Virus record (IMG/VR): IMGVR_UViG_3300024177_000012
Location: 1 to 35,681 of that record
DNA length: 35,681 nucleotides
Source: a virus
Strand: one strand, 5' to 3'
Part shown: in pieces, positions 1 through 35,681 of the stretch
Layout: each line of letters begins with the position of its first letter
How positions within the stretch are numbered: position 1 is the first letter of the stretch
Translations under genes and position numbers: made by a program
Notes under the pieces: generated by a model
Told to the model about the DNA's origin: nothing
Databases searched by the model: none
What the model saw: only the letters and a program-made list of their open reading frames with translations

Positions 1-2
1 GG

Positions 3-338
3 GCTTCTCTCGTTGTCGCAGTCGAAGATTTTGCAAACTCTTTAGGTTGTACCCGCATTACCCTCCGGTGCGGCTTTGATCTCGCGGCTAATGAATTTTG
101 GAAGTCTCTCGGATATATTTGCGTTCAAGTGGTAGATGGTGGAATTCGGAGGATGCGTAAGATAAATATTTGGACAAAGATAATAGGGCCTGAATTATTC
201 ATTCCTGATTCCATAGAGCCAGCCGAGGGGAATACGGACGCATCTTTATGGCGCAAGCATAAAACTACCGGACTGGTTACAAAAATGAGCAGGGGAAAAT
301 CCTTACGAGACTACCGATCTTTAATATTGGAAACTTAG
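3..338 (+). CDS. GNAT family N-acetyltransferase, C-terminal part (5' end outside window)
   Basis: The reading frame is open from the first bases and ends at TAG 336-338, so only the last 111 residues are present. The visible part has a long helix followed by a beta strand and the motif NEFWKSLGY, matching the end of motif A and motif B of Gcn5-related acetyltransferases (typically A..FW...GF). A basic strand (RRMRKINIW) follows, as in many GNAT proteins whose last strand carries the acceptor pocket. The acetyl-CoA pyrophosphate loop lies upstream of the window and cannot be checked. The internal ATG at 129 is in frame but would cut the fold. The acceptor substrate is unknown. Similar acetyltransferases occur in many phage accessory regions. 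Family assignment is from motif pattern only. Confidence 0.72.
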   Translation, partial: ASLVVAVEDFANSLGCTRITLRCGFDLAANEFWKSLGYICVQVVDGGIRRMRKINIWTKIIGPELFIPDSIEPAEGNTDASLWRKHKTTGLVTKMSRGKSLRDYRSLILET

Positions 339-383
339 CACTTGACGCGGGGGCGAGCTTTGGATTTGCAAACCTTCGTAGTG

Positions 384-392
384 TGTGGTAGA
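384..392 (+). promoter_or_regulatory. Candidate promoter (extended -10) for the replication gene
   Basis: TGGTAGAAT is an extended -10 element (TGn plus TAGAAT). A weak TTTGCA at 365-370 lies 16 bp upstream as a possible -35. Transcription would begin near 399, downstream of the ATG at 395, which argues that translation really begins at the TTG at 476. Confidence 0.45.
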
Positions 393-475
393 ATATGCTG
401 GACGAATTAGAAAACATCCGCGAGGGGGAGGCAGCCGACACTGCTTCCCCTAAACGGCCTTGTCGGAGGCCGAAG

Positions 476-1222
476 TTGCCAAATCGAATCGCCAAAGATT
501 CATCCCGAAAAGACCCGCAATTAGACATACTCTCAGATGGAGCCGAGCGGCTTTATTGGAGGCTGATTCTCGCCGCCGATGACTTCGGACGGTTTGAGGC
601 TGATCCCCGTATAGTCAAAGCTGATTGCTTCCCGCTCAAAATTGATTCCCTTAGAACTGCCACGGTTGAGAAGTGGCTTGATGAAATTGAGAAGGCTGGA
701 CTGGTTAAATTTTATTCGGTCCTAAATAGGGGATACGGTCAGTTCATAACCTTCGATCCGCCGAGAGCCGCAAAATCAAAGTTTCCTGCGCCAAATGACG
801 CAGAAGTAACTACCATTGAAAACAAAGGTGATAGCATTTGCAAGCAAATGATTGCAGATGCGCCCGTATTCGATGTTCGTATTCGTAGTTCGAGTTCGTA
901 TTCGGATACGAAGTCCGATCCCTTGGATGGCGGAAGTGATTTGGGTTCCTTTGAAGAATTTTGGGAGATTTACCCTCGTAAGACCGCCAAGAGCGAAGCC
1001 CTCAAGTCGTGGAAGAAACTCGGGGGGGTATCGGAAGCGTTACTGATTGAAATAGTCGAGGCGGTAGAACGCCAGAAGCAGTCTCAACAGTGGAATAGGG
1101 ATGGAGGGCAGTATATCCCGCATCCGGCCACATGGTTGAATCAGAAGCGGTGGCAGGACCAAGCTGATATATTTGAGCCGCAGCAGAAGCCGCAGTCGAT
1201 GCGGCACTATCAGCCCCGATAG
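476..1222 (+). CDS. Phage replication initiation protein (lambda O / primosomal type)
   Basis: The 248-aa product has the two-part layout of phage replication organisers. An N-terminal winged-helix-type region carries AADDFGRFE at residues 33-41, and a C-terminal module contains FEEFWEIYPRK (159-169) and YIPHPATWLNQKRW (213-226), the signature at the end of many phage O-like proteins. It would bind the origin and recruit a helicase or its loader. The TTG start is chosen because GGAGG lies 7 nt upstream (464-468) and the resulting N-terminus MPNRIAKDS resembles relatives that begin MPNRII. The ATG at 395 lacks a ribosome site and precedes the predicted transcription start. The linker at residues 130-147 is encoded by repeated DNA (866-904) that may be the origin. 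No helicase gene is visible nearby. Confidence 0.8.
   Translation: MPNRIAKDSSRKDPQLDILSDGAERLYWRLILAADDFGRFEADPRIVKADCFPLKIDSLRTATVEKWLDEIEKAGLVKFYSVLNRGYGQFITFDPPRAAKSKFPAPNDAEVTTIENKGDSICKQMIADAPVFDVRIRSSSSYSDTKSDPLDGGSDLGSFEEFWEIYPRKTAKSEALKSWKKLGGVSEALLIEIVEAVERQKQSQQWNRDGGQYIPHPATWLNQKRWQDQADIFEPQQKPQSMRHYQPR
866..911 (+). repeat. Iteron-like repeats inside the replication gene, candidate origin
   Basis: GTATTCG occurs at 866-872, 879-885 and 898-904. The longer GTTCGTATTCG is exact at 875-885 and 894-904, 19 bp apart. The last copy extends into a small dyad, CGTAT-TCGG-ATACG. The repeats lie in the codons for the linker between the N- and C-terminal halves of the replication protein, the same arrangement as lambda ori inside gene O. 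The function is inferred from this placement. Confidence 0.5.
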
Positions 1223-1327
1223 CCCGCTAAGAGCAGGACAGAGCAGGGGATAGATTCGCAGGAGGTTGGTGATGGCAGATTAACAGTTCGATCCGCCCTC
1301 CGCGCCGAGCTAGCCCGCCCGGAGGCG

Positions 1328-1564
1328 ATGCTTACCGTAAAGCATCTCTGCTGTGGGGTTATAACCCAACAGGAATGGGACGGTGGCGTGTTGTCAGTGG
1401 AGTGCCCTGATTGCAACCGCGCTGAGCATTCGGGGAATGGATTACCGTGTCAGGAAGTGTATGAAGGTAGTCCATGCTTTGAACATCGCATTTTGCATCA
1501 TTCTAAGGCTGGAAGATTTTGGGGAATAGAATATGGCGAAGTTCTGAAGGGAGGCGAGTTGTGA
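1328..1564 (+). CDS. Hypothetical Cys/His-containing protein
   Basis: A 78-aa protein with a CC pair near residue 8, CPDC at 26-29 and further Cys and His residues, which could hold one structural zinc. No family is recognised. GGAGG at 1321-1325 is very close to the ATG. The frame is open back to the previous stop but has no other usual start codon there. Its stop overlaps the GTG start of the next gene, so the two are probably translationally coupled. About 105 bases before it (1223-1327) hold no gene that I can support. Confidence 0.55.
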   Translation: MLTVKHLCCGVITQQEWDGGVLSVECPDCNRAEHSGNGLPCQEVYEGSPCFEHRILHHSKAGRFWGIEYGEVLKGGEL

Positions 1565-1821
1565 GCGCATGTGAACATCTGAATTTTGACGCCGAGGTAG
1601 ATGTTAATAGGCTAAATGATGTTGGTGCATTCATGGCCGATATCAGAATTAAGTGCCACGATTGTGGGCACCCATTCCAGTTTCCAAAACTTGGTTCCGG
1701 CATTCGCTCTGATAGAGCATCAACTTCAATAGATGGGCAAGAATTGCACGTTCCTATCAAGCCTAAAGGTGGGGAGGTATTTCCACAATTCCCAGGATTC
1801 TCAGTGAGGTTTTATAAATGA
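1561..1821 (+). CDS. Small phage protein with CxxC zinc-binding motif
   Basis: An 86-aa protein with the pattern ADIRIKCHDCGHPFQF followed by a loop and ELHVPIKPK. This matches a small protein family common in phages of soil and plant-associated bacteria, known only as hypothetical, with an N-terminal CEH motif, a VNRLxDVGxFMADI strand and a CxxCG zinc motif. The GTG at 1561 is chosen because GGAGG lies 7-8 nt upstream and the alternative start at 1519 adds residues lying within the preceding gene. It overlaps the previous stop and ends in an ATGA overlap with the next gene. The role is unknown, and the Cys pair plus CEH suggests metal binding. Confidence 0.75.
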   Translation: MSACEHLNFDAEVDVNRLNDVGAFMADIRIKCHDCGHPFQFPKLGSGIRSDRASTSIDGQELHVPIKPKGGEVFPQFPGFSVRFYK

Positions 1822-2252
1822 CCCAACCAACCGAACGCCTCTGCGAGTGTGGACAGCCAGACAATTCCATTCGTCACTCTTTTACTGCGGCGAAAAGCGT
1901 TGACGCGCACGCATTCAAACCAACCGAACGCCGGGTAGCGGAGAGGCGCATTAAAGAAGTTCAAATGATGCGACTGCCAAAAAACTCGGCATACCCGAAC
2001 TATTCTGAGTTGCATGTGGCAGATCACTGGTGCCCAAAAGCGGGATGCACTCCGATCTGTAATCGTCGCACCACCGGGGACCGCCGCAAGGTGGACTGGC
2101 ACGCTCGCTACGATAAGCTGCTTGCGGTTGCAGAGTGGATGAATCGTGAGATCGACAACTACCACGACCACGATGATATGGGAGAGCAGAGACGTTGCAA
2201 GCTGTGTGCTGCTCAAACCAAATTCACCGCGCTGGAGAAAACCAATGGCTGA
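1818..2252 (+). CDS. Hypothetical protein, Cys-rich and charged
   Basis: The 144-aa protein has CECG near residue 9, CPKAGCTPIC in the middle and CKLC near the C-terminus, so up to two zinc sites are possible. The centre is strongly basic (ERRVAERR, TTGDRRKVD). A stretch of YHDHDD near residue 115 is notable. No family is recognised. It begins at an ATGA overlap with the upstream gene and overlaps the next by 8 nt, so it belongs to the same early rightward transcript. Confidence 0.65.
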   Translation: MTQPTERLCECGQPDNSIRHSFTAAKSVDAHAFKPTERRVAERRIKEVQMMRLPKNSAYPNYSELHVADHWCPKAGCTPICNRRTTGDRRKVDWHARYDKLLAVAEWMNREIDNYHDHDDMGEQRRCKLCAAQTKFTALEKTNG

Positions 2253-2655
2253 CCCACGGAGAGAGAAGCTGCTTGAATATCTGCGCTGGCATCACGTAGG
2301 AGGAAAAACATCTGATGCTGCCGATAAGATTGAATCCCTCTACGCTCCCGCACCAGCCGAGAGCGAGGCGGAGTTGAGGGATAAACTAATTCAACTTCTG
2401 AAAGATCACAAGACCGGAGTGCTCGCTGAAGTTGTTGTCAACCAAATCCTCGCGCTGCTTCGCCCACAGCCCAAGCCGTCGCCGGAGGATTTGGAGCGGT
2501 TTCATGCAATCAAGGAAAATGCGTTGGCGAGTAAGCATAATGCCACTCCTGCGAATCCAAAGGCCGAGGAACATTGTTTTCTAGCGGCTAATGATATTCT
2601 ATGGCTCCTCACCAAGCTCCTAGCCGCGTGGGGGAAAGGGGGTGAGGCGAAGTGA
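2245..2655 (+). CDS. Hypothetical alpha-helical protein
   Basis: A 136-aa protein predicted to be mostly helical, with two proline-rich hinges (YAPAPAE near residue 36; RPQPKPSPEDL in the middle). The ATG at 2245 is chosen because GGAG lies 9 nt upstream at 2233-2236. The longer frame from 2146 would overlap the previous gene heavily and gives a Thr-run that looks non-coding. No enzyme motif is seen. It overlaps the following methyltransferase start (GTG at 2652) by 4 nt, implying coupled translation. Confidence 0.65.
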   Translation: MADPRREKLLEYLRWHHVGGKTSDAADKIESLYAPAPAESEAELRDKLIQLLKDHKTGVLAEVVVNQILALLRPQPKPSPEDLERFHAIKENALASKHNATPANPKAEEHCFLAANDILWLLTKLLAAWGKGGEAK

Positions 2656-3218
2656 ATAGCGTAGTAGAAATGACATCAGCCGAGGCAGTATCAGGACTGT
2701 TGGACATCGTTAAAGCACAAGAACCTATTTTAGACTGCACATACGGAAGCGGGGATTTCTGGATTGGTTCATCCCGCAAAGTTTATGGTTTGGACCTTGA
2801 TCCTCTTCGGGCCAAGGATGAGCAAGCAGACTTCCGCTCCCTACGATTCAGTGATGGTGAGTACCCTACTGTCGTATTCGATCCCCCGTTTCATCCCTAT
2901 GTAGGAAGTGCAGAAGAAACACAATTTAAGGGCATGGGGAAGAATGATAAAGAGTTGCGGACTAATTTCGATGCGGGTCTTAGAGAGTGCTGGCGGGTCA
3001 CTTCTCGACACCTGCTGGTAAAGTGCCAAGGCTTTGTTCATAATCACACCCCGCAATGGATGCCCCTTTGGTGCATTCCTATTTGTGGAGAACCGTTTGA
3101 ATGGTTGATTGTGGCGCGAGACCACAAAAGGATCAGTGGCCGCTGGATAAACACTTTCTCGCTTCGCAGAAATCACGCCGACTATTTGATATTTGATAAG
3201 CACGGAAATAAGAGGTAG
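2652..3218 (+). CDS. Small orphan DNA methyltransferase (DPPF type)
   Basis: The 188-aa product carries the SAM-binding loop DCTYGSGDFW (28-37, motif I), an acidic strand end YGLDLDP (45-51, motif II) and the catalytic DPPF (77-80, motif IV) characteristic of exocyclic amino methyltransferases acting on adenine N6 or cytosine N4. Motif I precedes motif IV with only about 40 residues between, and little sequence remains for a target-recognition domain. No restriction endonuclease is adjacent, so it is likely an orphan phage enzyme for self-protection or regulation. The GTG start overlaps the previous stop. The motif could also fit an RNA or other small-molecule methyltransferase, but the DPPF form favours nucleic acid. 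Confidence 0.75.
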   Translation: MNSVVEMTSAEAVSGLLDIVKAQEPILDCTYGSGDFWIGSSRKVYGLDLDPLRAKDEQADFRSLRFSDGEYPTVVFDPPFHPYVGSAEETQFKGMGKNDKELRTNFDAGLRECWRVTSRHLLVKCQGFVHNHTPQWMPLWCIPICGEPFEWLIVARDHKRISGRWINTFSLRRNHADYLIFDKHGNKR

Positions 3219-3269
3219 GGGAGTAACGCCGAGCGGCGAACGAGTGTGAAGATGGGGGAGGTGAGGGGG

Positions 3270-3440
3270 ATGGGCGATTTTTGTTGCCGTGAATGTTGGC
3301 GAGTTGTTAGTTGCTGGAAGTGCCATCGTTGCGTAGAACACTGCCCGCGATTATCTGGTGCTATACATACTTGTAAACCAGCGGCGGAATTAGAGCGGTT
3401 GGAGCGACGGAGGAAAAAGAAAGTAGGAGGCTCCCGATGA
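3270..3440 (+). CDS. Small Cys-rich, C-terminally basic protein
   Basis: A 56-aa protein with Cys pairs CCREC, CWKCHRC and a further HC, then a basic helix ending ERRRKKK. The spacing suggests one or two zinc knuckles followed by a nucleic-acid-binding tail. The ATG at 3270 is chosen because GAGGTGAGG immediately precedes it; the upstream GTG/ATG at 3246-3252 adds a low-complexity stretch. It ends in an ATGA overlap with the next gene. No named family. Confidence 0.6.
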   Translation: MGDFCCRECWRVVSCWKCHRCVEHCPRLSGAIHTCKPAAELERLERRRKKKVGGSR

Positions 3441-3580
3441 AGCGATGTCAGAAGTGCAAAGGAAAAGGAATGACGCCGTGGAAAAAGGAACCTTACTGCT
3501 TGTTTGGGGGGAAAGTGATAAGTATTCCAACTCGGTATAAATGCCCCGACTGCAAGGGCACCGGAAAGGTCAGCAAATGA
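3437..3580 (+). CDS. DnaJ-type zinc finger miniprotein (47 aa)
   Basis: This short gene encodes two copies of the CxxCxGxG motif: CQKCKGKG near the N-terminus and CPDCKGTG near the C-terminus. Together they form the minimal paired motif of the DnaJ cysteine-rich zinc centre. There is no J domain. Such stand-alone fingers occur in phages and in small zinc proteins, where the partner is unknown. GGAGG lies 8 nt upstream of the ATG, and the gene is coupled by ATGA overlaps on both sides. It falls below the usual length cutoff but the double motif and phasing make it convincing. Confidence 0.75.
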   Translation: MKRCQKCKGKGMTPWKKEPYCLFGGKVISIPTRYKCPDCKGTGKVSK

Positions 3581-3969
3581 GCGAACCAATCAAGCGCGAA
3601 GATGTGGAGAGGCTGAAACAGAGAGCAAAGGACGGCCCTATCTATTTTGCCAGAGATGAAATTATTCGACTCTGCGACGAGCTTATGGCGATGGACGAGC
3701 GCATCCGGCTGGCCGAGAAAGAACAAGAGCACATACTCAATGGCCCTCGGTGCGGTTGCGAATGCGAACCCTGCAAGTGCCATCGCCATTATAGGGCCGA
3801 GCGCGACTCCCTGAGGAAGCTGGCGGGGGAACTGGTGGGGGCGCTCAGGAATTGCAGACGAGATGCGAATATTCTCCTTCAGGTGCTTATGGCCCATCAG
3901 GAAAATACGCATGAATTCTTGGAAGAAGACGATGCCTCAATAGTAAATCAAATTGAGGAATCAATTTGA
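3577..3969 (+). CDS. Hypothetical helical protein with internal Cys cluster
   Basis: A 130-aa protein: a long charged helix, then a compact cluster CGCECEPCKCH near residues 56-66, then a second long helix ending in an acidic tail. Helix-zinc cluster-helix suggests a metal-pinned coiled coil, but no family is recognised. The start at 3577 forms an ATGA overlap with the preceding zinc-finger gene. It is the last gene of the early rightward run and converges with the leftward operon at a hairpin. Confidence 0.65.
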   Translation: MSEPIKREDVERLKQRAKDGPIYFARDEIIRLCDELMAMDERIRLAEKEQEHILNGPRCGCECEPCKCHRHYRAERDSLRKLAGELVGALRNCRRDANILLQVLMAHQENTHEFLEEDDASIVNQIEESI

Positions 3970-4009
3970 GATGACGGGTTATATGCAACCGCCCTTGAGT
4001 CGGCTCAGA

Positions 4010-4036
4010 AGGCGGGGATTGCTAATCCTTCCGCCT
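4010..4036. terminator. Hairpin between convergent operons, possible bidirectional terminator
   Basis: AGGCGGGGATT and AATCCTTCCGCCT pair around the 3-nt loop GCT with two unpaired T bases in one arm. It sits 40 nt after the last rightward gene and overlaps the stop codon of the last leftward gene. Neither side has a clear T-tract, so it may stall or process transcripts instead of being a classical terminator. Confidence 0.45.
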
Positions 4037-4216
4037 CCTAGCCTCACGGCGGTCATCGCCCCTCAGATGCCACCATTCCTCGACCTTGACCCCGGGGATT
4101 GAGCCACGCCTCTCGGAAGCGCGTCTGCGTTCAATCTGGAGGATGATCCGCTCCCGCTCATGCTGTGGAACTCCAGCTGCCATCATCGTGGCATCCCATT
4201 GCTCGTGTTCGTTCAT
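4022..4216 (-). CDS. Small charged hypothetical protein
   Basis: A 64-aa, strongly charged protein (many Arg and Glu) ending in a basic tail (DDRREARRRKD). Its ATG overlaps the stop of the upstream 37-aa membrane-protein gene as ATGA on the minus strand, so translation is probably coupled. It is the last gene of the leftward operon. The high charge and short length suggest a nucleic-acid or protein-binding accessory factor, but nothing specific is recognised. Confidence 0.6.
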   Translation of the reverse strand: MNEHEQWDATMMAAGVPQHERERIILQIERRRASERRGSIPGVKVEEWWHLRGDDRREARRRKD

Positions 4217-4326
4217 GGAATTAACCTCGTTAGATTGACGCTGATATGCGCCAGTGAATAGAGTATCCCGGCTATTACGGTGCCGAGGGTTACGAGTGCC
4301 AGAATCCAGAGTTGGCGGGTGCTCAT
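4213..4326 (-). CDS. Single-span membrane miniprotein (37 aa)
   Basis: Too short for standard callers. The reverse strand reads MSTRQLWILALVTLGT followed by more hydrophobic residues to about position 27, then a short polar tail. This makes one transmembrane helix with a Ser-Thr-Arg N-terminus. A perfect GGAGG sits 9 nt upstream (4336-4340 on the plus strand) and the stop overlaps the next start as ATGA. The coupling and ribosome site support it as real. It may act on the host membrane (for example in exclusion), which is only a guess. Confidence 0.65.
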   Translation of the reverse strand: MSTRQLWILALVTLGTVIAGILYSLAHISVNLTRLIP

Positions 4327-4327
4327 G

Positions 4328-4609
4328 TTAGCGGCCCTCCGCAGCGGCAATGGCGGCTCGAAGTGAATGCATTTCTTTAATAGTTACCCGCACAACGGCG
4401 CGACCTCGACTATCAAAATCGCATTCTGTAAACGGTTTTATGGCCTCCAAAAGACTAGGGGATGCGGCAAACAGGATTGCATCTTCAAGCCTATTCGCAA
4501 AGCCAATCGCCCCAGATTTGGAAGTTATTCCCGTGCGCGTTCCTCTCTCCCCTGGAATGCGTGGATCGTAAATGCTCCACGGTCCCGGCGTGTGCTTCGT
4601 GTTGCTCAT
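4328..4609 (-). CDS. Conserved small phage protein (HTPGPW type)
   Basis: The 93-aa protein begins MSNTKHTPGPWSIYD, continues through ANRLEDAILFAASPSLLEAI and ends AIAAAEGR. This is the recurrent pattern of a phage protein found in the early regions of very many tailed phages (N-terminal HTPGPW, central A-A-P-x-LLEAL, C-terminal AI.KAEG). Its biochemical role is not established. GGAG lies 9 nt upstream. It is the fourth gene from the end of the leftward operon and precedes the membrane miniprotein by one base. Confidence 0.85.
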   Translation of the reverse strand: MSNTKHTPGPWSIYDPRIPGERGTRTGITSKSGAIGFANRLEDAILFAASPSLLEAIKPFTECDFDSRGRAVVRVTIKEMHSLRAAIAAAEGR

Positions 4610-4636
4610 TGTGCGTGCTCCTTGCCCTTGCGGGCG

Positions 4637-4813
4637 TTAGTTGGTTGCCCCAGGATTCTGCGCAATCCATTCGGCCAGTTCGGTCATAATGTCCTGCATT
4701 GGTTGCCCAACGTATACAGCCAAATCTCCCATGCTCATCAATCCGCCCGTATTGCGATGAATTTCTCGGAGCTTGGGATTTATCAGCGAGCGGATTTTCT
4801 CATCGACGGTCAT
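4637..4813 (-). CDS. Small hypothetical protein (58 aa)
   Basis: The minus strand encodes MTVDEKIRSLINPKLREI followed by HRNTGG, a short hydrophobic middle (DLAVYVGQP) and a helical end (IMTELAEWIAQNPG). A GGGGG ribosome site lies just upstream of the ATG. It is below the usual length cutoff but lies in line with its neighbours and has balanced amino-acid use. It is mostly helical; no family is recognised. Confidence 0.6.
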   Translation of the reverse strand: MTVDEKIRSLINPKLREIHRNTGGLMSMGDLAVYVGQPMQDIMTELAEWIAQNPGATN

Positions 4814-4820
4814 ACCCCCC

Positions 4821-4955
4821 CTATTTCGATTCGATCTTCACGCGGGCCTTCGGCTCATCCCACGTTGCGACGTGACAGGCTGGACATACATGCGGGCGTC
4901 CCGGCTTGCGCGGATACCAGGTCCAGTGGCACTTGAGACATTCTCGCTTTTTCAT
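4821..4955 (-). CDS. Zinc-ribbon miniprotein (44 aa)
   Basis: A 44-aa protein with CLKC and CPAC separated by about 18 residues that include WTWYPRKPGRP, a classic zinc-ribbon spacing with an aromatic/basic loop. The start at 4955 is chosen because GGAGG lies 4-5 nt upstream and the ATG overlaps the preceding stop as ATGA. A longer frame exists upstream but lies inside the preceding gene. Likely binds nucleic acid or a host protein; target unknown. Confidence 0.65.
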   Translation of the reverse strand: MKKRECLKCHWTWYPRKPGRPHVCPACHVATWDEPKARVKIESK

Positions 4956-5275
4956 GTGACCTCCAGGTAAGCTGCGTTTGATTTGCGCTCGACAATAGCC
5001 CACTTGTTGTACATGGACTCGCGGACCGCAAACAGGACGTTGTACAGTTCGCGCAAGGTGTATGCGCCATTGCCGAGCGGATGGAATTCTCCGCCATTCT
5101 CGCCGCGATATTCCACCAACCGAAACCCGCACGGTCCATGCTCGACAAACAAATGCCCGTCCTGCGTGATGCGTTTTCCCTCGGCGGTCGTAATCCAGCC
5201 ATCCTTCGGACGACCTAGCAGGTCATTCAGGATGCCAGCTTGCCGATCTACCATTGCCTTTGTGATGCGTTCCAT
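4952..5275 (-). CDS. Conserved phage hypothetical protein (MERITK type)
   Basis: A 107-aa protein beginning MERITKAMVDRQAGILNDLLG, with a central GPCGFRLVEYRGENGG and an end that reads TLRELYNVLFAVRESMYN. This follows a known but uncharacterised phage pattern: a short N-terminal helix, a beta sheet containing G-G-x-RLV, and a C-terminal helix that closes with (T/S)xxELYxxL. A GGGGGG ribosome site lies 9 nt upstream. It is coupled to the zinc-ribbon gene downstream by an ATGA overlap. About 100 bases upstream (5276-5378) hold only a small CCCC/GGGG hairpin and no supported gene. Confidence 0.75.
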   Translation of the reverse strand: MERITKAMVDRQAGILNDLLGRPKDGWITTAEGKRITQDGHLFVEHGPCGFRLVEYRGENGGEFHPLGNGAYTLRELYNVLFAVRESMYNKWAIVERKSNAAYLEVT

Positions 5276-5378
5276 ATATTTTCCCCCCTGTAAAGTCTAA
5301 TCGCTCCATGATGCCCATTGACCGCGCTATGCCTAGCGGCCCCGTTAGGGGATGATTCAACGGGCACGGACGCAGCGG

Positions 5379-5552
5379 TTAGGCCATGTTTTTCGCGGAG
5401 AACACTTCATCATAAATCCGCTGACCATTTTCGGAATCCGTTTCTTCGATGAGCGCAGACAGTACGGTGCAACCTTCGCCTTCTGCCAATCGAACCATCG
5501 CAGAATAAATATCGCCCAAATCTCGCTTGGTAATATTCGCTTGATCTTTCAT
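5379..5552 (-). CDS. Small acidic hypothetical protein (57 aa)
   Basis: The first 17 residues are MKDQANITKRDLGDIYS, followed by a helix and the acidic stretch ALIEETDSE. The frame is open much further upstream but the GGGGG site 5-6 nt before the ATG at 5552, and the overlap of the extension with the next gene, select this start. No family recognised. It sits between two other small leftward genes that share the same GGGGGATGC-type ribosome site, as if the units arose by similar insertion. Confidence 0.6.
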   Translation of the reverse strand: MKDQANITKRDLGDIYSAMVRLAEGEGCTVLSALIEETDSENGQRIYDEVFSAKNMA

Positions 5553-5575
5553 CGCATCCCCCTTGTGTTTGGTGG

Positions 5576-5788
5576 TTAGCTGGCTGATATGCAATGCGTG
5601 CGTTCCCAATTCTGAAGCGCAACCATTGCTGGCATCCGAATCATATTCTGCTTTCGGAATTCTTCTGAAATGAATGTTACATCCTGTATGCGGCCATCCT
5701 TCAGGATTCCCGCACAGATCGTACCGCGCTTGTCGTGTACGACCTTGACATAACCATCTTCCAACTTGATTGATAAATGCCGATTCAT
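5576..5788 (-). CDS. Small hypothetical protein (70 aa)
   Basis: The protein starts with an all-beta-looking stretch (MNRHLSIKLEDGYVKVVHD) and ends in a helix (MPAMVALQNWERTHC). GGGGG lies immediately upstream of the ATG. It is the second gene of the leftward operon. No family is recognised and no catalytic motif is seen. Confidence 0.6.
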   Translation of the reverse strand: MNRHLSIKLEDGYVKVVHDKRGTICAGILKDGRIQDVTFISEEFRKQNMIRMPAMVALQNWERTHCISAS

Positions 5789-5824
5789 GCATCCCCCTTG
5801 CGTGATTTGGTGTTGCTGTCCATG

Positions 5825-6031
5825 TTAGCGAGTACGTTCCCCGACACGTTCAACGTGGTACACGGTTGCATAGACCGAGCCTACGCGATATTCATTGCTC
5901 ATATCGAGCGATGCATATTTGCGCGGCGTAAGTTTCATGCACCGGGTATAGAATGTCGTTGTGTATGGCTGAGAATCGTTTATAAAGTCGAACGTATCGC
6001 CAATGTTTAAATCTCTGAATCTGTATTCCAT
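5825..6031 (-). CDS. Small beta-rich hypothetical protein, first gene of leftward operon
   Basis: A 68-aa protein (MEYRFRDLNIGDTFDFIND at the start) with alternating polar and hydrophobic residues typical of a small beta barrel; the FRDLNIGDTF opening resembles small phage proteins with an SH3-like fold. GGAG lies 5-6 nt upstream of the ATG. It is the gene nearest the strong leftward promoter at 6070-6098 and so is likely the first and most abundant early product. The function is unknown. Confidence 0.65.
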   Translation of the reverse strand: MEYRFRDLNIGDTFDFINDSQPYTTTFYTRCMKLTPRKYASLDMSNEYRVGSVYATVYHVERVGERTR

Positions 6032-6069
6032 GTGCGCTCCCTTGTTTGATAACTTCTAACTACTCTGCG

Positions 6070-6098
6070 AGAATACACCTAACAAAATAGCTAGTCAA
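6070..6098 (-). promoter_or_regulatory. Strong leftward promoter
   Basis: Reading the minus strand: TTGACT (6098-6093), a 17-bp spacer, then TATTCT (6075-6070). Transcription would start near 6063 and run into the gene ending at 5825 and the eight small genes after it. The match to the sigma-70 consensus and the exact spacing make this the best promoter in the window. Confidence 0.75.
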
Positions 6099-6380
6099 TA
6101 CTATGGTACTTATTACCATCAATAGTAGCATGATAATAAAGCAAATAGAATTATTCACGCTGAGCCAATAAAAACGGCATGTATAAAGCCGAATGTATAT
6201 TCACTGAAATGCAGTCTTCAAGTGATTGAAACCTGGTTGAAATGAATAAATATACATACATTAAAAATAAAGCTTGCAATTGGGGAATATCTTGGGTATT
6301 TATGGGGTGTTCCAACATATCTTGTGGGCGGGCTGCAAGGTCCGCCCGCGTTGCCATGTTGGAGCGCAACGCGAGGGTAT
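6099..6380. other. AT-rich intergenic control region with a GC hairpin
   Basis: Around 280 bases between the leftward promoter and the uncertain ORF at 6381. The left part is AT-rich, and GGGCGG (6326-6331) and CCGCCC (6342-6347) can form a hairpin with a 10-nt loop but no T-tract. A frame open from 6242 has composition unlike the neighbouring genes and no ribosome site; I do not call it. No RNA gene was recognised. Confidence 0.4.
6103..6119. promoter_or_regulatory. Inverted repeat next to the leftward promoter, possible operator
   Basis: ATGGTA-CTTAT-TACCAT is a 6-bp dyad with a 5-bp spacer, only 4 bp upstream of the leftward -35. An imperfect outer dyad (TACTAT / ATAGTA) continues it on both sides. 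The position suits a repressor or activator site. No cognate regulator is identified. Confidence 0.4.
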
Positions 6381-6773
6381 GTGAGAATATTCAAACCCAA
6401 ACGCCATCGATCACACGCCGAGCGGCACAGCAAGCGAAACCGCCGGCAAGCAGCGCAACCAACTCAAGAGATCAACTGGAGTCAGCAAATACGGAAGGCA
6501 AAACGCCAGCTCGCGGAAGCTGTGCGGATAAACGCATTGCCGAAGGCCCAACGCGATAGCGTGCGGATCGATCACCCGATGTATTACAGAACGGACCTGC
6601 TGCCAACACAGAAGGCCCAGGTTGAACGATTGAAGGAACAACGGCTGTCAGTGCTCGGAAACAAGCAAGCAAGCCCACAATCAACCGATGACCAGTTACG
6701 GCGCACAGAACAGTGCGCGGACGATGCCAAGCAGTCAACGGGCGGATATAACCGCTCCACGCTAGAAGCGTAG
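6381..6773 (+). CDS. Uncertain basic hypothetical protein
   Basis: A possible 130-aa protein from a GTG with GAGG 4 nt upstream. The N-terminal 40 residues are very basic (KPKRHRSHAERHSKRNRR), followed by an amphipathic helix rich in Lys and Gln (INWSQQIRKAKRQLAEAV), an aromatic turn (PMYYRTDLLP) and a second helix. This resembles a DNA-binding protein, but no family is recognised. Doubts: weak start, no close neighbours, two other frames also open, and repetitive intergenic sequence follows. Comparison with related phages would decide it. Confidence 0.42.
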   Translation: MRIFKPKRHRSHAERHSKRNRRQAAQPTQEINWSQQIRKAKRQLAEAVRINALPKAQRDSVRIDHPMYYRTDLLPTQKAQVERLKEQRLSVLGNKQASPQSTDDQLRRTEQCADDAKQSTGGYNRSTLEA

Positions 6774-6875
6774 GCGTCGATATAAAGGTAAATTGAGGCT
6801 GCTGAACAAGATGCAAGACATAACCTCCGCCAATGAGGGGTAGGGGAGTGTATTCCTTCCAGCAGTTCCAGAGCA

Positions 6876-6948
6876 GAGCGTACGCGGAGCGATTCTTCCG
6901 AGCGTAGCGAGTTAGTCAGTGAATCCAGACCGAAGGCTGAGCGTAGCG
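6876..6948 (+). repeat. Short GAGCGTAGCG repeats
   Basis: GAGCGTAGCG is exact at 6900-6909 and 6939-6948, with a variant GAGCGTACGCG at 6876-6886 and further GAGCG copies. They lie in a 230-base stretch (6774-7002) without a supported gene, upstream of a promoter. Such GAGCG-rich strings also occur as generic spacer sequence in bacterial genomes, so function is uncertain. Confidence 0.4.
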
Positions 6949-6961
6949 GATTATCAAATAG

Positions 6962-6993
6962 TTGACGCTGCTCTATCCTGCTTATGTTAGTAT
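6962..6993 (+). promoter_or_regulatory. Candidate promoter for the HTH gene
   Basis: TTGACG at 6962-6967 and extended -10 TGTTAGTAT at 6985-6993 lie just before the ATG at 7003. The 20-bp spacing is too long for a consensus promoter, so the extended -10 would have to act largely alone. The transcript would be nearly leaderless. Confidence 0.4.
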
Positions 6994-7002
6994 TGTTCCA
7001 TT

Positions 7003-7422
7003 ATGGGACGTACTAAGAATCCACGCACCGCTGCCGCTGTCCTAGCCCACAAACTAGCTGGAACTCCTCGCCATGCAATAGCCGCCGCATTAAATGTCTC
7101 CGAACAGACAGTCACCCGCTATTCAAATGAAGCCCTCGCTGAACTCGATCAAGGCTCATGGCTAGAGTTTCAGAGGTCCTTGGACGTAAGCGTGCCGAAT
7201 GATCGCATCATAGACACACTGGACCGCAATATGGTGCAGACTGATCACCTGCCTACCAGCCAGAACGCAGTAATGCTCGCAGTGAAGCTGAAATACGGCA
7301 AGTTCATGCAGGATCAGGAGCCTAGCAGGGCAGCTAGTGTACCGCTGTTCTCTCTGCCTGCTGGGAGCAAGGTAGCGATACAGGTCGGGCCTGCGGTGCC
7401 AGCACGCAAGGATAGCGAGTAA
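7003..7422 (+). CDS. Helix-turn-helix protein, possible small terminase subunit or regulator
   Basis: The 139-aa protein opens MGRTKNPRTAAAVLAHKL and has a clear helix-turn-helix at residues 22-45 (AIAAALNVSEQTVTRYSNEAL), the pattern in which a recognition helix follows the VSEQTV turn. The rest is helical with a Pro/Ala-rich end. Many small terminase subunits have exactly this N-terminal HTH plus central helices, but the large terminase is 3.5 kb away, so a transcriptional regulator is equally possible. No ribosome site is obvious, consistent with a near-leaderless mRNA from the promoter at 6962-6993. It is transcribed alone and followed by a long intergenic region. Confidence 0.65.
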   Translation: MGRTKNPRTAAAVLAHKLAGTPRHAIAAALNVSEQTVTRYSNEALAELDQGSWLEFQRSLDVSVPNDRIIDTLDRNMVQTDHLPTSQNAVMLAVKLKYGKFMQDQEPSRAASVPLFSLPAGSKVAIQVGPAVPARKDSE

Positions 7423-7614
7423 ACATGCTGCGGCACCAATAAACATTCGGGTGCCGGGTACCCCTCCGACAGGCGTAGGCTTATAGCTGGATATGGGTAT
7501 ATCCGCTTGCACGAGCCTGTAGTAATTTTCTTCACAGGTTTTGGGATCGTGACTTTCCACCGCCATTTTGTAAGATTGTGAAAATATGGATGTTGTATAC
7601 ACTATCTTTCCATG

Positions 7615-7678
7615 CGGACAAATGTTCACTAAAAATGTGGTTGATTTGTCCGTGTCCGAAAAGGTCCGTTTAGGTCCG
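7615..7678. repeat. Inverted repeat plus 10-bp-phased GTCCG repeats
   Basis: CGGACAAAT (7615-7623) and ATTTGTCCG (7644-7652) form a perfect 9-bp inverted repeat with a 20-bp spacer. From there GTCCG recurs at 7648, 7654, 7664 and 7674; the last two copies are AGGTCCG exactly 10 bp apart, one helical turn. This is the arrangement of a cooperative protein-binding site, about 80-140 bp upstream of a promoter. Confidence 0.55.
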
Positions 7679-7753
7679 AATTTATTTCCAACTTTTCAGG
7701 GATCGTAAATTTTCCTCGCCTTTGGTGGCATCGTGTACCAGATTGGTTACTGG

Positions 7754-7782
7754 TTGCATGGATTGCATAGATGTGCTAGATT
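7754..7782 (+). promoter_or_regulatory. Rightward promoter for the middle gene block
   Basis: TTGCAT at 7754-7759, 17 bp, TAGATT at 7777-7782, with the extended -10 TG at 7774-7775. The start would be near 7789, leaving almost no leader before the ATG at 7792. Confidence 0.65.
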
Positions 7783-7791
7783 ACACCTTTA

Positions 7792-8166
7792 ATGGTGGTG
7801 ATGATGGAGAGAGCTAAAACTTTGAGGATCACGTTGTTTCCTGAGCCGTTATATCCCGGAGCTTTGTGCCCAATGCAGGAACTGAAGGCACCTGCTGGGT
7901 ACGAGTTCACGGGGGAGTATCGACTTGCGAAGTACGGCGAATGGGTTTTACAGGCCGATGGAACGGCTCTTCGAGTGGTTTGCAATACAGACAATCAGTA
8001 CTTCATCCTGCGGAAGTTGGAGAGCGCGAGGGAGCGGCGGGCGAGGTTGATGCAGCAATTGTTTCACGAATTTTATCGTCGAGTTAATATTACGGATTCC
8101 GCGACTCCGTGGATAGAGAGAACTGAGCTCATCTTCGCGGAGAACCCGGATGAGGTGAAGGGATGA
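7792..8166 (+). CDS. Hypothetical protein, first gene of middle block
   Basis: A 124-aa protein with a beta-rich first half (EYRLAKYGEWVLQADG, then a strand NQYFILRKL) and a helical, basic second half (ARERRARLMQQLFHEFYRR). No family is recognised. Three in-frame ATGs (7792, 7801, 7804) compete. Because the promoter puts the transcript start at about 7789, the later ones, with GGTGG just upstream, may be the true start. It is coupled to the next gene by an ATGA overlap. Confidence 0.6.
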   Translation: MVVMMERAKTLRITLFPEPLYPGALCPMQELKAPAGYEFTGEYRLAKYGEWVLQADGTALRVVCNTDNQYFILRKLESARERRARLMQQLFHEFYRRVNITDSATPWIERTELIFAENPDEVKG

Positions 8167-8471
8167 CACCAGATCAGTTCGATGCGGCGAGTCCAGAGGA
8201 GCGGAACGAGGCTATTGCGCTGGCGCTGGGGTGGAGTCACAGAGAAATCGGTATTGGCGTGCTCCCCGACTGGCAGGGCGATGATGGGCTTGCATTCAAG
8301 GAACTGTGGCCGGAGATTATAGCTATGCGTGACTCCGCATTCATTACATTTGCCTGCCGTCAACCGTACACTCCAAAGGAAAAGATTGTTGATGCGAGAG
8401 GAATATTTTCTGGAGACACATGGGCTCACGCGATCTGCAAGGCGTTTCTCGCGCTGAAGAAGCGGACGTGA
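8163..8471 (+). CDS. Small phage protein, possible ABA-sandwich fold
   Basis: A 102-aa protein whose features fit small phage proteins with an alpha-beta-alpha sandwich: an N-terminal helix (ERNEAIALALGW), a central acidic GDDGLAF, a Trp/Pro-rich turn, and a C-terminal HAICKAFLALKK helix. The pattern W....P..W....GxxWxxAIcxAFLAL is frequent in phage accessory genes of unknown function. It begins by ATGA overlap and is closely followed by a zinc-ribbon gene. Confidence 0.65.
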   Translation: MTPDQFDAASPEERNEAIALALGWSHREIGIGVLPDWQGDDGLAFKELWPEIIAMRDSAFITFACRQPYTPKEKIVDARGIFSGDTWAHAICKAFLALKKRT

Positions 8472-8475
8472 AGGG

Positions 8476-8643
8476 ATGACGGTATACATCTGCGTCCATT
8501 GCGGGATTATGCGTGACCAAATTCCTCAAAATGGGTGTTCGTGTTATCGGAATATGCGCTTTAAGGTTGAGGATCGCGCCGATCCGTCACACTGGAGAGT
8601 CGTGGAGTTGGAAGTTAAGGAAACCAATGCACATCAGGGTTAA
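8476..8643 (+). CDS. Zinc-binding miniprotein (55 aa)
   Basis: Too short for usual callers. The frame reads MTVYICVHCGIMRDQ, then a CSC motif and a charged beta-helix end (RVVELEVKETNAHQG). CVHC plus CSC spaced by about 14 residues makes a plausible zinc ribbon. AGGG lies a few bases before the ATG, 5 bases after the previous stop. The start of the ribbon-helix-helix gene lies inside its last 17 nt, so the pair is probably coupled. Confidence 0.6.
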   Translation: MTVYICVHCGIMRDQIPQNGCSCYRNMRFKVEDRADPSHWRVVELEVKETNAHQG

Positions 8644-9190
8644 GGTTCCGCAGGAGTTGCACCGCGATCTCAAGGCTGAGGCGGCACGCAAGGGAATGAC
8701 CCTTGAGAAGTTCGTAGTTGACCGCCTGATTGGAGATTGGACCGAGCGGCTATCGCAGGAGAGGGGAGTGATGTCAAATGGTGTTGATCCAGGAACAAAA
8801 TCGAGGGACCGCACAAAACGCGATTCTGTAACCGGGGAGCACCGAGCGGTTGAAACGAGTGCTATAGCGGGTTGCCCGAAGTGCGGGAATGCAAAAGTTA
8901 GACCCATCGGACGAGTGGATCGCAAATGGACCTGCGTTTGTGGGGAGGTTTACGCAGACGCTCCGAGCGGTAACGAGACTGCGGCGGCGTCGACGCCAAT
9001 AATACCTAATTGGCCGATGGTTCTTAATGCCAAAGTTGCCCAAAACGAGCGACTCGCCCGCATCGCGGAGGGCTGGAACATGGACTCGCGGGACTGTACA
9101 GAGTGCGGTAAGGAGAGTGGGAAGTTGCACACCCTGAAATGCGAGGCGGGACTTCGGCTTGCTATAGCGGCCAGGGAGAAGATGAAATGA
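8627..9190 (+). CDS. Ribbon-helix-helix protein fused to two zinc-binding motifs
   Basis: The first 45 residues (MHIRVKVPQELHRDLKAEAA, then GMTLEKFVVDRLI) match the ribbon-helix-helix DNA-binding fold: one beta strand with alternating side chains, then two helices. A linker leads to a zinc motif with C83, C86, C103 and C105, and a second with C157, C160 and C172. Such a protein would dimerise to bind an operator, with the zinc parts for extra contacts. The ATG at 8627 is chosen because AAGGA lies 6 nt upstream and because the longer frame from 8513 lies wholly within the previous gene. It could be a phage regulator of the middle operon. 187 aa, longer than a typical RHH repressor. Confidence 0.7.
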   Translation: MHIRVKVPQELHRDLKAEAARKGMTLEKFVVDRLIGDWTERLSQERGVMSNGVDPGTKSRDRTKRDSVTGEHRAVETSAIAGCPKCGNAKVRPIGRVDRKWTCVCGEVYADAPSGNETAAASTPIIPNWPMVLNAKVAQNERLARIAEGWNMDSRDCTECGKESGKLHTLKCEAGLRLAIAAREKMK

Positions 9191-9531
9191 TGCTCTCCCA
9201 AAACGCATTTGAAGAACTCAGGAAAAAATTTATACTCCCGTGGAAAATCCGCGAACGGAAAGGAAAGTATTATGGAACATGGATAGAGGATTCAGATGGG
9301 AATTCGATCTGTTGGTTCTGGGATCATCATACAAGAAATAATTCAGAACCAAAGCCATCTATCAGAGAAATTGCCTATTTTGGTCCCGGTTATACCGAAG
9401 AAGCATGGGCTGAATATTGCTGCGATTCCCATTGGGAATGTTCAGAAGATTATCAGGAAGCGATAGATTTTTTGGAATTGATTGAAATGCACATCAAGCA
9501 CACCGAATCTAATTTTCTATGGAATGGATAG
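9187..9531 (+). CDS. Hypothetical acidic, aromatic-rich protein
   Basis: A 114-aa protein rich in Trp, Tyr and acidic residues (SICWFWDHH; EEAWAEYCCDSHWECSEDY). The composition resembles small anti-host or DNA-mimic proteins, but that is only suggested by charge. ATGATG at the start overlaps the preceding stop; the first ATG is used. The codons are more AT-rich than those of the neighbours. No family recognised. Confidence 0.6.
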   Translation: MMLSQNAFEELRKKFILPWKIRERKGKYYGTWIEDSDGNSICWFWDHHTRNNSEPKPSIREIAYFGPGYTEEAWAEYCCDSHWECSEDYQEAIDFLELIEMHIKHTESNFLWNG

Positions 9532-9535
9532 ACAA

Positions 9536-9700
9536 ATGTCCAAGGATAAGGGCCAGCCCAAGCTCGGCAACTTGCAGGTGCGCTCCACCTATGGGACAGT
9601 TCCAGCCAAGCGCATCCTGTGCGTGAAGTGCGGTCGGCCATCGACGGGAAGAAAGTGCAGCATTTGTATTCATGGGGAGCATGATTCGGAAAGTTCTTGA
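9536..9700 (+). CDS. Zinc-ribbon miniprotein (54 aa)
   Basis: The protein begins MSKDKGQPKLGN and carries CVKCG and, after ten residues, CSIC with a His, giving a CxxC-x10-CxxC zinc knuckle near its C-terminus. An in-frame ATG at 9524 inside the previous gene is an alternative start; neither has a strong ribosome site. It is followed by 82 bases without a gene that contain a possible promoter. Confidence 0.55.
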   Translation: MSKDKGQPKLGNLQVRSTYGTVPAKRILCVKCGRPSTGRKCSICIHGEHDSESS

Positions 9701-9725
9701 CCTTTAAGCGGAAAAGGTTTAGAAC

Positions 9726-9756
9726 TTGAACGTTACGGAACTGTTCACCGTATAAA
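9726..9756 (+). promoter_or_regulatory. Weak candidate promoter before the packaging block
   Basis: TTGAAC at 9726-9731 and TATAAA at 9751-9756, 19 bp apart. Both hexamers are good but the spacing is long. It lies in the only non-coding gap shortly before the packaging genes, so it may be where late transcription begins or is boosted. Confidence 0.35.
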
Positions 9757-9782
9757 GAGCAGCGTTCGATTTGTAGCCAGTC

Positions 9783-10004
9783 TTGTCTCAAAAAAGCATC
9801 GTTCAAATACATCCTTCCGGGCGCGAAACCCACATCACAGCAGTAGAAGCCCTATCTCTCATCAAAAGCGGAAATTATTGTTTTGCGGGTCGCCGCGACG
9901 GTAAACAGGTCGTTACCCCTGCCGGAATTCATCGTGTTGTTCTGTGGAATGGATCAAGCCGCGATAAAAATGCCATGCATGGACCGGGCGAAGTGAGGAG
10001 TTGA
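9783..10004 (+). CDS. Small hypothetical protein (TTG start)
   Basis: A 73-aa protein with a strand-helix-strand opening (IVQIHPSGRETHITAVEALSLI) and a basic centre. TTG is the only start that keeps the N-terminal strand; there is no clear ribosome site. Its stop overlaps the next ATG (TTGATG context). No family recognised. Confidence 0.5.
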   Translation: MSQKSIVQIHPSGRETHITAVEALSLIKSGNYCFAGRRDGKQVVTPAGIHRVVLWNGSSRDKNAMHGPGEVRS

Positions 10005-10213
10005 TGCTGGAAGAGAGAACCTTGGTGCGTAATGAACCTTTTCGGGGATGGTATCTCGATGAGGTTGATGAGTGGAATTCGCTTTGGTTTGAGGATTCAA
10101 AATACCAACTAGCTTCGGAAGGCGCACATCTGCGAAGAAAGGCAGTTGCTATACTAGACAGAATAAGAGCACGGATTAAGGAGAACAATGAAGCAGTGGG
10201 AAGTTCATTATAA
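10004..10213 (+). CDS. Small hypothetical protein (69 aa)
   Basis: An acidic N-terminal half with several Trp residues and a basic C-terminal helix (RRKAVAILDRIRARIKENNE). GAGGAG at 9995-10000 immediately precedes TTGATG; the ATG at 10004 gives the better spacing. It overlaps the next gene by 26 nt. No family is recognised; being helical and just before the packaging genes, it could be a structural or packaging accessory. Confidence 0.55.
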   Translation: MLEERTLVRNEPFRGWYLDEVDEWNSLWFEDSKYQLASEGAHLRRKAVAILDRIRARIKENNEAVGSSL

Positions 10214-10565
10214 GCGGTTTCCGGGCGGCGTGCAGCACTCGCTCGTAGAGGCATCATCGCTTCTGAATGCCGAACTGGTTGGTAAATTGTGGTGCGAGAA
10301 AAAGACCCGCGAGGAAACCGGCGATGGCAGGCGCTATCAATTCCTGTTCGTGCGCGATCCCATTGTTGCCGATGAATCCATCCTCGGCTATGGTTCCACC
10401 GTGGAAATTGATGAGCCGGTAATCCCGAAGGCGGAACAGGTTTCTCCAGACGAGCAGCGCCGCCGCATCGAAGCGAACAAGGCTACTCAGCGCCAGGTTC
10501 CAGTACCGGAGAAGGGCATATTCCGCCAGATGGTGGATGATGCCAAACAAGCGATTGGCAACTAA
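10188..10565 (+). CDS. Hypothetical protein upstream of terminase
   Basis: A 125-aa protein with an N-terminal sheet (KQWEVHYKRFPGGVQHSLVE), a helix and a Pro-rich, basic C-terminal tail. GGAG lies 6 nt before the ATG. Its end overlaps the start of the large terminase by 29 nt. In the position often taken by a small terminase subunit, but it has no HTH and does not resemble one, so the assignment is left open. Confidence 0.6.
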   Translation: MKQWEVHYKRFPGGVQHSLVEASSLLNAELVGKLWCEKKTREETGDGRRYQFLFVRDPIVADESILGYGSTVEIDEPVIPKAEQVSPDEQRRRIEANKATQRQVPVPEKGIFRQMVDDAKQAIGN

Positions 10566-12231
10566 GGCAAGTGCCCGCAATCAGAAGCACTTCGGCACCG
10601 AAGCGCAGACCGTCAAGCTGATTGATTGGGCATCTCCCAAGCAGCAGGAAGCATTCGAGTACGGACCAGCCCCGCTATGCTGTTCTGGCGGATTCGGGGC
10701 CGCGAAGAGCTATGCTCTCTGCCTCAAGGCATTGTATCTTTCCGATACCTTCCCGCAGAATCGTGGCGTGATTGCCAGGAAAGTGAGCAAGGAACTTGAA
10801 AGAACCACAATGGCCACGTTTTTCAAAATCTGCCCTCCGTCAGCTTACGATCCTGAATTCGGGGGACGTCGTGCTGACTCCGAGAATTATCTCAGGTTGG
10901 CCCGCTCTGGTTCTGAAATTTTATGGCTCCATTTGGATGACCCGGACATCGAAGGCGTTATCCGAGGACTTGAAATTAATTGGTTCTTCATCGACCAAGC
11001 CGAAGAAATCAAGGAAGAAGTCTTCGACATCCTGAGTTCCCGCCTCGGCAGGTGGGACCAGTGCAGGGTTCCCGATGAAGTAATGATGCGGGATACCGGA
11101 TGCACCGATTTGGAGCAAGCGAGAAAGAAATGGCCGTGGAAGAATCCAATGGGCGGCATATTGCCGCCGGTATTCTCCATGATTGCCTGTAACCCCGATA
11201 CTGAGCAGCATTGGATTTGGCGCAGGTTCCATGAGGATAGCCCGGACTGGCGGGATCGTTATTCCGCGCTCGGCTACAAGATGGTCAGCATGACATCGCG
11301 GGAGAACAAGTTTCTTCCGAAGCAGAACCTCGATGAAATGCTGAGCAAGGATGCCTCGTTCGTTCGCCGGTTTGTCGATGCGGAATGGGGCATACCGGAA
11401 GGGCAGATACACGAGATCAGGCCGGAAAGCATCGTCCCCGGAACGCCGGAGATTGTGGATTATATCAAGACCCGCTGTGTTCTCCATCGTACTTTGGATC
11501 ACGGTGACGCCGCGCCGACTTGTTGTGTCTGGTGGGCGGTTGATCGAGATGGTAATGTTTTTGCTTACAGAGAGTATTACCAGCCTAATCGCCTGGTTTC
11601 AGATCATCGCAAAAACATCTCGGAACTATCCAAAGGCGAAAAGTACCAGATGCAGTTAGCCGATCCGAGCATGTTCTTTAAGACCATGCAGAAATACGGC
11701 GGGAGGTGGAGCTTTGCAGACGAATACGCAGACCGTTCCAGAACCCACGGATTTACTCCAGAGAACGCTATCGACTGGACTCCGGCGGATAACGACGAGC
11801 TTGGCACGCGAAATCTTATCAATGAACTCCTCCGACCTCAAGGTACTGGAGAACTGGATCGGGATGGAACTCCAGTCCCGCGCCTGCACCCAATCAGAAA
11901 CGAGATGGGATTGTGGCCCCGGCTATTCTTCATTGAGCGAAGCGGGGATTATCCGAACGGATGCGTCGAACTCATCCGGCAAACCAAATCCCAGCGGAGG
12001 GAGCGAATCGGAACCGAGTTAGGCAAGCCGACATTCTCCGATGAGCGCGATACCTCCATGACGGACCATGCCTATGATACTCTTCGTTATTTTATCTCAT
12101 GTCGTGTTGCGCTTCCTCAGCAGAAAGTCGTGAAGTATTCCAGCAAGTCGTTCATGGGCGTGCGCGATAATTACCTTCGCATGAAACGGCTCGGCCAGTT
12201 GCCGGGAACAGGAGTGCACGTTGGCGCGTAA
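10537..12231 (+). CDS. terL: Terminase large subunit
   Basis: The packaging motor that translocates DNA into proheads and cuts genome units. The 564-aa product has a Walker A variant SGGFGAAKS (residues 50-58) and Walker B with catalytic glutamate WFFIDQAEE (149-157), then a C-terminal RNase H-like nuclease domain with LDHGDAAPT (320-328), whose aspartates would bind metal, and DHAYDTLRYFI (510-520), which supplies the last acidic residues. ATP hydrolysis and DNA cleavage are therefore both expected. The length is normal. The first of two ATGs (10537/10540) is used and overlaps the upstream gene by 29 nt. The portal follows with an 11-nt overlap. Confidence 0.95.
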   Translation: MMPNKRLATKASARNQKHFGTEAQTVKLIDWASPKQQEAFEYGPAPLCCSGGFGAAKSYALCLKALYLSDTFPQNRGVIARKVSKELERTTMATFFKICPPSAYDPEFGGRRADSENYLRLARSGSEILWLHLDDPDIEGVIRGLEINWFFIDQAEEIKEEVFDILSSRLGRWDQCRVPDEVMMRDTGCTDLEQARKKWPWKNPMGGILPPVFSMIACNPDTEQHWIWRRFHEDSPDWRDRYSALGYKMVSMTSRENKFLPKQNLDEMLSKDASFVRRFVDAEWGIPEGQIHEIRPESIVPGTPEIVDYIKTRCVLHRTLDHGDAAPTCCVWWAVDRDGNVFAYREYYQPNRLVSDHRKNISELSKGEKYQMQLADPSMFFKTMQKYGGRWSFADEYADRSRTHGFTPENAIDWTPADNDELGTRNLINELLRPQGTGELDRDGTPVPRLHPIRNEMGLWPRLFFIERSGDYPNGCVELIRQTKSQRRERIGTELGKPTFSDERDTSMTDHAYDTLRYFISCRVALPQQKVVKYSSKSFMGVRDNYLRMKRLGQLPGTGVHVGA

Positions 12232-14095
12232 AACCGATAAAGACCGCGTGAAGGAATGGAACTCACGCATCAGCGCGGCCAATAAGATCAATGAAAAGTG
12301 GGAAGAGGAGTATCGCTGCGATGAGCTATGGAAATATTACTTGGGCCATCAATGGAAAGGCCAATATGCTCCCGGCAAGGAACCCTATACGATCAACCTT
12401 GTATTTTCTTCCATCGCCATCCAGATGCCGACGCTGCTTTTCTACCATCCCCGCGTGAATGTAAAATCGCGGCCCGCCAAATTCGATGATGACCCGCAGG
12501 GCGCGGGTATGCGTGCCCAATTACGAGAAGATACGCTGAATACATTCATCCGCAATCCCATTGTGCGCTTCAAGGAAGAGACGCAACTGGCACTGCTCGA
12601 GTCCGACTTCCGCTTCGGAGTCGTGGAGATCGGATATTCCGCCGACTTCTCCGATAATCCGAATACTCCGACGAAGCCGATCATTGATGAGGATAGCCAG
12701 CAGGAAGCCGGAACGCTGCCTGCAAAATCGAAGATCATCAAGAACGAATCGCTATTTGTGAAGCGCATTCCGGCGAAGCAGTTTCGAGTCTCCATCAATG
12801 CCAAGAACAGTCTGGAGCAGGCCGATTGGTGCGGATATTTTGAATGGATGTATCCCGCAGATATTAAGGCCAACCCGCGCTATAAAAACACATCGACTAT
12901 TAAATCCAGCGGGAAAATCAGCAATGACCTCTATGCCGCTCCTGCAACGGAAGGCGAAGAGGAAAAGGAAAAGTACCGCAACCAGTTGAAGGTATGGAAG
13001 ATTTGGGACTTGCGGGCCAAGAAGCGATATATTTTCCAGGATGGCGGCGAGAAATTCTTCCTCGAAGAGGATATGGATACCATGCGCGATGGCCGTGCCA
13101 TCCTTCCGCTCGAAGCATATAAGCAGTTTGAGCGGCTCGATGAATTCCTTCCGCTGCCTCCGGTATATAACTGGCTATCCCCGCAGAACGAATTGAATGA
13201 GACGCGGGAGATGCAGAAGATTCATCGCCAGCGGTTCCGCCGCGCCTATGAATGCACCAACGCGGTTGATGATGGAGAGCTTCGCAAGTTTGAGGAACCT
13301 GTCGATGGAAGAATCATTAAGGTTCCCTCCATTGGTTCCATTGCTCCAATTGCCGATGCCCCGCTTGGACCCGATGTTTCCGCAGCCTATCCGCTTTCCA
13401 AGGAAGATTTCAGGGAGATTTCCGGGGTGAGCGCGGAGCAGCGCGGCCTTGCGGAATCGGATACCGCTACGCAGGCTAATATCATCAATGCGAATTCACA
13501 GATACGCGAATCATTCTCCAAGGTCGGCGTGGCCGATTGGCTTGCCCGCATCGCTTATAAGATGATGCTGATTCTCGAAAAGCGGATGTCGCTTCCATTT
13601 TGGGTAAAGCTCAATGCCGATCAGTACGAGCAGAATTATCAGGCAGATATTGTGGAGACTGGAAATACCTGGAAGAAAATCACCACGGAGGATTTGGGCG
13701 ATTCGATGAATTATGATGTCTCCGTGGATGTCGATTCATTGAGTCCATCTACCGATGCAGGCGAGCGGCAATCGTGGACGCAGGTGCTCATGGTGCTGGC
13801 GAATCCGCAGATTCTTCCGGTACTTCTGGCCTCCGACCTCATACTTCGCAAGACGCTTTCCTATTATGGAATCAAGAACGAAAAGGAAATCGAGGCATTA
13901 AAAGAATTGGGCATGACACTGCTCAAGCAGATGGCCGCTGCCGCCGCACAGCAGATGCAGATGCAGCAGCAGGCAATGGCAATTAAACATCCGGTTGGCG
14001 CAATCGCTCAAGGTGCCGGTCCCGGCCCGACTCCCGGCATGGGAGATATTCAAGGGCAAATTGCCATGCAACCACAAGGGAATCCACTGCAATGA
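12221..14095 (+). CDS. Portal protein
   Basis: The 624-aa protein forms the dodecameric channel at the packaging vertex. Support is its size, its position right after the terminase and before the scaffold and capsid genes, the N-terminal region CDELWKYYLGHQW with INLVFSSIAIQMPTLLFYHP, and the long central helices. The C-terminus is rich in Gln, Met and Pro (residues 570-624), resembling the barrel-and-tail region of podovirus portals. TTG is the start, with GGAG 7 nt upstream. No internal protease or lysozyme domain is seen. Family name not certain; role confident. Confidence 0.88.
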   Translation: MARKTDKDRVKEWNSRISAANKINEKWEEEYRCDELWKYYLGHQWKGQYAPGKEPYTINLVFSSIAIQMPTLLFYHPRVNVKSRPAKFDDDPQGAGMRAQLREDTLNTFIRNPIVRFKEETQLALLESDFRFGVVEIGYSADFSDNPNTPTKPIIDEDSQQEAGTLPAKSKIIKNESLFVKRIPAKQFRVSINAKNSLEQADWCGYFEWMYPADIKANPRYKNTSTIKSSGKISNDLYAAPATEGEEEKEKYRNQLKVWKIWDLRAKKRYIFQDGGEKFFLEEDMDTMRDGRAILPLEAYKQFERLDEFLPLPPVYNWLSPQNELNETREMQKIHRQRFRRAYECTNAVDDGELRKFEEPVDGRIIKVPSIGSIAPIADAPLGPDVSAAYPLSKEDFREISGVSAEQRGLAESDTATQANIINANSQIRESFSKVGVADWLARIAYKMMLILEKRMSLPFWVKLNADQYEQNYQADIVETGNTWKKITTEDLGDSMNYDVSVDVDSLSPSTDAGERQSWTQVLMVLANPQILPVLLASDLILRKTLSYYGIKNEKEIEALKELGMTLLKQMAAAAAQQMQMQQQAMAIKHPVGAIAQGAGPGPTPGMGDIQGQIAMQPQGNPLQ

Positions 14096-14337
14096 ACGTG
14101 CCGATGTGCCTGGAATGCGGTCACTGCCATTTCAAGGAATCGCCGCATGTTAAAGGCCCGGAATATCAGCCATTCAAGCCGTATGTGGATTACATGCTGG
14201 ATGCGAAGCCAGTCTATGTGGACTCTCCGCGCACGCGGGAACGCTGGATGAAAACGAATAAACTGGATTGGGCACCGCGCCGCCATCCTGACGATATTGC
14301 TCATTCGATTTGGAAACGAAAACAAGGAGAACGCTAA
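14092..14337 (+). CDS. Small protein with Cys motif after portal
   Basis: An 81-aa protein beginning MNVPMCLECGHCHFK, where CxxCxxC and nearby His could bind zinc, then a Pro/Tyr-rich middle and a basic end. It starts in an ATGA overlap with the portal and ends touching the next ATG. No family is recognised. Small proteins between portal and scaffold are often head-completion or scaffold-associated factors, but nothing here proves that. Confidence 0.65.
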   Translation: MNVPMCLECGHCHFKESPHVKGPEYQPFKPYVDYMLDAKPVYVDSPRTRERWMKTNKLDWAPRRHPDDIAHSIWKRKQGER

Positions 14338-14597
14338 TGCTTCCTAACAAGACACCTTCCACGCCGACTATGCAGGGAAAGATGACTCCTCCGGGTACGC
14401 ACTATGGCGGATTGAAAACTCCTGCTCCGGGCGGGGCTGGTGCGGCATCCAGCAATCGCTTCGGGAATTCCCCGCTCAAGCAGATGCTTTCCAAGCACAA
14501 GAAGATGGGGAAGCTGAAATCCGGCGCATCCATGACGCAGGATCGCAAGACGCTCAAACCCGGATTCGCGCCGGAAAAGGGTCCGGTCGGAGATTAG
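14337..14597 (+). CDS. Basic, proline/glycine-rich hypothetical protein
   Basis: An 86-aa protein, disordered-looking, rich in Pro, Gly, Lys and Thr (GGLKTPAPGGAGAASS; KQMLSKHKKMGKLKSG). The ATG at 14337 is chosen because GGAG lies 8 nt upstream; the 14310 frame adds residues from the previous gene. Such Lys/Gly-rich proteins next to scaffold genes are sometimes packaged or nucleic-acid-associated, but the role is unknown. Confidence 0.62.
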   Translation: MLPNKTPSTPTMQGKMTPPGTHYGGLKTPAPGGAGAASSNRFGNSPLKQMLSKHKKMGKLKSGASMTQDRKTLKPGFAPEKGPVGD

Positions 14598-14599
14598 CC

Positions 14600-14788
14600 A
14601 TGCCATCGAAGAGCAAGGCGCAGCAGGAATTTATGGCAATCTGCGAACATGATCCGCAGCACGCGCAGGGGAAGTGCCCGGATATGACTCACCAGCAGTT
14701 ACACGATTTTGCGGCAACGCCGCGCAAGGGTTTACCCGCTCATATCTCGAATCTAAAAAGAGCGGGAAAGTTGAAGAGGAGTAAGTAG
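14600..14788 (+). CDS. DUF3008-like small protein
   Basis: The 62-aa protein opens MPSKSKAQQEFMAICEHD and later has LHDFAATPRKGLPAHIS, the two conserved blocks I recall for the DUF3008 family (MPSKSKAQQ.FM and FA.T..KGLP.H). Members are common in phages close to structural genes; no function is established. The C-terminus is basic. It is separated from the scaffold gene by one base. Confidence 0.75.
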   Translation: MPSKSKAQQEFMAICEHDPQHAQGKCPDMTHQQLHDFAATPRKGLPAHISNLKRAGKLKRSK

Positions 14789-14789
14789 C

Positions 14790-15704
14790 ATGGCAGAAGA
14801 AGATAAGCTGCCTACGTTTGACGAGTCGTTTAAGGCCGCAGTGGAACAGCACTCCGCACCAGCGGAGCGAGCGGCTGTGCCTGAACCGGCATCAAGCGAG
14901 CCAGCACAGCAAACCCCGGACGAGCCACAAGCGCAAGCCCCGGTGGACGATGGCGCTGAATTACTGAGCAAGGAAGAGATTGAAAAGCTGAAGGACGATC
15001 CAGCAAAGTTGGAGGCCGGATTCAAGAGCGCCTTTACCAAAAAGACTCAAGAGCTGGCCGAGCAGCGCAAGCAACTGGAACCCTATCAGCAGTTAATTCG
15101 CTCGTATGAAACCGATCCGAAGGGAACGGTAAAGCAACTCTATGAGCATTTCTTTCCGCAACAGGACGCAACTCCGAAGCAGGCCGCTCAAGCCACGAAT
15201 GCTTTCCTCGATCAGTTGAGGACCGGGCTTGGGCCTGAATTGAGCTTTCTGGCAGACCGCATGGCTCCGGCATTAGAGAACCTGATGCAAAGCTATGTGG
15301 GAAATCAGATTGCCCCGGTTCAGGAACGGCTGGAGGCGGAAGCAGCGGAGCGGGAAGTGAATGCGGAACTCTCCGCATTTGAGGTGAAGCACCCGGATTG
15401 GAAACAGCACGAGGAAAAGATGGCTGAGATTGGCCGTCGCTTTCATCCTGCTCCCGATCCGCTTACGGGCCAGCCTCCTTCAACGGAAGAGTACATGGAT
15501 ACGCTTTACAAGTTGGCGACGTTTGATATTTCAAATGCCGCAAAGGAAACGGAAATGCTCAAGCGAATGACTGCATCAGCCGGAAAATCGGAATCTCCAA
15601 GCTCGGGAACGCCAGAAAACCGCGTGGCTAAGACACCCGCCAAGCTCCCGACATTCGAGGAAGCGTTTGCAGATGCGAAAAAGGGAGTTCGGTACGAATA
15701 TTAG
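14790..15704 (+). CDS. Capsid scaffolding protein
   Basis: The 304-aa protein is placed between portal and major capsid gene and has the character of scaffolds: an acidic, Pro/Ala/Gln-rich disordered region (residues 20-60), long charged coiled-coil helices in the middle (SKEEIEKLKDDPAKLEAGFK; ERLEAEAAEREVNAELS), and a basic-ended C-terminal segment that would contact the capsid protein. It would guide prohead assembly and then leave. GGAG lies upstream (GAGGAGTAAGTAGC). No protease domain is visible. Confidence 0.85.
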   Translation: MAEEDKLPTFDESFKAAVEQHSAPAERAAVPEPASSEPAQQTPDEPQAQAPVDDGAELLSKEEIEKLKDDPAKLEAGFKSAFTKKTQELAEQRKQLEPYQQLIRSYETDPKGTVKQLYEHFFPQQDATPKQAAQATNAFLDQLRTGLGPELSFLADRMAPALENLMQSYVGNQIAPVQERLEAEAAEREVNAELSAFEVKHPDWKQHEEKMAEIGRRFHPAPDPLTGQPPSTEEYMDTLYKLATFDISNAAKETEMLKRMTASAGKSESPSSGTPENRVAKTPAKLPTFEEAFADAKKGVRYEY

Positions 15705-15726
15705 CCCACGCAGAAGGGGCTAAATC

Positions 15727-16800
15727 ATGGCAATTCCGTCAGCTTTGACGTTGAATTATGATGCCGTGCTCAGCACGACACTATTCAACTATCACAAAAA
15801 TATCGAGGACCAGATCAGTACCTCGAACTTCTTCCTGTATAAAATCATGAAGATGAATTCGATGTATGAGACGGTCAGCGACTTGGGCGACCGCGCACAG
15901 ATTCCGCTCATGTATGCCTTGGGTACGGCGGATTCCTATTCGGGATACGATCAGTTGGATACGACCCCGATGGACGGCATCACTTCGGCATTCTGGAATT
16001 GGGCGCAATGCGCGATTCCGATTGCTATTTCCGGCCTGGATGAGAAGAAGAATTCCGGCTCCGATACCAAACTGGCCGATCTCTTGAAGGCCAAGACCAA
16101 GCAGGCGGTGCTCGGAATTCAGGACTATTTTGGCCGCGCCTTGCTGCAAGGGAACGGTCCCAATACGGCAACGGCAATCACCACGGGCCGCACGTCTCCG
16201 AATAACGGTTCGGTATTCATCGACCCGCTGGCTTTGCTCGTGAAGTACGATCCGACCACTAGCACGACCATCGGGAACATCAACCAGAGCACCTATTCAT
16301 GGTGGCAGAATCAGAGCAAATCCGGCGGCTCCGGGGCTACGACTTATGCGGGCTTCCTCACGGAAATCTCGCACCTGTTCAATCAATGCTCCATCGGACC
16401 CGGCGGCTCTCCCGATGTCCACCTGACCGATCAGAGCACTTTCGAGTTTTACGAAGGCGCTCTCCGTTCGCAGAATCGCTACAACGACTATCGCAAGGCC
16501 GATATTCCGTTCGAGAACCTGGTGTTTCGCGGCCAGCCGGTCACATGGGATCAGTTCATTCCCGATGTGAAGAATGGCACGATCACTCAGTCCACCGCGA
16601 GCGGAACATGGTACATGATCAATTCGCAGTTCTGGAGCTTGAAGTATCACTCGGATACGAACTTCACTCCGACCCCGTTCATCAAGCCGGAGAACCAGGA
16701 TGCGAAAGTCGCTCAAATCCTCTGGTTGGGAGCATTGACCGTTTCCAACCGGCGCAAACATGGAGTGCTGGGCGGTATTACCACGACCATCGCATCCTAA
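15727..16800 (+). CDS. Major capsid protein
   Basis: 357 aa, immediately downstream of the scaffold. The sequence begins MAIPSALTLNYDAVLSTT and has an N-terminal helix followed by a strand-rich region (SDLGDRAQIPLMYALGTADS), a long central helix around TKLADLLKAKTKQAVLGIQD, and a C-terminal region that ends in WLGALTVSNRRKHGVLGGIT. This order fits the HK97 fold (N-arm, E-loop, P-domain spine helix, A-domain). No cleaved pro-domain is seen, which agrees with a separate scaffold. GGGG lies before the ATG. Position and length make it the strongest capsid candidate. Confidence 0.88.
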   Translation: MAIPSALTLNYDAVLSTTLFNYHKNIEDQISTSNFFLYKIMKMNSMYETVSDLGDRAQIPLMYALGTADSYSGYDQLDTTPMDGITSAFWNWAQCAIPIAISGLDEKKNSGSDTKLADLLKAKTKQAVLGIQDYFGRALLQGNGPNTATAITTGRTSPNNGSVFIDPLALLVKYDPTTSTTIGNINQSTYSWWQNQSKSGGSGATTYAGFLTEISHLFNQCSIGPGGSPDVHLTDQSTFEFYEGALRSQNRYNDYRKADIPFENLVFRGQPVTWDQFIPDVKNGTITQSTASGTWYMINSQFWSLKYHSDTNFTPTPFIKPENQDAKVAQILWLGALTVSNRRKHGVLGGITTTIAS

Positions 16801-16804
16801 TCGT

Positions 16805-16849
16805 CCTGATACGGTTTCCCTATCAATTCGGGGAGGCGAAGGTATCAGG
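16805..16849 (+). other. Hairpin after the capsid gene
   Basis: CCTGATAC (16805-16812) and GTATCAGG (16842-16849) form an 8-bp stem enclosing 29 nt that may pair further (CCC with GGGG). There is no T-tract. In this position, between the capsid and the next gene, it could slow transcription or stabilise the capsid mRNA end. Confidence 0.4.
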
Positions 16850-16897
16850 GCCGAGGCTTCCCCATAACCGGGCTTGCGCCCAAGGAGGATCACTACC

Positions 16898-17344
16898 ATG
16901 ATGTTTCAACGGATCAACGCTGGAACCGCCGAGCGCGTATTCCAGATTGTGTTTAACGTGGCTGGCGGCACGGTGACGGCAAACTACCCGGTTTGCTGGG
17001 ATCAGTCATCCACGGCTGACGGCGTGCGCGTGACTCAGCCGATCACGGCGAATCTCTCGCTGCTGGTCGGTATCGCCACTGCCGACATCACCAACTCATC
17101 GTATGGAAAGGTTCAGTGCTACGGATACCGCGCAAGCGCATTCGTAACCGCTGACACTTCTCAGGCGGTGAACAATGGCGACATCCTGATTCCCGTAACG
17201 GGCCAGTATTACTTGACCCGCTCGGCGGCTTCGGATGGCAAGAGCGGATTCATCTATGCGGCAGGCGGCTCCGGCACCATCGCCTATGCGACGATGACCA
17301 CGCCTGTTGCGGCCAACAAGGCCGTCCTGATTCGGATGCTGTAA
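16898..17344 (+). CDS. Capsid decoration or head-associated protein
   Basis: A 148-aa beta-rich protein (VFQIVFNVAGGTVTANYPV; TANLSLLVGIATADI; GYRASAFVTAD) ending in a small-residue stretch (TMTTPVAANKAVLIRML). Genes immediately downstream of the capsid gene that encode such Ala/Thr/Gly-rich beta proteins are commonly cement/decoration proteins. No catalytic motif. The ATG at 16898 (ATGATG) is preceded by a strong GGAGG. Alternatively it could be a head-fibre base; confidence for structural role is moderate. Confidence 0.65.
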   Translation: MMFQRINAGTAERVFQIVFNVAGGTVTANYPVCWDQSSTADGVRVTQPITANLSLLVGIATADITNSSYGKVQCYGYRASAFVTADTSQAVNNGDILIPVTGQYYLTRSAASDGKSGFIYAAGGSGTIAYATMTTPVAANKAVLIRML

Positions 17345-17413
17345 GGAATCCTGCTTGCAACAGGAGGGGTCCTCCGCATAGCCCCAGCGATATAATGTAT
17401 GTGGAAGGCTTCC

Positions 17414-17436
17414 GCCCCTGAGCCGCAATCAGGGGC
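17414..17436 (+). other. Stable stem-loop in leader of the modification cassette
   Basis: GCCCCTGA and TCAGGGGC pair perfectly over 8 bp with loop GCCGCAA. It lies between the head-associated gene and the cassette, just before GGAG and the ATG at 17453. A-rich, not T-rich, sequence follows, so it is unlikely to be a normal rightward terminator. A preceding GGAAG-G-CTTCC dyad (17403-17413) adds structure. Confidence 0.5.
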
Positions 17437-17452
17437 AATAAAAAGGAGTGCT

Positions 17453-17602
17453 ATGGCAACCAAACCACACGAAGCAAAAGTACCGAAGGCGCATCCGCCA
17501 ACCGTTGATGATCTATTGAAGCGAATCGAAGCTCTCGAAGCGCGTCTATCGCATGTGGAGAATTCCACCGGATTCAAGAAGCATGAGGAACCAACGGCCT
17601 AA
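17453..17602 (+). CDS. Small coiled-coil protein upstream of radical SAM gene
   Basis: A 49-aa protein with a basic, Pro-rich N-terminus (KPHEAKVPKAHPP), a heptad-patterned helix (VDDLLKRIEALEARLSHVE) and a short polar tail. The ATG is preceded by GGAG. It ends two bases before the radical SAM gene. Its size and placement raise the possibility that it is a substrate or partner of that enzyme, as precursor peptides often precede radical SAM maturases, but it lacks the Cys- or Gly-rich core usual for such peptides. A simple trimerising structural part is the alternative. Confidence 0.62.
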   Translation: MATKPHEAKVPKAHPPTVDDLLKRIEALEARLSHVENSTGFKKHEEPTA

Positions 17603-17604
17603 CT

Positions 17605-18441
17605 ATGCCCCTGCAACTCCAACTGGAAACGAGCGCATACTGCAACGCCAAGTGCATCTTCTGTCCATATCCGACTATGAAGCGTCCGCACGGGTTCATG
17701 GATATGGCGTTGTTCCACAAGATCATTGATGATGCGGCAACCATCCCGTTGATTGAGGATATTACTCTCACGGGGTTGGGCGAGCCGCTGCTCGACAAGC
17801 GTATCGTTGAGCGCGTGCGTTACATCCGCCAGAAAGTAAAGCCGAACGTCACGGTAACGGCCTATACTAACGGAACATTTCTGACCGAGCAGATGGCCCG
17901 CGATTTGGTAGATGCTGGACTATCCATCCTCTATGTCAGCATGAACGCGATTGATGCTCGTCGCCGCAGCGCAATTATGAAGCTCGATGACTTCGATAAG
18001 GTGGTCGATCAGACCCGCAAGGCCATCGAGATATTCAAGACTTTCGGTTCCAATCAGAGTGTGGTGGTGAAGGCAATCCAGGAAAAGGACTTGATGGAGT
18101 CTACGGACCCTGAGCGGTTCCTGGAAATGTGGGGTGGGCCTGTTGATCTCGGCGGAAATGGTTTTCTGCACATGGAAGGAAATTGGGCCGGGGCCATGCG
18201 GCCCATGCGAGTCCTGCCGGAGACAGCCTGCAACCGCGCCATTGGCGAAATTATGGTGCTGTGGGATGGCCGGGTATCGCTCTGCTGCTTCGATGGCGAG
18301 GGTGAAGTAATTTTCGGGGATTTCAATAAGCAGACCATTCGGGAAGTATACAATTCAGAAAAGGCCCTCAATTACCGCGTGGCTCACGCGGAGGGCCGTA
18401 GGGGGTCGCTTCCCCTGTGTTCAACCTGTACGGCTATCTAG
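17605..18441 (+). CDS. Radical SAM enzyme with SPASM-like C-terminus
   Basis: The 278-aa protein has the radical SAM cluster motif CNAKCIFC (C13, C17, C20) for a [4Fe-4S] cluster that cleaves S-adenosylmethionine. GLGE (57-60) and TNG (88-90) match later conserved elements of the barrel. At the C-terminus C209, C227, C228, C272 and C275 are spaced as in SPASM/twitch domains that bind extra Fe-S clusters, followed by FGDF. Such enzymes modify peptides, proteins or sugars. The neighbours (methyltransferase, glycosyltransferase) favour a surface-glycan or virion-protein modification. GGAGG-type signal is weak; start by length and position. Confidence 0.85.
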   Translation: MPLQLQLETSAYCNAKCIFCPYPTMKRPHGFMDMALFHKIIDDAATIPLIEDITLTGLGEPLLDKRIVERVRYIRQKVKPNVTVTAYTNGTFLTEQMARDLVDAGLSILYVSMNAIDARRRSAIMKLDDFDKVVDQTRKAIEIFKTFGSNQSVVVKAIQEKDLMESTDPERFLEMWGGPVDLGGNGFLHMEGNWAGAMRPMRVLPETACNRAIGEIMVLWDGRVSLCCFDGEGEVIFGDFNKQTIREVYNSEKALNYRVAHAEGRRGSLPLCSTCTAI

Positions 18442-18450
18442 TGGAGGAAA

Positions 18451-19083
18451 ATGCCGCGACTCAACGGTCAAGTATTAGATGAGATAGTTCAACCAATCAT
18501 CCCGCCAGCGGATATTCGCTTTCAGGAAAACTTCGGGAAGTATATGGGCAAGCGCAACCTGAATGTGGGGGCTGCGCTCCGAAGATTCACGCGGTTTATT
18601 CATCTCGACTGCGATCCTCGCACACAACCGGACATCCTGCATGACCTTGAGGTAACGCCGCTTCCATTCCCTGATAATGAGTTTGACTGCATCATGGGGA
18701 GCCATGTATTCGAGCACATCAAGAACTTCGTGCCGCTCATGGAGGAGTTTCATCGCATCCTGAAACCGGGCGGTTATCTCATCGGCATTACGCCATATAT
18801 GACCTCAAACGATGCTTGGGCCTGCCCGCACCATGTTCGGGCATTCGATGAGAATACCTGGTATTATTTTGACCAGAACCTTTATACCGAGCAGGAGATT
18901 GATTCGGCTGGGTACGGAGCTTGGCAGAACTATCGCGCAAACTTCAAGGTTGAGCAGGTGATTCTCATTCCCTACGAAGAGCAGTTGCAGTGCGCTCAGG
19001 AAAACCCTGTGGAGTTCGAGTTTCGCAAAAAACACTATTTCAACATCATCCGTGAGATTCACGGAATATTGAGGAAGGTATAA
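18451..19083 (+). CDS. SAM-dependent methyltransferase (class I)
   Basis: A 210-aa Rossmann-fold methyltransferase of the Methyltransf_11 type. The SAM loop is LNVGAA (37-42), a variant of LxxGxG lacking the second Gly, followed by acidic HLDCDP (51-56). DCIMGSHVFEHI (79-90) and ILKPGGYL (103-110) are the usual motifs IV and post-IV. The acceptor is not visible in sequence; nearby glycosyltransferase and radical SAM genes suggest a sugar or protein. GGAGG precedes the ATG by 3-4 nt. The altered glycine loop could reduce activity. Confidence 0.85.
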   Translation: MPRLNGQVLDEIVQPIIPPADIRFQENFGKYMGKRNLNVGAALRRFTRFIHLDCDPRTQPDILHDLEVTPLPFPDNEFDCIMGSHVFEHIKNFVPLMEEFHRILKPGGYLIGITPYMTSNDAWACPHHVRAFDENTWYYFDQNLYTEQEIDSAGYGAWQNYRANFKVEQVILIPYEEQLQCAQENPVEFEFRKKHYFNIIREIHGILRKV

Positions 19084-19365
19084 ATGGAAGATTTGACATG
19101 CGCTATCCCCGAAGGCAAAGAGGACTATATTCTCTATGCCTGCAATTCCTGCGGACGCCTGTTCGATACGGAAGCCGAAACGAAATCCATCAAGACTGGT
19201 GCAGTATGCGAATGCGGCAGCACGCGCTATCGGCCAACCAAGAATATCGACGCCGAGCAGAACGATGCTGGCGACTATGTGGTGAATGGCCGCTATAACG
19301 AGAACATCGTGATTCCGAAGGCGGTCTTCGAGTCGGTCTATAAACCTGCGGAGGTGGTTGATTGA
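19084..19365 (+). CDS. Small zinc-ribbon protein in the cassette
   Basis: A 93-aa protein with CNSCG near residue 20 and CECG near 41, a rubredoxin-like zinc ribbon, followed by a polar, Asn/Asp-rich C-terminus. It starts one base after the methyltransferase stop and overlaps the glycosyltransferase start (TTGA). Its placement inside the cassette suggests a partner or electron/metal carrier for it, though a structural role is also possible. No family name. Confidence 0.65.
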   Translation: MEDLTCAIPEGKEDYILYACNSCGRLFDTEAETKSIKTGAVCECGSTRYRPTKNIDAEQNDAGDYVVNGRYNENIVIPKAVFESVYKPAEVVD

Positions 19366-20162
19366 GCAAGATCATCTTTGCCTCCCCGACCTATGGAGCG
19401 GTGGAACCTGCGGCAATCATTTCTCAGCGGGCGGCCATTATGCACGCTGGAAATTACGGGCATCATTGGGTTGGAGATGCTTCCCCGGACAAATGTACCT
19501 TCACCGTGGCCCGTGGGAATATCGCGCAATGCGCCATTGATTCCGATGCGGATTATGTTTTCTGGTGCGACAGCGACATAGTTCTGCCGCAATATGCGAT
19601 CACGCAGCTTCTGGCCGATAAGCAGGACTTCGTAACAGGCATCTATTTCCAGAAGGTCGGTGAGCATTGGCCGCTGATTGCCAACTTCGATTCCGTCGGG
19701 AAGAAATATAACTGGATGGTGCTCTGGCCTGAAAACGTGGTTGCTCCAATCGACGGCTGCGGATTTGGCTGTGTCCTGACCAGCACGAAGATGCTGCGGG
19801 ACATTAAGGCCATGTGGGAGCGCGAGCATCCAGTGCCGCAAGGAATGACGGAGAACGAGATCAGGGAACACGCGAATCCCTGGTTCGAGTTTGCCAAGTT
19901 CAGCGAAGATTTTGAGTTCTGCCAACGGGCAAAAAGGGCTGGTTATCAACTCCATGTTGATACGGCTGTTATTTGCGGGCACCTGCCGCCGCCTCCCGCA
20001 ATCGGCTTTGACCACTTCAAGGCCAAACATCCTGAATTCTTTGGAGGCAAACAAAATGGCAATCTCAAGCAATCCAATGGACAAGCGGGAGCACTGGTTC
20101 TTCATTCGGAACGGGAGTGCGGGACCATTCAACCAGAAAGCATGGCAACGCTACCCGGCTAA
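19362..20162 (+). CDS. GT-A-fold glycosyltransferase
   Basis: The 266-aa product shows a glycosyltransferase-2-like core: the N-terminal strand SKIIFASPTYG, AR-N-xx-A (VARGNIAQCAI) and the metal-binding DxD as CDSDI (69-73) in YVFWCDSDIVLP, then SEDFEFCQRAKRAGY (181-195) carrying the catalytic-region acidic residues, and a conserved His at 207. It would transfer a sugar from a nucleotide donor. TTG start overlaps the previous stop. The conserved core ends near residue 229; the last ~35 residues are encoded in DNA that also encodes the next gene in another frame. No signal peptide, so cytoplasmic action on virion protein, DNA or lipid-linked sugar. Confidence 0.82.
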   Translation: MSKIIFASPTYGAVEPAAIISQRAAIMHAGNYGHHWVGDASPDKCTFTVARGNIAQCAIDSDADYVFWCDSDIVLPQYAITQLLADKQDFVTGIYFQKVGEHWPLIANFDSVGKKYNWMVLWPENVVAPIDGCGFGCVLTSTKMLRDIKAMWEREHPVPQGMTENEIREHANPWFEFAKFSEDFEFCQRAKRAGYQLHVDTAVICGHLPPPPAIGFDHFKAKHPEFFGGKQNGNLKQSNGQAGALVLHSERECGTIQPESMATLPG

Positions 20163-20376
20163 CATGGTGAGCTATGACCCCGCTGACCCTGATATGGATT
20201 GGGAGCCGGTTGCGAATGAGAACTTTTGGGCCGATGATCCCGGATATATTACCCAATATACTTGGGATACCGGTGGTCCAGCCAAGGTGACAAAGTTTGA
20301 ATTCATCGACGGCCCTGCACCGGACTTTATGAGCCTTGGCCTGATGGATTTCGATTACCGAGGCATCGGCGCTTGA
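20056..20376 (+). CDS. Hypothetical structural-region protein
   Basis: A 106-aa protein beginning MAISSNPMDKREHWFFIRN, rich in Trp, Asp and Pro (DPADPDMDWEPVANENFW), and apparently all-beta. The start is supported by a GGAGG 8 nt upstream, but the gene overlaps the 3' end of the glycosyltransferase by 107 nt, an unusually long overlap. It precedes the connector genes, with which it overlaps at TTGA. The role is not recognised; a virion component is likely from position. Confidence 0.65.
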   Translation: MAISSNPMDKREHWFFIRNGSAGPFNQKAWQRYPANMVSYDPADPDMDWEPVANENFWADDPGYITQYTWDTGGPAKVTKFEFIDGPAPDFMSLGLMDFDYRGIGA

Positions 20377-21035
20377 ACCTCGGGCAGATGCGGTCGGCGG
20401 TATTAACTCGATTGGGCGAGGATACCGTCGCGCCTATCTATTGGTCAGACGATGATGTAAACGAGGCCATAAATGATGGTTATGAAGAACTCTCCGATGC
20501 CTCTGAGTGGTACGAACGCAGCGCGAACATCCCATTTCTTTCCAATCTGCGGTACTTCGATCTTAGGACTGCATTGGGAGACGATACCTTCCTGTCTCCC
20601 CGCAGGGCTTTCAACCCCAACACAAACTGGTGGCTCAAGCCAAGCGATCCCCGAGACCTCGATTTCCATACCTACCGCCGATGGGAAATCAATTTGGGCA
20701 CGCCTCAAAGGATTATTCAAAGGGGCCTTTTTTATATAGGCATATTCCCGCTCCAAAATGGCGATGCCGGATTGATGAAGTTCTGGTACTCGGCCATGCC
20801 GCCAGCCTTGATCACTGACGCCGATGAGCCGCCTTTTCCTCAAGAATTTCATCAGGGGATTATCGAATATGCGCTATTCGATCTTATGGGGCAGGAGAGC
20901 CAAACCTCCAAGGCGCTCGTCCATTGGGAACAGTATCAAAAGATCGAGAACGATTTCATTCAATACGTCAATAAGCGAATTTCCACGGATAGGCTAGATT
21001 CACTCCATGAAATTTCTGTCCTCGGTCGCCAGTGA
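20373..21035 (+). CDS. Head-tail connector protein, copy 1
   Basis: A 220-aa protein whose N-terminal helices read LGQMRSAVLTRLGED then IYWSDDDVNEAINDGYEEL, the pattern of head completion/adaptor proteins that stack under the portal (gp6/gp4-like): an Arg-Leu-Gly turn, a Trp-Ser before a long helix that ends GY.EL. A helix-rich C-terminus (ALVHWEQYQKIENDFIQYV) follows. TTG overlapping the previous stop is used. It closely resembles the next gene, suggesting duplication. Order after the capsid block supports the call. Confidence 0.75.
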   Translation: MNLGQMRSAVLTRLGEDTVAPIYWSDDDVNEAINDGYEELSDASEWYERSANIPFLSNLRYFDLRTALGDDTFLSPRRAFNPNTNWWLKPSDPRDLDFHTYRRWEINLGTPQRIIQRGLFYIGIFPLQNGDAGLMKFWYSAMPPALITDADEPPFPQEFHQGIIEYALFDLMGQESQTSKALVHWEQYQKIENDFIQYVNKRISTDRLDSLHEISVLGRQ

Positions 21036-22044
21036 TGTTCTGAAGCGTCTTGGTGATACCTCCGAAAAAATATGGTCGACCACGGAAGTCAGGAATTACC
21101 TCCAAGAGGGCTATGACCAATTGGCGATGCAAAGCCTATGTTTTTGGTCGCAAGCCTACCTTGACGATAAACTGACAACCGGAAACTTCACTTCGGACTT
21201 TGAAAGCGATTGGTTTGATGGAGGCGATGTCCGCTACCGCCGATTTGCCTATACCTGCCTACTGGATGCAGATTGGGTAGCCGAAGGCGATCTCGATTAT
21301 GGCCCCACTAATCATACGGCGGGATGGGAAGGGCTTACCTATATAACCGAGGCTTATTATGTGGCCCTTGAGGATTTGCCGGATGACCTCTATGAGATTG
21401 AACGTTCCACATGGAACTATGCCCGGATCGAGCCGCTGCGTTCCGTGGAACTGGAACTAAACGATTCCCGCTATCAGTTGAATAATGGCGAAGTATTGGG
21501 GTATGCACAGGACAAGGATGGATTGGGGAAATTCCGTAAATGGCGCATCCCGTCAGCAGCGGCAGATACCTATATGATCACCGATCCATGCCGGGGAATT
21601 CTCCGCAATCCGAGCGATATTTCAACCGAAACGGTTCACGGCTCATGGGGAATTCCCCGAAGGATACCGACTCAGCCAGCCGTGGCAGAAACATGGTGGG
21701 GACTTCCCCGCCGTCCATTCAAGGATGGACATAATACGAAGGTCGAATACTTCTCTCGCGGGAAAACATTGAACACGGATCAGCCCTTCGATCTCCCCGA
21801 CCGCTATGTTAAATATGTGCGGCATTATGCGCTCTGGAAGGCGCTCGAAAGAAACGGCCCTGGGCAGGATATTAAATTGGGGCAACACTGGAAAGGAAGA
21901 TTCGATGATGGAGTCGCCAGAATGATTCGGCGGCGGCAGTCACTTACGAGCAATCGGCAGAGAGTTTTAGGAGATACGTTGCTTCCCTTTGGCCCTCCTC
22001 CGAGGCCAAAATATCCTTGGAATTATGGGCAGGTGGTCAGATGA
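21007..22044 (+). CDS. Head-tail connector-like protein, copy 2
   Basis: 345 aa. The N-terminus (VASDVLKRLGDTSEKIWSTT, then EVRNYLQEGYDQLAMQS) can be aligned with the preceding gene around RLG, WS and GY.L, but the protein is much longer, with extra Trp/Tyr-rich beta segments and a C-terminal helical region (RYVKYVRHYALWKALERN). The start ATG overlaps the previous gene by 29 nt and matches that gene's N-terminal length. It may form a second ring below the first, as adaptor and nozzle proteins do in short-tailed phages. No catalytic motif. Confidence 0.7.
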   Translation: MKFLSSVASDVLKRLGDTSEKIWSTTEVRNYLQEGYDQLAMQSLCFWSQAYLDDKLTTGNFTSDFESDWFDGGDVRYRRFAYTCLLDADWVAEGDLDYGPTNHTAGWEGLTYITEAYYVALEDLPDDLYEIERSTWNYARIEPLRSVELELNDSRYQLNNGEVLGYAQDKDGLGKFRKWRIPSAAADTYMITDPCRGILRNPSDISTETVHGSWGIPRRIPTQPAVAETWWGLPRRPFKDGHNTKVEYFSRGKTLNTDQPFDLPDRYVKYVRHYALWKALERNGPGQDIKLGQHWKGRFDDGVARMIRRRQSLTSNRQRVLGDTLLPFGPPPRPKYPWNYGQVVR

Positions 22045-23981
22045 GCGTCATTTATGAAAAGGTAGTTGCGGAAGATTTGAACCTTGGGACCGGAACGGCA
22101 TCCGTAACCAATCCAGCAGGCGGAACACTTACCGGAACGCAGATCAATATGCAGACATTCCGGCCTCAAGCATACCAGGAAGCCGCCGCCATTTCCGGTG
22201 GTGACTTTTCTTCAAAGGTTGCCGCTGCCGCTCACAAATTGCCTTCCACTGGCGGAATCGTAGATGCCCGGGGACTCAACGCTTCGCAAGTTGCCAGCAC
22301 CGATCCATTCTCCGGTATCACCGTCCCAATACATCTGCTGTTGGGACAATGCAGCATAGCCGCCGCAACTGCTTGGAATCCTGTGGCGGGATCGAGAATA
22401 AGCGGGGATGGAACCGGACTGGCTAAACTGATATGGAGCGACCCGACCATAAACGGCATCGTCCTTCTGAGCAATAGCTCGGTTTCCGGCCTCTATCTTC
22501 AAGGTCCGAATACTGGGAACTTTGGGCAAGAGGGAACGGCGATCACTACGGGGGGAAGTTCACAGCACGACATTACCATCGAAAACAACGTAATCAGCCA
22601 ATGGAGCGGGTATTGCGTTAATACCGGAAACTCAGGGAACTATTCGATTACAATTCGGAACAACTTCTTTGATCGAACGCTTCAAGATGGCGGTGTGCTC
22701 ATTAACCCAACCATCCATGATTGCAAGGTTCAGGGCAATCGCTTCTTCCAGATCGCCTATAACGGCGTTGACATGAGTGGGTACAACAATATCGTCACTG
22801 GAAATACGTTTGATCAATGCGGATTCGATACCGCCGCCAGCGATCCGGCAACTGATCACTGGTCCATACTGATCTCTGCTTATGGAAGTCACGATGCTAT
22901 CAACAATGTAGTTTCGAATAATGTGATCAGCAATACCAGAGCATCCGGGATAGAGGTAAGGGCTTTAACCGGCCTGAATGCCTCATACAATACGATTTCT
23001 AACAACACTGTTTATAGCGGAACATCGACCGGAGCGGGGGCGGGGGCAATTGCCCTGGATGGTTCTCCTGGAGGCCATGTTGACTATAACACGGTGGTTG
23101 GAAATAGCGTTCATGGTAATTCGACGCATGGCATCGTGCTATATGGGGTCGGCGCAAGCAGCATGATCGGGAATATAGTAATGGGGAATTTGGTTACTGG
23201 AAATGCTCAGACTGGAATTCTCTTGGCCGATAACGCTATCAAATCGCCAATAGTCTCTAACACAGTTATCGGCAACAACACGAATGGCACTGCTGGACAG
23301 GGAGGGATCGTCGTTTCCTCATCTGCGGCCACGGATAACTATATCGTCGCAAATGAAGTCAGCGGAAACACCACGAATCAGGTTTTGGATAGCGGAGTCA
23401 GAACTATTTTCGGAGGCTCCGCAATTGGAAATCGCATCGTTGTTGATGGCATATCTGGAACCGCAAAGGTAATTGATATTTCCGATAAAAACTCCAGCGG
23501 TTTCGCGGCTGGATATACGCGGATTGGAACAGGGGCAGGAACGGCGGGAGATGCCCAATTTGGAATTCAGCCGACCGGAGGAGCCACGTTTGCATTCGAT
23601 GGAACGAGTAACGGAACATTTTCCAATCCAGGAATTATGCAGGTGGCGGGAACGCTGCAAATATCATCGCCTAGCAATATCACTCTTGCAAATGGGGCAA
23701 ACAATAACCTCGCAGCGACAAATAAAAGCTGGCTCAGACTTTCCGGTCCAACCGGGGCATTCAGCATTAGCGGGTTTTCCGGTGGAATTCAGGGGCAAGT
23801 CCTATATGTTTTCAATACGACATCTCAGCAAATGACCCTTAAAAATGCCACTGGATCATCGGCAGGGAATCAGATTTCTACGCTAACTGGAGCGGATGTG
23901 GTGCTTCGTGCTGGAACAAGTTTTGCCACATTTATCTATGACACAGCGTCAACTTCCTGGAACTTGATAGGGACCAATTAA
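22041..23981 (+). CDS. Tailspike-like parallel beta-helix protein
   Basis: The 646-aa protein contains many repeats of about 22-25 residues with Asn/Gly turns (for example VSNNVISNTRASGIEV, YNTISNNTVYSG, IVMGNLVTGNAQTGI), the signature of a right-handed parallel beta-helix as in tailspikes and pectate-lyase-like depolymerases. A short N-terminal head-binding region (MSVIYEKVVAEDLNLGTGTA) and a C-terminal beta-rich part, with a small-residue trimerisation-like end, complete the layout. It would attach to or degrade host polysaccharide. The catalytic residues cannot be fixed by eye. ATG at 22041 overlaps the preceding stop (ATGA). Confidence 0.82.
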   Translation: MSVIYEKVVAEDLNLGTGTASVTNPAGGTLTGTQINMQTFRPQAYQEAAAISGGDFSSKVAAAAHKLPSTGGIVDARGLNASQVASTDPFSGITVPIHLLLGQCSIAAATAWNPVAGSRISGDGTGLAKLIWSDPTINGIVLLSNSSVSGLYLQGPNTGNFGQEGTAITTGGSSQHDITIENNVISQWSGYCVNTGNSGNYSITIRNNFFDRTLQDGGVLINPTIHDCKVQGNRFFQIAYNGVDMSGYNNIVTGNTFDQCGFDTAASDPATDHWSILISAYGSHDAINNVVSNNVISNTRASGIEVRALTGLNASYNTISNNTVYSGTSTGAGAGAIALDGSPGGHVDYNTVVGNSVHGNSTHGIVLYGVGASSMIGNIVMGNLVTGNAQTGILLADNAIKSPIVSNTVIGNNTNGTAGQGGIVVSSSAATDNYIVANEVSGNTTNQVLDSGVRTIFGGSAIGNRIVVDGISGTAKVIDISDKNSSGFAAGYTRIGTGAGTAGDAQFGIQPTGGATFAFDGTSNGTFSNPGIMQVAGTLQISSPSNITLANGANNNLAATNKSWLRLSGPTGAFSISGFSGGIQGQVLYVFNTTSQQMTLKNATGSSAGNQISTLTGADVVLRAGTSFATFIYDTASTSWNLIGTN

Positions 23982-23982
23982 A

Positions 23983-26352
23983 GTGCCGAGCAGCTTATAC
24001 AGACGCGACTTTTCCGGTGGTTGGAATCCGAGCATGGATGCGGTGAATGGCTCGCCTCGCGCACTACTGCGGATGGACAACTGCATCCTGGATGAGGAGG
24101 GCGTTGTATCGTTACGGCTCGGATCCCAGAAATTAAATGCCACGGCATTTTCCACTAAGAATGTTGATTCGCTCTATGCGGTAAACCTGAACGGAACAAA
24201 GTATCGATTCGGTCAAGGTTCGGGAAGCCTCTATGTAGACGTTGGGGCGGCTGGAAATTATCTGGCGTTGCAGAGCGGCTTTGATACGGCACTCGATATT
24301 CAATTTTCGAGTTACTTGGGGCAAATCTTCTTTGCTTCAGGAGGCAATAAATATAAGTATGACGGCACGCTGAGAGCATGGGGAATTTCCGCGCCGTCCG
24401 ATACCCCGACAACTTCATTTGCGGGAGCGGGAATTGCACTAACTGGAACATATACCTGGTTGATTGTGTATGTTAGGGATAATGGTTCCTATGTAGCCCA
24501 AAGCGGTCCATCGCATCCTAGCGTGAGCGCATCTCCAGTGGCGCAAGCTGTTCAAATAGCCTGTAATAATCCTACCGATACGCAGGTCAATCAAATATGG
24601 CTCTTTAGATCAGGCAACACGCTGGATCAGTATTATCAGGTTGCAATCAAGACCGTCACCTCATGGACCGGAACCACAACAATTGATGATCCGTCGACTG
24701 ATGCCGCTGCCTTGACGGTGGATGTTAAATTGGAGAGCGATAACCAAACTCCTCCCGATAACGTAGTGGACATTTCCGAGGATTATTACAATCGAATCTT
24801 TGTGCTTACCTCCGATGGAACTGTATGGCCGTCTCGGCAACTTGATCCCGATTCTTTTTCCACCGGGCAGGCATTAAAGGTGTTTGGTAAAACGGAAGTC
24901 GGCTACTGGATACAGAAGACATTTGGCGGTCTATATGTCGGAACTTCGAAGGACATCTATCGTATCGAGGGAGACGGCGCGGAATATCCTGACGGAACGA
25001 TTAACTTTGTCCTGACTCCCATGAACGTGAATAGTCCGCCCGTTGATATGTGCTTGGCGACGGATGGGAACATATTGATCTATCGGGCGAGCGACGGCCC
25101 AAGATTATTTGCAGGGCAATCATCAACCCCAATTCGCGGAGATACTGATCTGCTTTGGAAAGGATATACCCGCCACGGAGTTTCCCCGGTAAACTCGACC
25201 GAAGGAAGCAGATTCCGCTCTGCAATTGCCGCTGGAAACCTTTACATGCTGATTCCCGAAGGCGCAGATACGACCACGAGCGCCGTCTATCGCTATAACA
25301 TGGCGAAGCAGAGATGGTATCGGCACATCTATCCGCCAGCCTTCCGTTCTATCTATAGGGAACCTGATGGAACTTTGGTCGCCGGGGATGCATTCGGGTT
25401 CGTGAGAAAACTGGAAACCGGATCAACGGATGATGGTTCGGCTATTCCGTTCACAATCTGGACTCCAATTGAGGATGATGGGAAGCCGCTAAACAGGAAA
25501 ATCCCGCAACGCTTGCGGCTGAGACTCGATACCGGAAACTCGACAATCGGGTGTGCAGGATTGCTGGAGGGAAGCACCTCGCAAGCCTTTAACATAAATT
25601 CAGTCCAAAACGGAGAAGCCTTTTCGGATAATGACCTGACTGGCGTGAATGCGTTTACCCAAGTCCAATTGCAAATTACAGGAAGCAGTTCGGCATTCAA
25701 ACTCTACGAATATGCACTGGAGTATGCCGACCTTCCTACGCAGACATGGGGAAAGATGAATCCGGTGAACCTCGGCAGCAGTGCAAAAAAGGAATTCACC
25801 GGAATCCAAATACGGGCATGCACGCTCAATCAGCACAGGACATTTACGCCAATCGTGGATAATATTTCATATCAGCCCTTGACCATATCCACGGTGGACG
25901 ACTATCCAAAGAGCTTTACCGTGCAACTTCCGACTCCGGTTTTAGGAAATGAAATTCGCTGGACGGTTGATGGGAACATCGAGCTATACGACTGGAAGCC
26001 GAATGTTTCTTTTACGCTTCCCTATCCTGTTACAACATACGACTTCGGCCCAATCGACCTCGGATCGGAGCAGCTATTTTGGATACGGCGTTTTGTGGTA
26101 AAAGCGTATTCCCCGGCTGGTTTGACCCTGATTCCATATTTAGATGGAGTCGAATTCACGAGTTCATCGGCTAAGGTAGTTGCCAATCAGGTAGAGCGTT
26201 ACGATTTCGCAATGGGACGCGAGTGCAAGTGCGAGCAGTTGAGCAATGTTCGGATCACTGCCGGAGGGCATGAGTTCAGCATTTATTCATTGCAGATATT
26301 CTTCCGTCCCGCTGGAGGAGAGATTCAAAGAAAAGTCGTGGAAGTGCAATGA
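23983..26352 (+). CDS. Tail hub/tubular-like structural protein
   Basis: At 789 aa it is the largest protein here and beta-rich throughout, opening with SLYRRDFSGGWNPSMDAVNG and LLRMDNCILDEEGVVSLRLG, the pattern seen at the N-terminus of large phage tail proteins that begin with a region binding the connector (FSGG.NP..D). Repeated blade-like strands (DYYNRIFVLTSDGTVWPSRQ; GNLYMLIPEG; RWYRHIYPP) suggest beta-propeller repeats, as in podovirus tail tubular or nozzle proteins. GTG start just after the tailspike stop; ends ATGA-overlapped with the fibre gene. Exact family not known. Confidence 0.68.
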   Translation: MPSSLYRRDFSGGWNPSMDAVNGSPRALLRMDNCILDEEGVVSLRLGSQKLNATAFSTKNVDSLYAVNLNGTKYRFGQGSGSLYVDVGAAGNYLALQSGFDTALDIQFSSYLGQIFFASGGNKYKYDGTLRAWGISAPSDTPTTSFAGAGIALTGTYTWLIVYVRDNGSYVAQSGPSHPSVSASPVAQAVQIACNNPTDTQVNQIWLFRSGNTLDQYYQVAIKTVTSWTGTTTIDDPSTDAAALTVDVKLESDNQTPPDNVVDISEDYYNRIFVLTSDGTVWPSRQLDPDSFSTGQALKVFGKTEVGYWIQKTFGGLYVGTSKDIYRIEGDGAEYPDGTINFVLTPMNVNSPPVDMCLATDGNILIYRASDGPRLFAGQSSTPIRGDTDLLWKGYTRHGVSPVNSTEGSRFRSAIAAGNLYMLIPEGADTTTSAVYRYNMAKQRWYRHIYPPAFRSIYREPDGTLVAGDAFGFVRKLETGSTDDGSAIPFTIWTPIEDDGKPLNRKIPQRLRLRLDTGNSTIGCAGLLEGSTSQAFNINSVQNGEAFSDNDLTGVNAFTQVQLQITGSSSAFKLYEYALEYADLPTQTWGKMNPVNLGSSAKKEFTGIQIRACTLNQHRTFTPIVDNISYQPLTISTVDDYPKSFTVQLPTPVLGNEIRWTVDGNIELYDWKPNVSFTLPYPVTTYDFGPIDLGSEQLFWIRRFVVKAYSPAGLTLIPYLDGVEFTSSSAKVVANQVERYDFAMGRECKCEQLSNVRITAGGHEFSIYSLQIFFRPAGGEIQRKVVEVQ

Positions 26353-27239
26353 GCCGCGTTCCTTCCATTCTGTCATTGGAGGAGGTTCAGCAAAGTTTCC
26401 GGGATATGTGGGCGTTGATTTCTCCTCTCCTGACCGGGAACTTGAACATGAAGGGCCGCAGGATCATCAATCTTGGGGCGGGAACGGATTCGACTGATGC
26501 CGCGACTGTGGCGCAGGCCCTTTCTGCAAGAATTGATGTTTTTGCGAATCGCGGGCAGGCCGCGTTTTATCCCAATCAATATTTTACTGCCAGCGATAGG
26601 AATTATCTCACCTGGCTTTCGAACGGAACGAATTGGGTTTATGCCTATGGAAGATATAAGCGCACACAGGCACAACTTTCCGCGCTGGCATCCACGCTCA
26701 CTTCGACTGATGCTTTACTGGAAGTTGAAGTAACCGATTATTCCCATGTACTCCGCTGGACTGCGAGCGTGTGGGAATTCCATCCCCTCGATGATGGAAG
26801 CAATTATTTTCGCGATGCGGAGACAGCCCCGAATCGTGGCACTTGGCAGCTTTGCGATGGCACTACGGTCAATGTGCTCAATGGTGATGGAACCACATCA
26901 TCTATTGTCACTCGGAACCTCACGGGGCACCATCGCAAGTCCGTGGCAGCATCTCCCGGATTAGCAGCGGCAATAGCTCCGGGAATCAGCGGATCGACGG
27001 CTACAGAGGCCGCGCACACGCATGGGGTAACGATTACTTCGGGAGCGCCGAGCGCCACGGCAACCGTCGATAATACACTAGCCGGAAGTACAACCACTGT
27101 CGGTAATGCGATTCATACGCATGTGGTGAATGGGAATACCGGAGCGGGGTCGGCTCATTTGCACGCGGTTGGGACATTGGCAGTCGATGCCACGGGAGAG
27201 CCAGCAGTCTACAAGGTGCTTACTTATTTGAGGAGATAG
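26349..27239 (+). CDS. Tail fibre with collar-like, triple HxH C-terminus
   Basis: A 296-aa fibre. Near residue 30 it has GNLNMKGRRIINLGAGTD followed by AATVAQALS, the recurrent shaft-start motif of tail fibres. A region like the phage tail collar domain follows (GTWQLCDGTTVNVLNG). The last 80 residues contain HTH at 223-225, HTH at 256-258 and HLH at 270-272. In T4 gp12-like collar fibres paired His at the trimer axis bind metal ions, so stacked metals are likely here. It starts by ATGA overlap with the hub gene. Confidence 0.8.
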   Translation: MSRVPSILSLEEVQQSFRDMWALISPLLTGNLNMKGRRIINLGAGTDSTDAATVAQALSARIDVFANRGQAAFYPNQYFTASDRNYLTWLSNGTNWVYAYGRYKRTQAQLSALASTLTSTDALLEVEVTDYSHVLRWTASVWEFHPLDDGSNYFRDAETAPNRGTWQLCDGTTVNVLNGDGTTSSIVTRNLTGHHRKSVAASPGLAAAIAPGISGSTATEAAHTHGVTITSGAPSATATVDNTLAGSTTTVGNAIHTHVVNGNTGAGSAHLHAVGTLAVDATGEPAVYKVLTYLRR

Positions 27240-27241
27240 AT

Positions 27242-28471
27242 ATGATCCCTATTGCAGCACCATCAACCGGATCGGGAGCATTGGCCGGGATTTCCGGTGC
27301 GCTTGGGCCTGTTGGTGCTGGAATCCAGGTTGGGCAGGGAGTAGCATCCCTCATTGACCGAATTGTCCCCCCCGGACTTTCTCCAGCACAGAAGATGTCC
27401 AAGTTTCAGGATGCCGCTACCAAGGCAATCAGAGACTTGGATTCTCAGGTTAGCCAAGCCAGAGCCGATGGCACACTCGACGCGCAGCCGTGGCTATTAA
27501 AAAGTTTCCAGGATCAAGCGAGCACATGGGCAAAGGGTTTGCAGCAGGTTGCCGCACAGAATGGCAAGGCTGGAACGGCTGGCCTGAATACAATGTCATG
27601 GCTGAATAACCTATCATGGGCACCACCGGGCGGATTTATTAACTCGGCTATGCCTACCACAAATGGAAGTACGCCTCCATTTGCCGGGGGAACTTCTTCT
27701 GGAGCGGGCGGTGTATTGGCGAATGTCTTGAAAGCGGGTTTAGGGATTGGAGGAAGTATGCCGGGTGGAACTGGAACTGGTGGTGGAACTGGAGTAGGCG
27801 GAAGCGGAGTTAGTCCAGCAGCAGCTGCTTTATTGGCCGCATTGGGCTTTACGGGCAGCGCACTAACTGCGACTAAAAATACAACGAATCAATCAACCTC
27901 TAGCGGGAATTCCAATATCTCCAGTTCATCGCTTCCTCAGACTTCCCCGGAATTCGGGCCGCTAAAAAATATATTATTGAGTACCATTCAGGACCGGATT
28001 TCTGGCGGTGGATTGCCCGCTGGAACGCTTGAGAGCGGAATCAACAATATCAATCAGACTTCGGACCTTGGGATGCAGGGAATTAATAATGGTCTGACCG
28101 CTCGCGGACTATCCGGTTCTCCCATAGCAGGGAATGCTATTCTACAAAATAATCTAGCGCGACAGGGCCAGATCAGCACTTTCCAAAATGTACAGATACC
28201 ACAAATGCAAAATGCAATGCAGTTGCAGAACTTGGGACTTGGCGCTGGCTTATTGGGATTCGGTCAGGGTACCATAAACAATTCCACAGGAAGCACTTCT
28301 TCAAATACAACCGGAACTGGGACCGCTGGCACTAATCCACTCGGCGCTGGACTGAATAGTGGCGCTGGACTGCTAGCTCTATTATATGGCATGGGTTCTT
28401 TTAACAATAAAGGGAACATGGGGAATACTAATCCATTAAGCGGATGGCCGGGAGGGGGAGGGATTTACTGA
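27242..28471 (+). CDS. Gly/Ala/Ser-rich internal virion-like protein
   Basis: 409 aa, very rich in Gly, Ala, Ser, Thr and Asn, with a hydrophobic N-terminal glycine-rich stretch (ALAGISGALGPVGAGIQVG) and a second one (AAAALLAALGFTGSALTA). Middle regions are Gln/Asn-rich helices. This low-complexity, weakly hydrophobic character is typical of ejected internal proteins in short-tailed phages, which precede or flank the fibre genes. GGAG lies 8 nt before the ATG. No enzymatic motif. Confidence 0.6.
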   Translation: MIPIAAPSTGSGALAGISGALGPVGAGIQVGQGVASLIDRIVPPGLSPAQKMSKFQDAATKAIRDLDSQVSQARADGTLDAQPWLLKSFQDQASTWAKGLQQVAAQNGKAGTAGLNTMSWLNNLSWAPPGGFINSAMPTTNGSTPPFAGGTSSGAGGVLANVLKAGLGIGGSMPGGTGTGGGTGVGGSGVSPAAAALLAALGFTGSALTATKNTTNQSTSSGNSNISSSSLPQTSPEFGPLKNILLSTIQDRISGGGLPAGTLESGINNINQTSDLGMQGINNGLTARGLSGSPIAGNAILQNNLARQGQISTFQNVQIPQMQNAMQLQNLGLGAGLLGFGQGTINNSTGSTSSNTTGTGTAGTNPLGAGLNSGAGLLALLYGMGSFNNKGNMGNTNPLSGWPGGGGIY

Positions 28472-29922
28472 TGTCTACCGTTGCTGAAATGTTTGCGCTT
28501 GGGCGACGCTTGAAGATGGAGCAAGACAGGAATGCCCGTGAGAACGATGCGCGAGATATTCAGATCAAAGAAGCCAAGCTCCGCATGAATCAGTTGCAGC
28601 ATGAGGCGGATAAAGCAGATTTTCAAGCGCAATACGGCATTAATCATGAAACTGCTACCGCTATGACTGGCCAGCCTACCCCGGCTCCTCCTCCCGTGCC
28701 GTGGAATGCTCAAGCAGCACCTATCGGAACTAGCCTTTCGCCATCTCCTATAATGGGAACCAATGTTCCGGCAACGCCTCCGACGCCTTGGCAGAACGAA
28801 CCTGGCGCGGCCACTTCAGGAATATCCAACCCACAGGTGCAGACCCCACTCGGCCCTGAAAATAGGATGATACCATTCTCACCCACTACCATTGATGCAA
28901 TGGACATGCCAGGGGTTGGAACATTCCAAGGTCTGCATATTCCGGCGCAGACTTTGACTCCGCTGAATCAGCAGCAGATGGCGGCGGTAGAATTTCTGAA
29001 AAGCAGGATTGCGGAAGCCTCAAAGGTACATGAGATTCCCGAAGGCGGGATGCTCTCAACTGGTGGTGGAGATGTTATTCAGAGGAACAAGGCACCCGAT
29101 ATTACCATCCCGCAAGGACTGCCGGGTGCTGGAACCGTGCTTCCAGAGAAATTGGCAGGGCCAGCAATGGGAGCGGCTGCAAGGGTGCAAGATACAAATT
29201 CCCGAAATTCCCTTACACAGAGCGAGGGCGATAAGAATAGGGCACTCAAGGCCCAAATAGCTGCTCTCACTCATGGAGCCACTAATGACGCGGCAATAGC
29301 GGCTTATGCCTCGGATATTGCAACGGGGAAAATTGATCTATCAAAGGTGCCAATGAAGGATCGCGGTAATGTTCGCAGTTATATGGTCGGGAATGGGATT
29401 GAAATGCCTACTCCGCAGAATCCTGCCTCACAGACAGTCTTGCGCGAAACCCAGCCAGTGATGCAGCAAGTTGATGGTCTGTTGGCAACCTTCGAGCCGA
29501 TGAAGGATGATAATACGCCATTCAAGTTTGCGCCTGAAGCTCTGAAATATAAAATGGGGATCGCTTCTCCGATTGGGCAGGCCGGGGATGCCATTGCCAA
29601 CCTGAATATGCTGCGAATTGTTGGTGCAGCCCGCATCCTGAAAGGCGGCTCACGGGCAGTTCAAGCACTTCAAATGGCGGCTCAGCATACGCCAAATGTT
29701 ATGACTGATAGCCCGAAATTGATTTATGAAAAACTGACTCAGTTGCGTGATCGCCTTACGGATATTGAATCGGCGGCTCAGGAACACGGGAATAAATTTG
29801 GAGTTGATGGGGTTAATCCTCCAGCACAGAACGGAGAATCTAATACTGCGCCAGAGGGCACAGTGATTCAAATTGGCGGAGCGATGAAAGTAAAGAGAGG
29901 TGGGCAATGGGTGAACCCATAA
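28471..29922 (+). CDS. Internal virion/ejection-like protein
   Basis: The 483-aa protein starts with a charged coiled-coil (DARDIQIKEAKLRMNQLQHE), continues through a long Pro-rich disordered linker (residues 70-130) and ends with helical segments and the tail GTVIQIGGAMKVKRGGQWV. Start ATG is preceded by GGGGAGGG and overlaps the previous stop (TGATG). The glycine/proline-rich, lengthy character and position beside two other such genes suggest an ejected internal-virion protein. No lysozyme or protease motif was seen. Confidence 0.6.
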   Translation: MSTVAEMFALGRRLKMEQDRNARENDARDIQIKEAKLRMNQLQHEADKADFQAQYGINHETATAMTGQPTPAPPPVPWNAQAAPIGTSLSPSPIMGTNVPATPPTPWQNEPGAATSGISNPQVQTPLGPENRMIPFSPTTIDAMDMPGVGTFQGLHIPAQTLTPLNQQQMAAVEFLKSRIAEASKVHEIPEGGMLSTGGGDVIQRNKAPDITIPQGLPGAGTVLPEKLAGPAMGAAARVQDTNSRNSLTQSEGDKNRALKAQIAALTHGATNDAAIAAYASDIATGKIDLSKVPMKDRGNVRSYMVGNGIEMPTPQNPASQTVLRETQPVMQQVDGLLATFEPMKDDNTPFKFAPEALKYKMGIASPIGQAGDAIANLNMLRIVGAARILKGGSRAVQALQMAAQHTPNVMTDSPKLIYEKLTQLRDRLTDIESAAQEHGNKFGVDGVNPPAQNGESNTAPEGTVIQIGGAMKVKRGGQWVNP

Positions 29923-31271
29923 ACAATTTCTCCGACTTGCCTCCGGGTGCTACAGTTCTCCATGCCCCTACATTCTCGGACATTCCTCCAGGAGCGCAGA
30001 TTTTATATGCCCCAACAGCGTCGCAATCTGGAAACCTTTCTCTCGGTAAAACCGAAATGAAGCCGGATTCATGGGGAAGCCAATTATTGCGAAGCCTTCT
30101 ATCTGCACTCCCGGCAACGGGAATGATGGCTGGCAGTGCAATTGGTGCTACAGCAGGACCAGAAGGGTCAGTATTGGGCGCGGGAATTGGTGGAATGGGC
30201 GGAGAGGCGGCACGCCAATTGGCAGCGCGGGGCATCTATGGGACTGGACCTGATACCAGCGGTCAGGCCGCGAGTGGCATTGCAACGCAGGGCGAGGTCG
30301 GCATGGGGTCGGAACTAGGCGGAATTGCTTTGCAGAAATTAGCGCCAATCCTCAAGAATTCGGCAACCAAGCAGATGACCGATGTTCTACATCCGGCAAA
30401 GATAATCAACAAAGCAAAGGCGCAAGAGGTTGCACCTGGATTAGTAGATCGCAGAGTAATGGCTTCCTCGCGGCAGGGAATGGAACAGAGATTAGCCGAT
30501 GAAACTGCCCAAGCTGGTCAGGCCGTGCAAGCAGTGGAAAATCCAATTATAGCGGCTGAAAGAGCCGGAGCACCGAAGCAAATTGAGGCATCTAAAATAA
30601 AAGATTCCCTCTTGAAACTGCGGGCCTCTACTGCTATTCCTGGAACGGGCGGAGCCGTGACTGGAAATGATGCACTTGCCGGGGCAATTGATCAGCAAAT
30701 ATCTAAGTTAGATTCATTGGTTCAGAACCAAGGCGGCTTGCTATCAACTGAAAGTGCAGTCGGGTTACGGAGAATCCTCGATAATCAAGTTACTGCGGCG
30801 AGCAAGGGAGCTTATGTTTTGGATGATGCAAGCTCAGCAATGACGGAAGCGCGTAAGGAATTTGCTAATGCCATTCGCCGCCAACTTTCCGAAGCCCATC
30901 CCGATCTTGCAAAAGTAAACGCGGAATATCATTTCTGGCGCACGGCGCTTGATGTAATGCATGATACAAATGTAAGAAAATTAGGGCAGACCGGGTTACT
31001 CCCGAGCCTTTCTACCTTCGTCAAATCTGTTGGAGGTGGTGCTCTTTATGGGTATGCTTCCCATGATCCAATAAATGCTTTTCTAGTTACTACCGCGCTA
31101 AATGGAATTGGAAAGGCCGCAGAAACTCCAGCATGGAATACGGTCGCGGCAGTGACGAAAGGAAGAATCGCGGATGCTCTGGCGGCGGGTAATCTTCCTG
31201 AGGCAATTAAATTAATACCAAGGATTGCTAGTGCTCCCGAAACACAAGCACATAAAGAATCAGGGCAATGA
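29907..31271 (+). CDS. Internal virion-like protein with PPGA repeats
   Basis: 454 aa. The N-terminus has two nearly identical 15-residue units (FSDLPPGATVLHAPT and FSDIPPGAQILYAPT), then a Gly-zipper-type hydrophobic region (residues 70-105, ALPATGMMAGSAIGATAG) that could insert in a membrane, then long helices. A pore-forming ejection protein is a reasonable model, not shown. It overlaps the previous gene by 16 nt, with AGAGG before the ATG. No peptidoglycan hydrolase motif is visible. Confidence 0.6.
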   Translation: MGEPINNFSDLPPGATVLHAPTFSDIPPGAQILYAPTASQSGNLSLGKTEMKPDSWGSQLLRSLLSALPATGMMAGSAIGATAGPEGSVLGAGIGGMGGEAARQLAARGIYGTGPDTSGQAASGIATQGEVGMGSELGGIALQKLAPILKNSATKQMTDVLHPAKIINKAKAQEVAPGLVDRRVMASSRQGMEQRLADETAQAGQAVQAVENPIIAAERAGAPKQIEASKIKDSLLKLRASTAIPGTGGAVTGNDALAGAIDQQISKLDSLVQNQGGLLSTESAVGLRRILDNQVTAASKGAYVLDDASSAMTEARKEFANAIRRQLSEAHPDLAKVNAEYHFWRTALDVMHDTNVRKLGQTGLLPSLSTFVKSVGGGALYGYASHDPINAFLVTTALNGIGKAAETPAWNTVAAVTKGRIADALAAGNLPEAIKLIPRIASAPETQAHKESGQ

Positions 31272-31330
31272 GAATTTGGATCATGCCAACAGTATATATC
31301 CGAATTGCCGAATTCATGGAGGGTAAATAA
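31268..31330 (+). CDS. Possible 20-codon minigene
   Basis: An ATGA overlap with the preceding gene opens a 20-codon frame (MRIWIMPTVYIRIAEFMEGK) whose stop abuts the next ATG. It fills the gap exactly and would couple translation. The hydrophobic opening and size leave doubt; it may only transfer ribosomes or be chance. Confidence 0.3.
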   Translation: MRIWIMPTVYIRIAEFMEGK

Positions 31331-31570
31331 ATGGGCGAGCCGAACAGTGTATTTAGCAATGCTCTATCCGAGCGATTCGACTATGGAAGCGGATCGACGC
31401 TCGCCTATCATGGATGGGCGGCTCCAGGTTCGAGCGATGACAGCAAGGTATGGGCGATCTGCAAGTTTATCTACGATTCCAACAGCAATATTACATCGGT
31501 AGTTTGGGCGCAAGGGCAAGTTAGCTTTGCAAACTCATGGACCAATCGGGCCAGCGCAAGTTACTCATAG
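31331..31570 (+). CDS. Small hypothetical structural-region protein
   Basis: 79 aa, with aromatic and Ser-rich segments (GEPNSVFSNALSERFDYGSG; AYHGWAAPGSSDDSKVWAIC; VVWAQGQVSFANSW), predicted beta-sandwich-like. The ATG has GGAGG 9 nt upstream. The pattern resembles small head or tail accessory proteins in this type of phage, but no family can be named. Confidence 0.62.
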   Translation: MGEPNSVFSNALSERFDYGSGSTLAYHGWAAPGSSDDSKVWAICKFIYDSNSNITSVVWAQGQVSFANSWTNRASASYS

Positions 31571-31579
31571 GGGGTACGA

Positions 31580-32644
31580 ATGAAAAGACTATTTGCAGTA
31601 ATCGCTTTTATACTTTTGGCGCAATTTGCCAATGCTCAATGCGGTCGCACCACGTTCAACCCATTCACTTCAAAGCTGGATTGTCTGGGGACAAATCCAA
31701 CTGGCGTGGCTAATGGAGGCACGGGAACCACCACGGCATTTACATTGGGCAGCATGGTTTTTGCGGGAGCTTCGGGGGTATATTCCCAAGATAATGCAAA
31801 CGCATTTTGGGATGGAACAAACCATACTGGCGGATTCGGAACCACGCGTACTGGAGCAATCTCGGCTACTAACCCCACGTTCCGGGTGCAAGGCAGTGGA
31901 ACGACAAACGCCACATCCAATTTTGAAGTCAGAAATTCCACGCCTACTTCGCTGTTCTTGATGCTGGACGATGGAACTTGGGCATTTAACGGCGCGGCTG
32001 GATTTTCCGGCAATTTTAACTCTACCAATGCCAGCGCGGGATTTTCCATGACTCCAAGCGGAGGGGATGCTTACGTATTCGGCGCAGGACAAGCGGCGGC
32101 TAATGATTTTGGAATCCGCAATTCCACACGCTCAGCAAACTATCTTTTGTTCACTGGTGGAGCAACCCCTTATGCGAACATGAACATATTGCAAAAGGGC
32201 ACGGTCAATACCTGCACGTTCAATTTTACTACCGCGCAATTCACATTGGCGGCATCCCCACTTAGTATGTGCTCGCCTGTTTATACGCTGCCAAACGTGG
32301 CGGTTACTTGGGCCTATGAGTGCAACTTCACTTGGTCCAATGATGCAGGCACAACGCCCACTTTGACCTTTGGGCAAACATTCACACAAGCCCCATCAGC
32401 AGCAAATGAGTGGCAGAATATTCTTACCACCAACACGGGAACCAGCATCCAAGCATCACAGGCGGTCACAACTAACTCCAATATGACCGCCACCGGGACG
32501 CTAACAACCTCGGCCACAAAGTTTCAAGCCAGCCTTGGCGGGACATTTACGGCCAGCGCCACGAGCGGAACATTTTCTCCAACGGCAACGCTGACCGGAA
32601 CGGGCGCGACAGGGACATTGCGTGGCTGGTGCTCTATTTTCTAG
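31580..32644 (+). CDS. Fibre-like protein with Sec signal peptide
   Basis: 354 aa. The N-terminus MKRLFAVIAFILLAQFANAQ has a basic n-region, hydrophobic core and an ANA-Q cleavage site, a textbook Sec signal peptide. The rest looks like phage tail-fibre shaft sequence: GGTGTTTAFTLGSMVFAGAS followed by YSQDNANAFWDGTN and a Gly/Thr repeat zone with a trimeric-fibre style C-terminus ending GWCSIF. A virion component would not normally be exported by Sec, so this may be a secreted or periplasmic fibre-related protein (receptor masking is one idea). GGGG precedes the ATG. Family similarity is from motif memory. Confidence 0.72.
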   Translation: MKRLFAVIAFILLAQFANAQCGRTTFNPFTSKLDCLGTNPTGVANGGTGTTTAFTLGSMVFAGASGVYSQDNANAFWDGTNHTGGFGTTRTGAISATNPTFRVQGSGTTNATSNFEVRNSTPTSLFLMLDDGTWAFNGAAGFSGNFNSTNASAGFSMTPSGGDAYVFGAGQAAANDFGIRNSTRSANYLLFTGGATPYANMNILQKGTVNTCTFNFTTAQFTLAASPLSMCSPVYTLPNVAVTWAYECNFTWSNDAGTTPTLTFGQTFTQAPSAANEWQNILTTNTGTSIQASQAVTTNSNMTATGTLTTSATKFQASLGGTFTASATSGTFSPTATLTGTGATGTLRGWCSIF

Positions 32645-32714
32645 TGCTTTGCTTTGCAAGCAGGATGGTACTTTTTCGGAGTTAGGCGGACTTTAACTTA
32701 GATTGGAGGACCGA

Positions 32715-32927
32715 GTGCAAAATCCAGGCGTTGACTTGGGAGTAATTGTGGACATCATCAAAGACCCCCGATTCATCATTGTGTTTTGCGCCGGGATTCT
32801 CTACTCCAAACTTACGGTTATCAGCGCGGAAATCACCTATACAAAGCGGTGGCGGCATTGGGCCGCTAACAGCATCATGGAGCTTGCCATCAAGAACGAA
32901 GTCGCACTAGCGAGGCCACCGGAGTAA
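32715..32927 (+). CDS. Small membrane protein
   Basis: 70 aa from GTG with GGAGG 5 nt upstream. One transmembrane helix near residues 21-42 (DPRFIIVFCAGILYSKLTVI) then a basic helix (YTKRWRHW). The single span and nearby spanin and holin-like genes are consistent with a role in lysis, but there is no direct motif. The in-frame TTG at 32703 is less favoured. The HNH gene on the other strand ends 5 bases downstream. Confidence 0.6.
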   Translation: MQNPGVDLGVIVDIIKDPRFIIVFCAGILYSKLTVISAEITYTKRWRHWAANSIMELAIKNEVALARPPE

Positions 32928-32932
32928 AGGGA

Positions 32933-33388
32933 TTATTTCCAATTTCTTTTAGCTTTAATGTTCCAGATCGTGAAGCAGGAAACATTGTACAACTTGGCAA
33001 GTTCGGTTGGCTTGGAGCCAGATTGCAGTAGAAATCTTATTTGTGAGGCGGATTCAACTGTGATTTTTGTCCGATCATTTCTACGATTTCTTAAATTCAC
33101 ATCACGGTTATTATCCGCATGTGTGCCGGAATATAAGTGTTCAGGGCGAACGCATGAAGGGTTGTCGCAATGATGAAGAATCAAAAGTCCCTCTCCGATT
33201 TCCCCTTTATGCAACTCAAAAGAAAATCGATGTGCTCTTACATATTGGCGTTTGTTCCTAAAGCTAAAGATTCCATAGCCATCTTTATCGCGGCAACCTT
33301 TCCATTCCCAGCAGCCATTAGCTGTAGTTTCTACAAATTTCCAGAATCTATTTTCAGGGATTATCGTGCTAGACTTTTTATCAGCCAT
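32933..33388 (-). CDS. HNH homing endonuclease (freestanding)
   Basis: 151 aa. FWKFVETTANGCWEWKG, YVRAHRFSFELHKGEI and LHHCDNPSCVRPEHLYSGTH match the HNH_3-type phage homing endonucleases; the core catalytic residues are H72-H73, then C74/N76/C79 (zinc or structural), H84 and N93. The C-terminal 27 residues (KPTELAKLYNVSCFTIWNIK) form a helix-turn-helix that would bind the target. It lies on the opposite strand within a rightward operon, as mobile endonucleases often do, and has its own promoter and a hairpin-held ribosome site. It would cut relatives lacking the insertion and spread by repair. Confidence 0.9.
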   Translation of the reverse strand: MADKKSSTIIPENRFWKFVETTANGCWEWKGCRDKDGYGIFSFRNKRQYVRAHRFSFELHKGEIGEGLLILHHCDNPSCVRPEHLYSGTHADNNRDVNLRNRRNDRTKITVESASQIRFLLQSGSKPTELAKLYNVSCFTIWNIKAKRNWK

Positions 33389-33391
33389 CTG

Positions 33392-33409
33392 TTCGCTCCT
33401 TTCAGCGAA
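33392..33409 (-). promoter_or_regulatory. Hairpin sequestering the ribosome site of the HNH gene
   Basis: On the minus strand TTCGCT-GAAAGG-AGCGAA folds into a 6-bp stem with a 6-nt loop. The Shine-Dalgarno AAAGGAG spans the loop and one arm, 4-8 nt before the ATG. Freestanding homing endonuclease genes in other phages are known to use such structures to limit translation of read-through RNA. Confidence 0.55.
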
Positions 33410-33421
33410 TGGGTTTGGTTA

Positions 33422-33456
33422 GAGCCGCTTTTGGTGCTTCAACATCAAGGCGGCTC
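33422..33456. terminator. Long imperfect stem-loop, possible rightward terminator
   Basis: GAGCCGC and GCGGCTC (7 bp) enclose a second stem TTGGTG/CATCAA with loop CTTCAA. Followed on the plus strand by GTTTAGTA, a weak T-tract. On the minus strand it would fold at the 5' end of the HNH transcript. It may terminate, or protect RNA. Confidence 0.35.
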
Positions 33457-33460
33457 GTTT

Positions 33461-33469
33461 AGTATAGCA
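33461..33469 (-). promoter_or_regulatory. Promoter (extended -10) for the HNH gene
   Basis: The minus strand reads TGCTATACT, an extended -10, about 70 nt before the ATG. No good -35 lies 17 bp upstream, which extended -10 promoters tolerate. Confidence 0.5.
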
Positions 33470-33486
33470 CGATAGAGGCCATCAGA

Positions 33487-33846
33487 ATGAGTGATCTGCC
33501 AGTTCAAGCAACTACCACGACCACAACCGAAGTCACTGGTCCAAGCCAAGGACAACCGGCAAAGGTTGTTACCAAGACGACCACAGTATCCCCGCTGACG
33601 CAGTTAGGATACTGGACTGCCGGGATTGTCGGCTCAATCATCTCTGGCGGTGCTGGTGCTCTCAGCGGCGGTATGGGTAGTATGATCGTGGACCCGAAGG
33701 ACTTCAATATCCACGAGGGGCTTCATAAGGTCTTGCAGCTTGCGGCAATTACGGCCCTCATGCCAGCGGTGGTTTCACTCGCAAAATACTTGAACCTGCA
33801 TCCGATTCCTGACGGTTGGGATGGGCAGGAGAGGCGGTCGCCATAG
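33487..33846 (+). CDS. Holin-like membrane protein
   Basis: 119 aa. A Thr-rich polar N-terminus (residues 8-30) is followed by two hydrophobic Gly/Ala-rich segments (about 42-62, GYWTAGIVGSIISGGAGALS; and 83-103, VLQLAAITALMPAVVSLAKY), each long enough to span the membrane, and a polar C-terminus. Size, two spans and the neighbouring spanin gene fit a small holin, but holins lack sequence motifs so this rests on layout. It begins after the HNH promoter region and ends in an ATAG junction with the next gene. Confidence 0.5.
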   Translation: MSDLPVQATTTTTTEVTGPSQGQPAKVVTKTTTVSPLTQLGYWTAGIVGSIISGGAGALSGGMGSMIVDPKDFNIHEGLHKVLQLAAITALMPAVVSLAKYLNLHPIPDGWDGQERRSP

Positions 33847-34187
33847 GTGCCGCAATTCCAAACGATGATGGCGTCTCGCTCAAGGAATATTTCTCTGAGA
33901 TATTCAGGGAGCATACTGGTGCCACGCAGCGGGCTTTTGATGCACACCGCCGCGAACACGAAATGCTCCAAATCGCCATTGGGAAGGCAGAGCAGAACGT
34001 CGAGAAGCGGCTGGAGGGCATGAACGAATTTCGCCAGCAGTTGAACACCCAGGCATCGACCTTTGCCACGAAGGACGAACTGGTGCCTTTCAGCAGGTTC
34101 ATCGACCGCTTTTGGGGAGTGATTGCTGGTTTGCTGATTGCTAATGCCATCGTCACCGCTCTGGTGATAAAGTTGTTGCAGAAATGA
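33843..34187 (+). CDS. C-terminally membrane-anchored coiled-coil protein, uncertain start
   Basis: A charged coiled-coil (HRREHEMLQIAIGKAEQNVE and on) leads into a C-terminal transmembrane helix (FWGVIAGLLIANAIVTALVI). The frame opens at TTG 33816, which has no ribosome site. A strong GGAGAGG (33828-33834) lies 8 nt before an in-frame ATA at 33843, overlapping the previous stop as ATAG where ATGA would be expected. The call here begins at that ATA. Proteins with this helix plus C-terminal anchor often sit beside lysis genes of phages; role unknown. Confidence 0.5.
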   Translation: MGAAIPNDDGVSLKEYFSEIFREHTGATQRAFDAHRREHEMLQIAIGKAEQNVEKRLEGMNEFRQQLNTQASTFATKDELVPFSRFIDRFWGVIAGLLIANAIVTALVIKLLQK

Positions 34188-34294
34188 CCTGCATCCGACA
34201 AGTCGCACGGTGGTTTGAGGTAGCCTTTAAGCAATTGCAGGGCAGTGCTTCAGTGCTGGCGGAATGGGCGCACAACGGATCGAGGCCCGAATGA
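34184..34294 (+). CDS. Small protein (36 aa) upstream of spanin
   Basis: A 36-codon frame begins in an ATGA overlap with the previous gene and ends in another ATGA overlap at 34291. It reads MTCIRQVARWFEVAFKQL, then a polar tail. It is helical and amphipathic. The double coupling supports translation; it is too short to assign. Confidence 0.45.
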   Translation: MTCIRQVARWFEVAFKQLQGSASVLAEWAHNGSRPE

Positions 34295-34295
34295 A

Positions 34296-34511
34296 ATGCC
34301 CAAAGAATACATTGTCCAGATGTGGAGCAATAAGCGCAAGCAGTGGGAACGGACGCTTGCCAATGGGGGGGAACTGTTCACCGAGGATCGGGCGGAGGAA
34401 ATTGCCGATAGTCTTCACCTTGCTCATCCTAACATTATGTATCGGGCTTGGAGGATGCGTAAAAAGGGTGCCCATAATCGTGCAGACCCCCCCGGCTCCA
34501 GTGCCAGTTGA
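34296..34511 (+). CDS. Small hypothetical protein overlapping the o-spanin gene
   Basis: 71 aa (MPKEYIVQMWSNKRKQWERT at the start) with a strand followed by basic and acidic helices and a GELFTEDRAEEIADSLHL region. It has coding-like composition, but the downstream half of the gene is also read in another frame as the o-spanin. GAGG lies 10 nt upstream, weak. No known family. The overlap resembles the nested arrangement of spanin genes elsewhere, though this partner lacks a membrane helix and so is not an obvious i-spanin. Confidence 0.6.
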   Translation: MPKEYIVQMWSNKRKQWERTLANGGELFTEDRAEEIADSLHLAHPNIMYRAWRMRKKGAHNRADPPGSSAS

Positions 34512-34647
34512 GATACCGGGGCCAGTACCGGAGATTCAGCCGGACCACAGTTTTGATTTTGCGGATGGTCCTTGCGATCCGCGATTGACCGCGCTGGTGG
34601 TAACATTAAACGCGCAGAATGTTTCAACGCCATGCGTGGCGCAATAA
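34363..34647 (+). CDS. Outer-membrane spanin (Rz1-like lipoprotein)
   Basis: The frame encodes a basic stretch (PRIGRRK), a hydrophobic helix (IVFTLLILTLCIGL) and a lipobox LGGC (C32 from the ATG), then a proline-rich domain (VQTPPAPVPVEIPGPVPEI), matching the Rz1-type o-spanin that is lipid-anchored in the outer membrane and fuses membranes at the end of lysis. The start is uncertain: ATG 34363 gives a normal signal but no ribosome site; TTG 34402 has GGAGG only 3 nt upstream. It is mostly out of frame with an overlapping gene. A proline-rich mature part of about 60 residues fits the family. This also indicates a Gram-negative-type host. Confidence 0.75.
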   Translation: MGGNCSPRIGRRKLPIVFTLLILTLCIGLGGCVKRVPIIVQTPPAPVPVEIPGPVPEIQPDHSFDFADGPCDPRLTALVVTLNAQNVSTPCVAQ

Positions 34648-34835
34648 ACCGTGAGCCGCTGAAGGATATAATCGACCTGTCCACGGAGGAATTGTCGGCA
34701 AAGTTGAAGTCCTTTAATCGGCCATCGAAGCGCAATAGATGGATTCGGAGAATAATTACACAACGCGGAAGGGAAAGAGGTAAACCTTATGGCAGACTCA
34801 GTGATCGTATATGGGCAGACCGTAACCCTCAATGA
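34632..34835 (+). CDS. Basic hypothetical protein
   Basis: 67 aa, highly basic (SKRNRWIRRIITQRGRERGK), starting at an ATG inside the end of the spanin gene. The start region has an acidic helix (KDIIDLSTEELSAKL), then the basic tail. It overlaps the next gene by 47 nt. No ribosome site is clear, so the call is tentative; the longer frame from 34572 lies inside the spanin gene. Confidence 0.5.
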   Translation: MRGAINREPLKDIIDLSTEELSAKLKSFNRPSKRNRWIRRIITQRGRERGKPYGRLSDRIWADRNPQ

Positions 34836-35001
34836 TGGCGCGGATACATCGCTGGCCGATGCGCTGGCGACCATCCGCAAGGATGACAATTGGGGAGATT
34901 GGGAATGGGTTCAGGGCTATATCGCGGAAGTCATTGCGGCGGTCCAGTCCAGCCCGGAACTGTTCCAACAATACGCCGATGCTGAAGCACAGCTTCCCTA
35001 G
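34789..35001 (+). CDS. Acidic hypothetical protein (70 aa)
   Basis: 70 aa with a beta-strand opening (MADSVIVYGQTVTLNDGADT) and helical acidic C-terminus. AGAGG precedes the ATG by about 9 nt. No family is recognised. A 60-base gap with a promoter-like element follows. Confidence 0.62.
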   Translation: MADSVIVYGQTVTLNDGADTSLADALATIRKDDNWGDWEWVQGYIAEVIAAVQSSPELFQQYADAEAQLP

Positions 35002-35010
35002 TGAGCACTT

Positions 35011-35044
35011 TTGACACGACAACCCTTTTCGCCCCTGCTAGGAT
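35011..35044 (+). promoter_or_regulatory. Candidate promoter (extended -10) near the window end
   Basis: TGCTAGGAT (35036-35044) is an extended -10; TTGACA at 35011-35016 is a perfect -35 but 22 bp away, so the extended -10 would have to carry it. It could drive the membrane and coiled-coil genes after it. Confidence 0.45.
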
Positions 35045-35065
35045 GGGGTTAGACTGGAGGCTTCC

Positions 35066-35266
35066 ATGACAGCATATCTCAGCGTCTTGGTCTGTTTGGG
35101 TGGCTTGGTAATTTACCTCGTTTCCGGGAACCCGCCCGATTCCAGACCCATTGGCGGGAAAATAGCCACGATTGGACTCAATATGTTCTGGTGCGGCCTC
35201 TTGGCCTTCTTGCTGATCAATGGCGATCCGATTGTCGAAGTGCTAAAGACAAGGGGGCATCCATAA
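35066..35266 (+). CDS. Two-span small membrane protein
   Basis: 66 aa: one transmembrane helix near residues 4-20 (LSVLVCLGGLVIYLVSG), a short polar loop, and a second at about 35-53 (IGLNMFWCGLLAFLLING). GGAGG precedes the ATG. Small two-span proteins next to lysis genes can be holins or antiholins. Its stop overlaps the next start (TAATG). Confidence 0.6.
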   Translation: MTAYLSVLVCLGGLVIYLVSGNPPDSRPIGGKIATIGLNMFWCGLLAFLLINGDPIVEVLKTRGHP

Positions 35267-35406
35267 TGCTCCTTGTGATTCTGATTATCCTGCTGCTCGT
35301 GGGCGGTGGGGGCGGATACTACGCATGGGGACCAATGGGCGGCATCGGCCTTGGCGGTGTGCTTTTGATCGTACTGATCGTTCTGCTGTTGATGGGTAGA
35401 TTATGA
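35266..35406 (+). CDS. DUF3309-like glycine-rich membrane protein (46 aa)
   Basis: A 46-aa protein beginning MLLVILIILLLVGGGGG, with a Trp/Gly turn and a second hydrophobic helix ending GRL. The pattern matches the small DUF3309 family as I remember it, present in many bacteria and phages with no known role. GGGG precedes the ATG. The frame open from 35191 is not the start because the earlier part overlaps the preceding gene. Confidence 0.7.
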   Translation: MLLVILIILLLVGGGGGYYAWGPMGGIGLGGVLLIVLIVLLLMGRL

Positions 35407-35681
35407 GCGAGCATCACGAACGCCACGAAGAATGGCGCGAACAACTGATTTCAATTCAAATACTCAATAAACTCGAAGCAATCGAGGGAAAGGTAAACCA
35501 ACTTATGTCCCAAGTTACCGACTTCGCAGCAAAGGTTCAGGCAAACTTCGACGTTTTGACCGCAAAGATTCAAGCACTCGACACGTTGATTCAGAACTTC
35601 CAGAACTCTCCGGGTACGCTCAGCGCGACCGATCAAGCGGCTCTGGACAAGATCGCAGCCGAATCCGCAGCACTCGTTACC
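35403..35681 (+). CDS. Coiled-coil protein, 3' end outside window
   Basis: The frame starts by ATGA overlap and runs off the end with no stop. The 93 residues visible are an acidic-to-basic N-terminus (SEHHERHEEWREQLISIQ) and a heptad-rich helix (LNKLEAIEGKVNQLMSQVTD) with repeats like AAKVQANFDVLTAKIQALD. Such coiled-coil proteins with a Gly/Pro break (NSPGTLSATDQAAL) are common near phage lysis and tail genes, but the role is unknown. C-terminus not seen. Confidence 0.65.
   Translation, partial: MSEHHERHEEWREQLISIQILNKLEAIEGKVNQLMSQVTDFAAKVQANFDVLTAKIQALDTLIQNFQNSPGTLSATDQAALDKIAAESAALVT

Follow-up and report, generated by a model that had tools for sequence, protein, structure and literature searches.

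The gene cassette described here probably encodes a phage pathway for assembly of a methylated glycan, tailored by radical chemistry, on a surface protein of the virion. It was found in a 35.7-kb IMG/VR phage contig, the whole of which (35,681 nucleotides) was analyzed and is referred to below as the window. The cassette would be one of several fillings of a slot for glycan tailoring that is shared across the lineage and extends from a decoration-like gene to the head-completion genes. Comparison with related contigs indicated that the slot matters more than the particular cassette that fills it.

The cassette and its borders

All features described here are on the plus strand. The slot is bordered on its left by the major capsid protein gene (15727–16800; PHROG 9953, 1.3e-44) and on its right by a gene for a connector-like structural protein (20373–21035; PHROG 399, 5.4e-6). 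The capsid gene is followed by the decoration-like gene (16874–17344), whose likely true start is about 16901; its role is assigned from its position, and its product gave no match to PHROG. Between this gene and the head-completion genes, five open reading frames follow one another: a 49-aa coiled-coil-like ORF (17453–17602), a radical SAM enzyme (17605–18441), a class I SAM methyltransferase (MT; 18451–19083), a zinc-ribbon protein (ZR; 19084–19365), and a GT-A glycosyltransferase (GT; 19362–20162). Their spacings are +2, +9, 0, and −4 nt; the GT starts with a TTG codon, which is overlapped by the stop codon of the ZR. The coordinates, order, and coupling claimed for the five genes were confirmed. 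A small structural-module protein of 106 aa (20056–20376) is encoded between the GT and the connector; six radical SAM contigs encode homologues at this position, and its model was built from them.

The leader stem-loop (17414–17436), originally read as a hint of co-expression with the capsid, does exist as an 8-bp stem but is uninformative and probably incidental. Its stability gave a z of −1.9 (6 of 200 shuffles were equally stable), it has no T-run, and no comparable leader was found in the relatives, which have 12–84 nt or other genes there. Promoter- and terminator-like sites showed no excess over shuffles. Among the early genes of the window, hardly any matched a Pfam family, and none hinted at the host. 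A beta-helix tailspike-like protein is also encoded by the phage.

Contents of the slot in related contigs

The radical SAM set was compared among 11 contigs (the window plus ten) that carry the radical SAM gene and reach the connector gene. The radical SAM gene occupied the same slot in all ten further contigs, adjacent to the decoration gene in every case, and the strict order radical SAM–MT–ZR–GT was kept in 9 of the 11. This gene set is far from chance, its order recurring in other contigs at a radical SAM identity of 47–58%. Rather than lying singly or in unrelated orders, the enzyme genes of the radical SAM set were thus found by the co-occurrence search to recur in order in related phages. 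Single-sequence queries with the radical SAM, GT, and MT against viral contigs gave no matches, and alignments were required; the GenBank phage collection gave one remote radical SAM match (24%) and two partial GT matches.

A second survey used the capsid protein alone as a bait to pick 50 non-redundant contigs, out of 131 capsid matches. A related GT was present in 48 of these slots, and 44 of the 50 had a related MT, either as its own gene or joined to the GT; eight such fusions were observed, and the ZR occurred in about 15 of 50 slots. GT matches numbered 50 in 176 kb of slot versus 5 in 601 kb of flank. Most slots contained the GT and MT without the radical SAM. The further occupants were mostly of sugar type, including an NAD epimerase, a nucleotide-sugar dehydrogenase, a sulfotransferase, and, in one slot, a TylF-family methyltransferase (1e-76), a family named for a sugar O-methyltransferase; GT9-like and Methyltransf_24 genes were also among the contents. 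In nearly every slot, the capsid gene was followed by the decoration-like gene; in one contig (L081), the decoration protein is present and the enzymes are absent. None of the slot enzymes, nor the decoration family, is present in nine distant capsid relatives from GenBank. Slot type required 12 changes on the capsid tree versus 3 on the GT tree; cassette types are swapped between capsid backbones. These slot contents and the ordered co-occurrence uphold the joint virion-modification pathway of the original prediction, for which we infer glycosylation as the chemistry.

The same contents may also be read as a means of altering the host surface polysaccharide late in infection, for superinfection exclusion or release from debris, instead of the virion. 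Surface-polysaccharide loci typically contain genes for a GT, MT, epimerase, and sulfotransferase and also harbor bacterial relatives of the radical SAM enzyme, a location that equally favors a virion glycan, and the tailspike-like protein implies that host glycan matters to this phage. Such a role is nevertheless unlikely, since 48 of 50 contigs have the slot at a fixed place among the head genes and not with early or lysogeny genes, and late, capsid-timed expression would be poorly suited to protection of the cell. Moreover, among the slot genes scanned, there was no membrane flippase or lipid-linked GT comparable to those of serotype-converting gtr cassettes.

The enzymes and their possible substrates

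The radical SAM protein (278 aa) matched the Pfam families Radical_SAM (2e-18) and SPASM (6e-12). Its CxxxCxxC motif (C13, C17, and C20) is located right at the protein start and is invariant in 16 phage homologues, as are the auxiliary cluster cysteines C209, C227, C272, and C275, which align with those of BtrN. Profile comparison gave 5e-31 for BtrN and about 7e-7 for anSME, and the top match among solved structures was BtrN (4m7t; E 1.5e-15, TM 0.80 by target length). SPASM proteins are defined by a seven-Cys motif and two auxiliary clusters (PMC6231123). The C-terminal domain of the phage enzyme has five cysteines, four of them at the BtrN cluster positions, and assignment as a SPASM peptide maturase of RiPP type was rejected for want of the seven-Cys motif. 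Of the earlier radical SAM/SPASM call, the radical SAM part therefore stands, while the full SPASM part gives way to a one-cluster twitch domain of BtrN type. A peptide maturase appears unlikely from the sequence and the model because BtrN is the best match by both profile and fold and none of the cluster cysteines of BtrN type varies. A viperin-like enzyme was also rejected, as NF038283 scored 31 bits, below the family cut-off of 180.

The MT was recognized as Methyltransf_11 (5e-12; 46.7 bits versus a cut-off of 21.2) and is presumed to be a sugar O-methyltransferase; in the window, its first glycine-rich motif is degenerate, with GAAL in place of GCGx. The ZR is below any Pfam cut-off and its C-terminus is unlike that of its relatives, but the zinc-ribbon call is sustained by four cysteines (C20, C23, C42, and C44) invariant in nine relatives. 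For the GT, the Pfam match was weak (Glyco_transf_21, 8.5e-4), whereas PHROG 1574 (1.2e-12) and the GT-A fold gave a clearer assignment, and both aspartates of the DSD in its CDSDI motif (Asp70 and Asp72) are invariant in eight relatives. Its model is of moderate quality (pLDDT 73), with GT-A folds heading the match list at low TM, and does not discriminate between protein and glycan acceptors. The original assignments of the MT and the GT were hence also retained.

These enzymes might instead perform protein modification without sugar tailoring, the radical SAM and MT acting on amino acid side chains within a virion protein, where the GT would add a sugar. anSME and other SPASM enzymes that act on peptides or proteins also fit the fold, and inheritance of the radical SAM follows that of the capsid protein (Mantel r 0.79, p 2e-4, with the outlier L070 left out). 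We regard this as improbable, because BtrN ranks clearly above anSME by sequence and fold, the GT and MT lack a radical SAM partner in most slots and are fused to each other in some, and one slot carries the TylF-family enzyme.

The original prediction had further allowed that the small upstream protein is turned into a modified peptide, whereby the 49-aa ORF would be a RiPP-like precursor for the radical SAM, MT, and GT. This ORF is immediately upstream of and coupled to the radical SAM gene, with AAGGAG just before it, and many SPASM-type enzymes mature peptides (PMC9012708). The idea fails, however, because the 49-aa protein lacks conservation. It is outside the conserved set and absent from relatives that retain the enzymes: the gap from the decoration gene to the radical SAM gene is merely 12 nt in L004 and about 56 nt in L013, and unrelated genes occupy this place in L007 and L014. 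The ORF also has no Cys, no Pfam relative, and insignificant PHROG matches only, and the radical SAM leaves no space at its N-terminus for a peptide-recognition domain, its nearest solved relative acting on an aminocyclitol. The modified-peptide reading is thus mostly refuted and very improbable. Phages employ GTs and QueE-type radical SAM enzymes in DNA modification, but hypermodification of phage DNA bases with sugar and methyl groups against restriction is hardly credible here, since the MT belongs to the small-molecule Methyltransf_11 type, the radical SAM resembles BtrN, the searches made showed no likeness of the GT to DNA glucosyltransferases, the genes are located in the head module, and no base-hydroxylating gene was seen among the genes scanned.

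Proposed pathway and comparison with known systems

In the virion glycan pathway that we favor, the GT would move a sugar from the host nucleotide-sugar pool to a protein on the virion surface, for which the decoration and capsid proteins are the likeliest candidates. The window's own slot has no nucleotide-sugar synthesis genes, so that the donor must be supplied by the host. The MT would O-methylate the transferred sugar. The BtrN-like enzyme would use a 5'-deoxyadenosyl radical to abstract a carbinol hydrogen and pass an electron to its auxiliary [4Fe-4S] cluster, and one ring position would thereby be oxidised (or epimerised). The ZR probably docks the GT or the acceptor of the GT. The particle would thereby bear a rare sugar, methylated and in keto or epi form, with altered adsorption, shielding, or stability as the possible benefit. 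Among 52 relatives of the decoration-like protein, the candidate acceptor, no potential acceptor residue is invariant. Position 95 holds Thr in 36 of the 52; several relatives, but not the window, place it within an N-x-T sequence, which makes Thr95 a weak candidate only.

The presence of sugar-attaching and sugar-altering genes after the decoration gene across this group of tailed, uncultured phages suggests particles coated with unusual methylated sugars. We tentatively propose that a large uncultured phage lineage possesses a 'capsid glycotype' locus, at which the radical SAM cassette would make a rare methylated virion sugar. To our knowledge, glycosylation of phage particles is documented in few isolates, chiefly mycobacteriophages, and radical SAM sugar chemistry is known so far from antibiotic and related biosynthesis. 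If the proposal is correct, virion glycosylation would be near-universal and genetically fixed in a whole environmental phage lineage, and radical SAM sugar chemistry would be brought to a virus particle, apparently as the first use of a radical SAM enzyme to modify a virion in the literature found. As whole cassettes are swapped at the slot, the surface glycan of the phage would change, which resembles serotype switching. The gene sets are compact (four genes and a candidate acceptor), making the idea directly testable.

The closest enzyme, BtrN, is a twitch radical SAM dehydrogenase of butirosin biosynthesis, an antibiotic pathway in which it acts on the aminocyclitol 2-deoxy-scyllo-inosamine. 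The phage enzyme, known by sequence and model, shares its four auxiliary cysteines and its lack of an N-terminal extension, but carries an HxEGNWAG block of its own; the kinship is remote (about 20% identity), so that the reaction could differ. Radical SAM genes are also carried by the Campylobacter phages CP220/CPt10 (PMC2853527) and marine T4-like phages (PMC5332604), with several per genome and some in an exchangeable module. Those authors read them as metabolic or Fe-S-related, and a fixed head-gene slot with a GT and MT was not described. In the chlorovirus PBCV-1, A064R joins a GT-A glycosyltransferase to a sugar O-methyltransferase and the capsid glycan is methylated (PMC9614988). The GT and MT pairing is similar to that of A064R/A061L, and the GT model weakly matched A064R domain 1 (1.6e-5), but PBCV-1 is an algal virus with an N-glycan of many sugars and no radical SAM. 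The mycobacteriophage Corndog (cluster O) encodes an O-methyltransferase and glycosyltransferases (gp35–gp38) within its structural operon, proposed to place methyl and glycan groups on its capsid (PMC4351075), and glycosylated virion proteins were later reported for Corndog, Che8, and Myrna (PMC12363180). In the window, too, genes for a GT and a methyltransferase are embedded in the structural operon. The Corndog genes lie between the portal and protease genes, include several GTs with no radical SAM reported and no sequence kinship shown, and are a feature of an isolate, whereas the present slot is lineage-wide. Relative to the Corndog precedent, the novelty is the radical SAM step.

Gene order of the cassette in the window and its relatives

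The IMG/VR record of 35,681 bases was taken whole as the window and is possibly a genome fragment. Its five plus-strand ORFs lie where the original prediction placed them, encoding a 49-aa protein (17453-17602), a radical SAM enzyme (17605-18441), a methyltransferase (MT, 18451-19083), a zinc-ribbon protein (ZR, 19084-19365), and a glycosyltransferase (GT, 19362-20162), with spacings of +2, +9, 0, and −4 nt. The second ORF contains the domains Radical_SAM (2e-18) and SPASM (6e-12), the third matched Methyltransf_11 (5e-12), the fourth gave a weak zinc-ribbon match, and the fifth matched PHROG 1574 (1.2e-12) and a phage glycosyltransferase PHROG (4e-8). A capsid protein (PHROG 9953, 1.3e-44) and a decoration-like protein are encoded upstream, and connector-like structural proteins (PHROG 399) downstream. 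The GT is approximately 35 residues longer at its C-terminus than its relatives and shares 107 bp with the following ORF (20056-20162); it seems that its usual stop was lost, or that this is a sequence error. A β-helix protein (22017-23981) with a weak match to a phage depolymerase C-terminal domain (2.4e-4) is likely a tailspike.

Single-sequence searches of viral contigs for cassette relatives gave no matches. Contig L004, reached via the capsid protein, shares with the window all four enzymes, their order, and their slot, the slot being the stretch between the capsid/decoration and connector genes, and further cassette contigs came from alignment-based scans. The radical SAM and connector genes were both present in eleven contigs, each counted once: the window, L067 (= L004), L074 (= L007), L013, L077 (= L014), L057, L063, L015, L070, L080 (= L018), and L061. 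Nine of these keep the strict order radical SAM-MT-ZR-GT, including L074 with a doubled MT; L080 has a Methyltransf_24 protein at the MT position, and a search for the MT in L061 found none. Contigs L064 and L087 contain the radical SAM and MT genes and end before any GT. The doubled MT is a tandem gene duplication (L007:6816-8062), and the pair perhaps serves two methyl positions, by analogy with PBCV-1 A064R and A061L. The 49-aa ORF falls outside the conserved set, because the gap between the decoration and radical SAM genes is 12 nt in L004 and approximately 56 nt in L013, and other genes stand there in L007 and L014.

An enzyme slot beside the capsid gene

The slot itself is a larger finding than the radical SAM cassette. 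Sampling by capsid protein alone gave 80 loci, reduced to 70 by dropping capsids at least 95% identical, and 50 of the non-redundant loci include both capsid and connector; the scan used capsid patterns only, though some capsid-alignment members had come via GT or radical SAM. A GT of the window's family is nearly universal between capsid and connector (48 of 50 loci), and an MT of the window's family, separate or GT-fused (eight fused proteins), was found in 44 slots. Slots without such an MT include L080, with its Methyltransf_24 protein, and L145, with a TylF protein (macrocin O-methyltransferase family, 1e-76). GT matches numbered 50 in 176 kb of slot, whereas the 601 kb of flanks contained 5, so that their density was roughly 34 times higher in the slot. 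ZR-like proteins occurred in about 15 of the 50 slots, mostly directly before the GT, and radical SAM in four. Other occupants were a nucleotide-sugar dehydrogenase with an NAD epimerase (L073), a PhyH dioxygenase (L091), a sulfotransferase (L131), and a GT9-like protein below the cut-off (L130). They are mostly sugar-tailoring, which points to a glycan and against a peptide. Maturation of the 49-aa protein into a modified peptide, as once proposed, is not supported, its ORF being missing from relatives that keep the enzymes.

Lysis-type genes occupy the slot at L002:9912-12320 (= L083), L008:7605-8042, and L154:9227-9963, indicating a general insertion site; those of Stenotrophomonas phage BUCT555 carry holin and endolysin annotations, and the others look peptidase-like by eye. 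In several slots, proteins encoded between the decoration gene and the enzymes (L007:5149-5643, L014:3661-4173, L075:8494-8991) show by eye an HNH-like pattern and are possible homing endonucleases aiding cassette movement. The L004 phage has two such loci, since a hydroxylase/methyltransferase-like protein (by eye) followed by a GT-methyltransferase fusion lies between its portal and scaffold genes (L004:3378-5203). A same-family GT directly after a capsid gene of unrelated type (L152:2367-3011, MW202496.1) hints at the same arrangement in another phage lineage.

Nine GenBank phage relatives with 23-29% capsid identity served as distant controls (Mx8, Mx9, Bradyrhizobium ppBjS10J-1, Stenotrophomonas BUCT555, Ruegeria 45A6, Rhizobium RHph_I3_18, and three uncultured records). 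No GT, MT, radical SAM, or ZR was found within 6-7 kb of their capsid genes, nor was the decoration protein family found in them; by profile comparison, the protein following the Mx8 and Mx9 capsid genes is unrelated to that family. Within the lineage, L082 has neither decoration protein nor enzymes, and L081 has the decoration protein alone. These distributions are suggestive of co-occurrence of the decoration protein and the enzyme slot, the GenBank comparison being a distant one.

Slot type requires 12 changes on the capsid tree versus 3, the minimum, on the GT tree, both trees being quick searches with several weak forks. Of the 13 radical SAM capsids, 12 belong to a single 19-member group (support 80), whose other members comprise four long-GT cassettes, two empty slots, and one ZR-GT slot; the capsid sister of the window, L073 (support 89), carries a long-GT cassette with its dehydrogenase and epimerase. 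Given this contrast between trees and the mixed cassettes, related capsids appear to swap entire cassettes at the slot. Within the radical SAM phages, the enzyme tracks the capsid (Mantel r 0.79, p 2e-4, outlier L070 excluded).

Kinship of the radical SAM enzyme with BtrN

NCBIfam gave nothing above a cut-off for the window enzyme, and function is hard to infer from sequence in this superfamily (PMC6231123). Against solved structures, the profile search ranked BtrN top (5e-31), followed by the cytosylglucuronate decarboxylase BlsE (5e-12) and anSME (approximately 7e-7), while the single-sequence search gave BtrN only (1.5e-16). A fold search with the AlphaFold2 model (pLDDT 87.7) again placed BtrN best (E 1.5e-15, TM 0.80 by target length), then BlsE, anSME, DesII, and MoaA. 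BtrN oxidizes 2-deoxy-scyllo-inosamine and has one auxiliary cluster with four Cys ligands (PMC9012708). The radical SAM Cys and four auxiliary Cys are invariant across 16 phage homologues, and the latter align with BtrN; the C-terminal domain is of the twitch type and differs from a complete SPASM with its seven Cys (defined in PMC6231123). An HxEGNWAG block, common to the phage enzymes and absent from the four bacterial relatives aligned, might at a guess lie in the active site.

The nearest bacterial relatives (at most 27% identity) adjoin genes for a polysaccharide flippase, GT2 and GT4 transferases, an MBOAT acyltransferase, NeuB, a sugar aminotransferase, and UDP-glucose dehydrogenase. 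This neighbourhood alone is modest evidence, because polysaccharide-type loci commonly carry radical SAM/SPASM genes. In a Selenomonas genome, a related radical SAM domain makes up the C-terminal end of a longer protein (783 aa) encoded next to a UDP-glucose dehydrogenase gene (L048:6462-8813).

Proposed virion modification and known systems

As the enzyme set recurs in order in a fixed slot beside the decoration gene, virion modification, the other proposal of the original prediction, is the best explanation and a fairly probable one. The GT would attach a host-derived sugar to a virion protein, the MT would O-methylate that sugar, the radical SAM enzyme would oxidize or epimerize a ring carbon, and the ZR would aid docking. 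The moderate GT model (pLDDT 73) matched mostly GT-A folds, namely collagen galactosyltransferases, STIV A197, GalNAc-transferases, and PBCV-1 A064R domain 1, with nucleotidyltransferases interspersed; several of the matches act on proteins, but the scores are so close that the acceptor type is not readable from them. The enzyme genes adjoin the decoration gene and share its strand, an arrangement that would be well suited to modifying a many-copy protein. No acceptor residue is invariant across 52 relatives of the decoration protein, and Thr95 is a weak candidate.

We found no description of radical SAM in a virion context in the literature searched, which is not conclusive as most subscription papers were outside its reach. 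Other phages are rich in radical SAM genes (PMC2853527, PMC5332604), located in settings unlike that of the window. The present system, as proposed, resembles Corndog, in which an O-methyltransferase and glycosyltransferases among the structural genes led the authors to propose that the capsid receives methyl and glycan groups (PMC4351075); later work reports glycosylated virion proteins for Corndog, Che8, and Myrna (PMC12363180). It also resembles PBCV-1 A064R, which combines two GTs and a sugar O-methyltransferase in one protein for the capsid glycan (PMC9614988). Unlike these two, the present system has a lineage-wide fixed slot, cassette exchange, and a radical SAM enzyme.
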